NCBI GenBank assembly: GCA_017941705.1 | Contig: JAGAVX010000050.1 | Span: 1 to 64,000 of the forward strand | DNA: 64,000 nt | Direction of reading: 5' to 3' | Source: Atopobiaceae bacterium | GTDB lineage: Bacteria; Actinomycetota; Coriobacteriia; Coriobacteriales; Atopobiaceae | Shown: one piece after another, positions 1-64,000 of the stretch | Position numbering within the stretch: the first letter of the stretch is position 1 | How the letters are laid out: each line of letters opens with the position of its first letter | Notes under the pieces: model-generated | What the model was told of the DNA's origin: nothing | Seen by the model: only the letters and a program-made list of their open reading frames with translations | Database searches by the model: none | Translations under genes and position numbers: made by a program

Positions 1-27
1 CTCTCCAGCGCAATGTTGCGGTTTTCA

Positions 28-442
28 CTACGAAAGGCCCAGTCGCTGACAGATTCTGGCGATCTCGAACCGTACGCGCTCCTCGTCGATAGTGAGAAGC
101 TCGCGATTGCGCATGACCACCTTGCCATCGATGATGACGGTATCGACTTCGGACCCCGTTACCGAGTAGCAGAGGCCTGCGACTGGATTGTTGCATGGCG
201 TGAGCGACGGCGCGTCGAGGTCAAGCAGCGCGAGGTCGGCCTTCTTGCCCACCTCGATCGATCCGCAGGGCAAATCAAGTGCCAGTGCCGCGTTGCGCGT
301 GGCCATGTCGAGCGCCTCGCTCGCAGAAACGCACTGGGGCGTGTCGTGCGTGCCCTTGTGGACGAGGGCGAGAAGACCCAGCTCACGGAACATGTTCTGC
401 GCATTGTTCGAGGCGGCTCCATCGGTGCCCAGGCACACGTTG
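28..442 (-). pseudogene. C-terminal fragment of an MtaD/SsnA-type amidohydrolase
   Basis: About 138 codons of the C-terminal part of a metal-dependent amidohydrolase (S-adenosylhomocysteine/methylthioadenosine deaminase-like). The fragment opens with NVCLGTDGAASNN, which holds the family's metal-binding Asp. It continues through the GSIEVGKKADLALLDLD strand of the small beta domain to a TAG stop. Full-length members have about 430 residues, so roughly the first two thirds are missing, including the N-terminal HxH metal site. The homology stops exactly at the edge of the 36-bp repeat at 443-478. The repeat happens to read on in frame, giving a spurious short N-terminus. Either the gene was broken at the repeat or the assembly is joined wrongly there. 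Confidence 0.75.
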
Positions 443-481
443 GTTGAACGAGGGTCGGAAAAGTGACCTTCGTTCAACCGA

Positions 482-596
482 AGACGATAAGGTCTGGGCG
501 GCGATGCTCGATCTGGTCGATGAGTACAACTTGCCGCTTGTTAGTATGCTCGACAAGAAGGGTGTGCTAAAGAACTGCATGAAAAAGCGGACGTAA
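482..596 (+). pseudogene. C-terminal fragment of a small unidentified (phage-like) protein
   Basis: An open frame enters from the left repeat and runs to a TAA stop. Its unique part (DDKVWAAMLDLVDEYNLPLV..., ending MKKRT) looks like the last 38 or so residues of a real small protein: an amphipathic helical stretch and a basic tail. It is followed by a terminator-like hairpin and then a DUF6275-like start, an order typical of phage genes. I do not recognise the family. Its 5' end is missing at the repeat. Confidence 0.4.
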
Positions 597-654
597 AAGG
601 CAAGCAGTATGCCGAACGTCCGCAAATCCATCTTACCACATCCAGCTCACCAAC

Positions 655-676
655 GCGCCCCGCAAGGGGCGCTTTT
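655..676 (+). terminator. Hairpin with T tract inside the inter-repeat insert
   Basis: GCGCCCC, loop GCAA, GGGGCGC, then TTTT. It sits between the two gene fragments of the insert and just ahead of an AAAGGAG ribosome-binding site. Confidence 0.6.
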
Positions 677-692
677 CGTAAAGGAGAACGGC

Positions 693-831
693 ATGATAGA
701 GCGATTCAAGCAACTCGTCGCCGACTACTACAACGATCGCGCCGAGAAGACGGACGGCAAGACCATCACGGCCGAAGACGTGTACGTGGTCTGGTCTTGC
801 AAGACGCTGCAGAACTGGAAGGCGCTGCTCA
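693..831 (+). pseudogene. DUF6275-like phage protein, N-terminal fragment cut by the repeat
   Basis: ATG preceded by AAAGGAGAACGGC. It encodes MIERFKQLVADYYNDRAEKT... through EDVYVVWSCKTLQNWKALL, which resembles the small DUF6275 family from phages and prophages of Gram-positive bacteria (family assignment from memory). Family members run on for about 30 more residues after this point. Here the coding sequence stops matching exactly where the second 36-bp repeat starts at 832, and a TGA inside the repeat ends the frame. The piece is therefore a truncated foreign gene lying between two repeats. Confidence 0.6.
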
Positions 832-867
832 GTTGAACGAGGGTCGGAAAAGTGACCTTCGTTCAAC

Positions 868-976
868 GTGTCATCACCTGCTAAAACACGCTAATCGAAA
901 GAACGGGTTTTGCAAGTTCTCTCGGTCATGACCATTATACGCTCCCCCTAAGACAACAATTACGAAAGGGGGAGCG
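868..976 (+). promoter_or_regulatory. Leader-like region between the last repeat and cas1
   Basis: A 109-bp A/T-richer stretch between the second repeat and the cas1 start, as expected for a leader or cas promoter. It holds an imperfect hairpin at about 896-923 (CGAAAGAAC / GTTCTCTCG) and the cas1 ribosome-binding site AAGGGGGAG. I found no anti-repeat, so no tracrRNA is supported here. Confidence 0.35.
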
Positions 977-1885
977 GTGTCAGCATATCGCATAGTCTCG
1001 ATCGAAAACCCCGCTGAGGTGCACGTCAGGGACAAGCAGCTTGTCGTAATCCAAGACAAAGGGACCGTGTCAGTTCCCGTGCGCGACATCACGGTGCTGG
1101 TGGTTTGCGGCCCCAACATCCGCATGTCAACCATGGCTCAAACAATGCTTGCGTCCAGCAAAGTCGTCATGCTCTTTCTCGGCCGCAACCATCACCCGGC
1201 AGCCATGCTGCTCCCCACGATTGGCTATGCTCGTCAGGCCCGCATCGCCCAGTTCCAAGCCTCCATCTCTCCCGACCTCAGGGCAGAGCTGTGGCGGCGC
1301 ATCATCGTGAGAAAGATCGAAAACCAAGCTCGCGCACTTGCCATACTTGGGCTCGAAGGTGCCGAGCAGCTCTGGTCGTGCGCCCAAGAGGTCCTGCCCG
1401 GGGATGCGGACAATCGCGAGGGGCACGCCGCAAAGCAATACTTCCAGTACCTGCAACCCGGTCTCAACCGTCGCGTCGAGGACCCTCTCAACAGCGTGCT
1501 CAATTACGGATACGCCATCGTCCGGGCACTCATGGCGCGTGAGGTCGTGTGCGCGGGACTCATTCCCTCGCTCGGCCTGCACCATCGCAGCCAGCTCAAT
1601 CCCTTCAACCTCGTCGATGACCTCATGGAGCCGTTGCGTCCGAGCATCGATCTTCTTGCCGCGGGCGTTGCGGGCAAGTCAATCAACCTTACGCGAAAGC
1701 AACGGGCGTCCCTTCGTGAGGCAAGCCGTCTTGCGGTGCTCCTAAACAGGTCGCCCGTGAGCATTACCGCAGCTACACGAACCGTTGCGAGAACTTATCG
1801 CAAAGCTGTGTCCATAGGCGATCCGTCCGAGCTCATCCTTCCGGTGACACGTGAGGTCGAGCTCCTAGACATCATTGAGGAGTAG
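977..1885 (+). CDS. cas1: CRISPR-associated endonuclease Cas1, type II-like
   Basis: 302 residues from a GTG start that follows AAGGGGGAG. Cas1 is the integrase subunit that inserts prespacers next to the leader-proximal repeat. An N-terminal beta-sheet domain (about 1-85) precedes the helical catalytic domain. Candidate metal ligands are Glu148 (in EGHAAKQYF), His202/203 (LGLHHRSQLNPF) and Glu218 (DDLMEPLRP). The block NSVLNYGYAIVRA is a Cas1 hallmark, and the length matches type II Cas1. cas2 follows 2 bp after the stop. No cas9 or csn2 lies on either side within the window, so the pair is orphaned here or its effector lies elsewhere. Confidence 0.93.
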   Translation: MSAYRIVSIENPAEVHVRDKQLVVIQDKGTVSVPVRDITVLVVCGPNIRMSTMAQTMLASSKVVMLFLGRNHHPAAMLLPTIGYARQARIAQFQASISPDLRAELWRRIIVRKIENQARALAILGLEGAEQLWSCAQEVLPGDADNREGHAAKQYFQYLQPGLNRRVEDPLNSVLNYGYAIVRALMAREVVCAGLIPSLGLHHRSQLNPFNLVDDLMEPLRPSIDLLAAGVAGKSINLTRKQRASLREASRLAVLLNRSPVSITAATRTVARTYRKAVSIGDPSELILPVTREVELLDIIEE

Positions 1886-1887
1886 CA

Positions 1888-2193
1888 ATGCGAATCATCG
1901 TAGCCTTGCGACCAACAAACAAGCATGGGACAAAAGGGGAGTACACCGCGTTTCGCAAGCTTCTTCTGGCAAGTGGTTTGGTGCTCGTTCAACCCGAGGT
2001 CTTCTTGGGATGCGCTCCGACCAGAAGGGCGGCAATGTTGCTCCTCGAGCGGCTAAAAGAGCAGGCTCCCACAACTGGTGCGGTCTGTGCCCTCGTCCTC
2101 ACCGAGCGCCAGTTTTCGTCTATGGTCTACCTAACGGGCGAACCCTCGTACCAGGAGCACTCTGTCGGCACGGCGGCCAACATAGACCTGTGA
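1888..2193 (+). CDS. cas2: Cas2-like protein lacking the usual catalytic Asp
   Basis: 101 residues, starting 2 bp after cas1, so probably co-transcribed. Position and length fit the Cas2 dimer that bridges Cas1 dimers during spacer integration. The first strand MRIIVALRPTNK lacks the Asp found in the usual FFDLP-type motif of active Cas2 nucleases; an Arg-Pro lies there instead. The helix YTAFRKLLLASGLVLVQPEVF resembles the Cas2 RRYRKFRKFL...GF region. The C-terminus ends in GTAANIDL. Nuclease activity is not needed for integration, so an inactive scaffold is plausible. The family call rests mostly on context. Confidence 0.75.
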   Translation: MRIIVALRPTNKHGTKGEYTAFRKLLLASGLVLVQPEVFLGCAPTRRAAMLLLERLKEQAPTTGAVCALVLTERQFSSMVYLTGEPSYQEHSVGTAANIDL

Positions 2194-2291
2194 GACCGCC
2201 GCGCTAGCGCTCCCCAAGCGCCCGCCTGTCTCGCTCCCTCGCCTGTGTCGTATCATTGCATCGCTGAACCTACGATCCATCGGGAGTCACC

Positions 2292-2597
2292 ATGCCCCTT
2301 ACCAAGCAAGACGTCGCGGGCATCGCGGAGTATGCGCGCATCGCGCTTTCTGACGCCGAGCTCGATGAGATGACCGACTATATGAACGACGCCATCGAGC
2401 TCCTCGACCCGCTTCTTGAATACGATCTCGATGGGGTCGAGCCGACGTTTCATCCCATCGGTGAGCTTGTTAACGTCACACGCGACGACGTCGTAACCGC
2501 AGGCCTATCGCTCGACGAGGCGCTTGCCAATGCGTCCAACGTCCGTGACCGCGCGTTCCGCGTGCCGGCTATCCTCTCGGGTGGTGACGAGTCATGA
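2292..2597 (+). CDS. gatC: Asp-tRNA(Asn)/Glu-tRNA(Gln) amidotransferase subunit C
   Basis: 101 residues. GatC is the small subunit that wraps and stabilises GatA and GatB in the complex that amidates misacylated Glu-tRNA(Gln) or Asp-tRNA(Asn). Typical features are the helical start (DVAGIAEYARIALSDAELDEM), the middle DLDGVEPTFHP (family: l..vdteGVepm.hp) and a C-terminal extended tail. The start follows CGGGAG. Its TGA overlaps the ATG of gatA by 4 bp (ATGA), so translation is probably coupled. It is the first gene of gatCAB, about 100 bp after cas2. Confidence 0.93.
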   Translation: MPLTKQDVAGIAEYARIALSDAELDEMTDYMNDAIELLDPLLEYDLDGVEPTFHPIGELVNVTRDDVVTAGLSLDEALANASNVRDRAFRVPAILSGGDES

Positions 2598-4090
2598 CAA
2601 GCGTCGATGCGCTCTCGGCTCGCCAGATTGCGGCTGGTATCGCGGCAGGGGAGTTCTCGGCAACCGAGGTCGCTCGCGCCGCCCTTGATGCCATCGCATC
2701 GCGCGATAACCAGACGCGTGCCTTTCTGCAGGTGAGCGAGGATCTGGCCCTCACTGCGGCCGCTCGGACCGATGCAGCGCGTGCAGCGGGGGAGGCGTTG
2801 CCGCCCCTCGCGGGCGTCCCGGTCGCATTCAAGGACAACATGAACCTGCTGGGCACCCGCACGACCTGTGCCAGCCGTATGCTCGAGTCCTACGAGAGCG
2901 CTTACACTGCCACCTGCGTCCAGCGCATGCTCGACGCAGGGGCGACGCCACTGGGCAAGCTCAACATGGATGAGTTCGCCTTTGGGTCCACAACCGACAG
3001 CTCGGCTTTTCACCCGTCCAACAACCCGTGGGACATTGCCTGCGTCCCGGGCGGTTCCTCCGGTGGCAGTGCCGCGGCGGTCGCTGCGGGCGAGGTGACT
3101 ATCGCCCTCGGCTCCGACACGGGCGGCTCGATCCGCCAGCCGGCATCGCTCTGCGGCGTGGTTGGCATGAAGCCTACCTACGGGGCGGTCAGTCGCTATG
3201 GCGTGGTGGCGTTCGGCTCGTCGCTCGACCAGGCTGGTCCGCTCGGCCGCCGTGTGGAGGACGTCGCGCTCGCCATGAACGCGCTCACAGCGGGAGGGCG
3301 TGACCCTTGCGACTCCACAAGTCGTCACTGCGAGCAGGACTTCCTGGCTCATCTCGACGATCCGATCGAGGGCCGCACGGTCGGAATCATTCCCGCGCTG
3401 CTGCAGGCAGATGGCCTCGCGCCCGAGGTTCGAGTTGCGACTCAAGCTGCCGCAACCCAGCTTGCCGACGCAGGCGCCCACATCGTGGAAGTCGACCTCC
3501 CAAACATGGCCAACTCCATCTCCGCATACTACGTGCTTGCCTCCTGCGAGGCCTTCTCCAACCTCGCGCGCTTTGACGGTGTCCGCTACGGATACCAGGA
3601 GCCCGGGTGCGCGACGCTTGCCGAGCAGTCCTCGCTCAGTCGCGCGCACGGCTTTGGTCCCGAGGCTAAGCGCCGCCAGATGCTCGGTGCCTACCTGCTC
3701 TCAAGCGGCGTGTACGAGAGGTACTACCTTGCCGCACAGAAGGTGCGCACGCTTATCACGCGGGACTACCAGCAAGCATTTGCGCAGGCAGATGTGCTGC
3801 TCATGCCGGTGAGTCCGACAGTCGCCTGGCCGCATGGGGCCATCAGCGACCCTGCGGCGCTCTATCTGGCAGACGTCTACACCATCTCCAACAACATCGC
3901 CGGCAACTGCGGCATCAGCGTTCCGGTATGTCTGGGCGCCGACTCGGAGCTTCCCATCGGCGTGCAACTGCAGGGCCCCGCGTTCGCAGACGCGCGCCTG
4001 CTCACCTTTGCGCGGGCGCTCGAGCGCGCATGCCAGATGGAGGGCGCCGTTGCACCGAGCTTTGCCGGCAGGGGAGGTGAGCTGCGATGA
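2594..4090 (+). CDS. gatA: Glu-tRNA(Gln) amidotransferase subunit A (glutaminase)
   Basis: 498 residues, amidase-signature family. GatA hydrolyses glutamine and delivers ammonia through a tunnel to GatB. The Ser-cisSer-Lys centre is intact: Lys80 (VPVAFKDN), Ser155 (PGGSSGGSAAA) and Ser179 (SDTGGSIRQPA). The C-terminus keeps the NIAGNCGISVPV and PIGVQLQGP blocks of the family. Length is normal. It overlaps gatC and gatB by 4 bp each, making a tightly coupled operon. Confidence 0.97.
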   Translation: MTSVDALSARQIAAGIAAGEFSATEVARAALDAIASRDNQTRAFLQVSEDLALTAAARTDAARAAGEALPPLAGVPVAFKDNMNLLGTRTTCASRMLESYESAYTATCVQRMLDAGATPLGKLNMDEFAFGSTTDSSAFHPSNNPWDIACVPGGSSGGSAAAVAAGEVTIALGSDTGGSIRQPASLCGVVGMKPTYGAVSRYGVVAFGSSLDQAGPLGRRVEDVALAMNALTAGGRDPCDSTSRHCEQDFLAHLDDPIEGRTVGIIPALLQADGLAPEVRVATQAAATQLADAGAHIVEVDLPNMANSISAYYVLASCEAFSNLARFDGVRYGYQEPGCATLAEQSSLSRAHGFGPEAKRRQMLGAYLLSSGVYERYYLAAQKVRTLITRDYQQAFAQADVLLMPVSPTVAWPHGAISDPAALYLADVYTISNNIAGNCGISVPVCLGADSELPIGVQLQGPAFADARLLTFARALERACQMEGAVAPSFAGRGGELR

Positions 4091-5619
4091 GGAAGCTCTC
4101 CGAGGTTCTTCGCGACTGGGAGGCCGTCATCGGCCTCGAGGTTCACACCGAGCTCACCACGCTCGAGACAAAGATGTTCTGCGGTTGCAGGATCAGCCAC
4201 GACGACGAGCCCAACGCCAACGTCTGCCCTGTCTGTCTGGGCTTGCCGGGGGCACTTCCCGTCCCCAACGAGCGTGCCATCGAGTCCATCGTGATGGCGG
4301 GCCTCGCTACCAACTGCGAGGTCATGCGCCGCTCGATGTTCTATCGCAAGCATTACTTCTACCCCGACATGGCAAAGAACTTCCAGACCACGCAGGGCCC
4401 AGTCGCCTTCGTCATGCACGGCCACCTTGACCTCGAGGTTCCCGCCGACAGGGCCGACGAGCGTCCGACGTGGGCAAGCGTGGCGGCTGATGGCGCGACC
4501 CCCATCGAACGCGCCGCCGACGGCTCCTACGTGGCGCCCATCCGCATCCTGCGCATCCACATGGAGGAGGACGCCGCCAAGATGGTGCACGTGGGTGGCG
4601 CGGAGGGGCGCATCGGCGGCGCGACCGAGAGCCTCATTGACTACAACCGCTGCGGTACGCCGCTGATCGAGCTGGTCACCGAACCCGATCTGCGTACGCC
4701 CGAGGAGGCACGGCTCTTCATGGAGAAGCTACGCGAGACCTTCCTGGCGCTGGGCATCTCTGACTGCTCGCTCGAGCACGGGTCAATGCGCTGCGACGGC
4801 AACGTCAGCCTGCGGCGGCGGGGCGAGAGCAGCCTGGGGACCAAGTCGGAGCTAAAGAACCTCAACAGCTTCAAGAGCCTGCACGATGCGCTGGCGTATG
4901 AGATCTGCCGTCAGGCGGAGGTGTTGGAGGCTGGTGGTGTGGTCCTGCAGGAGACGCGCCACTGGGAGCCCAGCCGTCGCCGGACGGTGGTCATGCGCGT
5001 GAAGGAGACGGCGGACGACTACCGGTTCTTCCCCGATCCCGACCTGGCGCCGTTCGACCTCACCGACGAGTTCGTCGAGCGTTGCCGGGCGCGCATGCCG
5101 GAGCTCCCTGACGCCAAGCGCGAACGCTTTGCGAGCCAGTGGGGTCTGACGCGCCGGGACGCGGGTCGCTTGGCGGGCGACCCAGATCTGGCGAGGCTCT
5201 TTGAGGGCGCGGCGGCCCAGCTCCGGCCGCAGGAGGTGCCGACACTTGCCAACGTGCTGATAAACCTCGCCCCCTCCTTCGGGGCACTGACGATGCTGCA
5301 ACTGGTGTCGATCACGGAGCTCCTGTTTCGTGATGCTCTCACCTTTGCGCAGGCACGCGAGGTGCTGGGAATCGTCAATGGCACGGACCAGATGCCGATC
5401 GTGGTGGCCGGGGACCGCGGCCTGCTGCAGTCGACCGACACGGATGCGCTCGGTGCGATCGTGGACGAGGTGCTCGCACGCTGTACCGACCAGGCGCGAC
5501 AGTATCGCGACGGCAATCGCAAGGTGCTGGGCTTCCTCGTGGGCCAGTGCATGAGGGCCAGCGAGGGCGCGGGCAATCCCAAGCTGTTCAACCAACTGCT
5601 TGTGGAGAGGCTAGGTTAA
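4087..5619 (+). CDS. gatB: Asp/Glu-tRNA amidotransferase subunit B
   Basis: 510 residues. GatB binds the misacylated tRNA, phosphorylates its side chain with ATP and amidates it. The N-terminal cradle domain starts VIGLEVHTEL and carries CGC...CPVCLGLPGALPV, the family's zinc-site region. ACGSMRCDANVS-like motifs are recognisable (LEHGSMRCDGNVS), as is DYRFFPDPDLAP. The C-terminal YqeY-like tail domain, which contacts the tRNA elbow, ends GNPKLFNQLLVERLG. The start overlaps gatA (ATGA). It is the last gene of gatCAB. Confidence 0.97.
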   Translation: MRKLSEVLRDWEAVIGLEVHTELTTLETKMFCGCRISHDDEPNANVCPVCLGLPGALPVPNERAIESIVMAGLATNCEVMRRSMFYRKHYFYPDMAKNFQTTQGPVAFVMHGHLDLEVPADRADERPTWASVAADGATPIERAADGSYVAPIRILRIHMEEDAAKMVHVGGAEGRIGGATESLIDYNRCGTPLIELVTEPDLRTPEEARLFMEKLRETFLALGISDCSLEHGSMRCDGNVSLRRRGESSLGTKSELKNLNSFKSLHDALAYEICRQAEVLEAGGVVLQETRHWEPSRRRTVVMRVKETADDYRFFPDPDLAPFDLTDEFVERCRARMPELPDAKRERFASQWGLTRRDAGRLAGDPDLARLFEGAAAQLRPQEVPTLANVLINLAPSFGALTMLQLVSITELLFRDALTFAQAREVLGIVNGTDQMPIVVAGDRGLLQSTDTDALGAIVDEVLARCTDQARQYRDGNRKVLGFLVGQCMRASEGAGNPKLFNQLLVERLG

Positions 5620-5628
5620 GGCCGTCAC

Positions 5629-6129
5629 ATGATGGGCCTGCCGCGCAACGGGTACCATAGCCGTATGGGCAAACGGGTGACATACTGGCCGGCACGCGCC
5701 ATGAACGTGGTCTGGGGGCTTCCGCAGACGGTGGTCGGTGCGGCGCTCTTCTGCGCGCTCCGCGGGTGGCGGCGCTGCCATGCCTTCCGCTCCGCCATCG
5801 TTACCGAGTGGCGCCTGCGCGCTGGGCTCTCGCTGGGAATGTTCGTCTTCGTTCCGCGCGGCGCGTCACGCGACCTGGTGCTGCATGAGTACGGCCACAC
5901 GCTGCAGTCGCTCTTTCTGGGACCGTTGTACCTGCCGGTCATCGTGGTGCCGTCGCTCGTGTGGGCGGGGCTGCCGCGTCTCGAGCGCTACCGCCTGCGC
6001 AAGGGCTACTCGTACTACCGCTTCTTCACCGAGCGTTGGGCAAACAGGCTCGTGCATCGGCTCACGGGAGAGAAGTCCATCGGGTGGTACGACCACGTTC
6101 CGCGCCGCCAGCGCGCTCGCCGCAGCTAG
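5629..6129 (+). CDS. Small membrane protein with an HEYGH motif
   Basis: 166 residues from the ATG at 5629, preceded by AAGG 10 bp after gatB; an ATG at 5665 (MGKRVTYWPA) is a possible alternative. A first hydrophobic segment (MNVVWGLPQTVVGAALFCAL) is followed by LVLHEYGHTLQSLFLGPLYL and a second segment (LPVIVVPSLVWAG). HEYGH fits HEXXH, the zinc-metalloprotease signature, and it sits at a membrane edge; whether it is catalytic is unknown. I know no assigned function. Its TAG stop overlaps the def stop from the other strand: the palindrome CTAG serves both. Confidence 0.65.
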   Translation: MMGLPRNGYHSRMGKRVTYWPARAMNVVWGLPQTVVGAALFCALRGWRRCHAFRSAIVTEWRLRAGLSLGMFVFVPRGASRDLVLHEYGHTLQSLFLGPLYLPVIVVPSLVWAGLPRLERYRLRKGYSYYRFFTERWANRLVHRLTGEKSIGWYDHVPRRQRARRS

Positions 6130-6536
6130 ATGACGATGCCCTCGCAGTGGTCCACCTCGTGCTGGATGACCTGCGCCACAAATCCCTGGAACGCCTTGGT
6201 ATGCTCGCGCAGGTCGAGGTCCTGCCAGGTAACGGTGATCTTGCGATAGCGCGTCGTCGGTCGCAGCCCATCAAGCGAGAGGCAGCCCTCCTGCGTCTGA
6301 TAGGGTCCCTCGCGACGGATGATCTGCGGATTGAGCATGGCGGTGCGACGGTTCCCATCGGCAAAGACGATGATGCGCTTGTTCTGTCCGATCATGTTGG
6401 CGGCCATCCCGGCACAGGTCTGGGCATGAGCCGCGAGGGTGTCGAGCAGGTCGTGTGCGATGGGCAAATCGTCGGCAGTGGCTGGCTCGGCGACTCGTCC
6501 AAGCAACAGGCGAGATCGTACTATGGGTCGTTCCAT
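6126..6536 (-). CDS. def: Peptide deformylase (short form)
   Basis: 136 residues from the ATG at 6536, chosen because GGAGAGCC lies just upstream; longer readings lack such a site. It removes the N-formyl group from new proteins with a metal bound by Cys85 (EGCLSL) and His126/His130 (QHEVDH), with Glu127 as catalyst. The first motif reads GMAANMIG rather than GVGLAAPQ, which marks the short variant group seen in many Gram-positive anaerobes. It may be a second deformylase with narrower duty than the classical one; no other copy is in the window. Confidence 0.85.
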   Translation of the reverse strand: MERPIVRSRLLLGRVAEPATADDLPIAHDLLDTLAAHAQTCAGMAANMIGQNKRIIVFADGNRRTAMLNPQIIRREGPYQTQEGCLSLDGLRPTTRYRKITVTWQDLDLREHTKAFQGFVAQVIQHEVDHCEGIVI

Positions 6537-6638
6537 AAGGCTCTCCTTGCGACGGACGTGCGCGGCTATCGTATCACCAAGGCGCACCAGCCGGATGTTC
6601 GGGCCGGACTGCTCGCCCGGGAATCGCGTCATGAGTAA

Positions 6639-6667
6639 GGGGCCCGTGCATGGTCGCACGAGCCCCT
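6639..6667. terminator. Hairpin between gpx and def
   Basis: GGGGCCCGTGC and GCACGAGCCCC form an imperfect stem around ATGGTC just after the gpx stop on the minus strand. There is no clear T tract, so it could be a weak terminator or a processing hairpin. Confidence 0.4.
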
Positions 6668-6700
6668 CGATGCCAGATGATGTGTGGCGTGAGCGTGCTG

Positions 6701-7243
6701 CTACAGCAGGCCCTCGACGCAGGCGCGGACGTCAGCCATGTCGGCAGTCGGCTCAAAGCGCGCGACGACGTTGCCGTCACGGTCGATGACGAACTTGGTG
6801 AAGTTCCACTTGATGTCGGGGTTGCTGGCGTAATCGGGGTCGATCTTGGCCAGATGTGCGGCCATGAACCCGGCCATCTCGCCCTCGCCGAAGCCCTCGA
6901 AGCCCTTCTGTTCCTTGAGCCAGCCAAACAGGGCCAGCTGGTTCTCGCCGTTGACGTCGGACTTCTTCATCTGGGGGAACTGCGTGCCGTAGTTGAGGGT
7001 GCAGAACTCGTGCACCTCGTCATCGGTGCCGGGAGTCTGGGCGCCAAACTGGTTGCAGGGGACGTCGATGATCTCGAGGCCCTTGTCGTGGAGGTCCTCC
7101 CACATCTGCTCGAGCGGCTCATAGTGCGGAGTGAAGCCACATCCGGTAGCGGTGTTGACGACGAGGACGACCTTACCGGCAAAGTCGGCCATCTTGACCT
7201 CGTTGCCCTGCGGGTCGGTGACGCTGTAATCGTAAAAGCCCAT
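6701..7243 (-). CDS. Glutathione peroxidase family protein (thiol-dependent, Cys type)
   Basis: 180 residues of the GPx family, which reduces peroxides. The peroxidatic residue is Cys35 (NTATGCGFTPHY) in place of selenocysteine. The conserved Gln in DVPCNQFGAQ and the Trp-Asn-Phe-Thr-Lys-Phe motif (KWNFTKFV) are present. Bacterial Cys-GPx enzymes usually use thioredoxin rather than glutathione (family knowledge). The start has GAGAGGAGAACACC upstream. In an anaerobe it would act in peroxide defence alongside the superoxide reductase at 35029. Confidence 0.9.
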   Translation of the reverse strand: MGFYDYSVTDPQGNEVKMADFAGKVVLVVNTATGCGFTPHYEPLEQMWEDLHDKGLEIIDVPCNQFGAQTPGTDDEVHEFCTLNYGTQFPQMKKSDVNGENQLALFGWLKEQKGFEGFGEGEMAGFMAAHLAKIDPDYASNPDIKWNFTKFVIDRDGNVVARFEPTADMADVRACVEGLL

Positions 7244-7277
7244 GGTGTTCTCCTCTCGAAGCGTTGAAACTAACTAT

Positions 7278-7305
7278 ATTGTACACAAAATAAACGAGCA
7301 CCAAA
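7278..7305 (-). promoter_or_regulatory. Candidate promoter of the peroxidase gene
   Basis: On the minus strand TTTGGT is followed after 16 bp by TACAAT, 35 bp ahead of the start codon. It lies in an unusually A/T-rich 277-bp gap (7244-7520). The rest of that gap probably holds the divergent promoter of the PurF-like gene, but I could not place it and see no riboswitch. Confidence 0.4.
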
Positions 7306-7520
7306 TAAATTCCATCGAGCGTCGGTGATTGGTCACTTGATCGCAGCGTGCGGTCTCGCCGCGAAATACAAAGATAGTTGGACGAAGCTGACGATGTTAC
7401 GTACTTTGAACGAAGTTGTGCCAAAAGGGAAATGCCGTAAAACTTGCACGTATACTTGTTTGGTAAGCGAAGACGACAGACGGTTGTAACTGTTCGGCAG
7501 ACGGATGCTAAGGGGACCTC

Positions 7521-8942
7521 ATGGGAGCCTTCTTTGGTACGGCTTCGCGCCGTGATGTGACGCTTGACGTATTTTTTGGCGTTGACTACCACTCGCATCT
7601 TGGCACGAGGCGTGCCGGCTTGGTCATCTGGGACAAGACACGCGGCTTCCAGCGCGAGATTCACTCTATCAAGAACACGCCGTTCCGCACGAAGTTCGAG
7701 AAGGACCTCCAGGGCTTCTCGGGTCCGGTGGGCATGGGCTGCATCAGCGACTCCGATCCGCAGCCGCTGCTGGTGCGCTCGCACCTGGGCGTCTTTGCGC
7801 TGGCGACGGTCGGTGCGGTGAACAACGCCAGCCAGCTCATCGATTCGTTCACGGGCATCGGGCACCAGTTCATGGCCATGAGCTCGGGCGACGTCAACAC
7901 GACCGAGCTGGTCGCCGCGCTCATCAACACCCAGAGCGACCTGGTCAGCGGCATCCAATATGCGCAGGATCAGATCGAGGGTTCGCTCACGCTGCTCATC
8001 ATGACCGAGCGCGGAGAGCTCATCGCCGCTCGCGACAAGATGGGCCGCCTGCCCGTGCTCATTGGCCGCGACGACGACGGCTACTGCGTCACCTTTGAGT
8101 CGTTTGCCTATGGCAAGCTCGGCTACGTCGACGAGTACGAGCTTGGCTCGGGCGAGATCGTGTGCATCACGCCGGATGGCTACGAGACGCTGGCCCCCGC
8201 GCGCGACGAGATGCGCATCTGCGCGTTCCTGTGGGTCTACTACGGGTATCCCAACTCCAACTACGAGGGTGTGAACGTCGAGACGATGCGCTACCGCAAC
8301 GGCGCCATCATGGCAAAGGACGACGCGGCCCATGGGATGCTTCCCGACGTCGACTACGTCGCTGGCGTGCCTGACTCGGGCCTGCCCCATGGCATCGGCT
8401 ACGCGACCGAGAGCGGCAAGCCCTTCGCGCGACCCTTCGTCAAGTACACGCCCACGTGGCCCCGCTCGTTCATGCCTGCCAACCAGGAGGTCCGCAACCG
8501 CGTGGCCAAGATGAAGCAGATTCCCGTACCCGAGCTCATCGAGGGCAAGAAGCTGCTCCTTGTGGACGACTCCATCGTGCGCGGCACCCAGCTGCGCGAG
8601 ACGATCGACTTCCTCTATGGAGCCGGCGCGGCCGAGATCCACATGCGTTCGGCATGCCCGCCCATCATGTATGGCTGCAAGTACCTGTCGTTCTCGCGCA
8701 GCCGCTCGGACTACGAGCTCATCGCGCGCCGCAAGGTGCTCGAGCTTGAGGGCGAGGCGGGGGAGCAATACCTCGACGAGTACGCCAACAGCCATACCGA
8801 GCGCGGTCAGTGCATGCTCAAGGCCATCTGCGAGGAGATGGGCTTTGACTCGCTCAACTACCAGACGCTCGACGGGCTGCTCGACGCCATCGGCATCGAT
8901 CGCAAGATGGTCTGCACCTACTGCTGGAGCGGCAAGGAATAA
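7521..8942 (+). CDS. PurF-like amidophosphoribosyltransferase without the N-terminal Cys
   Basis: 473 residues with the two-domain layout of glutamine PRPP amidotransferase: an N-terminal Ntn glutaminase domain (FFGVDYHSHLGTRRAG, ...GSLTLLIMTERGELIAARD) and a C-terminal phosphoribosyltransferase domain with the PRPP loop LLLVDDSIVRGTQ. True PurF begins with a catalytic Cys exposed after Met removal (CGVVGI). Here the start is MGAFFGTAS, so the glutaminase nucleophile is absent. It may use free ammonia, or be a paralogue with another role. Similar Cys-less paralogues occur in other anaerobes (from memory). No other pur gene is adjacent. Confidence 0.8.
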   Translation: MGAFFGTASRRDVTLDVFFGVDYHSHLGTRRAGLVIWDKTRGFQREIHSIKNTPFRTKFEKDLQGFSGPVGMGCISDSDPQPLLVRSHLGVFALATVGAVNNASQLIDSFTGIGHQFMAMSSGDVNTTELVAALINTQSDLVSGIQYAQDQIEGSLTLLIMTERGELIAARDKMGRLPVLIGRDDDGYCVTFESFAYGKLGYVDEYELGSGEIVCITPDGYETLAPARDEMRICAFLWVYYGYPNSNYEGVNVETMRYRNGAIMAKDDAAHGMLPDVDYVAGVPDSGLPHGIGYATESGKPFARPFVKYTPTWPRSFMPANQEVRNRVAKMKQIPVPELIEGKKLLLVDDSIVRGTQLRETIDFLYGAGAAEIHMRSACPPIMYGCKYLSFSRSRSDYELIARRKVLELEGEAGEQYLDEYANSHTERGQCMLKAICEEMGFDSLNYQTLDGLLDAIGIDRKMVCTYCWSGKE

Positions 8943-8956
8943 CGCAACACGTCCCC

Positions 8957-9034
8957 GTGGCACACTTGTTCCCCGGGAGTTCCTGTGCCATCAGTCTCGA
9001 TGGCGCAGGAACTCCCGGGGAACAAGTGTGCCAC
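8957..9034. repeat. Long inverted repeat between purF-like gene and GH1 gene
   Basis: Arms 8957-8991 and 9000-9034, 35 bp each, match except for one T/C change that stays pairable as G-U. The loop is 8 nt. The stem contains TTCCCCGGGAGTTCC. It could end transcription, but there is no T tract and it is far longer than a usual terminator. Confidence 0.85.
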
Positions 9035-9145
9035 GCTGGCCGTCTCCGTGACGCATTGCAACGTCTGGCGTATAGCCTCTATGCAGGAGCTTGCTTTCAC
9101 TCGGTATGATGGGGGACAGCCGTTTCATACCGAAAGGAGATGCTC

Positions 9146-10567
9146 ATGCTGCACAAGACGCTCAAGGCCTTCCCCGACGAGTTCCTCTGGGGTGCCTCCA
9201 CATCTGCCTATCAGGTCGAAGGTGCCGCGCTCACCAACGGCAAGGGCCCGTCCGTGCAGGACGTCAAGGAGCCGCCTGCCGGCACCAGCGGCTTTGAGGT
9301 GGCTGCCGACCAGTACCACCATTACAAGGAGGACGTGGCCCTGATGGCCGAGATGGGCTTCAAGACCTATCGCTTCTCCATCAGCTGGGCGCGCCTGCTT
9401 CCCAAGGGGACCGGCGAGGTCAACGAGGAAGGCGTGCAGTACTATTCCGACCTCATCGACGAGTGCCTCAAGTACGACATCCAGCCGCTCGTGACCATGT
9501 ACCACTTTGACCTTCCGGCGGCACTGGACGAGCAGGGTGGCTGGGCAAACCGTGCTACCGTCGACGCGTTCGTGGAGTTCTCCGAGCTCATGTTCAAGAG
9601 CTATGGCGACCGCGTGAAGTACTGGCTGACCATCAACGAGCAGAACATGATGACGCTGGCTGCCGGCGCCGTGCTGGGCGTCGACACCTCCGCGCCCGGT
9701 GCGCAAAAGCGCATCTACGAGATGAACCACCACATGCTGCTCGCCCAGGCCAAGTCGATGAACCTCTGCCATGAGATGCTGCCCAATGCCAAGATCGGTC
9801 CCGCGCCCAACATCGCGCTGGTCTATCCCGAGACGTGCAAGCCCGAGGACGTGCTGGCCGCCCAGAACATGAACGCCCTGCGCAACTGGCTCTACCTCGA
9901 CATGGCCGTCTATGGCATCTACAACAACCTTGCGTGGAGCTACCTCGCCGAGATCGACGCCGTGCCCGAGAACATCCTTCCGGGCGACATGGAGCTGATG
10001 GCCTCCGCCAAGCCGGACTTCATCGCCTTCAACTACTACAGCACCGCCACGGTTAAGATGCCCGAGGAGGGTGCCGAGAGCACCAAGGGAGACCAGCAGC
10101 GTGGCGCCACCATCGCTGGCTTCTCGCAGGGTGTGAGCAACCCCAACTTCCAGAAGACCGAGTTTGGCTGGGAGATTGACCCCATCGGCTTCCGCAATAC
10201 GCTGCGCGAGGTCTACAGCCGCTATCACCTGCCGATCATCATCACCGAGAACGGCTTGGGTGCCTACGACAAGCTCGAGCAGGACGAGAATGGCAACGAT
10301 GTGGTGCATGACCCCTATCGCATCGACTACCTGCGCGCCCATATCGAGCAGATGCGCCTGGCCATCACCGATGGCGTCGAGATGATGGGCTATTGCCCCT
10401 GGAGTGCGGTGGACCTCATCTCCACGCACGAGGGCTTCGTGAAGCGCTATGGCTTCATCTTCGTCAACCGTGAGGAGTTTGACCTGCTTGACCTGCGCCG
10501 CGTGAGGAAAGATTCGTTCTTCTGGTACAAGAAGGTCATCGCGTCAAAGGGCACGGACCTCGAGTAG
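9146..10567 (+). CDS. 6-phospho-beta-glucosidase, glycoside hydrolase family 1
   Basis: About 473 residues. The ATG at 9146 is preferred because AAAGGAG lies 8 bp upstream; an ATG at 9140 is too close to it. The GH1 barrel carries the acid/base Glu in WLTINEQN and the nucleophile Glu in IITENGLGAYD. The block WSAVDLISTHEGFVKRYGF has the Ser/Lys/Tyr loop typical of enzymes that bind a 6-phosphate, and the C-terminus (RRVRKDSFFWYKKVIASKG) is also typical. It would hydrolyse PTS-imported beta-glucosides in the cytoplasm, but no PTS gene is beside it in the window. Confidence 0.9.
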   Translation: MLHKTLKAFPDEFLWGASTSAYQVEGAALTNGKGPSVQDVKEPPAGTSGFEVAADQYHHYKEDVALMAEMGFKTYRFSISWARLLPKGTGEVNEEGVQYYSDLIDECLKYDIQPLVTMYHFDLPAALDEQGGWANRATVDAFVEFSELMFKSYGDRVKYWLTINEQNMMTLAAGAVLGVDTSAPGAQKRIYEMNHHMLLAQAKSMNLCHEMLPNAKIGPAPNIALVYPETCKPEDVLAAQNMNALRNWLYLDMAVYGIYNNLAWSYLAEIDAVPENILPGDMELMASAKPDFIAFNYYSTATVKMPEEGAESTKGDQQRGATIAGFSQGVSNPNFQKTEFGWEIDPIGFRNTLREVYSRYHLPIIITENGLGAYDKLEQDENGNDVVHDPYRIDYLRAHIEQMRLAITDGVEMMGYCPWSAVDLISTHEGFVKRYGFIFVNREEFDLLDLRRVRKDSFFWYKKVIASKGTDLE

Positions 10568-10589
10568 GGCAGTCCGTACCTGACAGGCC

Positions 10590-10927
10590 TGCTGGCACAA
10601 GGCTCTCTGGGGGTCTTGTGCCAGCATGGGGCTGTAGAGCCACAACGTGCAATGCCGGAGTGCTGGGGCCTGTCATGCTGGGGCTGCAGGGCCCCAATGT
10701 GCCAGGGTGGGGCCTCAGGCCCCCAACTTGAGGGCCTAAACGCGCCCTTCATCCATGCCCAGCTCATCTACCTGCGGATTTGCGAGAGAATCCTCCGTCA
10801 AGGCTTTTAGGCTGGGGTTCCAGAGCCACAACGTGCAATGCTGGGGTGCTGGAACCCCAGCCTGACGGGGCTACAGCACCCCAATATGCAACAAAGGGGC
10901 TCTATAACCCCAATATGCCGTTGCAGG
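10590..10927. repeat. Cluster of degenerate GGGGCT..AG..CCCCAAYRTGC hairpin units
   Basis: A 377-bp gap without a gene. It opens with a perfect 12-bp stem (10590-10601 with 10615-10626, TGCTGGCACAAG). At least six related units follow, starting near 10627, 10676, 10708, 10811, 10866 and 10896. Each is a small stem of G-rich and C-rich halves around a CT..AG centre, followed by CAA and a short [CT][AG]TGC box. One unit is nested in a perfect 14-bp stem (10810-10823 with 10849-10862). Confidence 0.6.
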
Positions 10928-10944
10928 GCATTTCTCGCGCCGTA

Positions 10945-11547
10945 TCAGTCGGGCTGCTGACCGTCGTGCGCCTTCCACGCGCACTCGGTGACCTCGAAGT
11001 CCGTGAACACGGCCTTGAAGCTCGAGTCCTCGGGGCTGCAGGCGTAGATGCCAAAACGGATGGTTCCCGCGCCCTCCCAAAGGTGGCAGACGCGCATCTG
11101 CGAGAAGTCCTTGCCGTCCGTTGAACACTCTATGCAGTAGTCGTCCTCCCTGCGGCTGAGCCGATACCACATCTCCTTGACGTCGGCGGGGATGGCCGTG
11201 GTCGCCCAGTCGGAGTAGCCGTGGTTCGTCACGACCGAGCCGAGGTGCTGGAACTGCTCGTTCTCGTACTCGACCGATCCCTTGAGCCAGTTCTCGGAGT
11301 CCAGGTACAGCACGACGCCGCATTGGTCAAACCGATGGTGGCTCCCCGAGAAGTCGGTCCTCACCACGAACGAGAAGAACTTCTCGTCCGTCTCCATCTG
11401 GAGGGCTGGAGCGTTGTCATTGCGAAAGTGGTAGTAGGTCCTCTGCCACAGGTCGGTGTGGGGCTCGGTCACTATCTCGATGCGATCGGCCTGGATGTCA
11501 TACTCATTTGGCTCTCGCGTCCAAACGAGGTTCTCCTCAATGCCCAT
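10945..11547 (-). CDS. DUF1349 (concanavalin-like) domain protein
   Basis: 200 residues from the ATG at 11547 behind AAAGGAGCACCC. The sequence fits the DUF1349 beta-sandwich family: TDLWQRTYYHFRNDNAP, FSFVVRTDF, QCGVVLYLDSENWLKGSVEYEN, and the final RFGIYACSPEDSSFKAVFTDFEV. The fold is that of concanavalin-A-like lectin/glucanases, and yeast relatives were once called regulation-of-enolase proteins. No signal peptide is visible, so it is probably cytoplasmic. The activity is unknown, though a role near carbohydrate substrates would suit its neighbour, the GH1 enzyme. Confidence 0.8.
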   Translation of the reverse strand: MGIEENLVWTREPNEYDIQADRIEIVTEPHTDLWQRTYYHFRNDNAPALQMETDEKFFSFVVRTDFSGSHHRFDQCGVVLYLDSENWLKGSVEYENEQFQHLGSVVTNHGYSDWATTAIPADVKEMWYRLSRREDDYCIECSTDGKDFSQMRVCHLWEGAGTIRFGIYACSPEDSSFKAVFTDFEVTECAWKAHDGQQPD

Positions 11548-11625
11548 GGGTGCTCCTTTGCTTTGACACTCCGCGACGCCTTGCGCGTCTCGGCTAAAAC
11601 GACACATGTGACGCCTGCGGGAGGC

Positions 11626-13959
11626 CTATCCCACAAGCACGCGATCCGGCGCAAGCCAGCGCGGCTGTTCGCGACTGATGACGCGCGCGCACGCGTAGGC
11701 TCGGGCAAGCGGGAGAATGGCTGCGGCCCGGTAGGCACCAGAGGGCTGTAGGTCCAGCACCAACGCGCAATCGGCCTTGCCATCCTCCACCAGCGACAGC
11801 GGAGCGAGCAGCTTGGTCCTTCCGTCTGCAGGGTCAAAGACGGGCACGGCCAGGCGATAGCTCGCCCGCATGGCCCGCATGGCCTGCTCGACCGCGTCGT
11901 CGAGCGCTCGGCGGAGGCGACGATAGGCACTTGCGTCCGTCTTGATGATGCGCGCAAGCTGCGTGAGGTCAGCGGACGTGAGTGCCGATCCCTTGCCGAG
12001 AATGGCTCTGGCATCGGCATTGTCCTCGAGGCGCTCGAGAAGGAACGCCCGCGGAAGCCTGCCCAGCTGACGGCCCAGAATCGCCTCGGTGTCGAGAATC
12101 ACCATGCGGTCGTGCTCGGCCGTGACGTCAGAGAGGGACTCTAGGTAGGAGGCCGGCTTCGGCAGGTCGGAAATCGTGCCGGTCAGACGGGCGCCAAGCT
12201 CGCCTGATCCCGCGGTCGCGAATCCCTTGAACTGCCAGGGGATGTCGCCCGCGCGCTTGGTGAGGCAGGCGTAGATGTCATCGCCCAGAGAGGTCATGAG
12301 CCCCGTATGGAATGCGGCGAACGAGCCGTCCTCGGCCGTGGCAATCCTATGCTGCTGCGATGCGCGCATGAAGTTGGTGGAGACGTACTCGCGCAGGATG
12401 CCATAGCGGCTCTTCTTGCCCACGCCCTCGCCTGGGTAGTTCCAACGCTCCGGAGCGGCGGCGTTTGCAAGTGCTCCCAAGAAGCTGTCCCAGGTGCCGA
12501 TGACGACCTCCTGTGTGAGGGCGCGCACGGGGCTCGAGCTGACGTCGGCAGACCCCGTGCCCGACAGGTCGCTCCACGCGCCCTCGTCGGCTGCCGGAAG
12601 ACCTTCGAAGCCAACGGACAGGTGCGTCTCGCCGGTTCCGTCGTCGCCATCAACCAGCGAGAGATTCCACTGCTTGCCAAAGGCGTTCTTCGTGGCCTTG
12701 CGCAGCGTTGCGGTGATGGGCGTGCCGTCTTCGTGCAGGTAGCGGAGGGGGAACGTCACGCGCGTGCGCGAACCGGAGAGGCTTCCGGTCGAGCGTGCCA
12801 TGCGCCAGTCCTCGTCGAGTACGGCCATGGGGTCGACGTCATAGGGGAGCAGCTGGTACAGCGAGCGCAGGAGCGCGTCCTTGCAGGAGACTTCGGCGCC
12901 AAAGTCTTGCGGAAGGCCCTGCAGGGGGATGGTGGGGGAGGGGGCGGCGGGAGCGGCGGGTTCAGGCGCAGGCTCAGACGGCCTTGGGCGTGCGGTCTCC
13001 TGCCGGCGTTGCTGCGCGAGCTCGCGCTCCATGTCCTCGTAGGGGTCGTAGGTGATGGTGAGCGATATGGGCTCTGGGCTGGGCGGGGCAGGTGCTGTGA
13101 CCTGCGGCTCTGGCTCAGGCTCTGGTTCGGGCCACGCGGCTGCGGGCTGGGGTGGCACTGGCTCCGTTGTGCCTTGAGGCTGTGTCTCGGCTGCTGGCGA
13201 AGGCGCGCCGGTGGTCTGTGCGGCAGGCTCTTGCCCTGCAGCCTCAGGGTCCTGGCGTAAGGCGGCCGTCTCTTCCTGTGCCGCCTTCGCAGCTTCCTCG
13301 TTGGCGCGCGACTCTGCGAGGATTTCGGCCACCGTGCGGGCGACGATACCATCGCTTGTGGGACGATCCACCGGGGTCTCAGGCTCGCTAGGTGTGTCGT
13401 CTGCTGACGCTTCGACCTCGGTCTCTGCTGTTGGGGGCTCATCGGTGACCTGCGGGTCGGGTGACTCGGCGCGCGCGTCTTCCGTGGCCGTCGCCTCAGC
13501 CTGCGCTGCTTCGAGCGCCGCGGCTTCCGCCCGCTCGGCCTCAGCCTCAGCCCGCGCTGCAGCTTCGGCTGCCTCGCGCTCGTGGCGGTGCTTGCCGGGC
13601 TTCACAGGCTTGAGAGCCTTCTTGCCGCCCTTCTTTTTCTTCCAGGTCTTGGGGCCGCCAGCAGCCTTCTTGCCTGACTTCTCCACCTTCTCTGGTGGGG
13701 CGGCGAGCATTTGGTCCCACTCCTCGTTGCGCAGGACGGTGGCGTAGACGCGGCCCTTCTTGAAGACGGTGACCTTGAGGAAGTCCGGGCAGGCCTCGAC
13801 GACCTCCTGGATGGTGTCGCATTCGAGATCCTGCGCGATGATGTCGTCCTCGGCTAGCACCTCCTCGACCTGGGGAAGCAGGGTCTGCTTGCCAAATCCC
13901 AGTTTGCGTGAGAGAAGCTGATACAGGTAGAGCTTGAATCCCGGAGTGACCTTGGCCAC
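11626..13959 (-). CDS. DUF3825 protein with N-terminal winged-helix-like domain and Pro/Glu/Ala linker
   Basis: 777 residues in three parts. Residues 1-85 (TPGFKLYLYQLLSRKLGFG... FLKVTVFKKGRVYATVL) look like a small winged-helix or LOTUS-type nucleic-acid-binding domain. A basic patch at 95-125 (KTWKKKKGGKKALKPVKPGK) leads into about 220 residues rich in Ala, Glu, Pro and Thr that are probably disordered. The C-terminal part holds a DUF3825-like domain (NYPGEGVGKKSRYGILREYV, FHTGLMTSLGDDIYACL). DUF3825 often accompanies RNA-binding domains, so an RNA-related role is the best guess. It stands alone, 78 bp from the DUF1349 gene. Confidence 0.75.
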   Translation of the reverse strand: MAKVTPGFKLYLYQLLSRKLGFGKQTLLPQVEEVLAEDDIIAQDLECDTIQEVVEACPDFLKVTVFKKGRVYATVLRNEEWDQMLAAPPEKVEKSGKKAAGGPKTWKKKKGGKKALKPVKPGKHRHEREAAEAAARAEAEAERAEAAALEAAQAEATATEDARAESPDPQVTDEPPTAETEVEASADDTPSEPETPVDRPTSDGIVARTVAEILAESRANEEAAKAAQEETAALRQDPEAAGQEPAAQTTGAPSPAAETQPQGTTEPVPPQPAAAWPEPEPEPEPQVTAPAPPSPEPISLTITYDPYEDMERELAQQRRQETARPRPSEPAPEPAAPAAPSPTIPLQGLPQDFGAEVSCKDALLRSLYQLLPYDVDPMAVLDEDWRMARSTGSLSGSRTRVTFPLRYLHEDGTPITATLRKATKNAFGKQWNLSLVDGDDGTGETHLSVGFEGLPAADEGAWSDLSGTGSADVSSSPVRALTQEVVIGTWDSFLGALANAAAPERWNYPGEGVGKKSRYGILREYVSTNFMRASQQHRIATAEDGSFAAFHTGLMTSLGDDIYACLTKRAGDIPWQFKGFATAGSGELGARLTGTISDLPKPASYLESLSDVTAEHDRMVILDTEAILGRQLGRLPRAFLLERLEDNADARAILGKGSALTSADLTQLARIIKTDASAYRRLRRALDDAVEQAMRAMRASYRLAVPVFDPADGRTKLLAPLSLVEDGKADCALVLDLQPSGAYRAAAILPLARAYACARVISREQPRWLAPDRVLVG

Positions 13960-14131
13960 GATTGCCTCCCAAAGTTGACGCCCACGCGCGTGGGCGGAAG
14001 AGTCTGAACTTTAAGGATACTCCTTGGGCACACAGGTTCTCCGGTCTACTCGGTCAATCGGGGAATGAGCTGTGCTGCAGAGGACCACAGAGGCCGTGCC
14101 GGCAGATTGGCGAGCCAAGCCGTGGCGAGCC

Positions 14132-14422
14132 TTAGTCCGCCTCGCTCGTCTCCTGCGCCTGCGACTCGCGGGTGATGCGGAACACGTTTATCGTCTCGAC
14201 GTCAGGACAGCAGAACACGGCGCTCCCGGCCGGTTGTCCCGGAATCTCCCCGCCATAGCGCAGGATGTCGATGTAGGGGAATGCGACGTGGGCAGCCATG
14301 GGGCACAGCTGCCCACGCTCGGTGTCAAAGTCAAAGCGGTCTCCCACGCAATGCCCGCGGTGGCAGGGCACCTTTCCCAACCGGTCGACGAGCTCGATGG
14401 TGATGCGTGGCCGCGCGCTCAT
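14132..14422 (-). CDS. TIGR04076 family Cys-rich protein
   Basis: 96 residues. The pattern CHRGHCVGDRFDFDTERGQLCPMAAHVAFPYIDILRYGG...CCPDVETINVFRI matches the small TIGR04076 family as I recall it. Its spaced cysteines and CxxH-like pairs suggest metal binding; the function is not known. The start codon overlaps the end of the upstream pyridoxal kinase by 4 bp (ATGA), so the two are translated together. Family members occur widely in anaerobes. Confidence 0.75.
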   Translation of the reverse strand: MSARPRITIELVDRLGKVPCHRGHCVGDRFDFDTERGQLCPMAAHVAFPYIDILRYGGEIPGQPAGSAVFCCPDVETINVFRITRESQAQETSEAD

Positions 14423-15243
14423 CGCGTGAGCCCGCTCAGGTAGCGCTCGATGGGAATGCCCTTGAACGTGTCGTCTGCGCCCTGGTTGAGGCGAATGAGG
14501 TCCTTGACCACGTGCATGGCGCAGGCGGTGGCGTCCTCGAGCGTGCGGCCGGCGAGCTTCTTGCCCATGAGGACCGAGGAGAAGATGTCGCCGGTGCCGG
14601 GGAAGCGCACGGGTATCTCGTCAAACGGTATCGTGAAGGACTCGTTGCGCTCGTGGTCGTAGCCGATGACGGCGCTCTTTCCCTCGACAAAGGCGCTGGT
14701 GACGACTATCGACTTGGGGCAGATGCGGCGCATGCAACCCATGAGGCGCTCCACGTCGCGCTCGCCCATGCCCTGCTTGCCGGCAAACGGCGCGCCGGTC
14801 AGCAGGCAGGCCTCGGTGTAGTTGGGCACCGCCACGTCGGCCACGCCCACAAGGTCGCGCATGTGGTTGATGGCCCCGCGGGGAATGCCGTTGTAGAGTC
14901 GGCCCTCGTCGCCCATGATGGGGTCCACGAAGACGGGCACGCCGCTCTCCTGCTGCCTTGAGCAGAAGTCCGCGATGAGCCTCGCCTGCCGCTCGTTGGT
15001 GATGAAGCCCGTGGCGACGGCGTCAAACTTGAATCCCAGCTCGTCCCACACGGCGAGCGTGTTCTCGATGTAGTCGGTCGTGTCGAGGATCTCGAACTTG
15101 CCGTAGTCGAGCGTGTTTGACACCAGTGCCGTGGGGAGCGTGTACAGGTCATAACCCATATGCGTGAGCACGGGCATCATGGCGCCAAGGGCGACCTTGC
15201 CGTACCCTGCGAGGTCGTTGATGAGGAGTAGCTTCTCGGTCAT
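14419..15243 (-). CDS. Pyridoxal/pyridoxamine kinase, PdxY/PdxK family
   Basis: 274 residues from the ATG at 15243 (MTEKLLLINDLAGYGK), behind GAAAGGCACC. It is a ribokinase-fold enzyme that phosphorylates B6 vitamers with ATP for salvage to PLP. Visible motifs are FVDPIMGDEGRLYN, VPNYTEACLLTG and the anion-hole/catalytic block RFPGTGDIFSSVLMGK with the catalytic Asp. It is coupled to the TIGR04076 gene downstream. PLP made here would serve enzymes such as SerC at 56423. Confidence 0.88.
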   Translation of the reverse strand: MTEKLLLINDLAGYGKVALGAMMPVLTHMGYDLYTLPTALVSNTLDYGKFEILDTTDYIENTLAVWDELGFKFDAVATGFITNERQARLIADFCSRQQESGVPVFVDPIMGDEGRLYNGIPRGAINHMRDLVGVADVAVPNYTEACLLTGAPFAGKQGMGERDVERLMGCMRRICPKSIVVTSAFVEGKSAVIGYDHERNESFTIPFDEIPVRFPGTGDIFSSVLMGKKLAGRTLEDATACAMHVVKDLIRLNQGADDTFKGIPIERYLSGLTR

Positions 15244-15433
15244 GGACGGTGCCTTTCGCCGGCGGTCTTGTACTCCATGAGGATAGCGATGCGTTGCCTG
15301 TCTGGTGCGTTTTGCCGAGCCATCGAAACCTTGCCGTATCACAGGCGTAACACGCGCCGATACATTCGCGATCGGGTTCTGGGTTCCGCCGCCCCGGCGG
15401 CGCCCTTCGTCACAGAGGGAGGCTCCTTTGTCG

Positions 15434-16297
15434 CTACCTTCCCGACAGGATGGTCATGACCTCGCGACACCACTGCTGCGGTACGCTGGCAGGGGGTGTG
15501 GGTGCGGCGATGGGGGCGAGGGAGACGCCCAGCTTGCGTGCGTCGCGCAGGGCGCGATGCAGGTGATAGTCGCTCGACACGACGCAGAGCTGCTCGTGCA
15601 TGTCCTCGCGTTCGAGCAGCTCGATGGAGTTCCTGATGTTCTCGTCGGTGTTGCGCGCCATGCGCTCGACCATGATACGTGCAGGGTTGACGCCGAGTTG
15701 TTGCAGGTAGCTTGCCATGACATCGGCCTCTGTCGTCGATTGGTCGGGCGTGGGCCCTCCCGATACGACGATGGTGCGCGTGGGTTGCTCATGCCAGTAG
15801 CGCGCAGCCACGTCGAGCCTGTGTGCGAGCGTGCGGTGAGGACGGCCCTGCTTCACAGCGCCACCCAGCACGATGATGCAGGCGGTGGGGGAGACGTCGG
15901 GATGTGACCGATAGGTCAGCCTGAGGCGGCAGAACCACAGGCAGAATACGGCAGCGGTGGCGATGAGCGCCAGCAGCAGCGTGGCGCAGGCCATGCGTGC
16001 GGGCAGCACCATCGCACCTGAGCACAGCATCGCCGCCAGCGCAGGAATGAGGGATGAGAGGGCGACCGGGATCATGCCGACGGTCGTGAGCTCGTGGGTG
16101 AGCAGGTAGTGGAGATTCGATGCGAACGGTGCGATGCTGAGTGCGCTGCAGGCGAGTAAAGCCGTGGGGTGAATGTGCCCTGCCGATGCGAGCAGAAGGG
16201 CACCCGACAGGGTGGGGCAGAGGAGGGTCATGGCAAGAACCAACGGCCTGAAGGCGCGCTCGGTTGCGGATAGTGTGGAGGTGGGCCTCTGCTCCAT
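15434..16297 (-). CDS. YdcF/SanA-like (DUF218) membrane protein
   Basis: 287 residues from the ATG at 16297. Four to five hydrophobic segments fill the first 140 residues. The DUF218 domain follows, with IIVLGGAVKQGRPHRTLAHRLD, IVVSGGPTPDQSTTEADVM, MARNTDENIRNS and VVSSDYHLHRAL. These match the YdcF/SanA/ElyC family, linked to envelope and surface polymer metabolism. The Asn/Thr/Glu-rich loops are thought to bind a nucleotide or SAM-like ligand. The gene is divergent from the FucO gene at 16492 and stands alone. The 190-bp gap after the pyridoxal kinase start (15244-15433) shows nothing certain. Confidence 0.85.
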   Translation of the reverse strand: MEQRPTSTLSATERAFRPLVLAMTLLCPTLSGALLLASAGHIHPTALLACSALSIAPFASNLHYLLTHELTTVGMIPVALSSLIPALAAMLCSGAMVLPARMACATLLLALIATAAVFCLWFCRLRLTYRSHPDVSPTACIIVLGGAVKQGRPHRTLAHRLDVAARYWHEQPTRTIVVSGGPTPDQSTTEADVMASYLQQLGVNPARIMVERMARNTDENIRNSIELLEREDMHEQLCVVSSDYHLHRALRDARKLGVSLAPIAAPTPPASVPQQWCREVMTILSGR

Positions 16298-16491
16298 TCC
16301 TTCCCCTATGGGTCGTGACCGTTGATGGGTTACCAGTATAGGACGGCGCGCCCATCGCGTGCGAGGGGTGCGCACGGCACTTCTGATGGCACGACAGAGG
16401 TTTCTTGGTTGTATCTGGCGGTTTCCAGTATGGCACTCGGTGGGAACGGGCATAATAGACCAGTCCGTTTTACAGACCAAAGGAGAGTACC

Positions 16492-17652
16492 ATGGCCAAT
16501 CGCTTCGTTCTCAACAACATCAGCTACCACGGCTCGGGCGCCATCAAGGAAGTCCCCGGCGAGATCCAGCGCCGCGGCTACAAGAAGGCCTTCGTCGCCT
16601 CCGACCCCGACCTGGTCAAGTTTGGCGTGACCGCCAAGGTCACCGACCTCCTCGACGAGGCTGGCATCGCATGGGAGCTCTTCTCCCAGATCAAGCCCAA
16701 CCCCACCATCCAGAACGTCCAGGACGGCGTTGAGGCATTCAAGGCTTCCGGTGCCGACTGCATCGTCGCCGTGGGCGGCGGCTCCGCTATGGACACCGCC
16801 AAGGCCATCGGCATCATCGCCGAGAACCCCGAGTACGCCGACGTCGTGAGCCTTGAGGGCGTCGCCGACACCAAGAACCACGCTACCTTCACCATCGCCG
16901 TTGCCACCACCGCTGGCACCGCAGCCGAGGTCACCATCAATTACGTCATCACCGACGTCGAGAAGGAGCGCAAGTTCGTCTGCGTCGACACCAACGACAT
17001 CCCCGACGTCGCCGTCGTCGACCCCGACATGATGGCCTCGATGCCCGCCGGCCTCACCGCCGCCACCGGCATGGACGCCCTGACCCACGCCATCGAGGGC
17101 TACACCACCCGTGGCGCCTGGGAACTCTCCGACATGTTCCACTTCAAGGCCATCCAGCTCATCAGCCAGAACCTGCGTGACTCCTACGCCGAGGCCAAGA
17201 GCGGCAAGCCCGGCAGCGGCCGCGAGGGCATGGCCCTTGGCCAGTATGTCGCCGGCATGGGCTTCTCCAACGTGGGCCTGGGCATCGATCACGCCATGGC
17301 GCACACCCTCTCCGCTCACTATGACACCCCGCACGGCGTTGCCTGCGCCATGCTGCTCCCGATCGCCATGGAGTACAACAAGCCCGTCGTTGCCGAGCGC
17401 CTGGCCCAGGTTGCCGTCGCCATGGGCGTCGACACCACCGGCATGAGCACCGTCGAGGCCGCTGACGCTGCCATCGCCGCCGTCAAGCAGCTCTCCGCCG
17501 ACGTGAACATCCCCAAGACCTGCGACGGTCTGGTCGAGGAGGACCTCGATCAGCTCGCGTCCGACGCCCTCGCCGACGCCTGCTATCCGGGCAACCCGCG
17601 TGAGGCCGACCACGAGACCGTCAAGGAGCTCTTCCGCAAGATCATGGCGTAG
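16492..17652 (+). CDS. fucO: Lactaldehyde reductase/1,2-propanediol oxidoreductase-like iron alcohol dehydrogenase
   Basis: 386 residues with AAAGGAGAGTACC before the ATG. Iron-dependent group III alcohol dehydrogenase: NAD site VAVGGGSAMDTAKAIG and metal ligands in the blocks VVDPDMMASMP, TGMDALTHAIEGY and GLGIDHAMAHTLSAHYDTPHGVA. Length and the TTAGTAAEVT segment fit the FucO group, which reduces lactaldehyde to propanediol in fucose or rhamnose fermentation. No fucose genes are near, so the substrate could be another short aldehyde. Codon usage is strongly biased to C-ending codons, which suggests high expression. Confidence 0.85.
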   Translation: MANRFVLNNISYHGSGAIKEVPGEIQRRGYKKAFVASDPDLVKFGVTAKVTDLLDEAGIAWELFSQIKPNPTIQNVQDGVEAFKASGADCIVAVGGGSAMDTAKAIGIIAENPEYADVVSLEGVADTKNHATFTIAVATTAGTAAEVTINYVITDVEKERKFVCVDTNDIPDVAVVDPDMMASMPAGLTAATGMDALTHAIEGYTTRGAWELSDMFHFKAIQLISQNLRDSYAEAKSGKPGSGREGMALGQYVAGMGFSNVGLGIDHAMAHTLSAHYDTPHGVACAMLLPIAMEYNKPVVAERLAQVAVAMGVDTTGMSTVEAADAAIAAVKQLSADVNIPKTCDGLVEEDLDQLASDALADACYPGNPREADHETVKELFRKIMA

Positions 17653-17687
17653 CGCCTGGTTGCTTGCAGACATATCGAGCCTGATGT

Positions 17688-17728
17688 GCGAGGGCGGGAG
17701 CCGACCGGGTTCCCGCCCTCGCCCTTTG
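17688..17728 (+). terminator. Terminator after fucO
   Basis: A perfect 12-bp stem GCGAGGGCGGGA / TCCCGCCCTCGC (17688-17699 with 17711-17722), followed by CCTTTGTG. Confidence 0.75.
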
Positions 17729-17885
17729 TGCGGCTGGGCATATGTGTGAGGGTGCGGGCCTCGCGTGGGCTTCGACGTCGCGCCCCTTGCAACTTGGGTA
17801 TCATGGCCACAAGCATGTGCTGCGGGCAGTCATTCCGAGGCCGTCCGTGCGTTGCATGGCGGACGTTCTGGATGGAGGAGACACG

Positions 17886-19067
17886 ATGGCAAGCATCTAT
17901 GACTACCTGCAGTGGCGAGGCGACCTCACGTTCGCCGAGCGCTCGTTTGACGATGCGGACAACATCATCCTCTCATCACTCTCTTACTTCGACTTCAGCG
18001 GGATCGTCCCCGGCGAGGGCGGCGACGGCATCAGACTTGCCGACGCTTGCCAGCAGCTGCTCAACAAGGCGGGGGATCACGTGGAGGACTACGTCCGTTC
18101 CATCGCCAGGCTTGACGCACGCTTTCTCAGGCTCATGCGTGACTCTGCACGCTTTGCCGACGCTACGCTCAAGGGGTACGTGGATGTCATCGACGAGGCC
18201 CGCGCTCTGCAGTTCTCTGCGATGCAGATCGACCTGCCCGATGCGGGCACCTACATCGCATACCGTGGCACCGATGACACGCTGGTGGGCTGGCGCGAGG
18301 ACTTCATGCTGAGCTTCAAGGTGACCGAGGCGCAGCGGGAGGCGGCAGCCTATCTCAAGAGGGCGATGGAGCGCATAGGCGCCGACTGCCCGGCGTTGCG
18401 CGTGGGCGGCCACTCAAAGGGAGGAAACCTTGCCGAATATGCGGTGATCAACCTGTCCGAGGATTTGCGCTCGAGGATTACCTGCGTCTACTCGAATGAC
18501 GGACCGGGCATTGCGGCGGAGGTCACGAGTGGCGACAGCCGCACGATCCTGGGTGACAAGCTCAGGCGCCTCGTGCCCACCTACAGTGTCGTGGGCATGC
18601 TCTTTGCGCGAGCGGGCGACCCGCGCACCATCGTCGCGAGCAATGGAATCGGAATCGGCCAGCACGACCCCACCACCTGGCAGGTCAACCCCAGGGGCGT
18701 GAATATCGCCAAGGACCTCATCCCGCAATGCAAGATGATTAACGAGACGATTGCGCGGTGGCAGGGAAAGCTGGACCTCGACGAGCGCGAGCGCGTGACC
18801 AACGAGCTGTTCGACGCACTTGCCGCCGGGGGTGCAACGACTTTCGACGAGATTGCCTCCTCGAAGGATGGCTTGCAGAAGGTCATCAAGGCGCTCAGGA
18901 AGATGAACGACAGCAGCGGAAGGGACGTGGCGATGGCCCTGATTGAGAGCACGCTCTCGACCTCGATCGATGCCGTGCTCAAGGCGACGAACGAGACGAT
19001 GGACATGCTCAAGAAGAACGTGGCCAGCGCCGCGGAGGAAACGGCGCGCAAGCTGCTTGGCCAGTAA
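17886..19067 (+). CDS. Mbeg1-like (DUF2974) alpha/beta hydrolase
   Basis: 393 residues from the ATG at 17886 with GGAGGAGAC upstream. The N-terminus (MASIYDYLQWRGDLTF) is the usual opening of the Mbeg1-like family. The hydrolase core has IAYRGTDDTLVGWREDF, the nucleophile elbow GGHSKGGNLA, an acid in YSNDGPGI and a His in IGIGQHDPTTWQV, making a complete Ser-Asp-His triad. A helical C-terminal tail follows. No signal peptide is seen, so it is probably a cytoplasmic lipase or esterase of unknown substrate. It converges with the holin-like gene and shares its terminator. Confidence 0.85.
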   Translation: MASIYDYLQWRGDLTFAERSFDDADNIILSSLSYFDFSGIVPGEGGDGIRLADACQQLLNKAGDHVEDYVRSIARLDARFLRLMRDSARFADATLKGYVDVIDEARALQFSAMQIDLPDAGTYIAYRGTDDTLVGWREDFMLSFKVTEAQREAAAYLKRAMERIGADCPALRVGGHSKGGNLAEYAVINLSEDLRSRITCVYSNDGPGIAAEVTSGDSRTILGDKLRRLVPTYSVVGMLFARAGDPRTIVASNGIGIGQHDPTTWQVNPRGVNIAKDLIPQCKMINETIARWQGKLDLDERERVTNELFDALAAGGATTFDEIASSKDGLQKVIKALRKMNDSSGRDVAMALIESTLSTSIDAVLKATNETMDMLKKNVASAAEETARKLLGQ

Positions 19068-19091
19068 AGTTTGGCACGTGCCGGTAGAAAA

Positions 19092-19131
19092 AGCCGCCTC
19101 CCACCTTGTTGCTCATCGGTGGGAGGCGGCT
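19092..19131. terminator. Bidirectional terminator
   Basis: A perfect 14-bp stem AGCCGCCTCCCACC / GGTGGGAGGCGGCT with a 12-nt loop lies between convergent genes. On the minus strand it is followed by TTTTTC, a good T tract for the holin-like gene. Confidence 0.85.
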
Positions 19132-19172
19132 CGACGCTTCTTTGGGGCCTGTGGTTGGCTGGCGGATCGCGA

Positions 19173-19535
19173 CTACTCGGTCTCGAACATGCGATTGATG
19201 AACGAGGATGCCAACGAGATGATGATGGATCCCAGGAAGGCAGACCCGAACGAGTCGATGCTGATGCCCGACCCAAACAGGCCGACCGAGATGGAGCCGG
19301 CAAGCTCGAGCATGAGTGCGTTGATGACCAGCGAGAAGATGCCGAGCGTCAGTATGGTGACCGGCAGGGACAGGAAGTTGAGAACGGGTCGGATGGTGGC
19401 GTTGACAAATGCGAGGGCCAGCGCGCACATGAGGGGTCCAAGGTAAGATCCGCCCACGGCGTTGATGCCGGGAACGAGTGCTATCGCAACGACAGTTGCA
19501 ATGGTGGTCACAAGCCACGATGCGAGAAGCTTCAT
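19173..19535 (-). CDS. Phage-holin-family (4 TMS, PF04020-type) membrane protein
   Basis: 120 residues with four hydrophobic segments (about 1-25, 28-48, 56-80 and 92-114). VVAIALVPGINAVG, ALALAFVNATIRPVLNFLSLPVTILTLGIFSLVINALML is the hallmark of the mycobacterial 4-TMS 'phage holin' superfamily. Despite the name these are chromosomal housekeeping membrane proteins of unknown function, and there is no prophage here. RBS AAAGGACG. Confidence 0.88.
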   Translation of the reverse strand: MKLLASWLVTTIATVVAIALVPGINAVGGSYLGPLMCALALAFVNATIRPVLNFLSLPVTILTLGIFSLVINALMLELAGSISVGLFGSGISIDSFGSAFLGSIIISLASSFINRMFETE

Positions 19536-19642
19536 GGTACGTCCTTTCGTCTAGCGCATGAAACGCGTCGTGGGCAGTATACCCGCTTGGTGCGTAAACG
19601 ACGCAGGGCTGTCCTGATATGCACAAGGTGTGAAGACGCACC

Positions 19643-19710
19643 GTGTGGTCTGGGGGACACGCCCCCAGACCACAGAGATGTGGTGCAGGGGCGTGTCCCC
19701 GAGACCACAC
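19643..19710. repeat. GGGGGACACGCCCCC-type palindrome cluster
   Basis: The 278-bp gap 19536-19813 contains TGTGGTCTGGGGG, loop ACACG, CCCCCAGACCACA (19644-19656 with 19662-19674). A further TGTGGT...GGGGCGTGTCCCC...ACCACA half follows and can pair with the first arm instead. The same words recur at 27271-27375. Confidence 0.75.
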
Positions 19711-19813
19711 TCAGCTTGGATGCTTGCGTCAACCCTTCGTTTCGTGTTGTGGTGCCAAACGCTTTAATGCGCTAAAGTGTTTGCCACTGTGAGGCACTGG
19801 GGGAGGAGCAAAC

Positions 19814-20086
19814 ATGAGCCAGGATCAGGCTATCGAGCAGCTGTGCTCTGCCCTCTGCTCACTCGAGACGCCAGACGAGGCACATGCCCTGCTCGGCGAC
19901 CTCTGCACCAAGCGCGAGATTGCCGAGCTTGCCCAGCGGCTGCAGGTTGCGGTCATGCTCAGGGAGGGAAGATCGTATCTTGAGGTCTCACGCGCCACGG
20001 GAGCTTCGTCCACGACGGTCAGTCGTGTGTCAAAGTGCCTGAACGGCGAGGTGGGCGGCTATCGTCTCGTGCTCGATCGCCTGTGA
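19814..20086 (+). CDS. YerC/YecD-type TrpR-family DNA-binding protein
   Basis: 90 residues with GGGAGGAGC upstream. The Trp-repressor fold is evident: DLCTKREIAELAQRLQVAVMLREGRSYLEVSRATGASSTTVSRVSKCL. The helix-turn-helix is at about 57-78 (YLEVSRATGASSTTVSRVSK). This is the YerC/YecD subgroup of small Gram-positive regulators, not tryptophan-responsive TrpR. Its target is unknown; it lies directly upstream of the repeat element and addBA, and a link with addBA is only positional. Confidence 0.88.
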   Translation: MSQDQAIEQLCSALCSLETPDEAHALLGDLCTKREIAELAQRLQVAVMLREGRSYLEVSRATGASSTTVSRVSKCLNGEVGGYRLVLDRL

Positions 20087-20146
20087 CAGGTAAGGGCTGT
20101 CAAGACACAGATCAAGCAAGACCGTCAGAGCCGGTCTGATTCCAAG

Positions 20147-20268
20147 GCCGACGCCCTCCCGGCAGGGGTGCCCTTGGGCGGCCTCTGTAGCCGAATCCAT
20201 GCCTCAACCAATGAACGATCGCGGCGAAAGCGTAGGCCCAAGGGCACCCCTGCCGGGAGGGCGTCGGC
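20147..20268. repeat. Conserved-core palindrome, copy A
   Basis: Perfect 33-bp arms at 20147-20179 and 20236-20268 enclose a 56-nt core (20180-20235). The core ends (CTCTGTAGCCGAAT at the left, GCGGCGAAAGCGT at the right) and the inner 9 bp of the arms (CCCTTGGGC) recur in inverted orientation at 62822-62959. The outer 24 bp of the arms are unique to this copy. The core contains GCGAAAGC, a GNRA-type tetraloop candidate. It fills most of the 296-bp gap before addB. Confidence 0.9.
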
Positions 20269-20382
20269 ATGAGAGTCGAATCCTCCACGACAAACAAGCT
20301 TCTTTCTGTCTGGCCCAGTTGCTACCATGTTCTGCGTGCGCAACAACGTGCGCCGACCGGTACGACAAGTGATGGGGGAACC

Positions 20383-23300
20383 ATGTCCCTTGCCATTGTG
20401 CAGACAAAAGAAGAGGCGCTCGTCGGCGCCGATGTCATTGATGCCCTGCGCCAGGGGATCGACGAGTGCGGTTCGGCCGTGCTGCTCGTCCCGAGCTTCG
20501 CCGTTGGCCTTGCCGCGCAGCGCGAGCTCTCACGCATGCGCGGTCTGGCCATGGCGGTGACCACCACGACGCCGTCGGCATGGCTCAGGGAGCGCTGGGA
20601 GGTCTGGGGCGATGGCTGCGCCATTGCGGGAAGCGTTGAGCTTGTGGTCTTCGCGCGGGAGGTCCTGCGAGAGGCTACTCCAGACGAGCTCGGCCCGATC
20701 CGCATGTCCGAGGGCATGGCACAGGTCTTGGCTCAGATGACCGGCACGATGCTGCCGTGGCTCCCGCTCGATGAGGCAGGAAACCCGCTGCAGGAGGAAT
20801 GCGCGAGGGCAGGGCTTACCCATGCTGAGCGCTGCCTGCTAAGGCTGGCGGGCAAGCTGGGTGCCAAGCTTGCGGATAGGGGATACACGACAAGCGCAGA
20901 GGTGTCGAAGCGCGTTCCCGCAGTGCTTGCAAAGGCCGGTGCGAGAGTTGCACCGGTCGTGGTCGCAGGCTTCTCGTCGATGGGCAGGGCGGATAAGGAC
21001 CTTCTGGTCGCGCTGTCAGACCTTACGCAGGTCACGCTGGTGGGGACCGTCGTCGGCACGCCCGCCTCGCAGGAGACGAGCGAGATGCTCTCCTGGTTTG
21101 GCAAGCCCGTGGCGGAGTCAGCCGAAGGCGGCAAATCCCTTGTCGTGCGGGACCAGCATCTTGATGCCTTGGCACAGGCACTCTTCACCGGCGAAGAGCT
21201 TGAGCCGTTGGCGGACGGGCCGGTTGACCTGCTGCTCGCCGCCGGGCCCGTCGCCGAGGCAGAGCTGGTGGCGCGGCGGGTCCACTCACTTGTGCGCGAG
21301 GGTGCTCGTTGCGTCGTGGTCAGCACTCCCAACACGGACAGGGCTCATCGCGAGCTGCTGCCCAAGCTTGTCGCGCGTGGGATCCCCGTGCGCATAGAGA
21401 CTTCTCGCGCCCTGCTTGACTGTCCGTCGGCGCAGGCGTTCTTCTCCTTTGCCCACATGGTCGCACAGCTGTCAGAGCTGGACGCCACGTGGCCCCAGCC
21501 GGTTGACGGCCTTGACGGCAAGATGGCCGTGCTTGGCGACATGAGCTGGTGGCCGCCGCGCGAGCTGTCGGACTTCCTGCTGTCCGAGATCTCGCACGTC
21601 AACGTGCAGCAGGGCTGGCGTGCCGACGTGAGGTGGCGTGGCAATCGACTCCTTACGCCGAGGCGCCTGCTCGACATGATGCAATCCGAGCGGGACACGT
21701 CCCCCTCTGTGGCACGAGCCACGGCCGAGCTCCTGCGTGGGCGTATCGGCACGGCGGCCTCGAAGCTGCTGCAGCCGTATGTCATGTCCGCTGACGAGGG
21801 GGACGCCACGGCGGTTGTCGCTTCGGGTGAGGCGAGCGCCGTCCTGCAGGCCATCCTGCGCCTTGCCGGCACCCTCCGTGAGGTCGGCGTGACCGCAGAC
21901 CCGACCGTCCCTGGCGCCGTGTCGCTTTCCGAGCTGGTCGAGACCTGCGAATGGGCGGCAATGGGCATGTCGGTGGTGACGCGTGTGCAGTCCGACGGCG
22001 CTGTCGAGCGGTCGGTGGCGGAGGAGGACGCTCAGCCCGACGCTCTGCGAGCGGAGGTCGCGGGGCCCGAGGATTGCCTTGTGCACATCATGGGACCCCA
22101 CCAGGCGGCAAGCCTTGCGGCCGGATCGGTCGACGCGCTTGTCGTTTGCGGGCTCACCACCGACGAGTCTCCGATATCTGCGGGCGAAGACCTGCTGAGG
22201 GCCCTTTCGGAGCAGCTGGGCGTCGAGCCGCCGGCCAACTCCATGGCTCATGCGCGGGCTCAGTTCTACCGCATGGTCAGGGTGCCGCGTTCCCGTCTCG
22301 TGCTGGAGCGGGCGCTCCACGATGCCGACGCCAAGGACGCCTATCCTTCGGTCATGCTGTCGGAGCTGTTGGCGGTCTACGGGGGAGAGTCCGTTGCCTC
22401 CAAGAGGGAATCCGGACTTCCCGTCGAGCAGCGGGGCGAGACGCGCCTTGGCGAGAACCTGTCGCCCGGTGGCGAGCGGCCGGTTGCTCGGCAGGTGGAT
22501 GACCCGGCGCCATCTGGCCTTCTGACCTCTGCGTCTAAGGGGTGCGTGTTCGTGCCGCAGGACGGCTCCGAGCAGCTGCCGGGGGGCAAGCCCATCCTCT
22601 CGGCATCGCAGGTCGAGACCTATCTCGACTGTCCCTACAAGTGGTTCAGCCTCCGCCGCCTCCGTCTGGGAACCGTCGATGCCGGCCACGGAGGCATGGA
22701 GATGGGCACCTTCGCCCATCGCGTGCTCGAGGTCACCCATCGCGAGCTGCTGGCACGCGCGCTCGAGGCGGAGCAGCCGGGCGTCGACCGTGACGAGCTG
22801 CTCGCGGCAATCGAGGCAAACCCGGCTCGCCATGTGGCTGGCTCTCGCGTGGAGCAGGCCAATCTCGAGGACGCGCTTTTGGCGCTCGACCTCGAGTTCG
22901 ACCTGCACCAGCAGCATATGTACATGGTTCGGCGTCCCCGCGTCGAACAGCAGCTCTTGGTGGCGCACAACTCTGCCGAGCGTGCCCAGGAAGACAGGCT
23001 GCACGAGGACCTTCGGTCGTGCCTTGACTACCAGACGCGCATCCTCGAGGGGTTTGAGTCCCGCATGTTCGAGTGGGGCTTTGGTCGCAGGGGCAACCTG
23101 GTCGAGTATGCGGGCGCCTACTTCACGGGAACGATCGACCGCATCGACGTCAACCCCCACGGTCACGCCGTGATCATCGACTACAAGCACAAGAGCCCCG
23201 TTGGCTTTGCCAGCGAGTACGACGCCTTGCAGGATGGCGTGCAGGAGGGGACGGCCCTTCCCAATAGGGTCCAGTCGCTCATCTATGCACAGGTGGTCAG

Positions 23301-23622
23301 GCGCGCCTTCGAGGGCAGGCTGCATCTTGCCGGAACGGTGTACCTGAGCACCAAGAGCCCTCACGCGCTGGCGGGGGCGGCCGATGAGAACGTGGTCGAC
23401 CTGGTGTTTGGCAAGGTCAGCTCGCGCCGTCTGCCCAGGGTGAGCGTTCCTCGGGACGCGGCGGGAGGATCGGGCATGGACTCCCTGCTTGACCGCACCG
23501 AGGAGCTCGTGGCCGAGAAGGTCGAGCAGATGCTGGCGGGCAACGTCGAAGCACGGCCCCGCGACAAGGGCTCCTGTGACTTCTGCCCCGTGATGCAGTG
23601 CGAGCGAAGGATGGCACGATAA
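20383..23622 (+). CDS. addB: AddB-like helicase/nuclease subunit (PD-(D/E)XK, iron-sulfur)
   Basis: 1079 residues from the ATG at 20383 behind GGGGGAACC. AddB is one half of the AddAB enzyme that resects double-strand breaks for recombination. The N-terminal half is an inactivated helicase-like region. The C-terminus has the nuclease domain: SASQVETYLDCPYKWF, GTIDRIDVNPHGHAVIIDYKHK (Asp...Asp-x-Lys). The closing CDFCPVMQC with one upstream Cys in DCPYK fits the family's [4Fe-4S] staple. The stop overlaps the addA start by one base (TAATG), so the two are coupled. Confidence 0.88.
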   Translation: MSLAIVQTKEEALVGADVIDALRQGIDECGSAVLLVPSFAVGLAAQRELSRMRGLAMAVTTTTPSAWLRERWEVWGDGCAIAGSVELVVFAREVLREATPDELGPIRMSEGMAQVLAQMTGTMLPWLPLDEAGNPLQEECARAGLTHAERCLLRLAGKLGAKLADRGYTTSAEVSKRVPAVLAKAGARVAPVVVAGFSSMGRADKDLLVALSDLTQVTLVGTVVGTPASQETSEMLSWFGKPVAESAEGGKSLVVRDQHLDALAQALFTGEELEPLADGPVDLLLAAGPVAEAELVARRVHSLVREGARCVVVSTPNTDRAHRELLPKLVARGIPVRIETSRALLDCPSAQAFFSFAHMVAQLSELDATWPQPVDGLDGKMAVLGDMSWWPPRELSDFLLSEISHVNVQQGWRADVRWRGNRLLTPRRLLDMMQSERDTSPSVARATAELLRGRIGTAASKLLQPYVMSADEGDATAVVASGEASAVLQAILRLAGTLREVGVTADPTVPGAVSLSELVETCEWAAMGMSVVTRVQSDGAVERSVAEEDAQPDALRAEVAGPEDCLVHIMGPHQAASLAAGSVDALVVCGLTTDESPISAGEDLLRALSEQLGVEPPANSMAHARAQFYRMVRVPRSRLVLERALHDADAKDAYPSVMLSELLAVYGGESVASKRESGLPVEQRGETRLGENLSPGGERPVARQVDDPAPSGLLTSASKGCVFVPQDGSEQLPGGKPILSASQVETYLDCPYKWFSLRRLRLGTVDAGHGGMEMGTFAHRVLEVTHRELLARALEAEQPGVDRDELLAAIEANPARHVAGSRVEQANLEDALLALDLEFDLHQQHMYMVRRPRVEQQLLVAHNSAERAQEDRLHEDLRSCLDYQTRILEGFESRMFEWGFGRRGNLVEYAGAYFTGTIDRIDVNPHGHAVIIDYKHKSPVGFASEYDALQDGVQEGTALPNRVQSLIYAQVVRRAFEGRLHLAGTVYLSTKSPHALAGAADENVVDLVFGKVSSRRLPRVSVPRDAAGGSGMDSLLDRTEELVAEKVEQMLAGNVEARPRDKGSCDFCPVMQCERRMAR

Positions 23623-26600
23623 TGGCAACATTTGACATTTCCCAGCTCAACGAGGGGCAACGTGCGGTCGTCAGCCGCCTGGACGAGCCGCTGTTCGTGG
23701 CTGCGGGTGCCGGTTCGGGAAAGACGTTCACCCTGACGGCTCGTCTGGTGCATGCGCTCTCCCGGGGGTCGGCGGGGGAGGGCGGGCGCTATCTCGACTC
23801 GGTCGAGCAGGCGCTGGTCATCACCTTCACTGAGGCCGCAGCGCTCGAGATCAAGGAGCGCGTCCGGCAGGCGCTGCGAACGGCCGGCGAGGACGACCCG
23901 TTCCTGCGCGAGGAGTCGCTGCGCGTGGACAACGCATGGATATCGACGATCCATGGCATGTGCTCGCGCATTCTGAGAAGGCATGCGATCGAGCTGGGGA
24001 TAGACCCCAAGTTTGGCGTGTGCGAGGGCAGCGTTGCCGAGGCGCTGCTGGCCCGTGCGCTCGAGGAGGTCATGACCGACGTGCAGAACGGGGACGAGTT
24101 CGCCCCGCTGCGCAGCGAGTATCCTCTCTGGTCGGCAGGTGGCTTTGGAAGCGGCTCGGTCGTGGGCATGATCAACGACCTGCGCTCCGAGGCGGCCAAG
24201 TCGCCGCATGGCTACGACGACTTCATCTGCCCACAGTCCAACCAGACCGCCTCCGAGATGGCCAGCCTGCAGCGGTGCTTCGATGCCATCGATGCCCTCA
24301 ATCTGGCGGAAAAGCAGCGCGAGGTGACAATCGCGTCGCTCGAGGCGCTTGCGCGCTTTTCCAGCCTTGCGCCGGGCGAGCGCACGCCCGAACGCGCCTG
24401 CGAGGCGCTCGCAGCGGTCAAGGTTCCCGATCTACGCAAGCAGGACCAGAAGCCGTTCAAGGAGGACGCAAAGCGACAGCTGGCGCAGGCCATGGTGTGC
24501 GCGCAGTACGAGCGCGTGCAGGCGTTCTCGGCGCAGCTGGTCATGCTCGCGCGAAAGGTCGACGAGCGCTATGGCCAGCTCAAGCGCGAGCATTCGTACC
24601 TCGACAACGACGACCTCATCTCGTGCGCGCTCGAGGCCGTGGAGGGCAATCCCGAGGTCGCGCGTGACTATGCGGGCAGGTTCCGTCTGGTGATGATCGA
24701 CGAGTTCCAGGACACCGACCAAAAGCAGCTGCGACTCATATCGCTGCTGTCGGGCAAGGACGCGTGCCACCTCACGACGGTGGGCGACGCGCAGCAGTCG
24801 ATCTATCGCTTCCGCGGCGGAGACGTCGAGGTCTTCCGGGCGCGTGGGCGCTCGCTTCCCGAGTCATCGCACGTCAAGATGGACGTCAACTACCGCAGCG
24901 ACCACAACGTCCTCGCGCTGGTCGAGCGTACCTGTGGGGATGCCGGCCTGCTGGAGGACTTTCTCAAGCTCGCCTGCGATGGCGGGCGGCGCGACTCATA
25001 CGTGGCGCGTGAGGCGGATGGCGCCGAGGCGCCACGCATCCGGCTTGAGGTCGCCACGGGAGGCAACGCCGAGATCATGTCGGCGACGCTTGCGGCGCAG
25101 CTGGCAGATCGCCTGGCGCGGTACCGCAGCCAGGGTCAGGCTCCCGGAAGCATGGCGCTGCTGCTGGGGACGACAAGCAAGGTCGGTCTCTATCTCGATG
25201 CCCTGCGGTCGCGAGGGCTGCCTGCGGTCGTCACGGGCGGGTCGTCGTTCTCGACCACGCCCGAGGTTGGCGTGGTGCAGGCGTTGCTTCATACGCTTGC
25301 CAACCCTCATGACACCGAGACGGGTCTCTTCAGGCTCCTGTCCAGCGACATGTTTCGCCTGGACGCCGACGACTTCTGCCAGTTGGGCACCCGTGCGCAG
25401 GAGGTGCTCGATGCCCCGACCAAGCGGCCTGTCGAGCAGTGCTTCATCGACGGATCGCTCGAGCTGTATGGCGGCGCTCAGCCCTCGCTGCGCCTGAGGG
25501 CCGCGCATGCGGTGCTGGGCAGGGCCTTTGCGCGACTCGGACGCTGGGAGCTCGCGGACATCTGCCAGGCCGTCATCGAGGAGAGCGGTTGGCTGTCACG
25601 CCTCGAGGAGAGGGGTGCCGACGGCCTGCCAGTTGCGGCAAACGTGCTTGCTGCGGTGCGTTACGTCCGCGAGCTTACGCGTGACCTCGGCCTGGGAGCG
25701 GCGCGCGCCGCAGACGAGTTCGACAGGTGGCTTGCCGCGTCGAAGCTGACTCCCGCGATGCTGGTGGGAGAGCGGGTCGATGCCGTTCAGGTGATGACCA
25801 TCCACGGATCGAAGGGCCTGCAGTTCCCCATAACGGCAGTCGCCGAGTGCTGGGGAAACGCAAGCTCGTCCGGGAAGCTCTCGGTCGGTCGCGTCGACGA
25901 GTCGTGTGTGGTGTGCGTTGGCCCCAAGACCGACGCCAAGGGGTTCTCGAGCATGCTCAAGGAGGTCGAGGTTCCCATCGAGGCGCATGAGTGCGGGTCG
26001 GTCGCCGAATGGGCGCTGTTTCTCAGGCAGCAGGAGGCAACCGCCGAGCAGGCGGAGAAGAACCGCCTGCTCTACGTGGCGCTTACGCGTGCCGAGGAGG
26101 CGCTCGTCGTGGGCATTCCCGTGTCCGACGGCAAGCAGTATCTCTCCGAGCTGGCAATGGGGATGCTCGGCGCGTTCCCCGAGCTCGACGAGCTGTCAGC
26201 GGGCGAGCACGTGATCGGGGTGAATCCCGAGAGTCCGATAGAGTGCGAGCGTCGTGTGTCCGATGGATCGGGCTCCACGCGGATCGAGCGCGTGCCGACG
26301 GAGGCAGCCGATGGCATCGCGCGTGTGATCGAGCTGATTCGCCCCAAGCGAGGCTCGTCCGACCCGTGGGAGGTCAGGTCTGCGGGTACGCTCGCGGGCT
26401 TTGATGGCGAGCTTCCCGAGAGCGTGACGCTCATCCCGACACTTGGAGTCGAGCGGGATGCTGACACGACAGATCAGAGCGAAGACGAGCACTTTGCGCT
26501 GTACCAGATGGAGGACGCCACGCCAGTGACGCGTGGTTGGCGCGCGAGGGAGGGCGTCTTCAGCTACTCCTCCGCGCATGCCCTCATGGAAGAGCATGCT

Positions 26601-27263
26601 CAGGCTGCCGGAGCTACGAGATCGGAAGCGCGTGCCGAGGAGAAGGCTGCGGACGAGGAGCCAAAGATGCCTCCGACGCCGCCGCGTGCGCAGCAGGATG
26701 CCGAAGCGGAGGGCTCGTCCTACACCGATGACGCCGACAAGGCGACGAACCTCGGCTCGGCGTTCCACGAGCTGGCGCAGACGATGGTCGAGACGGGTGG
26801 GGCCCATAGCGAGGAGCGTCTTGCGGCGCTCGCCAGGACGTGGCACCTGTCTGCCAGGCAACTCAATCGCCTGAGGAGCGCAATCGGACGCTGGGAGGGC
26901 TGCGAGCTGCGGCGCGAGGCGCTCTCATACGATCTCGTAAGGCCCGAGGTGCCCTTCTTCGTGCGGGTCGACTCTGTGTATGGCCAGTACGTGGAAGGCG
27001 CCATCGACCTGCTCGCCTGCGATCGGGGCTCGCGCGAGGCATTGGTGGTGGACTACAAGACCGGTGATGCGGGTCTGATCCTCAGCCAGATCGAGGAGCG
27101 CCACCGCATGCAGGCGAACTTCTATGCCTGGGTGCTTATGGACCAGGGCTTCGAGTGCGTGGATTGCGCCTTCGTCTGTGTCGAGCTCGATGATGGGTCG
27201 GGAGGGCCCATTGTGGTCAGGTATGCGTTTGACCAGGATCACAGGCCGATGATAGGAGAGTAA
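23622..27263 (+). CDS. addA: AddA-like UvrD-family helicase-nuclease
   Basis: 1213 residues from the ATG at 23622 (MATFDISQLNEGQRAVVS). Superfamily 1 helicase with Walker A AAGAGSGKTFTL (about 28-39), the AEA-like motif ITFTEAAALEIKERVR, Walker B VMIDEFQDTD, QSIYRFRGGDVEVF and the helicase motif HGSKGLQFPI. The C-terminal nuclease domain carries EGAIDLLACDRGSREALVVDYKTGD. It supplies the 3'-5' translocating motor and one nuclease of AddAB. No LexA box was seen upstream of addB. Length is typical. Confidence 0.93.
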   Translation: MATFDISQLNEGQRAVVSRLDEPLFVAAGAGSGKTFTLTARLVHALSRGSAGEGGRYLDSVEQALVITFTEAAALEIKERVRQALRTAGEDDPFLREESLRVDNAWISTIHGMCSRILRRHAIELGIDPKFGVCEGSVAEALLARALEEVMTDVQNGDEFAPLRSEYPLWSAGGFGSGSVVGMINDLRSEAAKSPHGYDDFICPQSNQTASEMASLQRCFDAIDALNLAEKQREVTIASLEALARFSSLAPGERTPERACEALAAVKVPDLRKQDQKPFKEDAKRQLAQAMVCAQYERVQAFSAQLVMLARKVDERYGQLKREHSYLDNDDLISCALEAVEGNPEVARDYAGRFRLVMIDEFQDTDQKQLRLISLLSGKDACHLTTVGDAQQSIYRFRGGDVEVFRARGRSLPESSHVKMDVNYRSDHNVLALVERTCGDAGLLEDFLKLACDGGRRDSYVAREADGAEAPRIRLEVATGGNAEIMSATLAAQLADRLARYRSQGQAPGSMALLLGTTSKVGLYLDALRSRGLPAVVTGGSSFSTTPEVGVVQALLHTLANPHDTETGLFRLLSSDMFRLDADDFCQLGTRAQEVLDAPTKRPVEQCFIDGSLELYGGAQPSLRLRAAHAVLGRAFARLGRWELADICQAVIEESGWLSRLEERGADGLPVAANVLAAVRYVRELTRDLGLGAARAADEFDRWLAASKLTPAMLVGERVDAVQVMTIHGSKGLQFPITAVAECWGNASSSGKLSVGRVDESCVVCVGPKTDAKGFSSMLKEVEVPIEAHECGSVAEWALFLRQQEATAEQAEKNRLLYVALTRAEEALVVGIPVSDGKQYLSELAMGMLGAFPELDELSAGEHVIGVNPESPIECERRVSDGSGSTRIERVPTEAADGIARVIELIRPKRGSSDPWEVRSAGTLAGFDGELPESVTLIPTLGVERDADTTDQSEDEHFALYQMEDATPVTRGWRAREGVFSYSSAHALMEEHAQAAGATRSEARAEEKAADEEPKMPPTPPRAQQDAEAEGSSYTDDADKATNLGSAFHELAQTMVETGGAHSEERLAALARTWHLSARQLNRLRSAIGRWEGCELRREALSYDLVRPEVPFFVRVDSVYGQYVEGAIDLLACDRGSREALVVDYKTGDAGLILSQIEERHRMQANFYAWVLMDQGFECVDCAFVCVELDDGSGGPIVVRYAFDQDHRPMIGE

Positions 27264-27270
27264 GTCAACC

Positions 27271-27375
27271 TGTGTGGTGCCGGGGACACGCCCCTAGCCA
27301 ACAGAAGTGTGGTCCGGGGGACACGCCCCTGCACCACACTTCTGTTGGCTAGGGGCGTGTCCCCGGCACCACACA
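27271..27375. repeat. Perfect 43-bp inverted repeat after addA
   Basis: Arms 27271-27313 and 27333-27375 are perfect reverse complements. The 19-nt centre itself repeats the GGGGGACACGCCCC motif of the arms. It starts 8 bp after the addA stop. Far larger than a terminator and without a T tract. Confidence 0.9.
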
Positions 27376-27475
27376 CGAGCGTGAGCCTCTTGCTGTTTTA
27401 AGCAGGCAACAACTGGGTACGCTGTGATTGTACAGGTACCTGTCTATAGCCTCACATGGTTCGAGGGGAGTTCTC

Positions 27476-28153
27476 ATGGGCAAGACTCGCACTCTTCGTA
27501 AGGTCTTGGGCACGCTCTTGGCCATCGTGCTCGTTGTGGTGCTCGCGTTTGGCGCGTGGATAGGCCTGAGCGCCCAGCGCGTGGGAGGCCTGTTCGAGCA
27601 GACGTCGAATGCCTTCGTAGCCCTTCAGGAGCATGTCGAGGCAAAGGACTACCAAGCAGCGATGGTCTCTGCACGCGAGGCGGCCGCGTACACGAGCGAG
27701 GCGTCTGAGGAGCTTTCGGGCGTGCAGTGGGACATCGCGTCCAGACTGCCCGCCCTCGGCGTCGATGCCGGGGTGATGCGCTCCATCGGATCGATTTCCG
27801 GCAAGCTGTCCAACGAGGCGATCATTCCGGTACTCGATGGATGGGACGCGCTTGCCGCAGACGGGATCATAGTCAACGACCAGATCGACTTCAGCAAGAT
27901 CGGCGACAAGATCGACCAGGTTGTCGCGCTGGCGGAGTCCCTTCAGAAGGCGGACGGGGTTGTCGATGCGTGCTCCGCTGAGGCCAACGCGCTGCCCGCA
28001 TCCCACTTTGACAAGCTCAACGATTGGGTCGGTCAGGTCAAGGGGGCTGTTGCCACGGTTGACGAGACGCTCGACCAGCTGGTGGGCGTGGCCAACCTCG
28101 TGACGGGTGCCTCATCGCTCTTTACGACCTTCGCTACGGCTGCGGGTGCGTAG
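27476..28153 (+). CDS. Membrane-anchored protein resembling the DUF4012 N-terminal region
   Basis: 225 residues from the ATG at 27476. A basic start (MGKTRTLRK) and one hydrophobic segment (about 10-32) anchor a helical extracytoplasmic domain. The part VQWDIASRLPALGVDAGVMRS...PVLDGWDAL resembles the segment that precedes the DUF4012 domain in large actinobacterial proteins, where a helical repeat counts residues per accumulated step (l...D...A). The DUF4012 domain itself is absent: the gene ends at TTFATAAGA. It may be a short family member or a truncated descendant. It converges on the aminopeptidase gene. Confidence 0.6.
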   Translation: MGKTRTLRKVLGTLLAIVLVVVLAFGAWIGLSAQRVGGLFEQTSNAFVALQEHVEAKDYQAAMVSAREAAAYTSEASEELSGVQWDIASRLPALGVDAGVMRSIGSISGKLSNEAIIPVLDGWDALAADGIIVNDQIDFSKIGDKIDQVVALAESLQKADGVVDACSAEANALPASHFDKLNDWVGQVKGAVATVDETLDQLVGVANLVTGASSLFTTFATAAGA

Positions 28154-28178
28154 GCAAAGCGGCCACTAAGGTGAAGGA

Positions 28179-28223
28179 AGAGGGCGTCTCCGCGATGATC
28201 TGCGTGTCGCGGAGACGCCCTCT
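28179..28223. terminator. Bidirectional terminator
   Basis: A perfect 17-bp stem AGAGGGCGTCTCCGCGA / TCGCGGAGACGCCCTCT with an 11-nt loop between convergent genes. T tracts are short on both sides. Confidence 0.75.
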
Positions 28224-28249
28224 GTTGCGTGCGTGATGGGTCGTGTGCG

Positions 28250-29647
28250 CTACTCGAGCGTGAGGAAGGCCTGGTAGCCACGGTAGGCCTCATAGAGGTC
28301 GGCCTTGCTGATGGCTTCCCAGGGGGCATGCATCGAAAGGACGGGCACGCCGCAGTCGATGACGCGGATGCCATAGTTAGCGAGGATGTAGGCGATGGTG
28401 CCGCCGCCACCCTGGTCGACCTTTCCGATCTCGGAGGTCTGCCATGCGACATCGTGGGCGTCCATGACGTTGCGGATGCGCGCCACATACTCGGCGTCTG
28501 CGTCGTTCGAGCCGCCCTTGCCGCCTCTTCCCGTGAACTTGTTGAACGAGAGGCCACGTCCCAGATATGCCGCGTTCTTGGGCTCGAATGCGCTGGCAAA
28601 CGAGGGGTCATAGCCAGCCGAGACATCGCTCGAGAGCATGTCGGAGTTGGCGAGGCACCTGCGCATGGCAAGCGTGCCCTCGCCGTGGCCGGTCAGGGCC
28701 ATGAGCTCGGCGATGACGTTCTCAAAGAAGTGGCTCTGCATGCCGGTCGCCCCGACCGAGCCGATCTCCTCCTTGTCAACGAGGATGGTGAGGGCCGTGC
28801 GCACGGGCGCCTCGTCAAGGGCGAGCTGCGCCTTGAGGCTCGGGTAGGAGCAGCTGCGGTCGTCATGACCGTAGCCCAGGATCATCGAGCGGTCAAAGCC
28901 GAGGTCGCGGGCGGGGCCTGCGGGGACGACCTCGAGCTCGGCCGAGAGGAAGTCCTCCTCGTCGATGCCGTAGCTCTCCTTGAGAATGGCAAGCAGCTGG
29001 CTCTTGACAGGGTTCTTCTCGCCGTCATTGCCCTCGATGCAAAGGGGCTTGTTGCCCACGAGCAGGTCGAGCATCTCGCCCTCGATGACCTTGGAGCCCG
29101 ACTTCTCGAGCTGCTCGGCGGCGAGGTGGATGAGCAGGTCGGTCACCACGAACACCGGGTCGGCAGGATCCTCGCCAACCACCACGGGCACCACGGTGCC
29201 GTCCTTCTTGGCCACCACGCCATGGATGGCCAGCGGGATGGTGACCCACTGGTACTTCTTGATGCCGCCGTAGTAGTGGGTGTCCAGGTACACGAGGTCG
29301 TTCTTCTCCTCGGCCGGGTTCTGCTTCACGTCGAGGCGCGGGCTGTCGATATGGGCGCCCAGGATGTTGATGCCGCGCGTGAGGTCCTCGCGTCCGATCT
29401 TGACAAGGATGAGCGACTTGCCACGGTTGGAGGCATAGATGCCGTCCCCGGCCACGAGCTGCGCACCCTCGGCAATGCAATCCTCGATGTCGCGATAGCC
29501 TGCTGCCTTTGCCAGCTCGATGGCCTCTGCGACGCACTCCCGTTCGGTCTTGTTGCGCGATATGAAGGCCGCGTAGTCGCTCGCAAAGCCCTCGAGCTCT
29601 GCAAGCTGTGCGGCGGAATACTTCTTCCAGGCGATTGGACGCTCCAT
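28250..29647 (-). CDS. M18 family aminopeptidase
   Basis: 465 residues from the ATG at 29647 (MERPIAWKKYSAAQLAELEGF) behind GAGGAGACC. A cytoplasmic zinc aminopeptidase. Motifs: GAHIDSPRLDVKQNP (metal His-Asp), YGHDDRSCSYP, the catalytic/metal block LVDKEEIGSVGATGMQS (Glu-Glu), SSDVSAGYDP (Asp) and the final His in PVLSMHAPWE. All ligand positions expected for M18 are present. These enzymes release acidic or neutral N-terminal residues; the exact preference cannot be told. Divergent from dnaE. Confidence 0.92.
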   Translation of the reverse strand: MERPIAWKKYSAAQLAELEGFASDYAAFISRNKTERECVAEAIELAKAAGYRDIEDCIAEGAQLVAGDGIYASNRGKSLILVKIGREDLTRGINILGAHIDSPRLDVKQNPAEEKNDLVYLDTHYYGGIKKYQWVTIPLAIHGVVAKKDGTVVPVVVGEDPADPVFVVTDLLIHLAAEQLEKSGSKVIEGEMLDLLVGNKPLCIEGNDGEKNPVKSQLLAILKESYGIDEEDFLSAELEVVPAGPARDLGFDRSMILGYGHDDRSCSYPSLKAQLALDEAPVRTALTILVDKEEIGSVGATGMQSHFFENVIAELMALTGHGEGTLAMRRCLANSDMLSSDVSAGYDPSFASAFEPKNAAYLGRGLSFNKFTGRGGKGGSNDADAEYVARIRNVMDAHDVAWQTSEIGKVDQGGGGTIAYILANYGIRVIDCGVPVLSMHAPWEAISKADLYEAYRGYQAFLTLE

Positions 29648-29913
29648 GGTCTCCTCGTTTCTACGTTGCTGTTGACGAATTGTCATGGTAGATGGCATCG
29701 CCGCCATGGCAGGGCGGAATCGCCCGTACACACAGCATCTGCAGAGGCACTGATTGCATAACTGATGCTCGGAGAGCCGCCGCGGCTCCAGGCGTCGCGG
29801 CGCTCGGACCGAACACAGTGTCAACTCTTCGCGTGTCCTATGAGAACACGCGTTTCGTGTCGCAAGACTCGGCTAGAATGGGTCTCCAGCAACCATCTCA
29901 CGAAAGGCCCAGC

Positions 29914-32900
29914 ATGGCGTTCGTTCACCTTCACAACCACTCCGACTTCTCGATTCTCGACGGGGCGACCTCCATCCCCGACATGGTCAAGCGCGCCGTC
30001 GACCTCGACATGCCCGCCATCGCCCTCACCGACCATGGCTACATGTTCGGCGTTCCCAACTTTGACCTCGAGTGCCGCAAGTACAACAGCGCGGCGGCCG
30101 ACTTCAAGCAGTGGTCGCACGACCTCGAGTGCTTCAAGAAGGATTGGGACCTCGAGGAGCCTGCGCAGGATGCCCCCGACGCAGGTCCCCACGACCATGT
30201 GCACGCCCAATGGGAGCGCGACGTCGCCGCCTGGCAGGCAGCGGGCGGCGCGGCCAACAAGGACGAGGCGCTCGCGGCGGTCGAGGCGTGTAAGCCCGTG
30301 CCGGTCATCAAGCCCATCTTTGGCTGCGAGGCGTACTTCATCACCGACGACACCATCGAGAAGGGCACCAAGCAGCGGCGCTACCATCTCATCCTGCTGG
30401 CCAAGAACGAGACCGGCTACGTGAACCTCATGAAGATGATGTCCAAGGCCGCAAACGAGATGTTCTACTACAAGCCCCGCACCACGCTCGACATGCTCAA
30501 GCAGTACCACGAGGGCATCCTCTGCCAGAGCGCCTGCGTGCAGGGCATCATTCCGCAGAACATCCTCGACGGCAACTTTGACGAGGCGGAGCGCTGGGCG
30601 CGTACCTTCCAGGACATCTTTGGGGAGGACTTCTACATCGAGGTGCAGGACCACGGCCTCGAGTTCAGGGGCGGCCTCAATGACCGCACCCTCGACGAGC
30701 AGCTCGTCAAGCTCGCCCGCAAGCTGAACATCAAGGTGGTCGCCACCAACGACTTCCATTACCTCACGCGCGAGGACGCCCCCACGCAGGACATCATCAG
30801 CTGCATCGGTACGGCCGATCAGCTTGACAACACCAACCGCAAGCACATGGAGGGCACCGAGTTCTACCTCAAGACCGAGGAGGAGATGCGCGCCCTCTTC
30901 TCCTGGCTGCCCGAGGCCTGCGACAACACGCTCGAGATAGCCGCCAAGTGCAACTACGAGCTCGACTGGACGCACATGTACCTGCCCAAGTTCCCAGGGC
31001 TGAGAGAGGGGGAGACCTCGGAGGAGCGCTTCCGCAAGGAGTGCGAGGAGGGCCTCGCCAAGCGCTACGGTGACGACTGGCGCAACCTCACCATCGGTGG
31101 CGTCAACGTGCAGGAGCGTTTTGAGTACGAGTATGACGTCATCTGCACCAAGGGCTTTGCCGACTACTTCCTCATCGTGCAGGAGTACGTGCGTTGGGCC
31201 AAGCAGAACGGCATCGGCGTCGGGCCGGGCCGCGGCTCCGCCGCAGGCGCCATCGTTGCCTATGCGATGGACATCACGACCTTTGACCCGCTCGAGAACG
31301 GCCTGATGTTCGAGCGATTCCTGTCGGTCGAGCGCTCCGAGATGCCCGATATCGACATGGACTTCGACGATGAGCGAAGGCTGGAGGTCGTCCAGCACGT
31401 GCGTGAACTGTACGGGTCCGACCGCGTGAGCCACGTCATCACCTACTCGACCATCAAGGCCAAGCAGGCGATAAACGACGCCAACCGCGTCCTGGGATTC
31501 CCGGTGTACATGGGTCAGCGCCTGTCCAAGATGATCTCGAACGACCCCAAGGCCAAGCTCAAGTTCGTGCTCAACAAGACCAGCGGCAAGGAGGACCTGT
31601 ACAGCCAGGACTTCCGTGACGCCTACGACAAGGATGCCGACGCGCATCGCATCATCGACGCGGCTCTGGCCATCGAGGGCAAGACGCGCGGCGAGGGCGT
31701 GCACGCCTGCGCCGTCCTGATCGCGCCCACGCCGGTCAACGACCACGTGCCCACCAAGCTCGACACCAAGGGCGGTGTCGAGATCACCCAGTACGAGGGT
31801 CACTCGGTCGCCGACATGGGCCTGCTCAAGATGGACTTCCTCGGACTGCGCACGCTCACCGTCATCAGCAAGGCGCTGCGCAACATCCGTGCCAACTACC
31901 CGAGCGTGGCCGACATCGATGCCGTGCCCGAGGCCGTGCGCAAAACCGTCAAGCCGGGTGCGACCTGCGTCGACATCGACGTCGACAAGATTCCCTTTGA
32001 CGACCCTGCGATCTTTGCGCTTATGGGCCGCGGACACACGGCAGGCGTCTTCCAGATCGAGTCCGCAGGCATGACGGCGACGATCAAGGGCATGCAGCCG
32101 CGCGAGTACAAGCAGGTCGTGGCACTTATCGCCCTGTATCGCCCGGGCCCGCTCGGCGCCGGCATGGTCAGCGACTACATCGACCGCATGAACGGCCGCA
32201 AGGAGGTCGCCTTCTACGACAACCGCCTCTCCGACATCCTCGAGGAGACCTACGGCACGATGGTCTACCAAGAGCAGGTCATGCAGATCTCGATGAAGAT
32301 GTGCGGGTTCTCGGCAGGTGAGTCGGACTCGCGTATCCGCAAGCCGGTGGCCAAGAAGAAGATCAAGATGCTCACCGACCAGGTCTTCCACTGGGAGGAC
32401 GGCAAGGACGAGACCATTCGCGACCACTGGATGAACGGTGCGGTCCGCAATGACTACTCCCTTGCGACGGCGGAGAAGATCTGGGACGACGTGCTCGAGT
32501 TCGCATCGTATGCCTTCAACAAGAGCCACTCGGCCGGCTACGCGATTCTGGTCATGCAGACGGCATGGCTCAAGGCATACTTCCCCAAGGAGTACATGGC
32601 CTCGGTTCTGACCAGCTACATGGGCAAGACCGAGAAGATCGTCCACTACGTGACCGCGTGCAGGCACGAGGGCATCCAGGTGCTGCCGCCTGACATCAAC
32701 GAGAGCGGCAAGGACTTCACCGCGACCGCCGAGGGCATCCGCTTTGGCTTTGCGGGCATCCGTGGCGTGGGAGCAGGCGTGGGCGAGGCCATCATGGCCG
32801 AGCGCGACGCTGGCGGCCCGTTCAAGACCCTGCACGACTTCGTCGACCGCGTCGACTCGAGCCAGGCAAACCGCCGCGTGGTCGAGGCGCTCATCAAGAG

Positions 32901-33825
32901 CGGGGCCTTTGACTCGACGGGCTACACGCGCATGCAGATGATGCATTTCGTCGACAAGAACAACCCCGAGAACATCATCGATGCTGCCGCCAAGCGCCAG
33001 AAGGACCGCGCCGCCGGGCAGAGCTCCCTGTTTGACATGTTTGCCGACGTCGCCGGATCGGGCTTTGAGAACGACGTCCCGCCCGCAGACGGCATCGAGT
33101 GGGATCGTACCGTCAAGCTTGCGCAAGAGCACGACGTTCTGGGCATCTACGTCTCGGACCACCCCCTGCGCCCGTACGAGTACGCCCTGTCCAAGGCGCG
33201 CGACTACCTCATCTCCGATATCGAGGTGAGCGAGGAGTACGTGAACCCCGCAACGGGCACGACAGGCACCCGCTATAAGGTACCCGAGGGCAAGCCCATA
33301 CACCTTGCCGGCATGGTGACGGGTGTGGCAAAGAAGACCACCAAGAACGGTGACAACATGGCCATCGTGACCCTCGAGGACATGGAAGGCGAGATCACCC
33401 TGGTGGTGTTCCCCAAGCTCTACAAGCAGTGTGCCGCCACGCTTGCCGGCGAGATCAACCAGGAGACCGGCGAGAGCGTCGGCAACGTGTTCGTGCGCGT
33501 GACGGGTAAGCTGGAGCGCTCCGACCGCGGCAGCCAGATCATCTGCCAGGACGTTCAGGCGATGGAGCTCTCCGATCGCACGAACAAGCCCAAGATCTTC
33601 GAGGTGTTCATGACGCCGCGCATGCTCTCGTACGATCGCATGCAGAACCTCAACTCGATCTTTGCCCGCTATGGCGGCATGGACCGCGTGGAGCTGCTGG
33701 TGCAGGAGGCCTCTGGCGCGACGATGCGCATGGAGCTGCCCACCCGCGTCGATGCACGCAACGTGCTGCTCAAGGCCGAGGTCATCGATCTCATCGGCCA
33801 GGAGGGCCATGTGGCGTACGCCTAA
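29914..33825 (+). CDS. dnaE: DNA polymerase III subunit alpha
   Basis: 1303 residues from the ATG at 29914 (MAFVHLHNHSDFSILDG), behind GAAAGGCCC. The replicative polymerase, DnaE1 class. The N-terminal PHP domain opens with HLHNHSDFS and has TDHGYMFG. The polymerase core follows with GVGPGRGSAAGAIVAY and PDIDMDFDDERR, holding the catalytic aspartates. Helix-hairpin-helix and a C-terminal OB-fold (HLAGMVTGVAKKTTKNGD) end the protein. An insertion at about 45-110 (CRKYNSAAADFKQWSHDLE...) is rich in charged residues and interrupts the usual PHP loop. The 266 bp upstream (29648-29913) hold both divergent promoters. Confidence 0.97.
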   Translation: MAFVHLHNHSDFSILDGATSIPDMVKRAVDLDMPAIALTDHGYMFGVPNFDLECRKYNSAAADFKQWSHDLECFKKDWDLEEPAQDAPDAGPHDHVHAQWERDVAAWQAAGGAANKDEALAAVEACKPVPVIKPIFGCEAYFITDDTIEKGTKQRRYHLILLAKNETGYVNLMKMMSKAANEMFYYKPRTTLDMLKQYHEGILCQSACVQGIIPQNILDGNFDEAERWARTFQDIFGEDFYIEVQDHGLEFRGGLNDRTLDEQLVKLARKLNIKVVATNDFHYLTREDAPTQDIISCIGTADQLDNTNRKHMEGTEFYLKTEEEMRALFSWLPEACDNTLEIAAKCNYELDWTHMYLPKFPGLREGETSEERFRKECEEGLAKRYGDDWRNLTIGGVNVQERFEYEYDVICTKGFADYFLIVQEYVRWAKQNGIGVGPGRGSAAGAIVAYAMDITTFDPLENGLMFERFLSVERSEMPDIDMDFDDERRLEVVQHVRELYGSDRVSHVITYSTIKAKQAINDANRVLGFPVYMGQRLSKMISNDPKAKLKFVLNKTSGKEDLYSQDFRDAYDKDADAHRIIDAALAIEGKTRGEGVHACAVLIAPTPVNDHVPTKLDTKGGVEITQYEGHSVADMGLLKMDFLGLRTLTVISKALRNIRANYPSVADIDAVPEAVRKTVKPGATCVDIDVDKIPFDDPAIFALMGRGHTAGVFQIESAGMTATIKGMQPREYKQVVALIALYRPGPLGAGMVSDYIDRMNGRKEVAFYDNRLSDILEETYGTMVYQEQVMQISMKMCGFSAGESDSRIRKPVAKKKIKMLTDQVFHWEDGKDETIRDHWMNGAVRNDYSLATAEKIWDDVLEFASYAFNKSHSAGYAILVMQTAWLKAYFPKEYMASVLTSYMGKTEKIVHYVTACRHEGIQVLPPDINESGKDFTATAEGIRFGFAGIRGVGAGVGEAIMAERDAGGPFKTLHDFVDRVDSSQANRRVVEALIKSGAFDSTGYTRMQMMHFVDKNNPENIIDAAAKRQKDRAAGQSSLFDMFADVAGSGFENDVPPADGIEWDRTVKLAQEHDVLGIYVSDHPLRPYEYALSKARDYLISDIEVSEEYVNPATGTTGTRYKVPEGKPIHLAGMVTGVAKKTTKNGDNMAIVTLEDMEGEITLVVFPKLYKQCAATLAGEINQETGESVGNVFVRVTGKLERSDRGSQIICQDVQAMELSDRTNKPKIFEVFMTPRMLSYDRMQNLNSIFARYGGMDRVELLVQEASGATMRMELPTRVDARNVLLKAEVIDLIGQEGHVAYA

Positions 33826-33834
33826 GACTCACTT

Positions 33835-33871
33835 CGGGTGCGCCCAGGGGACAGTCCCCTGGGCGCACCCG
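33835..33871. repeat. Odd palindrome with GGGGACAGTCCCC centre after dnaE
   Basis: A perfect 18-bp inverted repeat (33835-33852 with 33854-33871) around a single central A. It lies between convergent dnaE and the Abi gene, so it may act as a bidirectional terminator, though only a distant TTTTT (33889-33893) follows. The centre belongs to the GGGGACA[CG]-type words seen elsewhere in the window. Confidence 0.75.
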
Positions 33872-33904
33872 AGTGTTAGGGCGATGCGTTTTTGCCCGAT
33901 GTTC

Positions 33905-34825
33905 CTAGATCTTGGTGAGCCCCGCCTCGTCGAGTACGCGCTGCAGCTCGGGGCTCGTGCCGGCGTAGCGTGCTATTACTTCGCGGACGCTTTCCATGAA
34001 TATCCGCTCGTCGTCTTCGGCGAGGTAGGCTGCCAAGGTCTTGACTATCTTGGGGTAGCCGTACTTGGACTTGCTAAACGATCCGTTGTATATGCGCTCC
34101 TCGTGGGCGCATCCGTTGCGTAGGTCACTCAGCGCATCGAGGTCCGCAAGCATTCCCTGCGGGGTCAGGGTTCGCCTTTCGTGGGTGGTTCCGCACACCT
34201 TTCGCAGAAGGTTGCAGACCTCGCGCTGCTCGTTGCCGATCATGAGGGCAAAGAAGTAGCGCAGGTTGCCAAAGGTGAGATCCGAGAACAGGACCCAGAG
34301 GGGAATGCTGTCATAGTGATCGCGGTACCATGCGACGCGTGCGTTGTCGTAGTCATCGTCAAGACGACCGGTGATCTTGTTGCTGCGCGCACAGCTCTCG
34401 AGCGTGTCGAGCAGGTTGTTGAGATCCCTGGCATAGGCGCCCTCACCGCGGAGGTACTCGCTCTGCTTCGTGTAGCTCCTACGCTCCAGGTATGCGCCGT
34501 TCCTGCGATGGTGCGCGCAGAACGTGTACGAGATTATTGCCCGCAACGTGCACTCGACGCTCATGAGCGCCATGAACGTGATGGAGCGAAGCTCGCGGTC
34601 AAACAGGAACAGCTGGTAGATCTGGTCGAACGTCGTCCCCGGCCGATATCGGTCATCTCCCGCCTCGGCCGACGCAACGGTGTCGATGAACGCCTTGCCG
34701 TAGCCGTTGACCACGGCGTAGTAGCCCTCGCGCTGGAGCGTCGAGGCCGTCCGCTCGTCTGTGGCAACACCGCGCTGCTCGAGCAGCTCGACCTGCTGCT
34801 GGATAGTCTTGAATTGCTTGTTCAT
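33905..34825 (-). CDS. Abi_2 (AbiD/F-like) abortive-infection protein with HEPN motif
   Basis: 306 residues with GGGAGAGGGCTC before the ATG. Similar to AbiD/AbiF-type phage-exclusion proteins: LLEQRGVATDERTASTLQREGYYAVVNGYG at the N-terminus, LFLFDRELRSITFMALMSVECTLR, and the C-terminal LSDLRNGCAHEERIYNG. The last has R-N-x3-H, the catalytic motif of HEPN ribonucleases. By family knowledge it would cleave RNA when infection is sensed and stop the host. It is a single gene with no partner, set between dnaE and the superoxide reductase. Confidence 0.85.
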   Translation of the reverse strand: MNKQFKTIQQQVELLEQRGVATDERTASTLQREGYYAVVNGYGKAFIDTVASAEAGDDRYRPGTTFDQIYQLFLFDRELRSITFMALMSVECTLRAIISYTFCAHHRRNGAYLERRSYTKQSEYLRGEGAYARDLNNLLDTLESCARSNKITGRLDDDYDNARVAWYRDHYDSIPLWVLFSDLTFGNLRYFFALMIGNEQREVCNLLRKVCGTTHERRTLTPQGMLADLDALSDLRNGCAHEERIYNGSFSKSKYGYPKIVKTLAAYLAEDDERIFMESVREVIARYAGTSPELQRVLDEAGLTKI

Positions 34826-35028
34826 GAGCCCTCTCCCCGATCGTTTTGCCTATGGTAGCGCGGTCGGTCGGGGAGAGGGGATGACAGTCGGGCGTACGCG
34901 AGTCAAATGACCTGCCTTCCTGATCTGGACAAGCATCTGGCAGCGCCCTAGGCGTTTGCCGTACAATGAGATGCATGGTGCGGCAGTCGAGATGCCGCAT
35001 GGAGAGGGACGAGTGAGAGGAGCCACAC

Positions 35029-35409
35029 ATGGCTGACGTCAAGTTCTACAAGTGCACCAAGTGCGCCAACATGTTCGTCAAGGTTCTCGAGGGTCCGTGC
35101 ACGCCCGTGTGCTGCGGCGAGCCCTGCGAGGAGCTCGTTGCCGGCTCCACCGACGCCGCCACCGAGAAGCACGTTCCTGCCGTCACCCGCGAGGGCGGCA
35201 AGATCATCGCCAAGGTCGGCGAGGTCGCCCATCCCATGATGGACGCACACTACATCCAGTTCGTCGCCCTTGCGAGCGAGGACCGTCTCGAGATCAAGAA
35301 GCTCCATCCTGGCGAGGAGCCGGTCGCCGAGTTCGATTGCGATGGCGCCTCTGACGTCACGATCTACGAGTACTGCAACCTCCACGGTCTCTGGAAGGCC
35401 GAAATCTAA
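35029..35409 (+). CDS. Desulfoferrodoxin-type superoxide reductase
   Basis: 126 residues. It reduces superoxide to peroxide without making oxygen, a defence typical of anaerobes. The N-terminal desulforedoxin-like centre has Cys9, Cys12, Cys28 and Cys29. The catalytic centre has His48 (EKHVPAV, with Lys47 in the active-site loop), His68 (VAHPMMDAH), His74, Cys116 and His119 (EYCNLHGLW). It is a complete 2Fe-type (class I) enzyme. A TACAAT -10-like box lies at 34962. The next gene starts 3 bp after the stop, so they are one unit. Confidence 0.94.
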   Translation: MADVKFYKCTKCANMFVKVLEGPCTPVCCGEPCEELVAGSTDAATEKHVPAVTREGGKIIAKVGEVAHPMMDAHYIQFVALASEDRLEIKKLHPGEEPVAEFDCDGASDVTIYEYCNLHGLWKAEI

Positions 35410-35412
35410 ATC

Positions 35413-37218
35413 GTGCGTATTGGTATCGCCCAGATAAACACGGTTCCAGGCGCATTTGACGCCACCGTCGAGCGCATGGTCGCGCAATCGAAAAGGGCCG
35501 CCGAGCAGAATGTGGACTTGCTCCTCTTTCCGCTCGCGGCCCTTGCGGGCGTCGATGCGCTTCCATATGCCGACACGCCCTCGTTCATGCGTGACGCGGC
35601 CGAGGCCATGCTGAGCCTGAGCGAGCGTGTCGCGTGTCCCTGTGTCGTGCCGGTTCCTCTTGACTACGATGGCCAGGAGGCCAACTTCGACGCGGTGCTG
35701 CTTGACGGGGGCGACATGCGGCCCCTGTGCCTCATGTCGCATTTGCGGCCCGGGGATGTGAGTGTCGCCCGCGGCGAGCATGAGGTGCCCCAGTTCGAGT
35801 TTGGGGGCGAGCGCCTGTCGATCGCGCTCTCATATGAGAGCCTCGATGCGCTCGATGATTACGAGTACGAGGGCAACGTCACCCTATTCTTCTCTGGCTA
35901 TCCCTTTGCCATGGATGACATTTCGAGCGCGATGGCTGCGGACCTCGAGAACGCGCGTTTCGAGTACGACGCCCAGACGATGGGGTCTTGGCTCGTGGGC
36001 GTTGCGCCTGTCGGCGGCTATGGGGACCAGGTGTTCACGGGTTCGAGCTTTGTCATGGACCCCAAGGGGAGGCTTGTCGCCATGGCGCCAGCCTTTGAGG
36101 AGGCCCTGCTGGTTGCCGACATCGGTACCGCAGGCGAGGGCGAAGAGGCACCCCTCCTGGAGTCGCTGCAGCCCGAGGTCTACGATGCGCCCTTCCACCT
36201 TTGGCAGGCACTGACGCTGGGCATTCATGACTTCGTCTCGAAGCAGGGATACACCGATGTCGCGCTGTGCCTCGATGGCACGCTGGACGCCGCGGTCCTG
36301 TTGGCGCTGGCTTCGGATGCTGTCGGCCCGCTGCATGTTCATGCCCTGGTCGGGGCCTCCGCCGGCCCCAGCGCTCCGGCTTGTCGCGAGCTGGCGCGCC
36401 GCCTGCGCGTCGATCAGGTCGATGCGACCGGGCATCCTCGCGAGTATGACATCCGCGACCTCGACGAGCTCGAGCTCGCGTCGATGGCGCGCGAATGCGG
36501 TGCGTTGGTGCTCTCGTCTGCCGACAAGACGGGGTTGTCACTGGGGCTGCGGGCGGGTCAGGTATCGTGTGCCCGCCTGTGCCCGCTGGGGGACGTGTAT
36601 CGCTCTGACGTTCTCGACATGGCCCATGTGCGCAACACGATATCGCCCATCTTCCGCAGGGTCGACTTGACCGAGGCCGATGCGGTCGCGTTGCCCCTTG
36701 CCGATGGGTCGGTCCGCACGATCGTCGGCGAGGCGGACATCACGCGAGTGGATGAGATCCTGCTGGGCTACATAGAGTACGACCGCACGTATGCGGAGCT
36801 GGCTGCGGAGGCTGTCGAGGCTGAGCTCGTTCATGCAGTGCTTTGCGCCGAGCGCAACGCGGAGCTCTTGCGTCGTTCGTGCCCGCCGGTCCTGACCATG
36901 AGCACCCATACGCTCGATGACGCGCGCTTCCCCTTGGGCATGGCCTGGCACGACGATCATCTGGATGCCGAGCCGTTCCAGTTTGGCAGCATGAGCACCA
37001 CTTCCACCGACGAGGGCACGCCGATTCGCCCGACTTCCAAGAGCGAAAACGATCTGGATGCCACGCTGGCAATGCTGCGCGACCTCGCTGAGCAGGGAGG
37101 GTTCTTTCCCACCAATGCGACGCCCTTTGATCCGGCAAAGCTGGCCGAGGAGTTCAAGGAGGGCACGTTGTCCGGGTTTGATGCGCTCCCATGGATGAGT
37201 CCATTCTCAGAGAACTAG
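35413..37218 (+). CDS. NAD-synthetase-like protein with degenerate active sites
   Basis: 601 residues from a GTG 3 bp after the superoxide reductase. The layout is that of glutamine-dependent NadE: a nitrilase-fold domain (MRIGIAQINTVPGAFDATVERM) and a synthetase domain (VLSSADKTGLSLGL...CPLGDVYRSDVLDMA). Key sites look lost. The nitrilase Glu (usual FPE) reads FPL at 40-41, the Cys (usual CED) reads SYES at 140-143, and no Lys stands at the LP site (SHLRPGD). The ATP loop SGGxDS reads LDGTLDA at 287-293. It may be a pseudoenzyme with a binding or regulatory role. The alignment is by eye. Confidence 0.7.
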   Translation: MRIGIAQINTVPGAFDATVERMVAQSKRAAEQNVDLLLFPLAALAGVDALPYADTPSFMRDAAEAMLSLSERVACPCVVPVPLDYDGQEANFDAVLLDGGDMRPLCLMSHLRPGDVSVARGEHEVPQFEFGGERLSIALSYESLDALDDYEYEGNVTLFFSGYPFAMDDISSAMAADLENARFEYDAQTMGSWLVGVAPVGGYGDQVFTGSSFVMDPKGRLVAMAPAFEEALLVADIGTAGEGEEAPLLESLQPEVYDAPFHLWQALTLGIHDFVSKQGYTDVALCLDGTLDAAVLLALASDAVGPLHVHALVGASAGPSAPACRELARRLRVDQVDATGHPREYDIRDLDELELASMARECGALVLSSADKTGLSLGLRAGQVSCARLCPLGDVYRSDVLDMAHVRNTISPIFRRVDLTEADAVALPLADGSVRTIVGEADITRVDEILLGYIEYDRTYAELAAEAVEAELVHAVLCAERNAELLRRSCPPVLTMSTHTLDDARFPLGMAWHDDHLDAEPFQFGSMSTTSTDEGTPIRPTSKSENDLDATLAMLRDLAEQGGFFPTNATPFDPAKLAEEFKEGTLSGFDALPWMSPFSEN

Positions 37219-37248
37219 CGTCCGTTCTGTGATAGGATAGAACGGACG
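37219..37248. terminator. Perfect 10-bp hairpin before ruvC
   Basis: CGTCCGTTCT, ten-nt loop, AGAACGGACG, starting one base after the upstream TAG. It can terminate the upstream transcript, though no T tract follows. Its right arm overlaps the LexA-type box. Confidence 0.5.
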
Positions 37249-37252
37249 TTCG
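37239..37252. promoter_or_regulatory. LexA (SOS) box upstream of ruvCAB
   Basis: AGAACGGACGTTCG matches the Gram-positive/actinobacterial SOS consensus CGAAC-N4-GTTCG at 9 of 10 fixed positions, with perfect GAAC/GTTC half-sites. It is 37 bp upstream of the ruvC start, where a LexA site would block transcription. ruv genes are classical SOS targets, which supports the call. Confidence 0.65.
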
Positions 37253-37289
37253 TATTGCGGCCCTGCCGCTGGCGGTGAAGGGAGGCCGC

Positions 37290-37922
37290 ATGATCATCCT
37301 TGGCATAGATCCCGGCCTGGCCCACACCGGATGGGGCATTGTCGAGACGCGCGGGGCGATGTGCCGCGCGCGGGCCTATGGATGCGTGACCACCAAGGCC
37401 TCGGAGCCGATCGACCAGCGCTTGGGCAAGATCTTCTCCGAGATATCCCGTGCGATTGACACGTACCACCCCACGCAGCTCGCCATAGAGAAGATCTTCT
37501 TTGGCGAGAACACCAGGTCCGCACTCGCGACTGCCCAGGCGCGCGGGGCGGCCATCGTGGCGTGCTCCCAGGCGGGTCTTGAGGTGGGGGAGTACACCCC
37601 CATGCAGATCAAGCAGGCCGTCGTGGGGACGGGTGCGGCCGACAAGCACCAGGTCATCTACATGGTGCGCACGGTGCTGGCGCTCGACCATGACCCCCAT
37701 CCCGACCACGCCGCCGATGCCCTTGCAGCCGCGGTGTGCCACGCCAATCTCAACAGGACCAAGGAGCTCTCACGCCGGGCGGCGGGAAGCCAGATATACG
37801 AGGCCGAGCAGGCGCAGCTCGAGCTTGCGCGCGAGGAGGCGCGCGAGGTCACTGCCGCCGCCACCGCCGCCAATGTGGCGCGTATGCGTGAGGAGCAGAG
37901 AAACAGGAGGACTGCCTCGTGA
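37290..37922 (+). CDS. ruvC: Holliday junction resolvase RuvC
   Basis: 210 residues from the ATG at 37290 behind GGGAGGCCGC. It cleaves Holliday junctions in concert with RuvAB. Acidic residues for the two-metal site: Asp7 (LGIDPGLAHTG), Glu in LAIEKIFFG, and the Asp pair in HPDHAADALAAAVCH. The C-terminus has about 40 extra residues rich in Ala, Glu and Arg (EEAREVTAAATAANVARMREE) that likely form a free helix. The stop overlaps ruvA by 4 bp. Confidence 0.96.
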   Translation: MIILGIDPGLAHTGWGIVETRGAMCRARAYGCVTTKASEPIDQRLGKIFSEISRAIDTYHPTQLAIEKIFFGENTRSALATAQARGAAIVACSQAGLEVGEYTPMQIKQAVVGTGAADKHQVIYMVRTVLALDHDPHPDHAADALAAAVCHANLNRTKELSRRAAGSQIYEAEQAQLELAREEAREVTAAATAANVARMREEQRNRRTAS

Positions 37923-38551
37923 TCGTTCAATTGACAGGCACGCTGGTGGAGGTGTTGCCCACGCACGTGGTGCTCGATGTGGGTGGCGTCGGTTACGAGC
38001 TGGGGGTCTCGTCCTCGACCGCGGCGGCGCTGCCGCAGGTGGGCGAGGCAGGCGTGACCGTCCTCACGAGGCTGATCGTGCGTGAGGACGCGATGGACCT
38101 CTACGGGTTTGCCACCAGGGAGGAACGTGCGCTGTTCGATCGGCTGGTGTCCATCTCGGGCGTCGGTCCCAAGCTCGCCCTCTCGGTGCTCTCGACCTTC
38201 TCGCCGGCGCAGCTCGCCACGGTGGTGGCGACTCAGGACATCGGCCGCATGGCGCAGGTGCCCGGCGTCGGCAAGCGCAAGGGCCAGCGTCTGCTCGTCG
38301 AGCTCGAGGGAGTGTTTGCCAAGGATGCCGAGCTGCGGGGCCTCGTCGGGCTCGCCCAGCCGTCACTGGCCGACACTGCGCCCGTCCCAACGGGTGCGTC
38401 GGTTGCGTCGGAGGCGACCGACGCGCTGCTGTCCATGGGCTTCTCCCCGCAGGAGGCGGAGCTTGCGCTCGAGGGCCATGAGGATGCTGGCGCCACTACC
38501 ATCGAGAAGGCCCTGGCCTACGCCCTGAGGCGTCTGGGTGGTGGTGCGTGA
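37919..38551 (+). CDS. ruvA: Holliday junction branch migration protein RuvA
   Basis: 210 residues from a GTG overlapping ruvC (GTGA). RuvA tetramers bind the junction and load RuvB. Domain I OB-fold ([31 protein letters not shown]), domain II helix-hairpin-helices ([40 protein letters not shown]), a variable linker, and domain III ([20 protein letters not shown]), which contacts RuvB. Complete and of normal length. Confidence 0.96.
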
Positions 38552-39633
38552 TGTGGGAGTCGACCAAGGAAGACCTGTTTGACGATGCCGGCCCTTCGCG
38601 GGGCGGTGCGGGAATGCAGCCCCGGCAGATGGGCCAGCGCAGCGTGACGGGCGAGCTCACGTCGGACGACCTCGACGTCGATCGCACCCTGCGTCCCAAG
38701 ACCCTCGACGACTACTATGGCCAGGAGCGCGTGCGTGAGAATCTCCGGGTGCTGATCCAGGCGGCACGAGACAGGGGCGAACCACTTGACCATGTCATCT
38801 TCTCGGGCCCCCCGGGACTCGGAAAGACGACCTTGGCAGGTGTCGTCGCCAACGAGATGGGAGCCAAGCTCCATACGACCTCGGGCCCCGCCATCGAGCG
38901 CACGGGGGACCTCGCTGCGATCCTCACCAACCTGAGCGAGGGTGACATCCTCTTTGTGGACGAGATCCATCGCCTCAACCATCAGGTGGAGGAGGTGCTC
39001 TATCCGGCCATGGAGGACTTCTTCCTCGACATCGTGATCGGCAAGGGCCCTGCAGCCCGCTCGATTCGCCTCGACATCCCGCGCTTTACCCTCGTTGGCG
39101 CCACGACGCGTACCGGCCTGCTCACTGGCCCGCTGCGCGACCGTTTTGGCATCTCCTACCGTCTGGACTACTACTCCACTGACGAGCTCTCGCGCATCGT
39201 CGCCCGCTCTGCCGCGATTCTGGGAGTCGATATCGACCAGCAGGGAGCCGCCGAGATCGCCTCGCGCTCACGCGGTACGCCGCGCCTTGCAAACCGCCTG
39301 CTCAAACGCGTGCGTGACTATGCACAGGTCAAGGCCGAGGGTGCCATCTCGTGGCAGGTCGCGGCCGAGGCGCTCTCGTTCTTCGAGATTGACGAGCTTG
39401 GCCTCGACTGGATGGATGTGAAGATACTCGACGCGTTGGCACGCACGTTCCGCGGGCGTCCCGTGGGGCTGACGACCGTCGCCTCCGCCGTTGGCGAGGA
39501 CCCCTCGACGCTCGAGGACGTCTACGAGCCCTACCTGCTGCAGCAGGGACTCATCATCCGCACGCCACAGGGCAGGCAGGCGACGCCGGCAGCGTTCGAG
39601 CACCTGGGAATAGTTCCTCCCGTTCAGAAGTAG
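38551..39633 (+). CDS. ruvB: Holliday junction branch migration ATPase RuvB
   Basis: 360 residues from the ATG at 38551; a GTG at 38548 is an alternative. The hexameric AAA+ motor of branch migration. Motifs: [21 protein letters not shown], Walker [22 protein letters not shown], Walker [17 protein letters not shown], sensor [21 protein letters not shown] and the winged-helix C-terminus ([24 protein letters not shown]). It ends the ruvCAB operon. The 150 bp that follow show only a repeated GCGTCGACGGG word. Confidence 0.97.
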
Positions 39634-39785
39634 CAGTCCCAGGCCAGCCAAGGGCGTCGACGGGACTCCTGGTCATCCGCAGTGACGGCTTGCGCCATCG
39701 CCGCGCGAGCGCGTCGACGGGTGAGTGCTTGTGTATCATGGGATGCGGCCCATCGAAGGCCCATCTGCCATTGTGAGGAGACGTC

Positions 39786-40193
39786 ATGTTGCATCGTGAC
39801 TACCTGCTTGAGGTCATAGCGAAGTTTGTCGACGCGGTGACGGTCGCGCTGCGCGGCGCCCTGATCGACGGGAAGATCGAGTCGGCGCGGGATGCCGAGG
39901 ATAGCATTGCCGCCCTCCTCGACCTCGATCCCGAGACGGCCATGAACCTGTCGCCCGACTCGTTGGTGACGATGATGCTGCTCTCGGGTATGGGAGACTC
40001 GCTGGCAAGCTATGTCTCGTACGCGCTCGACCGCGTCGGTGACGCCTATGACGACATGAACGATACGGCCAAGGCCGAGCTTCGCTGGGATCAGGCGCAG
40101 GCGGTGGCGGAGTCGTTTGGCTGCGATCCCAATGCCATCCCCGAGGAGTTCGCGGCATTCGAGGCGGAGCTTGCCGCCGCTGACGAGGCATAG
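39786..40193 (+). CDS. Hypothetical helical protein, possibly DUF6483
   Basis: 135 residues, GAGGAGACGTC before the ATG. MLHRDYLLEVIAKFVDAVTVALRGALIDGKIESARDAEDSIAALLDLDPETAMNL... is all-helical and acidic (C-terminus EEFAAFEAELAAADEA). The start, a DYL-type helix followed by an 'i..f..ai...l' helix, recalls the DUF6483 family of Gram-positive anaerobes, but I am not certain. Later segments (DRVGDAYDDMNDTAKAELRW) have a tetratricopeptide-like feel. Soluble, no known partner; the phosphoesterase gene follows after about 50 bp. Confidence 0.65.
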   Translation: MLHRDYLLEVIAKFVDAVTVALRGALIDGKIESARDAEDSIAALLDLDPETAMNLSPDSLVTMMLLSGMGDSLASYVSYALDRVGDAYDDMNDTAKAELRWDQAQAVAESFGCDPNAIPEEFAAFEAELAAADEA

Positions 40194-40245
40194 GCTCGCT
40201 GGCATGGCTTCCGATCGGACGATTCGCTTGCGGTAGGTGGTTGTG

Positions 40246-41100
40246 GTGGCGGTATTCCTGACAGGTGACACCCACGGTGAGCTTGACATGGCAAAGGTGG
40301 ACTGGCTCTCCCAGCATGCCGAGGGGCTCACGCGTGACGACGCCCTGATCATCCTGGGTGACTTTGGCCTGTTGTGGGCGGATCCGCCGACGCAGAAGGA
40401 AACCGACCGTCTTGACTGGCTCGAGTTCCAGCCATGGACGACCTTCGTTGTGGATGGCAACCACGAGAACTTTGACATGCTCGAGAAGCTGCCTGTGACG
40501 CACGGCTTTGGTGGCTCGATCCAGGAGATCCGGCCTCATGTCGTCCGCCTGATGCGTGGAGAGACCTACACGATTGGCGGACACACCTTCTTTGTGGTCG
40601 GCGGGGCGCACTCGATTGACGCGCAATGGCGCGTCCCGCATCAGTCGTGGTGGCCACAGGAGGTGCCTGTCGAGAGCGAGCGCGAGCGGATTGCCGCAGC
40701 GGCGCAGGCAGTGGGCGAGGTCGACTATGTGCTCACGCACTGTCCTCCCACGGGTTGCTACCGGTGGTACCGCTCTCGGTTCCCCAAGTTCTGGGGTCCG
40801 TCTGACGAGTACACTGATTGGCTCGAGGAGCACGTCGAGGGCCAGTTTGCCTACAAGCGCTGGTTCTACGGCCACATCCATATGGACCTGCCGCTCGACG
40901 AGCGCCATACGGTGCTGTACAACGAGGTGTTCGACCTCGATGGCACCGGACGCACGACCTATGGCACCAACATGGGCGTCTGTCCCAACGCCAGCCAGCA
41001 CGAATGGGAGCAGCGCTATGAGCCGCCAGCGCCCGGCGAGAAGCACAGCCATGCGTGGTACGAGTGCGTGCACTGTGGCAGGAAGATAGATATCTGGTAG
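40246..41100 (+). CDS. Calcineurin-like metallophosphoesterase with C-terminal zinc-ribbon-like tail
   Basis: About 284 residues; several in-frame GTG codons (40237, 40243, 40246) follow AGGTGG and the last has the best spacing. The metallophosphoesterase signature is complete: FLTGDTHGE, IILGDFGLLW, VVDGNHENFD, VLTHCPP and YGHIHMD. After the catalytic domain, about 45 residues (TNMGVCPNASQHEWEQRY...HAWYECVHCGRKIDIW) carry one clear CxxC and an upstream Cys, like half of a zinc ribbon. Such relatives hydrolyse phosphodiesters or phosphoproteins; the substrate is unknown. Confidence 0.85.
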   Translation: MAVFLTGDTHGELDMAKVDWLSQHAEGLTRDDALIILGDFGLLWADPPTQKETDRLDWLEFQPWTTFVVDGNHENFDMLEKLPVTHGFGGSIQEIRPHVVRLMRGETYTIGGHTFFVVGGAHSIDAQWRVPHQSWWPQEVPVESERERIAAAAQAVGEVDYVLTHCPPTGCYRWYRSRFPKFWGPSDEYTDWLEEHVEGQFAYKRWFYGHIHMDLPLDERHTVLYNEVFDLDGTGRTTYGTNMGVCPNASQHEWEQRYEPPAPGEKHSHAWYECVHCGRKIDIW

Positions 41101-41105
41101 GTGCC

Positions 41106-41894
41106 CTACTCGTCCGAGGCCTGCTCTGAGGCAATCGCGACGGCCGTCACCAGCGCCATTCCCATTAGCTCGACGTAATGCACCTCGATGCGTCCGATTC
41201 CCATGAGGTCCATCGCCCTCTGGGCCGCCCCATTGCGCGCCTCGCCCCTCTCGATGCCGGGTTCGGTCATGCAGAAGTGGCGAACTTCGTACAGCAGCTC
41301 CTCGTCTTGCGCCTCGTACCATATGCGCAGCGGATGCGCCGTCGACTTGAAGGCCGCCTCCTTTGCCGCGAAGAGCGCCGCCTTCGCGAGCGTGGGGTTC
41401 TCCGGCTCGAGTTGTGGGGCCAATTCCTTCTCGTGGTCCGTGAAGAGCAGGTGCGTGTAGTCTCTGCCGCTCTTGCGTGGTGCGAAGTGCGAGAGTGCGT
41501 TCAGGTCGATGCCCACTCCCATAAGTGGGGATCCGTCGCGCACGCGCGCCCATGCGCAGGCGATGAAGTCATCCTCGTCGGTGAGGCTCAAGAGCAGGTC
41601 GGACTGCTCGTTGCCGTCCTGGTCGACGGCGAGGGGCGCCTCGCGCTCGTCGTATCCGATTGGTACGAGCAGCGATCTGCTCTGGGTCGGAAGCTCTATG
41701 CAGCCGCGGTCATGCGCTCCCCAGGAATCCGCGCCGCGCAGCACGACGATCCCGCATCCGTCACAGCCGAGCCCAGCGAACGTCTCGTCCTCGAGTCGCG
41801 TGATGCACTCCTCGTCGATGCGATGTAGGACCACCTGGTCGCTGCCGGCCTGTCCGGTGGTAGCCCTGTCCCTCCTATGCATGCGCGTCATCAC
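41106..41894 (-). CDS. 4'-phosphopantetheinyl transferase superfamily protein
   Basis: Up to 262 residues; the true start is uncertain among the ATGs at 41894, 41891 and 41882, all inside the end of the upstream exporter gene. The core GVGIDLNALSHF (Asp metal ligand), LLFTDHEKELA and AALFAAKEAAFKS (Glu and Lys) is that of the AcpS/Sfp fold, which transfers the phosphopantetheine arm to carrier proteins. The size and N-terminal extension (GCDGCGIVVLRGADSW) resemble Sfp-like more than AcpS. No carrier protein or synthase gene is nearby, so its target is unknown. It ends close to and converges with the phosphoesterase gene. Confidence 0.75.
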   Translation of the reverse strand: MMTRMHRRDRATTGQAGSDQVVLHRIDEECITRLEDETFAGLGCDGCGIVVLRGADSWGAHDRGCIELPTQSRSLLVPIGYDEREAPLAVDQDGNEQSDLLLSLTDEDDFIACAWARVRDGSPLMGVGIDLNALSHFAPRKSGRDYTHLLFTDHEKELAPQLEPENPTLAKAALFAAKEAAFKSTAHPLRIWYEAQDEELLYEVRHFCMTEPGIERGEARNGAAQRAMDLMGIGRIEVHYVELMGMALVTAVAIASEQASDE

Positions 41895-42762
41895 CCCGCT
41901 GCGTCGAGAGCACGATGCCCGCCACGACGATGGCGCCGCCGATCAGCTGCATCGGGCTGATGTGCTCTCCTAGGATCAGCGCGGAGAGCGCAAGCCCAAA
42001 CACCGGAATCAGGTTCGAGAGCGAGGTGGCGGTCGAGGGTTCGAGGTCCTCGAGCCCCCAGTTGTAGAGCATGAACCCCACGACGGTGCAACCGATGACG
42101 AGGTAGGCGAGCGATGCCCAGGTCGTGGGCGTGGGGAGATGGTCGGGAAGTCCCTCGTAGGCGACGAAGGGGATGAATCCCAGCGCACCAAAGAGCGTCT
42201 GCCAGGTCGTGATGGTAAGCGTGCTGTAGGTACCCATGACGAGCCGCATGGCAAAGTTGTACAGGCTCCAGCAGAGTCCGCCGAACATGAGAATCAGGCT
42301 GCCTGCCAGCACGTTGCTGCCACCCTCGCCGCTCTCGGTGAGGGCGAGCAGGGCCACGCCCACAAAGGCGAGCACGATGCCGATGGTCTTGAGGGGCTGC
42401 GGGCGCGTCTTGTCTATGAGGCATTCGAGCACCAGGGTCATGGCGGGAAACGAGCCGACGATCAGCGACGAGGTGGAGGCGGGCAGCATCGAGACGCCGT
42501 AGTTCTCCGCGGCAAAGTAGAGGGTGGTGCCCAGGATGCCCGTGAGAGCGATCTGCGCCATGCCCTTGGGCTGCGGGATCTCATGCTCGCCGACTGCGAG
42601 GCGGACGACGAAGAAGGCGATCGTGGCCAGCGTGAAGCGGATGAGACCGAGCGACATGGGTCCCAGGGTGTCATAGCTGAGCTTTGAGGCGATGAGCGAG
42701 CCGCTCCAGAGCAGGCAGGCGATGGCAGCGGCGAGGATATGGATGGTGCGCGAGTTCTTCAC
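41875..42762 (-). CDS. EamA/DMT-family transporter
   Basis: 295 residues from a GTG at 42762 with AAGGAAGCCCC upstream. Ten hydrophobic segments in two EamA halves: IHILAAAIACLLWSGSLIASK (first), ...GTTLYFAAENYGVSMLPASTSSLI..., and a second half with LAYLVIGCTVVGFMLYNWGLEDL and ATSLSNLIPVFGLALSALILGE. The family exports amino acids, nucleosides or other metabolites; the substrate is not evident. It overlaps the phosphopantetheinyl transferase start by about 20 bp, so they are co-transcribed. Divergent from recQ. Confidence 0.9.
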   Translation of the reverse strand: MKNSRTIHILAAAIACLLWSGSLIASKLSYDTLGPMSLGLIRFTLATIAFFVVRLAVGEHEIPQPKGMAQIALTGILGTTLYFAAENYGVSMLPASTSSLIVGSFPAMTLVLECLIDKTRPQPLKTIGIVLAFVGVALLALTESGEGGSNVLAGSLILMFGGLCWSLYNFAMRLVMGTYSTLTITTWQTLFGALGFIPFVAYEGLPDHLPTPTTWASLAYLVIGCTVVGFMLYNWGLEDLEPSTATSLSNLIPVFGLALSALILGEHISPMQLIGGAIVVAGIVLSTQRGDDAHA

Positions 42763-42933
42763 GGGGCTTCCTTGAAACGGGTGACACGGAACATCAAGCA
42801 TACCATCAGTCGCACCCGCGTTCGACGGTGCGCCGCCATCGCGAGCGGCTGCCTTTGGTGTAGAGTCATGGTCTGGTTCGGCTCGGCATGCCGGCCGCCA
42901 GATGTCCCATCCGCTCGATCAGGGGTGTTGCGC

Positions 42934-44559
42934 GTGACCCAAGACCTTCCCATACGGCCCACCATGGACGACGCCCGAGCCGCCCTATCGACGCACTTTG
43001 GCTACGAGAGCTTCAGACCTGGCCAGGAGCGCGTGATCCAGGCGATTCTCGACGGGCGCGACACCATGGCCGTGATGCCGACGGGTGCGGGCAAGTCGGT
43101 GTGCTACCAGGTTCCCGCTGCGGTCATGGGTGGCCTCACCATCGTGGTCTCACCGCTCATCTCGCTCATGGCGGACCAGGTCTTTGCCCTCAAGGAGGTG
43201 GGCATTCGCGGCTCGTTCTATAACTCGACGCTCAAGCCGCGCGTGCGCCCCGAGGTGCTCAGGCGGGCGCTCGCCGGCTGGTACGACCTCATGTACGTCG
43301 CTCCAGAGCGCCTTGCCGACCCGGACTTCAGGGCGTTTGCGGCACAGGCCCACGTCCCGCTCGTTGCGGTGGACGAGGCCCACTGCGTGAGCCAATGGGG
43401 CCAGGACTTCAGGCCGGCCTATCGCGGGATCGCGGACTTCGTGAATGCGCTTCCCCAGCGTCCGGTCGTGGCCGCGCTGACGGCGACGGCGACGGGGCGT
43501 GTGCAGAGTGACGTGCGCGAACTGCTCGCGCTTCGAGACCCCGTGGTCGAGATCAGCGGCTTCGACCGGCCCAACCTCAGGCTCGCATCCTTCGAGCTCA
43601 CCCCCAAGAAGCGCGAGGCCTGGACCGTGAGCTACGTGCGGGACCATCCGCACGACACGGGAATCGTCTATGCCACGACACGCAAGAAGGTCGACCAGCT
43701 CGCCAAGATGCTCGATGACGCGGGCGTGCGCGTGGCTGCCTACCACGCCGGCATGACCGACGACAGGCGCACGCGTGCGCAGGAGGCCTTCGTGAACGAC
43801 GACGTGCAGGTCATGGTGGCAACCAACGCGTTTGGCATGGGCATCGACAAGAGCAACGTGCGCTACGTGATCAACTGCGGGTTGCCGCAGACGCTGGAGG
43901 AGTACTACCAGGAGGCGGGCCGCGCGGGCCGTGACGGAGAACCGGCGGAGTGCTACCTGCTGTGGAGCAGGGGAGACATCCGCACATGTCACTACTTCAT
44001 CGACAACATCGAGTTCGCCGATGGGGTGAGCATCGCCGACCAGCACAGGCTGCATGACAACCGAGAGCGCCTGCTGGGCGAGATGATCGGCTATGCCATG
44101 AGCACGAGCTGCCTGCGGGCCCGCGTGTTGCGCTACTTTGGCCAGCGGATGGTCTTTGGCCCCAACGGCTGCGGGGGATGCTCGGTCTGCAACGGCGACT
44201 CGCCCGACCGCTACCTGCGGGTCGAGAGGAAGCGCGCGGCGGTGGCCGAGAGCCGCGTGTATGGCGCACGCGAGCGACGCGCGCGTGACCTCGACGAGGT
44301 CGCCGCGAGCATCGAGGCGGATGACGTGTGGGTGCACGACGCGCCTGACGAGGAGCTGTTCCAGAGGCTGCGCGTGCTCAGAAAGACCCTGGCGGGCGAG
44401 GCGCACGTGGCACCCTACATGGTGTTCTCCGACAGGACGCTGCGCGCCATGGTGCGACGTAGGCCACGTACCAGCGAGGAGCTGCTCGAGGTTCCCGGCG
44501 TCGGTGACACCAAGCTGAAGCGCTACGGCCAGGCATTCCTGGACGAGCTGACTCGCTAG
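42934..44559 (+). CDS. recQ: ATP-dependent DNA helicase RecQ
   Basis: 541 residues from a GTG at 42934, 8 bp after AGGGG; an ATG at 42964 is the alternative. Motifs in order: FRPGQERVIQAIL (motif 0), MPTGAGKSVCYQVPA (Walker A), PLISLMADQV, VDEAHCVSQWGQDFRP (DEAH with the RecQ aromatic loop), ALTATAT, VATNAFGMGIDKSNVR and YYQEAGRAGRDG. The zinc-binding RQC part has CLRARVLRYFG...GCGGCSVCNGD. The C-terminus (FSDRTLRAMVRRRPRTSEELLEVPGVGDTKLKRYG) is a full HRDC domain. It unwinds forked and recombination intermediates. Confidence 0.94.
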   Translation: MTQDLPIRPTMDDARAALSTHFGYESFRPGQERVIQAILDGRDTMAVMPTGAGKSVCYQVPAAVMGGLTIVVSPLISLMADQVFALKEVGIRGSFYNSTLKPRVRPEVLRRALAGWYDLMYVAPERLADPDFRAFAAQAHVPLVAVDEAHCVSQWGQDFRPAYRGIADFVNALPQRPVVAALTATATGRVQSDVRELLALRDPVVEISGFDRPNLRLASFELTPKKREAWTVSYVRDHPHDTGIVYATTRKKVDQLAKMLDDAGVRVAAYHAGMTDDRRTRAQEAFVNDDVQVMVATNAFGMGIDKSNVRYVINCGLPQTLEEYYQEAGRAGRDGEPAECYLLWSRGDIRTCHYFIDNIEFADGVSIADQHRLHDNRERLLGEMIGYAMSTSCLRARVLRYFGQRMVFGPNGCGGCSVCNGDSPDRYLRVERKRAAVAESRVYGARERRARDLDEVAASIEADDVWVHDAPDEELFQRLRVLRKTLAGEAHVAPYMVFSDRTLRAMVRRRPRTSEELLEVPGVGDTKLKRYGQAFLDELTR

Positions 44560-44574
44560 GCTTGTCCGTCCGGT

Positions 44575-45372
44575 CTATCCGAGCAGCATGCGATCGTTCG
44601 CAAACTCCTCGCCGGCCGCCTCCTCGAACTTCCGCATGAGGTCGGCGCGATGCAGGCCGGCCTTCTCCTCGCCCCTGACGTCGTAGATGATCTTGCCGTC
44701 CGCCATCATGATAAGGCGGTTGCCCATGCGGATGGCGTCATGCATGTTGTGGGTCACCATGAGGGTGGTAAGGCCCTCGCTCGAGACGATCTGCTCGGTG
44801 AGCTCCAACACCTTCGCCGCCGTCTTGGGGTCGAGTGCGGCGGTGTGCTCGTCAAGCAGCAGGAGATCGGGGCGCTGCAGGGTGGCCATGAGCAGCGTGA
44901 GGGCCTGGCGCTGACCGCCCGAGAGCAGACCGACCTTGTCCGAAAGGCGTGTCTCGAGACCCAGATCCAGCTTGGCCAGCTCGTCAACGTAACGTGTGCG
45001 CTCCGCCTTGGTGATGCCCCAACGCAGCGTGCGACTCTTGCCGCGCCGTGCCGCCAGGGCAAGGTTCTCGTCTATCTGCATGTCAGCGGCCGTGCCACGC
45101 ATGGGGTCCTGGAACACGCGACCGAGGTATGCGGCGCGCGCGTGCTCTGACAGCCGCGAGATGTCATGCCCGTCAAGGACGATGGTTCCCGAGTCGAGGG
45201 GGTGCACGCCGGCAATCATGTTGAGCATCGTCGACTTGCCCGCACCGTTGCCGCCGATGACGGTGACAAAGTCACCGCGGTTCAGATGCAGGTCGATTCC
45301 CCTGAGCGCGGCCTTCTCATTGACGGTTCCCTTGTTGAAGGTCTTGCCTACGTTGGTGAGGGTGAGCATCAC
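44575..45372 (-). CDS. ABC transporter ATP-binding protein (TrpZ/branched-chain-like)
   Basis: 265 residues. Walker A GGNGAGKSTMLN, Q-loop VFQDPMRG, ABC signature LLSGGQRQALTL, Walker B DLLLLDEHTAALD, switch His THNMHDA. It energises the importer encoded by the next two genes on the strand. It overlaps the permease gene by 4 bp. The set (single ATPase, single permease, PF04392-type binding protein) resembles the trpXYZ-type importers of Gram-positive bacteria rather than the sugar or LIV systems with two permeases. Confidence 0.93.
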   Translation of the reverse strand: MMLTLTNVGKTFNKGTVNEKAALRGIDLHLNRGDFVTVIGGNGAGKSTMLNMIAGVHPLDSGTIVLDGHDISRLSEHARAAYLGRVFQDPMRGTAADMQIDENLALAARRGKSRTLRWGITKAERTRYVDELAKLDLGLETRLSDKVGLLSGGQRQALTLLMATLQRPDLLLLDEHTAALDPKTAAKVLELTEQIVSSEGLTTLMVTHNMHDAIRMGNRLIMMADGKIIYDVRGEEKAGLHRADLMRKFEEAAGEEFANDRMLLG

Positions 45373-46283
45373 GCCTCACCTCCTTTGCGGTATGAGGCTC
45401 GGAGCTGCTGGCGTTCCCAGACGACCGGCACGGCCAGTGCTATGGCAACGATGGCTGCCGAGAGCAGCTTCATGTCGTTGGCGTCCATGCCCATCTGCAG
45501 CACGATGGCGCGAATGAGGAAGTAGACGACCGACCCGACCACGGCGGCGACAAGACGGCTCGAGAAGGAGCGCAGCTTGCCGGGGGTGAGTCGTCCCAGC
45601 ACCTCGCCAATGACGATGGCAGCAAGGCCGATGATGATGGCTCCCGTGCCCATGCCGATGTCGGCATACTTCTGGCTCTGGCAGATCAGCGCGCCGGCAA
45701 GCCCCACGAGGCCGTTCGAGAGCATGAGGGCAATCATCTTGGTCGCACGCGTGTCGATTCCCATGGCGCGCGACATGTCCTCGTTGTTGCCCGTGGCGCG
45801 CAGGGCACTGCCTATCTCGGTGCCAAAGAACCAATAGAGGGCGCCCACGCATATGGTGGCGAAGACGAGTCCCAACACGACGACTGTCGTCTGGGGGAGG
45901 CCGGATGCGACGGTGATTTCGCTGAAGATGGTCTCGTGCTTGAGCAGGGGAATGTTCGACTTGCCCATGATTCGCAGGTTGATGGACCAGAGGCTGATCT
46001 GTGTCAGGATGCCCGCAAGGATGGCGGGAATGTCAAAGACCGTGTGCAAGACATCGGTCACGGCGCCCGCCAGCATGCCAGCCACGGTGCCGGCAAGCAG
46101 GGCCAGCCAGGGGTTGATCCCATGCTCGACGATGAGCACGGCGCAGACGCATCCGCCGAGCGCAAGGCTTCCGTCGCAGGTGAGGTCGGCAATGTCAAGC
46201 AGTTTGTAGGTGATGTAGACGCCAAGGACCATGATGCCCCATAGGATTCCTTGGGATACGGCGCCAAGCAAGGCAAGCGTCAT
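45369..46283 (-). CDS. ABC transporter permease
   Basis: 304 residues with about eight to nine hydrophobic segments. The pattern GILWGIMVLGVYITYKLLDIADLTCDGSLALGGCV at the N-terminus and AIGLAAIVIGEVLG near 220 fit the BPD_transp_2 permeases that accompany PF04392 binding proteins. It forms a homodimer pore in this class. It lies between the binding protein (upstream) and the ATPase (4-bp overlap downstream). Confidence 0.92.
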   Translation of the reverse strand: MTLALLGAVSQGILWGIMVLGVYITYKLLDIADLTCDGSLALGGCVCAVLIVEHGINPWLALLAGTVAGMLAGAVTDVLHTVFDIPAILAGILTQISLWSINLRIMGKSNIPLLKHETIFSEITVASGLPQTTVVVLGLVFATICVGALYWFFGTEIGSALRATGNNEDMSRAMGIDTRATKMIALMLSNGLVGLAGALICQSQKYADIGMGTGAIIIGLAAIVIGEVLGRLTPGKLRSFSSRLVAAVVGSVVYFLIRAIVLQMGMDANDMKLLSAAIVAIALAVPVVWERQQLRASYRKGGEA

Positions 46284-46349
46284 AGGTGCAACTCCTAATA
46301 AGTAAGGTGGACTTCGTGGTAGGGCAGCCGCGAGATGCCGGCGCGAATG

Positions 46350-46381
46350 GCGCCCCGACAGCTCTTCTGGTGCCGGGGCGC
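46350..46381. promoter_or_regulatory. Intercistronic hairpin between binding protein and permease genes
   Basis: GCGCCCCG and CGGGGCGC (46350-46357 with 46374-46381) form a stem in the 120-bp gap. Such hairpins often protect or trim the upstream mRNA so that the binding protein is made in excess. No T tract follows. Confidence 0.5.
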
Positions 46382-46403
46382 TCAGCTGCGATACGAGTGG
46401 TGC

Positions 46404-47387
46404 CTACGCGCCCAGCGTCTCCCATACGGAGGGGTCTATGCCCAAGGCCTCTGCCTTCTTCTCGTCGTAGAGAAGGGTCAGCTTGTCGGAGGGATAGTAC
46501 TCGATGGGCATGGAGGCGGGGTCCTCGCCGTCGACCAGGATGCGGACGGCCATCTGACCGGCGAGCTTTCCCAGCTCCTTGTAGGAGATGGTGTAGGTGC
46601 AGAGTGCCCCGGCGTTGAACTCGCCCTCCTCGCCGGCGATGACGGGGATCTTGTTGTCATCGGCGACCATGGTGACGGTGCTCATGCCCGCTGCGATGGT
46701 GTTATCGGTGGGGGTGTAGATGACGTCGACCTTGCCGGCCATGCTCTCGACCACGGACTGGATCTCGCTGGAGGACGAGACGGTGTAGTTGGTGGCATTG
46801 ATGCCGTATTCCTTGCAGGCGTCGATGGCCATCTGAGCCTGGAGGTCGGAGTTGGATTCGGCGGTGCACCACAGCACGCCGACTTCCTTGGCGTCAGGCA
46901 GGATGGTGTGGAGCATCTTGATCTGGTCGGCGACGGGGGTGAGGTCAGAGGAGCCGGTGATGTTGCCGCCCGGGGCATCGTTCGAGGCGACCAGGTCGGA
47001 GGCGGCAAAGTCGGTGACGGCCGTTCCGACGATGGGGATGTCGCTTGTCGCGCCCGCGCAGGCCTCCACGGCTGGCGTGGCGATGGCAAGGATGAGGTCG
47101 TCGCCGTCGCCTACGAGCTTCGCGGCAATGGTCTGGCAGGCACTCTGGTCACCCTGCGCGTTCTGCTGGTCGATTTCGTAGGCAATGCCCGATTCGTCGA
47201 GTGCCTCGACGAAGCCCTCGTTGGCGGCGTCGAGCGCCTCGTGCTCGACGAGCTGAAGGACACCGATCTTATAGGTCTTTTCACCTTCGTTGGCGGCGGG
47301 CTGTTGCGATCCTCCACAAGCTGCCAGGCCAAACGTGGCCACGCCGCCAAGCAGCGCGAGTGCATTACGACGCGTGAGATTGCTCAT
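46404..47387 (-). CDS. ABC transporter substrate-binding lipoprotein (PF04392, TrpX-like)
   Basis: 327 residues from the ATG at 47387 behind GAGGAGAGAAAG. The start RRNALALLGGVATFGLAACGG is a lipoprotein signal with a lipobox (FGLAAC), so Cys becomes lipidated outside the membrane. The body (YKIGVLQLVEHEALDAANEGF, ...PIVGTAVTDFAASDLV, ...GGNITGSSDLTPVADQIKM) fits the ABC_sub_bind family. Some streptococcal members bind tryptophan; the ligand here is not known. It is the first gene of the importer operon. Confidence 0.92.
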   Translation of the reverse strand: MSNLTRRNALALLGGVATFGLAACGGSQQPAANEGEKTYKIGVLQLVEHEALDAANEGFVEALDESGIAYEIDQQNAQGDQSACQTIAAKLVGDGDDLILAIATPAVEACAGATSDIPIVGTAVTDFAASDLVASNDAPGGNITGSSDLTPVADQIKMLHTILPDAKEVGVLWCTAESNSDLQAQMAIDACKEYGINATNYTVSSSSEIQSVVESMAGKVDVIYTPTDNTIAAGMSTVTMVADDNKIPVIAGEEGEFNAGALCTYTISYKELGKLAGQMAVRILVDGEDPASMPIEYYPSDKLTLLYDEKKAEALGIDPSVWETLGA

Positions 47388-47405
47388 CTTTCTCTCCTCT
47401 GTGGA

Positions 47406-47433
47406 GTCTGGCACCAGCGTCATGGCACCAGAC
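47406..47433 (-). promoter_or_regulatory. 5'-UTR hairpin of the ABC importer operon
   Basis: On the minus-strand RNA GUCUGGUGCCA and UGGUGCCAGAC form an 11-bp stem (with two G-U pairs) around UGACGC, ending 18 nt before the start codon. A smaller CCCT/AGGG stem lies just upstream. The gap 47388-47721 is A/T-rich near 47460-47520 and holds the divergent promoters. No T-box or known riboswitch signature was found. Confidence 0.45.
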
Positions 47434-47721
47434 GTCTTGCGTCCCTCTGCAGGGTCTTGGCTAGCGTAGCTATACGACGTTGCATATCGATATAAGATGT
47501 AATATGTGTTAAGCGAATCGTTACCTTGGCTTTGATCCGATCTGCCGTCACGAGGGCTCGGGTGGCTCTCGGAGCGTCCGCCATTCGCGTCAGACCGTCC
47601 GCTCAATGGGCGTTTGTGCTCGTATATCGAGAAAGCGACCCCCACAGGCTCCACGGCAGCGCAAATGGGCTACACGTGTACTGGAGTCTTAGACGCAGCT
47701 TAATCATTCAAGGAGACTACC

Positions 47722-48636
47722 GTGGCCAACCATGTAGCCATTGATGTCGGTGTCACCCATATCGAGTGGGGCCTGGTTTCAAGCGATCTGACCATGCTCG
47801 AGCGTGGTAGCGTGCCGAGCGTCTGCACGAGCGTGGCAGAGCTCGTCGATGCCCTCTCGGCCATTGTCGAGGGGCTTGCCGATCGCGCGGCATGCGTGTG
47901 CGTGAGCGTTCCGGGCATCGTTGACCCTGCAGACTCGCAGGGGACGATCGTGGGAGGCGGGCGACTCGCCTATCTGGACGGGGTGCCGCTGGGTGCCGAA
48001 CTCTCTCTTTCCTGCGGGCTTCCGGTGAGCATCGAGAACAACGGAAAGGCCTTTGCCCTTGGTGAGTATGCGGCGGGAGCGCTGCGCGGATCAAGGGTGG
48101 GGGTGGTGCTTGCCATTGGCACCGGCATTGGCGGCGGCATCGTCGTCGACGGCCGGGTCCTGCGCGGGGCTCACTCGTTTGCCGGCGAGTTCTCGTTTGT
48201 CCGTCACACGCCCATCCTTGGGGAGTTCCGCTCGCGCGATGCGATGGCCGGCCTTTGCAGCTGGCAGGGACTGCGGCGCTCCATACTGGCGGCCAAGGGG
48301 CTCGAGGACGATGACTCCATCGACGGCCATCAGCTCTTTGCCTGGGTCAACGAGGGCGACGACGCCGCACTGCGTGGGCTCCACGAGTACGCCAAGGATC
48401 TCTGTACCTGGATATTCAACCTCCAGTGCATCGTCGATCCTGACGTGGTCGCCATCGGTGGGGGCATCAGCGTGCAGCCCGCGTTGCTGGAGGCCCTCCA
48501 CATCTCGATGCGCTCCATGATGGCCGACCTGCAGCTTCCACAGGTTCCCAAGCCCAACATCGTGCTGGCGGAGCGGGGCGAGGATGCCAAGCTTCTCGGT
48601 GCGGTCTACGCAATGCTCCAGCGGCAGGGGGTCTGA
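47722..48636 (+). CDS. ROK family sugar kinase or regulator-like protein
   Basis: 304 residues from a GTG behind AAGGAGACTACC. The actin-like fold shows in AIDVGVTHIEWGLV (phosphate 1), VSVPGIVDP, IENNGKAFALGEYAAGALRG (catalytic Asp position, here EN-N, reads Asn-Asn), IGTGIGGGIVVDGRVLRGAHSFAGEFSF and AIGGGISVQPALL. Glucokinases have END/NDA at the catalytic Asp; here the triplet is ENNGKA, so the base may be replaced. The usual ROK zinc motif CxCGxxGC is absent. It could be a kinase of a glucose- or mannose-like sugar, or a non-catalytic relative. Confidence 0.8.
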   Translation: MANHVAIDVGVTHIEWGLVSSDLTMLERGSVPSVCTSVAELVDALSAIVEGLADRAACVCVSVPGIVDPADSQGTIVGGGRLAYLDGVPLGAELSLSCGLPVSIENNGKAFALGEYAAGALRGSRVGVVLAIGTGIGGGIVVDGRVLRGAHSFAGEFSFVRHTPILGEFRSRDAMAGLCSWQGLRRSILAAKGLEDDDSIDGHQLFAWVNEGDDAALRGLHEYAKDLCTWIFNLQCIVDPDVVAIGGGISVQPALLEALHISMRSMMADLQLPQVPKPNIVLAERGEDAKLLGAVYAMLQRQGV

Positions 48637-48693
48637 CGCCAGGCGGCGGACGTAGGTGGCCCTTTTCTCATCGTGGCATCGTCCGATGCGGCG

Positions 48694-49479
48694 CTACCCC
48701 TCCTTGTTGAATGGCGGGGGAGGGGTGCCCTTGCTCTTCCAGTCGGAGGCGCCGTCCTCGGGCAGGGGTGCGTTCAGCTCCGCAAGGCTAACCATGATGG
48801 GAGCGTCGTTTATCGAGGCGATCTTGACCTGCTTGGCCGCCAGCCAGAACACGATGACCGTGAACGCCAGGCCGAGGAGGGAGGCCAACAGCGTCTCGGT
48901 GTCGAGGCTGTAGTCATAGAGGCCATGGATGATGCAGGGCACGGCAAGGGCAAGCGTGCGTGCGCGAGCCGCTTCCTCCTCGGAACCGCGTGCCTCCTGG
49001 CCGCGGGCGACGCCGTAGAAGTATCCCATGAAGACGCCGCAGGTGCAGTGGAGCGGCACCGAGAGGATGCCGCGCATGATGGCCGTCTCGATCGTCTGGT
49101 ATTCGAGGACGTACAGTATGTTCTCGAGGGTGGCAAATCCCAGCCCGACCATCACCGCATAGACGATGCCGTCAAAGGTGTAGTTGAAGTTGGGGTTGTC
49201 GTGCGTCCTGCGCAACGCGAGGTACTTCACGCCCTCCTCTGCCATGGGTACCAGGAACAGGTACATGAGCATCGACAGCAGGCGCTCGGAGGTCACTACC
49301 GATGCGATGATGCCGCTTCCGACAGCTTCTATGATGGCGGCCGGTATGCAGGTGAGCATGCCCATGCAGAACAGCTTTAGCAAAAGCTTCGGCGGCTCCT
49401 TCTCGATTCTGTCATAGGCGAGCACGCGTGATGCCAGGATGATGGAGGGGAGTACGGCGAGCCAAAATAGAATGCCCAT
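48694..49479 (-). CDS. PrsW-type glutamic intramembrane protease
   Basis: 261 residues, about seven hydrophobic segments. The PrsW motifs are present: PMAEEGVKYLALRR (Glu-Glu pair), GFATLENILY (second Glu) and a His-rich helix, PCIIHGLYDYSLD. PrsW-type enzymes cleave membrane anti-sigma factors or other membrane proteins. The C-terminal 40 residues (INDAPIMVSLAEL...GTPPPPFNKEG) are a free cytoplasmic tail. No anti-sigma factor gene is next to it, so the substrate is unknown. Confidence 0.88.
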   Translation of the reverse strand: MGILFWLAVLPSIILASRVLAYDRIEKEPPKLLLKLFCMGMLTCIPAAIIEAVGSGIIASVVTSERLLSMLMYLFLVPMAEEGVKYLALRRTHDNPNFNYTFDGIVYAVMVGLGFATLENILYVLEYQTIETAIMRGILSVPLHCTCGVFMGYFYGVARGQEARGSEEEAARARTLALAVPCIIHGLYDYSLDTETLLASLLGLAFTVIVFWLAAKQVKIASINDAPIMVSLAELNAPLPEDGASDWKSKGTPPPPFNKEG

Positions 49480-49521
49480 AACTTGCCTTTCTGCGAGCGG
49501 TAGTTGCGCCGCGCCGCGATG

Positions 49522-49872
49522 CTAGAAGTTGACGTTCTGGATTACAAAGCGGTCTTCTGGAACGGGAGGGATGTCGTCGCACTGCACGAGTCGTGCACGG
49601 ATGAAGGCGCCGTCTCGGGTCGATTCGGTGGCGACGTCGGTGAGGAAGCCCTCGACCTGCTCGGGCGTGCCTTGCACCTCGAGCATGACATCGCCGCCCG
49701 TGAGGTTTGTCACCCAACCGGTCAGGCCCCGCTCCTGGGCCCACCTTTGCGCGGTGAACCTGAACCCAACGGCTTGGACGCGACCCGTGTAGCGAAGCTT
49801 GCGACGGACGGCTCCCTCGGGTATGGTCTTCTCCCGCTTGGGCTTCTTGTCGCGTTGCCAGAACCACTTCAT
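49522..49872 (-). CDS. Acylphosphatase with N-terminal basic extension
   Basis: 116 residues from the ATG at 49872 behind GGGAGGGTGCGC. The acylphosphatase core begins at about residue 25: RKLRYTGRVQAVGFRFTAQRWAQERGLTGWVTNLTGGDVMLEVQG, with the catalytic Arg (GFR) and Asn (TNL). It splits the phosphate from carboxyl phosphates such as acetyl-phosphate. The N-terminal MKWFWQRDKKPKREK is an added cationic/aromatic segment not usual in the 90-residue family, perhaps a membrane-surface anchor. About 43 bp separate it from the PrsW gene. Confidence 0.88.
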   Translation of the reverse strand: MKWFWQRDKKPKREKTIPEGAVRRKLRYTGRVQAVGFRFTAQRWAQERGLTGWVTNLTGGDVMLEVQGTPEQVEGFLTDVATESTRDGAFIRARLVQCDDIPPVPEDRFVIQNVNF

Positions 49873-50100
49873 GCGCACCCTCCCAACCAAAGTCCCTATC
49901 AAGATACCGCAAGCTCCATTCTCATGGGTCGGTGGCGACTGGTGCTGGAGTGTCCGGCGAGCTCTTAAGGCTCTTCTCAGACATATGTGTTGTCACAAGA
50001 CGTCATATGCCTGTGAACTGCATGAAACAAACCGACCCTACAATACTCCGCATGCGCTCTTGCGGGCGCTGTGAAGGAAGTACGTAGGGCAAGGAAAGGC

Positions 50101-51414
50101 ATGTTGATGAAGACGCTGCAGGACATCCTGACGATGCCTCATGACCAGCTGGAGGCCATCCAGCTCGAGGGCATCAAGAAGACCGTGGTCACGTGTTACG
50201 AGAACGTCGAGTTTTACCGCAACCTCTTTGACGAGGCGGGCTTTGACCCCTATGCGGTCGAGTCGCTCGAGGACCTGGCCAAGGCACCCTTTACCACCAA
50301 GCAGGACCTGCGCGACAACTATCCCTTCGGCTTCTTCGCCGTTCCGCAGGAGGACGTGCGCGAGATTCACATGTCGTCCGGCACCACTGGCGTCGCGACC
50401 GTGGGTGGCTATACCGAGCACGACCTCGACATCTGGGGCGATTGCTTTGCCCGTGGCGTCTGGTATGCCGACGGCGGCCCCAAGGACGTCTGCCACGTGT
50501 GCTATGGCTACGGCCTGTTCACCGGCGGCCTGGGCGCCCACTACGGCGGCGTCAAGGCCGGCTGCATGACCATTCCGATGAGCGCCGGCAACACCGAGCG
50601 CCAGATTCGCGTCCTGCGCGAGATGGGCTCGACCATCCTGTGCTGCACGCCGAGCTATGCGATGTACATCGCCGACACGGCTATCGCCATGGGCCTCGAC
50701 CCCAAGAAGGACTTCCACCTGCGTGCCGGCATCCATGGTGCAGAGGCATTCTCGGACAACTTCCGTGCCGAGCTCGAGGAGAAGCTCGGCTACAAGGTGC
50801 TCGACGTCTACGGCCTCACCGAGACCATGGGACCGGGCGTGGCCATCGAGTGCATGGAGCAGAACGGCCTGCACCTGGCCGAGGACCACTTCTACGCCGA
50901 GATCATCGACCCCGAGACCGGCGAGGTCCTGCCCGACGGCGAGTGGGGCGAGCTGGTGCTGACCACCATCGACCGCGAGGCGACGCCGGTCATCCGCTAT
51001 CGCACCCGCGACATCACGCGCATCATCCCGGGCGAGTGCGCCTGCGGTCGCACGCACCGTCGCATCGATCGCCTGCACGGCCGCACCGACGACATGCTCA
51101 TCATCCGCGGCGTCAACGTCTTCCCGAGCCAGATCGAGGATGTCATGAAGACGTTCCCGCAGGTGGCGAGCTGGTATCAGATCGAGCTCACCCGCAAGAA
51201 CCACCTCGACGTCGTCACGCTCAAGGCGGAGGTCAACCCCGACTTCGACTTCGACCAGATCAGCGCCATCGAACAGCTGCAAAAGGACATCCAGTCGCGG
51301 CTTAAGACGGCACTCTCGGTGGGCATTCGCGTTAAGCTGGTGGAACCCAAGACCATCGCGCGCAGCGAGGGCAAGGCAAAGCGCGTCATCGACCTGAGGG
51401 GAGACGATAAGTAA
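50101..51414 (+). CDS. paaK: Phenylacetate-CoA ligase (PaaK family)
   Basis: About 437 residues; ATGs at 50101 and 50107 both follow AAGGAAAGGC. An adenylate-forming enzyme. Motifs: MSSGTTGVATVGGYTEHDL (ATP loop), DVYGLTETMGPGVAIEC, DGEWGELVLTTIDREATPVIRYRTRD and the C-terminal hinge RIDRLHGRTDDMLIIRGVNVFPSQIE. It makes aryl-CoA from arylacetates. Overlap by one base with the ACT-domain gene gives the pair usual in anaerobes that convert aromatic amino acids. The indolepyruvate oxidoreductase that often joins the pair is not in the window. Confidence 0.92.
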   Translation: MLMKTLQDILTMPHDQLEAIQLEGIKKTVVTCYENVEFYRNLFDEAGFDPYAVESLEDLAKAPFTTKQDLRDNYPFGFFAVPQEDVREIHMSSGTTGVATVGGYTEHDLDIWGDCFARGVWYADGGPKDVCHVCYGYGLFTGGLGAHYGGVKAGCMTIPMSAGNTERQIRVLREMGSTILCCTPSYAMYIADTAIAMGLDPKKDFHLRAGIHGAEAFSDNFRAELEEKLGYKVLDVYGLTETMGPGVAIECMEQNGLHLAEDHFYAEIIDPETGEVLPDGEWGELVLTTIDREATPVIRYRTRDITRIIPGECACGRTHRRIDRLHGRTDDMLIIRGVNVFPSQIEDVMKTFPQVASWYQIELTRKNHLDVVTLKAEVNPDFDFDQISAIEQLQKDIQSRLKTALSVGIRVKLVEPKTIARSEGKAKRVIDLRGDDK

Positions 51415-51842
51415 TGATTATGCAGCTTACGGTGTTCCTCGAGAACTCCGAGGGCCGGTTGGCGGCACTGTGCCGCACCTTGGCCGACGCAAAGATCAAC
51501 ATGAGCGCACTGACCATCGCCGAGACCTCTGACTACGGCATCGTGCGTATCATCTGCGACAACGTGTTCGAGGCCGTGGACGTGCTGGAGGAGGCGGGCT
51601 TCCGCGCCACCAAGACCAAGGTCCTGGCCGTCGAGGTCCCCGACCGTCCTGGCGCTCTGGCCGAGCTGCTCGAGGCGCTGGGCTCGACCGACGTGAACAT
51701 CGAGTACGGCTACTGCTTCCTCTCGGACGGCGACAAGGCCATCGATGTCCTCAAGATCAAGCCCGAGGATCGTGCGGCGGCCGAGAAGGCCATCACCGAG
51801 GCAGGCTTCAAGCTCCTGCATTGGGATGACATCGTCTCGTAG
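51414..51842 (+). CDS. Tandem ACT-domain protein
   Basis: 142 residues, two ACT domains (1-70: MIMQLTVFLENSEGRLAALC...; 71-142: VLAVEVPDRPGALAELLEAL...). ACT domains bind amino acids and adjust the activity of partner enzymes. The gene overlaps paaK by one base (TAATG) and has GGGGAG upstream, so it is translated with it. In this arrangement it most likely senses an aromatic amino acid or its arylacetate-linked product. No catalytic residue is seen. Confidence 0.9.
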   Translation: MIMQLTVFLENSEGRLAALCRTLADAKINMSALTIAETSDYGIVRIICDNVFEAVDVLEEAGFRATKTKVLAVEVPDRPGALAELLEALGSTDVNIEYGYCFLSDGDKAIDVLKIKPEDRAAAEKAITEAGFKLLHWDDIVS

Positions 51843-51868
51843 GGTGATGAACAACCAAGCCTGACCAA

Positions 51869-51914
51869 GAGGCTCCCAAGTGGCTGAGAAAGCGCTTGGG
51901 AGCCTCCTTTTGTG
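51869..51914 (+). terminator. Terminator of the paaK operon
   Basis: A perfect 12-bp stem GAGGCTCCCAAG / CTTGGGAGCCTC (51869-51880 with 51895-51906), then CTTTT. Confidence 0.85.
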
Positions 51915-51955
51915 CCCCGGTGCAGGGGGCGTGCGCCTTCGCCCGCCGGGACAAG

Positions 51956-52042
51956 CCTGTCCCCGATGCACGCCCGCGTGCACTGGTGCCTGTCCCCGAT
52001 GCACGCCCGCGTGCACTGGTGCCTGTCCCCGATGCACGGCCG
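51956..52042. repeat. 33-bp tandem direct repeat with CTGTCCCC motif
   Basis: Two identical 33-bp units (51956-51988 and 51989-52021) plus a partial third. Each holds CCTGTCCCCGATGCA and the small palindrome GCACGCCCGCGTGC. They lie between the paaK terminator and the thioesterase stop, in the 209-bp gap 51843-52051. Confidence 0.9.
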
Positions 52043-52051
52043 ACGGTAAGG

Positions 52052-52462
52052 CTATGCGCGGCGGAAGCAGGTGGCGGTCATACGGGCTACGTGAGTCCCC
52101 AGATCGTCTCTTACGTCGACGGTGTAGAAGCCCAGGGAGCGGCCGCTCTTGTCGATGTCGCACGTGGCGATCAGTCGGCTGCCGCGTGCGGATGAGAGGA
52201 ACTCGATGGTGTTGCTGACCGACACGGTCGGATTCTCGTCGATGTTGCAGGCGACGGCGAGAGCATAGTCGGCCAGGGTAAAGATCGCCCCTCCCATGAC
52301 GCCACCCATGGCATTGCGATGGATAGGGGAGATGTCCAGCTCGGTCACGGCATGGCCATGGGAGGCTTCCGTGATCCGACACCCGCAGGCCTCGGTGGCA
52401 AACAGGTCGTCCGCGAAGAAGTCGCGTATGGTCTCGAGTGGTGTCTCGCTCGTCAGCCTCAT
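52052..52462 (-). CDS. PaaI-type hotdog thioesterase
   Basis: 136 residues from the ATG at 52462; an ATG at 52477 is the alternative. The hotdog fold is clear: SPIHRNAMGGVMGGAIFTLADYALAVACN, then SVSNTIEFLSSARGSRLIATCDIDKSGRSLGFYTVDVRDD. PaaI-like enzymes free CoA from aryl- and other acyl-CoAs. The usual HGG of the family reads MGG. It is close to the PaaK-ACT pair and might relieve build-up of its CoA esters; that link is inference. Confidence 0.85.
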   Translation of the reverse strand: MRLTSETPLETIRDFFADDLFATEACGCRITEASHGHAVTELDISPIHRNAMGGVMGGAIFTLADYALAVACNIDENPTVSVSNTIEFLSSARGSRLIATCDIDKSGRSLGFYTVDVRDDLGTHVARMTATCFRRA

Positions 52463-52667
52463 GGTGCGCCTACCCATCTGTCGATTGTCCCTTGACTAGG
52501 TATGGTAGATGCGAACCCCCTTCTAAGAAAAAGTCAGCGAAAGACGTTACCGCACGTTAAAGGCATAGAAACACCTGCCTTGCCGCGCGATGCGACGCCT
52601 GTGGCACGAGAGTCTCTGCTGGGGTGGACGGCAATTGTAACCGTTTGCAAACTACCCAAGAAAAAGG

Positions 52668-52695
52668 TTGCTTCAAAAGACTTGGGTGTTACTAT
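52668..52695 (+). promoter_or_regulatory. Candidate promoter of the DinJ-like gene
   Basis: TTGCTT, 16-bp spacer, TACTAT, ahead of an A/T-rich leader with the near-repeat CATACCAAGT/CATACCAGA (about 52719-52737), which could be an antitoxin operator. It lies in the 292-bp gap 52463-52754, which has no convincing gene; an open frame from 52502 looks spurious. Confidence 0.45.
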
Positions 52696-52754
52696 GTATT
52701 ACAGGGTAAAACAAAAACATACCAAGTCATACCAGAAACGAAACAACGGTCACC

Positions 52755-52955
52755 ATGTCAGACAAGATGACTCCAGTCGTAGCTAAAGTTCTGCCTGCTG
52801 AGAAAGAACGCTTTTTCGAGGCGACAGAGCAGATAGGTACCACACCCTCAAATGCAATTCGAATGTTCATCGCTGCATTCAATCGGGCGGGAACATTTCC
52901 CTTTGAGGTGGGAGTAGGCGGCGTTCTAGGAAGGAGGGCAACAGGAAATGAGTAA
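52755..52955 (+). CDS. RelB/DinJ-family antitoxin-like protein
   Basis: 66 residues. PVVAKVLPAEKERFFEATEQIGTTPSNAIRMFIAAFNRAGTFPFEV follows the RelB/DinJ ribbon-helix-helix pattern (a beta strand, then two helices with 'LGLSPSTAIRMFL', then 'IPFEL'). The C-terminus is short (GVGGVLGRRATGNE), so little toxin-binding region remains. In a complete system this protein represses its own operon and neutralises a YafQ/RelE-type toxin. Only a 42-codon frame follows, so the toxin is probably lost. The surrounding DNA is less GC-rich than its neighbours. Confidence 0.65.
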   Translation: MSDKMTPVVAKVLPAEKERFFEATEQIGTTPSNAIRMFIAAFNRAGTFPFEVGVGGVLGRRATGNE

Positions 52956-53076
52956 CGACGGTCGTTGGGTCATACTGCGTCTCTTGATCGTGCTGTCACG
53001 CGTGTTCCCATGTGCCTTCTTCTCGCGTATGCGTTCGACGTACACATCGCGCTGCATGCACCCGCAGTGGCGCTGA
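52948..53076 (+). CDS. 42-codon open frame coupled to the antitoxin-like gene
   Basis: It starts inside the antitoxin stop (ATGAGTAA) with GGAAGGAGGGC upstream, an arrangement typical of a toxin gene. The product, MSNDGRWVILRLLIVLSRVF... rich in Arg, Cys and Met, resembles no toxin I know, and the stop comes early. It may be a decayed toxin, or chance. Confidence 0.3.
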   Translation: MSNDGRWVILRLLIVLSRVFPCAFFSRMRSTYTSRCMHPQWR

Positions 53077-53117
53077 CGGGCACAAACGACATATAAACGA
53101 ACCAGGTGCCTTTCGCG

Positions 53118-53162
53118 GGAGGTCAGGGAAGATGGGTTCAGAGCCCATCTTCCCTGACCTCC
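53118..53162. repeat. Perfect 19-bp inverted repeat in the 333-bp gap
   Basis: GGAGGTCAGGGAAGATGGG, loop TTCAGAG, and the exact complement CCCATCTTCCCTGACCTCC, followed by AGCCCTTTTG. A terminator for the islet is possible. The rest of the gap 53077-53409 shows only a second weak stem, GTGGGAA...TTCCCAC (about 53275-53307). Confidence 0.85.
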
Positions 53163-53409
53163 AGCCCTTTTGCGTCCCAGCGTGAACAAGTGAGGCTGGC
53201 AGTGCGTTGCCATTACCCAGAACTATTGTATTTACCTGCGGAAATGGCGATATCGGCAGTTGTTTGCGCAGGTGTGGGAATCCAACGTCTATGGGAGCGT
53301 TCCCACGTTGTGGATGCGTTATGGTCTCGCTTCGAGTGGTATGGACACCGCCATTCGGTTCAAATAATCTACCACCCGTCCTGTTTGGCCTAGAGGAAAG
53401 GGACTCTGC

Positions 53410-53637
53410 ATGAAGCAGATCAAGGACATGAATCAACTCGAGCGCAAGGTGTTCGAGGCATGCTACAACGGATGGTACCTGAGCGGCGAGTATCGCGCGG
53501 TCTTCTTTGGCCACGAGCGTCGCTTTGAGGCGGACACCATCCGACAGCTCTCCAATGACGTCGAGACATGGTTCAACGACCACAAGGAGAACCATGGCAA
53601 CGACATCCTGCTCGTGAAGTACGCACGTGCGGTATAG
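53410..53637 (+). CDS. Small hypothetical protein
   Basis: 75 residues with AGAGGAAAGGGA upstream. MKQIKDMNQLERKVFEACYNGWYLSGEYRAVFFG... is charged and rich in aromatic residues (Phe, Tyr, Trp); no motif is recognisable. The strong ribosome-binding site and normal codon use suggest it is real. It stands alone on its strand, ahead of the serA terminator. Confidence 0.55.
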   Translation: MKQIKDMNQLERKVFEACYNGWYLSGEYRAVFFGHERRFEADTIRQLSNDVETWFNDHKENHGNDILLVKYARAV

Positions 53638-53742
53638 GGTAGAGCCCTTCTCTTGTTCTTATGACATACCAATGCCTATGACAGAGGTCCCAAAAGGGGC
53701 TTCTTTTATGCCGCGATCCGCTGTCGGTGAATCACGAGTAAG

Positions 53743-53782
53743 AGAGGCAGGGGGCAGTTCTTGCGGACTGCCCCCTGCCTCT
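53743..53782 (-). terminator. Terminator after the serA paralogue
   Basis: A perfect 16-bp stem AGAGGCAGGGGGCAGT / ACTGCCCCCTGCCTCT with an 8-nt loop, just after the serA stop at 53810. The T tract is weak. Confidence 0.75.
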
Positions 53783-53809
53783 GTGTAAGACGAGTGTCTG
53801 TCTTGCGGC

Positions 53810-54985
53810 CTACATCTCGTGGCCGGGGATCATGCGGGTGCGGTAGACGCCCTCGACGGCGCTGATGCGCTCGATCACGGAGTCATCCCAGGGACCGCTG
53901 GTCTCGATGAGCGTCGTCGCGTTCTCACCGCGGCGCTTGTTGGCCATGTTCTCGATGTTGAGGTTGCTCTCGGCGAGAATCGTGGAGAACTGACCGATCA
54001 TGTTGGGGATGTTGCGGTGGAGCACCACGATGCGCTCGTCGGTCTGGATGGGGCCAAGATCGACGTCGCCAAAGTTGACCGAGTTCACGATGTTTCCCTC
54101 GAGGAGGTACTCCTCCAGCTGGTCGACAGCCATTGCGGCGCAGTTCGCCTCGGCCTCCTTGGTGGAGGCTCCCAGATGCGAGAAGACGAGCGCGTTCTTC
54201 ATATGGGTCGTCGTGGGGTTGGCAAAGTCGGTCACATAGCGACTCACATGGCCGCTCTCGAGGGCGCGTGCCATGGCCTGCTCGTCCACGAGGGCGTCGC
54301 GGGCAAAGTTGAGCACGACGACGCCATCCTTCATCTGCGCGATCTGGTCGCGCCCGATCATGCCGCGCGTGCTGTCGTTTGCGGGCACGTGGATGGTGAT
54401 GTAGTCGGCGGTCTCGAGGATGTCTGCGAGGCGCTGGACATAGTGGACGTGACGGTCGAGGCTCCATGCGGCATAGATCGAGAGGTAGGGATCAAAGCCC
54501 AGCACGTGCATGCCCAGGCGGCGACCGGCGTTGGCTACGGCGGCGCCGATGGCACCGAGTCCGATGACGCCGAGGGTCTTGCCCGAGATCTCGCTGCCGC
54601 CAAACTGGTTCTTTGCCTTCTCGGCATCCTTGGCGATCGTCTCGTCGTCAGCGTGCTCGCTCACCCACTGGGCACTGCCGATGAGGTCGCGCGAAGCCAT
54701 GAGCATGCCGGCCACGACCAGCTCCTTGACGGCGTTGGCGTTGGCGCCGGGCGTGTTGAAGACGACGGTGCCCTGCTCGGAGCAGCGGTCGAGGGGGATG
54801 TTGTTGACGCCGGCGCCTGCGCGCGCGACGGCAAGGAGGCCGGACGGCAGGTCGAGCTCATGCATGTTGGTGCTGCGGACGATGACCGCATCCGCGGCGT
54901 CGAGGGTCTTGGCCGGCGCGAAGCTCTTGTAGAGCTTGTCGAGCCCAGCCTGAGAGATATTGTTCATGCAGTGTACGGAGTACAT
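53810..54985 (-). CDS. serA: D-3-phosphoglycerate dehydrogenase-like protein, second copy
   Basis: 391 residues from the ATG at 54985. The 2-hydroxyacid dehydrogenase fold is complete: NTPGANANAVKELVVAGMLMASRDL, Rossmann motif GVIGLGAIGAAVANAGRRLG, substrate Arg in NFARDALVDEQAM, the catalytic Glu/His (FSHLGASTKEAEANCA) and a C-terminal ACT domain (about 315-391, RNIPNMIGQFSTILAESNLNIENM). SerA oxidises 3-phosphoglycerate for serine synthesis, with serine feedback through ACT. It is a close paralogue of the next gene (about 200 bp upstream on this strand), probably a tandem duplicate. Confidence 0.85.
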   Translation of the reverse strand: MYSVHCMNNISQAGLDKLYKSFAPAKTLDAADAVIVRSTNMHELDLPSGLLAVARAGAGVNNIPLDRCSEQGTVVFNTPGANANAVKELVVAGMLMASRDLIGSAQWVSEHADDETIAKDAEKAKNQFGGSEISGKTLGVIGLGAIGAAVANAGRRLGMHVLGFDPYLSIYAAWSLDRHVHYVQRLADILETADYITIHVPANDSTRGMIGRDQIAQMKDGVVVLNFARDALVDEQAMARALESGHVSRYVTDFANPTTTHMKNALVFSHLGASTKEAEANCAAMAVDQLEEYLLEGNIVNSVNFGDVDLGPIQTDERIVVLHRNIPNMIGQFSTILAESNLNIENMANKRRGENATTLIETSGPWDDSVIERISAVEGVYRTRMIPGHEM

Positions 54986-55186
54986 GGAATGAGACCTCTA
55001 TCCAATGCTCGTTGCTTGCAAATGCCTCGCAGATTGTACGCCACCTTTGCGGGAGGGACCACGCAAAAGCCCTGAACCCAGAAGATGCGCATCGTAGGGC
55101 CGTGACGTTGTATTCATGATGAAAGCGGGCCCCGCGCCCACAGGGAGCAGCGGAGCCCGTCAACGACGTCTGTGGCGGCCGGCTGG

Positions 55187-56353
55187 CTATTTGCGGATGG
55201 CGCGCACGCGGTAGATGCCGTCGATGGAGGACAGCTGCGCGATGGTCGTGTCGCTGAGCTCAGAACCGAGGTCGAGCAGGCAATAAGCGTAGTTGCCGCG
55301 GCTCTTGTCGGTCATGTTCTCGATGTTGACGCCGGCCCCGGACACCAGCGAGGTGATCTGGCCGATCATGTTGGGGACGTTGAGGTGGAACACGCCAAGG
55401 CGCATGGCACCATCCATGGGGCCCATGTCGACAGCCCCGTAGTTGACGGAGTTGGTGATGTTGCCGTTCTCGAGGTAGTCGCGAAGCTCGTCGGCGCACA
55501 TCACGGCGCAGTTGTCCTCGGCCTCCTTGGTCGAGGCGCCGAGGTGCGGGGTCACGACCGCGTGCTTCATCTGGGTGGTCACGGAGTTGGCGAAGTCGGT
55601 CATGTAGCGACGCACGTGGCCGGTCTGGAGCGCCTCGGACATGGCGATCTCGTCGACGAGGGCGTCGCGGGCATAGTTGAGGAACACCACGCCGTCCTTC
55701 ATGGCGGCGATCTCGTCACGGCCGATCATGCCGCGGGTCTTGTCGGTCGCCGGCACGTGGATGGTGATGTAGTCGCAGTTCGCCCAGATCTCGGAGAGGT
55801 TGTTGACGTGGCGCACGTGGCGGTCGAGGCTCCAGGCGTACTTGACCGAGAGGAACGGGTCGTAGCCGTACACGTGCATGCCCAGGCTGCGGCCGGCGTT
55901 GGCGACCATCGCGCCGATGGCGCCAAGTCCGATGACGCCGAGGTTCTTGCCCGCGAGCTCGGTGCCTGCGAAGTCCTTCTTGGCCTTCTCGGCCTGCTTG
56001 CCCACGTTGGGGTCGTCGGAGTTCTCGTCGACCCACTCGATGCCGCCCACGATGTCGCGCGCGGCCAGCAGCATGCCGGCGATCACCATCTCCTTGACGC
56101 CGTTGGCGTTGGCGCCGGGGGTGTTGAACACGACGATGCCCTGCTCGGCGCAGCGGTCGAGCGGGATGTTGTTGACGCCGGCACCGGCGCGGCCGATGGC
56201 CAGCAGCTCGTGCGAGAAGTCGACGTCGTGCAGGCTGGCGCTGCGCACCATGATGGCCTGGGCGGTGTCGATGTTGTCGGTCAGGGTGAAGTTGTCGCCC
56301 AGGCGGTCGGTGCCGACCTTAGCGATGTTGTTGAGGCAGTGGACGCTGTACAT
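55187..56353 (-). CDS. serA: D-3-phosphoglycerate dehydrogenase
   Basis: 388 residues from the ATG at 56353 (MYSVHCLNNIAKVG), behind GAGGAGGAACCACC. Same architecture as its paralogue at 53810: NTPGANANGVKEMVIAGMLLAARDI, GLGAIGAMVANAGRSLGMHVYGYDPFLS, PHLGASTKEAEDNCA, and a C-terminal ACT domain. It is 70 bp downstream of serC on the same strand, so it is the likely partner in serine biosynthesis. The hairpin GC-rich stem at 55124-55160 may terminate it. Confidence 0.9.
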   Translation of the reverse strand: MYSVHCLNNIAKVGTDRLGDNFTLTDNIDTAQAIMVRSASLHDVDFSHELLAIGRAGAGVNNIPLDRCAEQGIVVFNTPGANANGVKEMVIAGMLLAARDIVGGIEWVDENSDDPNVGKQAEKAKKDFAGTELAGKNLGVIGLGAIGAMVANAGRSLGMHVYGYDPFLSVKYAWSLDRHVRHVNNLSEIWANCDYITIHVPATDKTRGMIGRDEIAAMKDGVVFLNYARDALVDEIAMSEALQTGHVRRYMTDFANSVTTQMKHAVVTPHLGASTKEAEDNCAVMCADELRDYLENGNITNSVNYGAVDMGPMDGAMRLGVFHLNVPNMIGQITSLVSGAGVNIENMTDKSRGNYAYCLLDLGSELSDTTIAQLSSIDGIYRVRAIRK

Positions 56354-56422
56354 GGTGGTTCCTCCTCGCAAAAGAAGGCGCGCCGGGCAGGACCCGGCGC
56401 GCTCGGACGCTTTGGATGTGGG

Positions 56423-57514
56423 CTAGTGCTTGGCCTCGAAGTCCTTCATGAAGGCCACGAGCGCCTCGACGCCCTCGATGGGCATGGCGTTGTAGATGGA
56501 GACGCGCATGCCGCCCACGCTGCGGTGGCCCTTGAGGTTCTCGAGGCCGGCGGCCTTGGACTCCTTGACGAACAGCGCGTCGAGGTCCGCGTCGCCGGTG
56601 ACGAAGGGGACGTTCATGAGCGAGCGGTCCTCGCGCCTCACGGTTCCCTTGAAGAGCTTGGACTCGTCGAGGTAGTCGTAGAGGATGGCCGCCTTGGCCT
56701 TGTTGTGCTCGTAGATGCCCTCGAGGCCGCCCTGGCCCTTGAGCCACTTGAAGACCTTGCCGCACATGTAGATCGACCAGCAGTTGGGCGTGTTGTAGAG
56801 CGAGCCGGCGTCCGCCTGCGGGCGCCACTGCATCATGACGGGCACGCTGGGAAGGTCCTCGGTGGGGATGAGGTCCTCGCGCACCACGACGATGGCGAGT
56901 CCGGCGGGGCCGACGTTCTTCTGCACGCCGCCGTAGATGACGCCGTACCTCTCGACGTCGTGCGGCTGGGAGAGGAACATCGAGCTCACGTCGGAGACGA
57001 GCACCTTGCCCTTGGTGTCGGGGAGCTCGTGGTAGACGGTGCCGTAGATGGTGTTGTTCTCGCAGATGTAGACGTAGTCCGCGTCCTCGCGCACCGGCAG
57101 GTCGGAGCAGTCGGGGATGTAGGTGAAGGTCTCGTCGGCGGAGCTGGCGATCTCCTGGGCGTCGATGAAGCGCTTGGCCTCGGCGAGGGCCTTCTTCGAC
57201 CACATGCCGGTGTTGATGTAGTCGGCCTTCTTGGATGCTCCGGGCAGGTTGCACAGGTTCAGCGGGATGGCCGCGAACTGCTGGTGGGCGCCGCCCTGCA
57301 GGAAGAGGACCTTGTAGTTGGCGGGAATGCCCATAAGGTCGCGGAGGTCGGCCTCGGCCTCGTCGATGATGTCCTGGAACATCTTGGAGCGGTGGCTCAT
57401 CTCGTTGACGCTCATGCCGCAACCGCGGTAGTCGAGCATCTCGTCTGCGGCTTCCTTGAGGACTGCCTCGGGAAGCACTGCGGGACCGGCCGAGAAATTG
57501 TAGACTCTGCTCAT
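56423..57514 (-). CDS. serC: Phosphoserine aminotransferase
   Basis: 363 residues from the ATG at 57514 (MSRVYNFSAGPAVLPEAVL) behind GGAGGAATATCACC. A class-V PLP aminotransferase that makes phosphoserine from 3-phosphohydroxypyruvate. SerC hallmarks: FSAGPAVLPEAVL, GCGMSVNEMSHRS, GGAHQQFAAIPLNL, the PLP lysine in IYGGVQKNVGPAG, and YNTPNCWSIYMCG. It is the first gene of a serC-serA unit; serB was not found in the window. It has a 281-bp upstream gap with the LtD terminator and no recognisable T-box. Confidence 0.94.
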   Translation of the reverse strand: MSRVYNFSAGPAVLPEAVLKEAADEMLDYRGCGMSVNEMSHRSKMFQDIIDEAEADLRDLMGIPANYKVLFLQGGAHQQFAAIPLNLCNLPGASKKADYINTGMWSKKALAEAKRFIDAQEIASSADETFTYIPDCSDLPVREDADYVYICENNTIYGTVYHELPDTKGKVLVSDVSSMFLSQPHDVERYGVIYGGVQKNVGPAGLAIVVVREDLIPTEDLPSVPVMMQWRPQADAGSLYNTPNCWSIYMCGKVFKWLKGQGGLEGIYEHNKAKAAILYDYLDESKLFKGTVRREDRSLMNVPFVTGDADLDALFVKESKAAGLENLKGHRSVGGMRVSIYNAMPIEGVEALVAFMKDFEAKH

Positions 57515-57713
57515 AGGTGATATTCCTCCAAAATCGTTGGAACGTGCCAAGCCATTCTAGTATGCTCGCAAGGCTTGAACCCCGTTTATGCATGCCGGTT
57601 AACCTAGTTATTACGTTACGGCACGTTTTTTGCACATCGTTTGCGGACGATTTTGCTTGCTTTGCAGGTGAAATGCTTGCGTTTTTGCCCATTGACTGTT
57701 AAGGGCATCCAGT

Positions 57714-57753
57714 CAAAAAAGAAGGGGAGCAGACGTGTGTCTCTGCTCCCCTT
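57714..57753 (-). terminator. Terminator of the L,D-transpeptidase gene
   Basis: A perfect 12-bp stem AAGGGGAGCAGA / TCTGCTCCCCTT; on the minus strand it is followed by CTTTTTT. Strong intrinsic terminator. Confidence 0.88.
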
Positions 57754-57795
57754 GAAGTCGTATGTGCGGCCTGCACGCCTGGTGCAGGGCATTGC

Positions 57796-59274
57796 CTAAT
57801 AGTGGATGTAGACGGTGTCCCCGACGTTGACGAGCTCGAAGAGCTCGGCTGCCTTCTCGTAGGGGAGGTTCACGCAGCCATGGCTGCCATACCACTCACG
57901 GATGTCGCCGCCAAAGTCCGAGCGCCACGTGGCGTCGTGCAGGCCGTAGTCGTAGTTGAGGAACGGCATCCAGAAGTATACGAACGATTCGTAGTCCGGC
58001 TTCTCGTCGTTGTCGCGGTCGGCGCCGATCAGCGTCGTGTTGGTCTGCTTTGCCTGGATGGCAAAGGTTCCCTCGGGAGTGGAGTGCATCTCGCCATACT
58101 GGGAGTCCCAGCCACCCGTCACGCAGTACGAGTCCCAAATGACCTTGCCGTCGGAGTCGTAGAAGCGCACGAACTGCGTGGTCAGGTTGATGTCGATGTG
58201 GCGCCCGCGCTCCTTGGCTCCCTCGGTCACGGGAGGTTTGGTCTCGATGGCGGTGCGGATGACCTGCGCCTTGTCGCCCAGGTCCTGCTCCATAACGCGG
58301 TGGATGTCCTCCGCGGTCGCCCAGGCGTCGCATTCCCATACGTGCTCGTCGTCGACGGCATTGCCCGCCTCCAGGATGGCCTCGTTGCCTTCGACCCAGT
58401 CGACGACGTGCGCGATCGAGAGCTCGCGGTCGTCGGTTATCGACATCCAGCTGGCCATCGTCGGACGGTCGGCGGTGGCAACGACATTGTCGTCGACGGC
58501 TACCTGGACTCCGTGGTCGAGGATGGTGTTGGCCTGGTCGATGGTGGCGAGCAGCGTCTTGTCGTTCACGTCGATGGCGGGCTGTGCGAGGGCGTCGTCT
58601 CCGAGGACGAGGTCCTCCTTCAATTCCCTGGTCGCCACCGTGGAGGCCTCGAGGACCTTGGCGGTGTCGAGTGCGGTGCCGACCGTCTCGGGCACCATCT
58701 CGAACTTCTCGGTGTCGGGATTGAAGGCGGCCGTTGCGTTGGTGGGCTGGACCGCCGCCTCGTTGTATCCGTTGACCGCATTGGTGACGATGTCCGAGTA
58801 GGTCTGCTCATTGGCAGTGATATGGGCGTCGATGAGCATGTTGTTTGGCGAGATGATGTAGGGGAGCCACAGGAGGGGAGAGGTGCGCGAGAGGGCCTCT
58901 TCGGCGACCGCCTTCCCGTCGCAGGCAAGACCAATGTCGCTTCCGGGAATGCGCAGGTCGAAGCCGTCCTTGTTGGTGATGTGCAGCTCGTAGGTCGCCT
59001 GTCGCTCCTCGATGGCGCTTGCGAGCTGGGCTGTGTCCATCATGCTCGCGTTGACTCCGTCGATGGTGGTGCCGGGGGTGAAATGGCTCGAGAAGTAGAA
59101 CGCGCCCGCAGCGTAGAGTGCCGCCAGTGTTCCAATGATCGCAAGACGTACGCGACGACGACGCTGACGCTTGCTTGGCTTGCCGCTGGGCTCCCAGTCG
59201 TGCGAGGGGGCCATTGCCGACCCACCCTCATGGGGCGAGACGGCGGTCTTGTCTTCTGTGTTATCAGTTGTCAC
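57796..59274 (-). CDS. YkuD-type L,D-transpeptidase with peptidoglycan-binding domain
   Basis: 492 residues from a GTG at 59274 behind GGAGCGGCAC. A cytoplasmic basic tail (SKRQRRRRVR) and one transmembrane segment (about 43-66) anchor it outside. Then a PG_binding_4-like region (TTIDGVNASMMDTAQLASAIEE... ) and the YkuD domain: FAIQAKQTNTTL, WMPFLNYDYGLHDATW, and the catalytic SHGCVNLPYEKAAELF with Cys and His. It forms 3-3 cross-links or attaches proteins in the wall. A strong terminator follows. Confidence 0.93.
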   Translation of the reverse strand: MTTDNTEDKTAVSPHEGGSAMAPSHDWEPSGKPSKRQRRRRVRLAIIGTLAALYAAGAFYFSSHFTPGTTIDGVNASMMDTAQLASAIEERQATYELHITNKDGFDLRIPGSDIGLACDGKAVAEEALSRTSPLLWLPYIISPNNMLIDAHITANEQTYSDIVTNAVNGYNEAAVQPTNATAAFNPDTEKFEMVPETVGTALDTAKVLEASTVATRELKEDLVLGDDALAQPAIDVNDKTLLATIDQANTILDHGVQVAVDDNVVATADRPTMASWMSITDDRELSIAHVVDWVEGNEAILEAGNAVDDEHVWECDAWATAEDIHRVMEQDLGDKAQVIRTAIETKPPVTEGAKERGRHIDINLTTQFVRFYDSDGKVIWDSYCVTGGWDSQYGEMHSTPEGTFAIQAKQTNTTLIGADRDNDEKPDYESFVYFWMPFLNYDYGLHDATWRSDFGGDIREWYGSHGCVNLPYEKAAELFELVNVGDTVYIHY

Positions 59275-59390
59275 GTGCCGCTCCGATGCAACGTGCTTGT
59301 GTACCTATGGATGCAGCCATAGCCGCAAGATGCCATCATACCCCACTGTTCTCAGGGGAGTGCAAGCGTTTGCCAAGTTAAATGCAATCG

Positions 59391-60503
59391 TCACCACTCT
59401 AAATCGAGCCAGCCGCCGTCGAGGCTCTTCTCGAGGCTCCAGTCGCGATAGCGCGCATTGCGCAGGCTCCAGAAACAGCTTCCCTCGCCGCGGTCGAAGG
59501 CGGCGAGCTGGGCGGTGGCGTAGGAGGCGTAGATGCGGCGCTGCTCATCGGTGTCCGCGGTGGCGATCTTGCGGATGTGATGCGAGAGCGACCACTCTCC
59601 CACCAGCGTGGGGTGGTAGCGCTGCGAGCGTGCGATCTGCGCGCCGATGATGCGTGCGGCGAGCAGGTGGCCTTGCAGGCTCGTTATGTGCAGGCCGCGC
59701 ACATAGGTGGCGATGTACTGGTGAGTGTCGATCCAGACGTTGGCATAGCGGTTTCGTGGCATGAAGGAGTGCCACGCGCCGAGCTGGAACTGGTCGTGAA
59801 AGACCAGTGCGACCTCTGGCCCGAGAATGGGGCGGAGGCGCTCGTAGACGAGCTGGTAGAACTGCTTGAGAACGGGCAGGGGCACGGGTGCCGAGCGTGC
59901 GACGCGCTGGGGATGGTTTGCGCCGTAGCGTGCCATGCTGTTCTTGAAGACCTTTGGGCTGGCGGGCTCGTTCATGGCCTCCACCCCAAAGAGCGCGGGA
60001 TGCCCCGCATAGCGTCGCGCCAGTCGCTCGAGCACGTCGAGGGTGCGGTAGATCTGCCCATACTCCTGATGCCAGGTGCACAGGCCACAGACCCCGCCGT
60101 TGTCAAAGCCGTTCTGGCCGCCAGGTACGGTGTGGAGGTCGAGCAGGACGGGCAGGCCAAGCTCGTCAGACCAGCTCATCACCTGGTCGACATGCTCGAT
60201 GCACGGCTCGTGCCGGTCGTCGCCGAACGCGTAGTAGGGAAGGGGCAGGCGTATCAGGTTGCAGCCCCGCTCGGCGATCCATGCGAGGTTGTCGCGTGTC
60301 ACGTAGGTGCTGCGATGCGTTTCGAGCCGAGAGGCGAGCTCGGTATCATCCAGCTCGCGCCTGAGGCCATGCTCGTCGTCCGCCTCCGTTCCCGCGAAGG
60401 GACCGGGCTTCTTGGGCGATTCCATCCAACGCTCGAGCACGAGCCAGTTGCCTAGGTTGACTCCCCTGATGGGTCGTGATGACTGTCTCTGCGCTGCATG
60501 CAT
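59391..60503 (-). CDS. GH5-type glycosidase (exo-1,3-beta-glucanase-like)
   Basis: 370 residues from the ATG at 60503, 8 bp after the stop of the sulfatase gene, so translation is coupled. RGVNLGNWLVLERWMESP is the opening of exo-beta-1,3-glucanase-type GH5_9 enzymes. Acid/base Glu in EAMNEPAS and nucleophile Glu in LVGEWSLSHH; NLIRLPLPYYAF and DLHTVPGGQNGFDNGG are also family blocks. No signal peptide is seen, so the product appears cytoplasmic and might act on a lipid-linked or imported glucan, although export by another route is not excluded. Confidence 0.85.
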   Translation of the reverse strand: MHAAQRQSSRPIRGVNLGNWLVLERWMESPKKPGPFAGTEADDEHGLRRELDDTELASRLETHRSTYVTRDNLAWIAERGCNLIRLPLPYYAFGDDRHEPCIEHVDQVMSWSDELGLPVLLDLHTVPGGQNGFDNGGVCGLCTWHQEYGQIYRTLDVLERLARRYAGHPALFGVEAMNEPASPKVFKNSMARYGANHPQRVARSAPVPLPVLKQFYQLVYERLRPILGPEVALVFHDQFQLGAWHSFMPRNRYANVWIDTHQYIATYVRGLHITSLQGHLLAARIIGAQIARSQRYHPTLVGEWSLSHHIRKIATADTDEQRRIYASYATAQLAAFDRGEGSCFWSLRNARYRDWSLEKSLDGGWLDLEW

Positions 60504-60510
60504 GGCTGAC

Positions 60511-62694
60511 CTATATCTTCTCTGCGAAGTTGAGATACTCGACGAGAGCCATCTTATCGTACAGCTCGCGATAGGGGCTCTCTTCCTCGGGGGTGTACCA
60601 CACGCCGTCGGCACCCAGGTATCCATGTAGGTTGGTGGCCAGAATCTGCTCGTTGACGGCAAGCTGGGCCGCCTCGTACTCGCTCACCGGGGCGCCGATG
60701 GCATCGAGCATGATGGTGCCGAGCACGTCGACGCTGGTGTCGCGTACGGCGCTTGCCTGGTCGTTGCCCGCTACGTCGTAGTTTGCCCAGATGACGTACT
60801 CGGTGTGATAGATGCGCTGCGAGTGGATGAGCTCCGGCTCGTTGGGATACCAGAGGTCGTTGTAGTCGGGGGTCATCGAGGGCTGGTGGTCGCCAAAGAA
60901 GACGAGCACCACCGGCCGATCGAGCTTGTTGAGCTCGTCGATGAACCACTTGAGCGCGCGATCCGACTCATCGATGCAGGAGAGGTACTCGTTGAGGCGC
61001 TCGGGCGTCTCGGCAAACGCGGGGTTGTCGTAGGTCCCGGCGGGGTAGTAGTGCGTGAGCTTGTCGGCGGGGATGTTCTCCTGGTTGTACGCCCCGTGGT
61101 TCTGCATCGTCACGTTGAAGATGAACTGTGGCGACGGGTCGTCGTTGAGCATGTCGAGCGTGGTCTGGTAGGTGGCCTGGTCGGACACGCCGCTATGGAA
61201 GATGGGCACGCCCGTGGGCGTCTGCATCTGCTTGGTGCCGTCGATGTTGATCAGCGGCATGCCGCCAAAGTCGTCGATCGCCAGGAAGGTGTCGAAGCCC
61301 CAGGCCTTGTAGACCTTGTCGCGGTTCCAGTTCGAGGCGTAGTTGGGATGCATGGCGCAGGTGGTATAGCCGAGCTCCTTGAACTGTCGCGCCATGTTGT
61401 CGATGGAGCCGAGCTGGAAGGTCGAGTACGGGTACTTGCCGGCGCCTATGTAGCCCAGCGAGTTGCCGGTGAGGAACTCGAACTCGGAGTTGCATGTGCC
61501 GCCGCCGTGGACGTCTACGAACAGCTCGCCGCGATACAGCGCGTCGGAGATGCTGTTGAAGTATGCGGGCCCGGTATATCCGCACTGCAGCTTGTTGAGG
61601 TCGGAGAGGTCTGCGAACGACTCGTTCATGACCACGATCACGGTGGGCTTCTCTGCGTCGAACTGCTCGCTGGCCGCGACGCGACGTTCGCTCGATCCGA
61701 TGCCCTGCTCATAGGCGCCGGCGAGCTCGCTGGTCGCCTTCTCCGCATCCTCGGTCGTGTAGTCGGCGGGCTTGTGGATGGGCAGGTCCTGCCATACGGC
61801 GATGAATGTCGGAAGGAACCCCTGCTTCTCGTAGAAGTTGATGGAGTACCAATACATGATCTGCACCTGGAAGACGTCCATGTAGCTCGGAATCGCGACC
61901 AGCGCCGCGCAGAGTGCCGCCGCAGCCACGCCGCGTACGGCGTCGCGGCGACGGTTGCCCCGTGCGGGGTCATCCTGCTGCACGCTCCACGACGAGCTGA
62001 GCAGCGAGAGGACGCACAGGCCCCCGAGCGTGAACACGGTTCCCGTAATGGCGCGCGGGTCAAGCGAGTAGGTGTACTGGTTGCTGACCGCCATGGCGGT
62101 GCCAAGCGCGAGAAGGTCGTTGGGGAGGATGGCGGAGTTCTTGAACTTGCGGACGAAGTACTGCGCCAGGCCGATGAAGGAGTAGGCGGCGCATGTGATG
62201 ACGGCGGCTGCCCCGTTGCGCTTTCCCACCAGGTAGAAGAAAAGCATGATGAGCATCAGGATGGCCAGCTCGAGCCACCAGTAGGAGGGGCCATACAGGC
62301 CGCAGGCCCAACTCCACGGCCACTCGATCATGAAGATCGAAATGACGCCATACAGGAGCAGCAACCCCCACTCCAGGCGGTGTCGAAGCGAGGGCTCGAG
62401 GGAGGCAAACCTGCGCATGATGGCATCGCGGCGGAGGGTGACCTGCGAGAGCGCGATGATGGCGGGCGCCACGACGAGCGGGGGCAGCGGCGCGAAGAAT
62501 CGGCCATCGATGAGTCCGGCAAAGCCCCAGACCGCAAGGCCAAGCAGGGTCAGGCCAAACGGGGCGTTCCAGACAAGGGTGGAGCGCGGGACCGTGACCC
62601 CGAGAGAGCGCTCGGTCAGGACGTAGCGACAGGAGAGCGCGACCTGTGCGGCAAATCCGACGAGGAACAGAAGACCGGCGATGGCTGAGAACAT
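60511..62694 (-). CDS. LtaS-like sulfatase-family transferase
   Basis: 727 residues from the ATG at 62694 behind AGAAGGGTTCCC. Around nine hydrophobic segments in the first 290 residues, then an extracytoplasmic alkaline-phosphatase-fold domain: VIVVMNESFADLSDL, GGGTCNSEFEFLTGNS (catalytic Thr), MHPNYASNWNRDKVYKAWGF, IFNVTMQNHG, VLVFFGDHQPSM. This is the LtaS/OpgB family, which transfers phosphoglycerol or similar groups to surface polymers. Size exceeds classical LtaS by about 80 residues. Paired with the GH5 gene, so it probably serves a glucan-bearing envelope polymer. Confidence 0.87.
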   Translation of the reverse strand: MFSAIAGLLFLVGFAAQVALSCRYVLTERSLGVTVPRSTLVWNAPFGLTLLGLAVWGFAGLIDGRFFAPLPPLVVAPAIIALSQVTLRRDAIMRRFASLEPSLRHRLEWGLLLLYGVISIFMIEWPWSWACGLYGPSYWWLELAILMLIMLFFYLVGKRNGAAAVITCAAYSFIGLAQYFVRKFKNSAILPNDLLALGTAMAVSNQYTYSLDPRAITGTVFTLGGLCVLSLLSSSWSVQQDDPARGNRRRDAVRGVAAAALCAALVAIPSYMDVFQVQIMYWYSINFYEKQGFLPTFIAVWQDLPIHKPADYTTEDAEKATSELAGAYEQGIGSSERRVAASEQFDAEKPTVIVVMNESFADLSDLNKLQCGYTGPAYFNSISDALYRGELFVDVHGGGTCNSEFEFLTGNSLGYIGAGKYPYSTFQLGSIDNMARQFKELGYTTCAMHPNYASNWNRDKVYKAWGFDTFLAIDDFGGMPLINIDGTKQMQTPTGVPIFHSGVSDQATYQTTLDMLNDDPSPQFIFNVTMQNHGAYNQENIPADKLTHYYPAGTYDNPAFAETPERLNEYLSCIDESDRALKWFIDELNKLDRPVVLVFFGDHQPSMTPDYNDLWYPNEPELIHSQRIYHTEYVIWANYDVAGNDQASAVRDTSVDVLGTIMLDAIGAPVSEYEAAQLAVNEQILATNLHGYLGADGVWYTPEEESPYRELYDKMALVEYLNFAEKI

Positions 62695-62821
62695 GGGAAC
62701 CCTTCTGGGGGAGGGCGCGCGGGACGTCCTCACTTTTTGAACTAACGTGCAAGATTGTAGGAGAAGGGCGTCATGGTGGCAGTATGACCACGTAAACAAT
62801 ATGAACTGGCTGCTTGTGCGA

Positions 62822-62959
62822 GAGGCCCGGCATGCGCCCCGCGCCTTCGGGGTCCCTTGGGCTCACGCTTTCGCCGCAGTCGCATGCGGGCAGTGGCTGG
62901 AATTCGGCTACAGAGGTCGCCCAAGGGACCCCGAAGGCGCGGGGCGCATGCCGGGCCTC
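62822..62959. repeat. Conserved-core palindrome, copy B
   Basis: Perfect 41-bp arms at 62822-62862 and 62919-62959 enclose a 56-nt core (62863-62918). Read on the minus strand the core shares 39 of 56 positions with copy A at 20180-20235, with identical ends CCTCTGTAGCCGAAT and GCGGCGAAAGCGT. The innermost 9 bp of the arms are the same too (CCCTTGGGC), while the outer 32 bp differ completely from copy A. It occupies much of the 402-bp gap 62695-63096. Confidence 0.9.
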
Positions 62960-63096
62960 GCATACCGTCTTGCCTTTCCCGAGGATTCAAAGGGCTGGCG
63001 TGAGACCGGATTGAATACTTTATTTGCCCTTGGACGATGGCTTGTGATGTAACGTGGGTAGAATGACGGTGTCCGTTCCCCGTAAAAGGAGAAGAA

Positions 63097-63750
63097 ATGA
63101 GCAAAGGAAAGAAGATTGCTCTTGGTATTGGTGCCGTGCTGGTGGTTGCGCTGGGCTTTGTCCTGTGGTTCACCGTGCAGGTGCCAGGGTGCAGCTCACC
63201 CTTGAGCGAGCTGCGTGGCGACCTGGTGGGCAACTCCTTCGTCATCACCACCTACGACAACTATGGCCAGCAGACTCTCAAGACGTCTGGCAAGCGCGTC
63301 AATCTGAGCGGCAACAAGGTCAAGACCTCGGGCTACACCGAGACGGGCGTTGCCTTCGAGTCGTACGAGCTCTCCAGTGTCATCACGGTCACCATCGACG
63401 GCAGAGAACTGGAGACTTGCGGTGACACCTGCGTGTTTGCCGAGAGGGGACTCGAGCCTGACCTCGACTTCTCCACGCCGGAGTTCATCGAGAGCCACGG
63501 TGGGTCGCCGTTGACCATCACGTCACTGTCGTACACGCTCAACCAGTACCGCAACTACTTTGGCAAGAGCCGCGTCGTGGTCATCAAGTCTCAGATGGGC
63601 CAGCCCATCGCCGCCTACTCGGGCAACAACGTGTACTGGGAGGTCAAGACCGACCTGCCCAAGACCACCAAGCTCATGATCGACAACAAGGCGCTCTACA
63701 TCCATCGCGCGAACTTCCAGATCATCGATACCAAGCTGCTGGAGAAGTAG
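63097..63750 (+). CDS. DUF5052-like lipoprotein or membrane-anchored protein
   Basis: 217 residues behind AAAAGGAGAAGAA. The start KKIALGIGAVLVVALGFVLWFTVQVPGCSSP is a transmembrane segment ending in a Cys that could be a lipobox, though the spacing is not ideal. SPLSELRGDLVGNSFVITTYDNYGQQTLKTSGKRVNL is the opening typical of the DUF5052 family as I recall it. The rest is beta-rich with two further Cys (ELETCGDTC) that may form a disulfide. Probably attached outside the membrane; no function known. Confidence 0.75.
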   Translation: MSKGKKIALGIGAVLVVALGFVLWFTVQVPGCSSPLSELRGDLVGNSFVITTYDNYGQQTLKTSGKRVNLSGNKVKTSGYTETGVAFESYELSSVITVTIDGRELETCGDTCVFAERGLEPDLDFSTPEFIESHGGSPLTITSLSYTLNQYRNYFGKSRVVVIKSQMGQPIAAYSGNNVYWEVKTDLPKTTKLMIDNKALYIHRANFQIIDTKLLEK

Positions 63751-63777
63751 GCTCGCGGCAGGGTGGCACGCAGAGTT

Positions 63778-63838
63778 GCCCCCAGGCATTCCCCCGCTGG
63801 CCAGGGCTCGTCCCTGCGGGGGTGCCTGGGGGCTTTTT
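63778..63838 (+). terminator. Strong terminator between convergent genes
   Basis: GCCCCCAGGCATTCCCCCGC (63778-63797) pairs with GCGGGGGTGCCTGGGGGC (63816-63833), followed by TTTTTG. It ends the DUF5052-like gene. Confidence 0.88.
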
Positions 63839-63845
63839 GTGTGCG

Positions 63846-64000
63846 CTATCGCACGAACACCAGCCTGTCCGATGACGACCGGTCCTCGTCAAGGCGATAG
63901 CCGCGGTCAGAAAAGGCTCGGACGTGCTCGACCTCCTCCACGCCATGCTCCGCGCACCAGCGGACGAAGGTGCCGCGCGCGGCCTTCGCCTCGGTCGAGC
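63846..64000 (-). CDS. YaaA (UPF0246)-like peroxide-stress protein, C-terminal part
   Basis: The frame enters from beyond the window and ends at a TAG at 63846-63848. The visible 51 residues (…STEAKAARGTFVRWCAEHG, FSDRGYRLDEDRSSSDRLVFVR) match the C-terminal pattern of YaaA (K.ARG.. R... , F...GY.......S....VF.R). YaaA limits free iron and damage under peroxide stress. The 5' part lies outside the window. Confidence 0.65.
   Translation of the reverse strand, partial: STEAKAARGTFVRWCAEHGVEEVEHVRAFSDRGYRLDEDRSSSDRLVFVR

Follow-up and report, generated by a model that had tools for sequence, protein, structure and literature searches.

This locus raises the question of what a cas1-cas2 pair with no effector beside it does with long pieces of DNA. 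Two identical 36-bp repeats (443–478 and 832–867), adjacent to cas1 and cas2, enclose 353 bp at the start of the window, that is, the whole 64,000-nt stretch analysed here, whose first base is base 1 of contig C135 in the 2.81-Mb, 171-contig genome G000. The host is a gut or rumen bacterium, the inserts are about ten times longer than a normal CRISPR memory, and relatives in three phyla are alike. We assign a probability of roughly 0.8 to the reading that this is a CRISPR-derived long-fragment capture array, in which a type II-derived, Cas9-less Cas1-Cas2 integrates untrimmed 0.2–2 kb pieces of phage, self or related-bacterial DNA. The features of the locus are as follows.

1–442, no strand assigned: cas-proximal part of putative long spacer 2 (473 bp in total, the other 31 bp on contig C56), containing the 3' part of an amidohydrolase (SAH/MTA deaminase-like) gene in antisense
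443–478, plus strand: repeat 2, palindrome GTTGAACGAGGGTCGGAAAAGTGACCTTCGTTCAAC, 36 nt, exact copy of repeat 1
479–831, no strand assigned: long spacer 1, 353 bp, putative newest unit, bounded by repeats 1 and 2
480–596, plus strand: 3' end of an open reading frame, 38 codons and stop, cut by repeat 2
693–831, plus strand: first 46 codons of a DUF6275 phage gene, cut by repeat 1 (PF19791, E 1e-15; phrog_918)
832–867, plus strand: repeat 1, leader-proximal, 36 nt
868–976, plus strand: putative leader, the interval between array and cas1 (assigned by position; partly similar to the leader of locus L067)
977–1885, plus strand: cas1, 302 aa, type II-like (PF01867, E 2e-29; TIGR03639, 220 bits against a cut-off of 120)
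1888–2193, plus strand: cas2, 101 aa (TIGR01573, 36 bits against a cut-off of 24.5; Cas2_II, 7e-17)

The first-pass annotation had described exact palindromic repeats around 353 bp beside cas1-cas2, with a gene tail and a DUF6275-like gene start inside, both cut at the repeats. We confirmed the positions, identity and dyad of the repeats, identified cas1 and cas2 by Pfam and TIGR profiles, and found both truncated frames in spacer 1 along with a stem-loop. The repeat is a near-perfect dyad with a 15-pair stem (-23.2 kcal/mol; z -6.2, 0/200 shuffles equally good). The frame at 480–596 had no Pfam match and the putative leader at 868–976 no Rfam match. The genes adjoining the array are cas1-cas2 and, next after them in the window, gatCAB. 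An exact 20-bp direct repeat, AGAGCCACAACGTGCAATGC, lies in intergenic DNA at 10636–10655 and 10822–10841 and is unrelated to the array.

A search of the 2.81-Mb genome with the 36-bp repeat found no dispersed copies; besides this locus, two exact copies and one with three mismatches occur, all on contig C56, where they continue the array. A dispersed REP-like repeat was ruled out on this single-locus distribution. The first bases of C56 are those of the window in reverse complement, and the array extends upstream of the window onto this contig, where the two exact copies are followed by about seven decaying ones, all in the same orientation. Outward from cas1, the units measure 353, 473, 248, ~504 and ~726 bp, followed by further units, and the repeats match at 36, 36, 36, 36, 28, 33, 31, 30, 25, 25 and 26 of 36 positions, an identity that falls with distance from cas1 (Spearman -0.89, p 0.0002). 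The four cas-nearest repeats are identical and enclose the spacers of 353, 473 and 248 bp. From its sequence, the 353-bp spacer reads as the newest unit, the visible end of a larger array.

Likewise, window 1–442 appears to be not ordinary flank but a second long spacer that ends on C56. It is identical at 432 of 442 positions to an intact amidohydrolase gene on contig C129 of the same genome (G000:C129), with divergence exactly at 443, while C56 1–141 matches contig C144, which carries the mtaD-ahcY junction, perfectly, with divergence exactly at C56:142, the start of the next repeat. Spacer 2, 473 bp long, thus duplicates the mtaD-ahcY region of its own genome at 98% identity, with exact edges. 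The genes on C129 and C144, which we take from their sequence to be mtaD-like and ahcY-like, form a sensible neighbourhood. Spacer 4 is an older case of own-DNA capture: it is 81% identical along its length to own contig C57, with the alignment starting at base 10 and donor bases fitting the remaining edge.

The join between C135 and C56 is based on a shared 141-mer and on the exact breakpoints. Since the contig ends share exactly 141 bp, the assembler presumably used k=141, so that single 141-mers would span each 36-bp repeat junction. The alternative pairing (C135 with C144, C129 with C56) was disfavoured, as C129–C144 rejoins mtaD to ahcY and C135–C56 restores a repeat-bounded unit. An assembly artefact in which short repeats linked unrelated DNA, a possibility raised in the first-pass annotation, would suit the metagenomic origin of these assemblies and the frequent contig ends near these loci. 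It is scarcely credible in view of the 141-mers across the repeats, the exact breakpoints against donors, and the same anatomy in 13 arrays from different projects, one of which (L079) has up to 10 repeats on a single contig.

Relatives of this Cas1 at 48–81% identity are found in same-family and same-order genomes. Scanning a single genome per species yielded loci L061–L081 and L086, with loci reached via both collections counted once. About 20 related cas1-cas2 loci from Coriobacteriia, Lachnospiraceae and Spirochaetota, nearly all in metagenome assemblies and several on short contigs, share the anatomy. Thirteen arrays with at least two repeats (the window's included) hold 40 complete spacers of 186–2024 bp (median 455), and their repeats are 36 nt long and in a single orientation. 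Depending on the lineage, the array is found either upstream of cas1 or immediately downstream of cas2. Apart from gatAB, which adjoins cas1 also in G007, gene order around the distal end of the relatives' arrays was uninformative. In an unrooted Cas1 tree, a branch with 100/100 support separates the 21 long-insert Cas1s (Actinomycetota, Bacillota, Spirochaetota) from type II loci that have Cas9 and 66-bp periods. In this Cas1 lineage, long inserts are the rule and not an accident.

The repeats also set the lineage apart. The 51 type II control arrays have periods of 66–76 bp and weak hairpins (median -4.0 kcal/mol), whereas the hairpins of the long-insert repeats range from -11 to -31 kcal/mol. 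Covariation across the dyad was 0.532, compared with 0.175 after shuffling (0/500), with 34 two-sided cells against 12.9 shuffled. Paired changes maintain the dyad across lineages whose repeat sequences differ. In four Coriobacterial loci with the array downstream of cas2 (L062:7625–7630, L065:9196–9201, L066:1511–1516, and L077), the motif CTATAG lies immediately before the first repeat; in L061 it comes after the leader-side repeat (L061:1110–1115). Conserved beside the leader-side repeat, it is a candidate leader anchor for integration.

Such strong palindromes, together with orphan repeat pairs lacking a detected cas1 in G011 and G004, might instead be mobile or recombination elements (REP/MITE-like, or the sites of another recombinase) with cas1-cas2 as a mere neighbour. 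The chance of this is very slight: the repeats occupy a single locus in G000 and, in the clade, always lie beside this Cas1 clade, they keep one orientation with cas-proximal addition, and their sequence differs by lineage with the dyad kept. Orphan long-insert arrays occur at L242:8942–9371 and L243:7172–7614, each a pair of repeats spaced by about 360 bp for which no nearby cas1 was detected.

Gain of units could be followed in near-isogenic Treponema-type loci. Over 9294 bp, as far as the first repeat's end, L071 and L069 are identical but for 1 mismatch; beyond that point their inserts differ. Compared with L069, L070 carries an additional 222-bp unit, made up of a repeat and a 186-bp insert, precisely at its cas2-proximal end, and beyond it the array is 99.9% identical to the L069 units. 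This gain has the pattern of CRISPR adaptation, here with long inserts. Replicase, ParA and Fic genes lie beside the Treponema-form array (L069:1–8000), which suggests a plasmid location. MAGs from different animals, including one assigned to Lachnospiraceae by binning, carry its 9.3 kb in nearly identical form.

Donor homology extended to both edges for own_sp2 (98%), L070_sp1 (80–81%, flgK-like), L070_sp2 (80%, cyclophilin-like) and L079_sp8 (about 87%, own genome), and to one edge for own_sp1, own_sp5, own_sp6 and L067_sp2. The cas-proximal half of spacer 1 is 87–91% identical, up to its last base, to two phage-type loci in the genome of a relative. In the related locus L159 (L159:566–2940), a gene for a Mu F-like head protein with a toxin-type CdiA_C tip is followed by DUF6275 and a prohead protease, and the region corresponding to spacer 1 lies between head protein and protease. 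Window spacer 1 and L067_sp2, from two different genomes, both derive from this short prophage-like module. In phage DNA, window spacer 1 matched the DUF6275 of Faecalibacterium phage FP_oengus and nothing else, at only 72%, and L064 spacers had no match there. Spacer 1 is phage-related, as the first-pass annotation proposed; much of the captured DNA is chromosomal, from self or related bacteria, and not phage. No common PAM motif was seen in the ~10 donor flanks available.

These donors bear on a further explanation, ordinary CRISPR immunity with very long spacers, in which a trans effector would use part of each long transcript as guide. Its Cas1-Cas2, leader, repeats and polarity are CRISPR-like and some spacers are phage-related, as this explanation would have it. 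We regard it as very unlikely, because the 473-bp spacer, 98% identical to the host chromosome, would self-target, a PAM is absent from the donor flanks, and effector genes are lacking where they were sought. Cas9 occurred in the flanks of 0 clade loci versus 57/58 outgroup loci, and no short-period CRISPR array was found near any clade locus. A genome-wide effector search, which covered Cas9 only, found none in G000, where cas1 is also present just once; among relatives, the Cas9 of G078, G080 and G002 sits on contigs other than that of the long-insert locus.

The catalytic residues E148/H203/E218 of Cas1, aligned to 5xvn/4zkj, are conserved in 6/6 aligned clade members, the nearest solved structures for Cas1 and Cas2 are 4zkj, 5xvn and 6qxf, and Cas1 is under purifying selection (dN 0.037, dS 0.95). 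An IMG/VR search found no viral carriage of this cas1, and the plasmid records searched gave just a distant one. In the mechanism we propose, a type II-like Cas1-Cas2 pair would have lost Cas9 (and any Csn2 or Cas4), and double-stranded fragments of ~0.2–2 kb would enter next to the cas-proximal 36-bp palindromic repeat, which would be duplicated, leaving the newest units beside the leader and the oldest to decay at the far end. With no PAM choice by Cas9 and no HNH trimming, insert length would not be fixed; the symmetric repeat ends, if each can be attacked independently, would also leave it variable. In S. pyogenes, longer substrates are integrated unprocessed by Cas1-Cas2 on its own, and trimming to ~30 bp is the work of the Cas9 HNH domain within the supercomplex (PMC8034620). 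Untrimmed inserts are therefore what a type II lineage without its Cas9 would be predicted to have. The capture anatomy is well supported by sequence comparison, and it is highly probable that Cas1-Cas2 itself catalyses the insertion. A Cas1-Cas2 complex is normally a ruler for ~30-bp prespacers, and we count against this mechanism that it would have to bind both ends of a 500-bp fragment. The first-pass suggestion that this pair took up long DNA, or that the repeats serve as a capture site for larger cassettes, is supported as to capture by recurrence in independent genomes, contiguous donors for whole spacers, and cas-proximal gain of units.

What the captured DNA does for the host is a separate matter. 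Most of what the spacers encode is fragmentary, such as internal pieces of flgK and dnaN and parts of cyclophilin-like, HTH/excisionase-like and phage minor head protein genes; they also encode PBECR1 and PBECR2 nuclease domains, and one spacer of a Treponema array contains a complete barstar-like gene. Complete ORFs showed no clear excess relative to random fragments (n=40, mean p 0.40), and we therefore make no claim that whole cassettes are selected. The fragmentary content and this lack of clear enrichment, along with cas1 genes broken in several Olsenella-type relatives, fit neutral or slightly harmful debris, in which an effector-less module without length control inserts random DNA by the same mechanism to no function. 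We consider this unlikely while giving it real weight, since Cas1 is strongly purifying-selected and kept in three phyla with covarying repeats, and some Treponema arrays carry complete genes such as the barstar-like one. The broken cas1 genes belong to the same clade (L054, L055, L049, L050, L051 and L052) and indicate repeated loss.

A benefit to the host from long-fragment capture, possibly through occasional useful genes including immunity genes, is a tentative proposal to which we give somewhat less than an even chance. In a rumen spirochaete, an array of nine repeats (L079:1395–5197) has a complete co-oriented ORF in each of spacers 4–7, one of them barstar-like, and these could be captured immunity genes. 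Partial donor copies of its spacers 4 and 5, 95–96% identical, occur in other Treponemataceae genomes, where the context showed similar orphan genes and no recognisable toxin gene adjacent. That captured genes from phages, competitors and self are expressed, making the array an integron-like chronological store whose heritable memory is protein-coding and not guide RNA, is a speculative and rather improbable extension; immunity genes against phage- or competitor-borne toxins would be an example.

If the capture reading is true, CRISPR adaptation can run without an effector and without the ~30-bp limit, as a chronological DNA-capture device in three phyla. It makes testable whether spacer length is set by Cas1-Cas2 or by Cas9, Csn2 or Cas4, and could provide an integrase for writing fragments of gene size into a defined site. 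Programs that search for arrays under a spacer-length limit would probably overlook them. The open-access literature searched, preprints aside, gave no account of Cas1-Cas2 arrays with long inserts, and gene-sized DNA capture by an effector-free Cas1-Cas2 array is apparently undescribed.

Among known systems, the closest is the type II (II-A/II-C) adaptation module, which the locus resembles in its Cas1 and Cas2 (TIGR03639, 220 bits), its identical 36-nt repeats with polarised leader-side addition, one repeat duplicated per unit, and distal decay. It differs in its inserts (186–2024 bp versus ~30 bp, a 66-bp period, in type II), strongly palindromic repeats, tolerance of self inserts and absence of a visible PAM; neither short regular spacers nor a Cas9 effector in the flanks or in G000 were found. 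Integron cassette arrays share gene-sized units between recombination sites, the newest by the integrase gene, whereas the integrase here would be Cas1-Cas2 rather than a tyrosine recombinase, a single identical repeat replaces cassette-specific attC sites, and the units are mostly gene fragments instead of complete, promoterless genes. Casposons likewise employ a Cas1 homologue (casposase) that integrates long DNA; here, in contrast, the inserts are unrelated fragments and have no TIRs, PolB is missing, Cas2 is present, and the array grows at one site. Solo or isolated cas1 loci also carry an adaptation gene without an effector, unlike this locus with its cas2 and evidently growing array. The system works like CRISPR adaptation, lacks two defining type II features, has no casposon TIRs, and is not an integron by unit content; judged by these comparisons, we rate it as probably new as a system, though built from enzymes of a known kind.

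Follow-up and report, generated by a model that had tools for sequence, protein, structure and literature searches.

A multicopy palindromic repeat with a conserved core and locus-specific, self-matching arms, probably of fold-back origin, in an Atopobiaceae genome

Two long palindromes, here named copies A and B, lie in a 64-kb stretch of Atopobiaceae DNA (the window, i.e., the whole stretch analysed) and belong to a multicopy family. We consider it probable (roughly 0.6) that they are a small, non-coding, probably mobile palindromic repeat, whose outer arms are local DNA copied by fold-back and then kept matched by template switching. The inherited unit would be the core with some 16 bp to either side of it. 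Fold-back DNA synthesis, i.e., template switching at the hairpin, would generate the outer arms as an inverse copy of local DNA, and repeated template switching, known as quasi-palindrome correction, would keep both arms matched while their sequence drifts. The copying was presumably done by replication and not by reverse transcription, while the core ends may be either the recognition site of some mobilising activity or the seed of the fold-back.

The first-pass annotation, made from the letters alone, described A and B as palindromes with a conserved core and perfect locus-specific arms. These palindromes are real: the arms are complementary at 33 of 33 positions in A and 41 of 41 in B, the loop measures 56 nt in each, and the two copies have opposite orientations (Table 1). 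Among the perfect inverted repeats of the window with a loop below 400, they rank second and third in length. A comparison of the arms confirmed that the inner 9 bp are common to A and B and that the outer parts differ. The tip sequence GCGAAAGC, which had been called GNRA-like, is replaced by GCAAAAGC or GCTAAAGC in two copies, and a GNRA loop is therefore not a feature of the family.

Table 1. Position and parts of the two copies of the palindromic repeat in the 64-kb window
Feature	Position	Strand	Basis
Copy A, whole palindromic element	20147..20268	+	inverted-repeat and core analysis
Copy A, 5' arm, 33 bp; similar to other copies over the roughly 16 bp adjoining the core, locus-specific elsewhere	20147..20179	+	
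Copy A, 56-nt core; conserved ends GGCCTCTGTAGCCGAAT / GCGGCGAAAGCGTAG, variable centre	20180..20235	+	
Copy A, 3' arm, fully complementary to the 5' arm	20236..20268	+	
Copy B, whole palindromic element, between divergent genes	62822..62959	-	
Copy B, 5' arm, 41 bp	62919..62959	-	
Copy B, 56-nt core GACCTCTGTAGCCGAATTCC...TGCGGCGAAAGCGTGA	62863..62918	-	
Copy B, 3' arm, fully complementary to the 5' arm	62822..62862	-	

The family extends well beyond the window. A search of the source genome (G000) with the 5' end of the core alone returned ten sites and reversed-pattern controls returned none, whereas the 3' end of the core retrieved the same ten, a degenerate end beside an existing copy, a weak match and a half copy without partner arm. 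Core ends located by sequence have their partner within about 60 nt, the exceptions being this half copy and two weak matches to the 3' end. In the ten main copies the arms measure 22-45 bp and contain 0-4 mismatches, and the copies are intergenic, as far as simple gene calls show. A covariance-model search, as suggested in the first-pass annotation, added two further, older copies in the source genome as well as copies in other species of the genus. With 12 full copies and one broken (half) copy in this genome and others in its relatives, the outcome that no further copies exist, which was to have refuted the element, did not materialise; a chance origin of A and B is ruled out because more copies were found and the reversed controls gave none. 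Covariance-model searches favour copies with intact arms, and the sequence-only searches of the source genome gave ten intact copies against one half copy. A broader covariance model reaches other genera of the family, where inspection was convincing for two, g16 and g4; its weakest match (G164) looks like chance. Single core-pattern matches in relatives and on a viral contig turned out on inspection to have no relation to the element. The relatives were sampled at one genome per species. The GyrB of the source genome groups with assemblies of Atopobiaceae from the rumen, for instance RUG14646 and UBA1367, and shares 90% identity with that of Tractidigestivibacter. As the source genome is a 171-contig assembly, fold-back chimeras from assembly or amplification could be invoked, yet many genomes that were assembled separately show this core architecture, e.g., G032 with four copies (6 contigs, 99% completeness), which makes an artefact barely credible.

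Identity among the ten main copies is 94 and 92% at the two core ends, compared to 46% for the core centre. Identity between the arms of different copies falls from 0.81 at positions 1-9 to 0.45 at positions 10-16 and 0.34 at positions 17-24, the shuffled null being 0.35; past 16 bp from the core the similarity between copies is thus at chance level. Within each copy, pairing is 93% at positions 10-16 and 98% at positions 17-22, while pairing across copies amounts to 45 and 36%, respectively. At positions 10-16 the divergence between copies equals that of the unconstrained centre and pairing is nevertheless kept, hence both arms have diverged together. Arms decaying as neutral sequence, the second outcome named beforehand as refuting, are not observed either, each copy pairing with itself at 93-98%. 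The same data bear on an ordinary REP/MITE-type repeat, with arms inherited along with the element and simply diverged. Such a repeat would likewise be small, intergenic, palindromic and amplified in one species, but the arms lack similarity between copies past 16 bp, and independent divergence would have ruined the pairing within copies; we regard this explanation as highly improbable.

Perfect pairing despite a complete change of sequence had been attributed in the first-pass annotation either to strong selection on the stem or to a mechanism that rebuilds one arm from the other. Under selection on an RNA stem, wobbles would be expected to outnumber A.C mismatches. The 710 arm positions of 26 elements, with boundaries set (as in our element listing) by a score penalising every mismatch, comprise 692 Watson-Crick pairs, 6 G.U, 5 A.C and 7 other combinations. 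When 19 elements are aligned, there is no G.U in 304 arm cells and a two-sided change in 14 of 16 pairs. Orthologous loci show how these changes arise. Between G014 and the source genome, 11 of the first 16 arm positions at gyrB-gyrA differ, and all 11 changes are two-sided. A second orthologous locus has four two-sided and two one-sided changes, three of the four being unreachable by a single G.U step; the third pair (G005/G010 at gyrB) has one two-sided versus three one-sided changes, two of which are wobbles. The arms thus carry the two-sided changes without wobble bias that characterise template-switch arm correction. Since an overall wobble excess is lacking and changes are two-sided, arm copying at the DNA level fits better than selection on an RNA stem. 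In the analysis as a whole, several tests and cut-offs were picked after part of the data had been seen.

At 14 of 15 informative loci a gene with its stop codon within 40 nt lies antisense to the core, on the 3' side of the core (binomial p 0.001; one count per locus, one convergent locus, flanked by a gene on either side, excluded, ORFs scored by a simple method of our own and low-scoring ones set aside by eye). In these gene-end loci the core lies 8-38 nt from the stop codon. The rule does not hold for five of the ten burst copies (among them B), which are located between divergent genes. This placement, together with the conserved internal-loop sequence and the strong covariation, would suit a structured RNA, or a protein-binding RNA hairpin, that is expressed at each locus and whose arms are kept complementary by selection for base pairing. 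We nonetheless consider this unlikely: G.U pairs are not commoner than A.C mismatches, many of the two-sided changes are transversions, impossible via one wobble step, and the core is oriented antisense to the adjacent gene or, in those five burst copies, located between divergent genes. In addition, no Rfam family reaches its gathering score over the window, a permissive Rfam scan of six element loci gave sub-threshold matches alone over the element, and Rfam and the literature searched yielded no matching family. The earlier suggestion of a structured RNA finds no support as far as selection on its stem is taken to cause the perfect pairing. An intrinsic terminator is not indicated either, as no U-rich tract follows the hairpin in the sense direction of the gene in 24 gene-end copies (mean T 0.26 versus 0.21 in the background). 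Two side observations concern neighbouring sequence. Beside the copy at the site named C1, L321 contains at 1162-1400 a sub-threshold match to the T-box leader (41 bits, gathering score 93). In L332 and L335, from two genomes of genus g4, the element is situated within a long ORF that runs into it, apparently in frame as judged by eye.

The origin of the arms can be read most directly at older loci. At gyrB-gyrA, the flank past one arm repeats, in inverted and decayed form, the 3' end of gyrB on the other side, as is visible by eye. Inverted homology past the arms, evaluated against left/right pairings taken from different loci, has p < 0.01 in 17 elements at eight loci and extends up to about 100 nt outwards. 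Because the flanks past the arm are decayed inverted copies of the 3' end of the adjacent gene at several of these older loci, the older arms are local inverted duplications. In the same test, the ten burst copies (A and B included) show no inverted homology past the arms (all p > 0.3), and the relatives are too diverged to tell which arm of a burst copy is native. From the mutual dissimilarity of the burst-copy outer arms, those of A and B included, we infer a local origin for them too, so that burst copies would also have received their outer arms through fold-back copying. For A, B and a copy at tyrS, a local origin is further suggested by DNA searches of the source genome with these loci, which elsewhere matched only the core and the nearby arm; their outer arms do not appear to be copied from elsewhere, with the 24-nt outer arm of A at the edge of detection.

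Alternatively, the core may insert into the middle of pre-existing perfect palindromes in intergenic regions, the arms being the target. Core-less perfect palindromes do exist at the intergenic position of an element locus in the relatives G017 (27 bp), G010 (34 bp) and G005 (32 bp), and another is found at the tyrS site of G014. However, the A, B and tyrS sites have no long palindrome in most relatives, the 10-16 bp beside the core are alike between copies and would then have to be part of the element, and what is found inverted at older copies is the 3' end of the gene itself. Insertion into palindromes is accordingly an unlikely account. Of the causes proposed beforehand for the perfect pairing, the rebuilding of one arm from the other by copying is borne out by the two-sided changes without wobble bias and by the decayed inverted flank copies at older loci, whereas selection on the stem, in its RNA form, is not. 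The related proposal of a replication-derived palindrome is well supported as far as arm rebuilding by copying is concerned, with replication as the presumed copying route. The window holds other palindromes. One at 27271-27375 has 43-bp perfect arms around a 19-nt loop and contains GGGGACACGCCCC, with a shorter relative at 19644-19700. A third palindrome family is represented at 8956-9035 (30-bp arms, CGTGGCACACTTG...) and has a copy on G000:C92 (L158 301-388) with a different inner arm, this copy being likewise nearly perfect; judging from this family, arm maintenance may be general in this genome.

Template switching accounts for the arms, but not for the conservation of the core ends or the spread of the copies. 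Wherever the A, B and tyrS sites could be read in relatives, a full core is missing from them, in support of a lineage-specific burst of ten copies. The C1 site (L028) holds, by eye, a short core-like sequence in the opposite orientation in G002, G013 and G015, which could represent a separate insertion or a spacer inversion. As in MITEs, there are multiple copies at sites empty in relatives (three sites read); terminal inverted repeats common to the copies are restricted to the inner 16 bp or so of the arms, short of what defines a MITE. No obvious direct repeat, as a target-site duplication would leave, was seen by eye in the 25 nt on either side of the ten copies. The features of REP/RAYT systems are likewise lacking: the hairpin foot bears no GTAG or comparable tag, and there is no cognate transposase gene flanked by the repeat in the source genome. 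Most copies of G000 and some of G011 contain TGTAGCC, located within the tip of the core rather than at the foot; it is absent from G014 and from the two older G000 copies (GACCTCTGAGC). The REP-linked Y1 transposase was rejected as mobiliser: the 3.3-kb locus of the single PF01797 gene of the source genome has other repeats and no copy of the element, and G014, G006 and G007 carry elements without any PF01797 match. That single Y1 transposase gene, in L259 (G000:C123), adjoins short tandem repeats of the type GCCTGTCCCCGACGCACGCCGCCGTGCGCTGGT. The earlier idea of a miniature mobile element is supported by the species-specific ten-copy burst and by the readable sites without full core, while an enzyme search confined to Y1 transposases yielded none to go with it.

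According to published work, template switching can create and maintain perfect stems (PMC8794818) and can homogenise arms and invert spacers (PMC8604942). The element resembles the quasi-palindromes and template-switch hairpins described in the consulted sections (PMC8794818, PMC8604942, PMC7202029), where arms are homogenised and new perfect stems are copied from the nascent or complementary strand; those accounts treat individual hairpins, whereas here a multicopy family shares a conserved core. With the REPs linked to Y1 transposases, as described in PMC3733652 and PMC2817692, it has in common that short palindromes occupy several intergenic sites per genome. Unlike these REPs, it has about 12 copies, is conserved in its tip instead of its stem, carries no constant GTAG tag across species and does not flank a transposase gene. 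Nematomorph mitochondria likewise have perfect coding palindromes with long arms, and their authors (PMC6649704) consider repeat conversion and template switching, not function, in connection with them; those palindromes are mitochondrial and lie inside genes, and the portion of the paper used here mentions no shared core.

A more far-reaching version of our reading, which we put forward tentatively and as rather doubtful, is that a mobile element builds its arms at each insertion by fold-back copying of the target flank, leaving an inverted instead of a direct target duplication, with a preferred orientation just behind stop codons. If such arm building at insertion were borne out, it would be a mode of DNA insertion that is not known to us from described elements. 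Strong covariation is usually taken as proof of a functional RNA stem. The present repeat is a natural family with complete two-sided arm turnover without wobble bias, and it provides a test of how much apparent covariation is due to DNA template switching.
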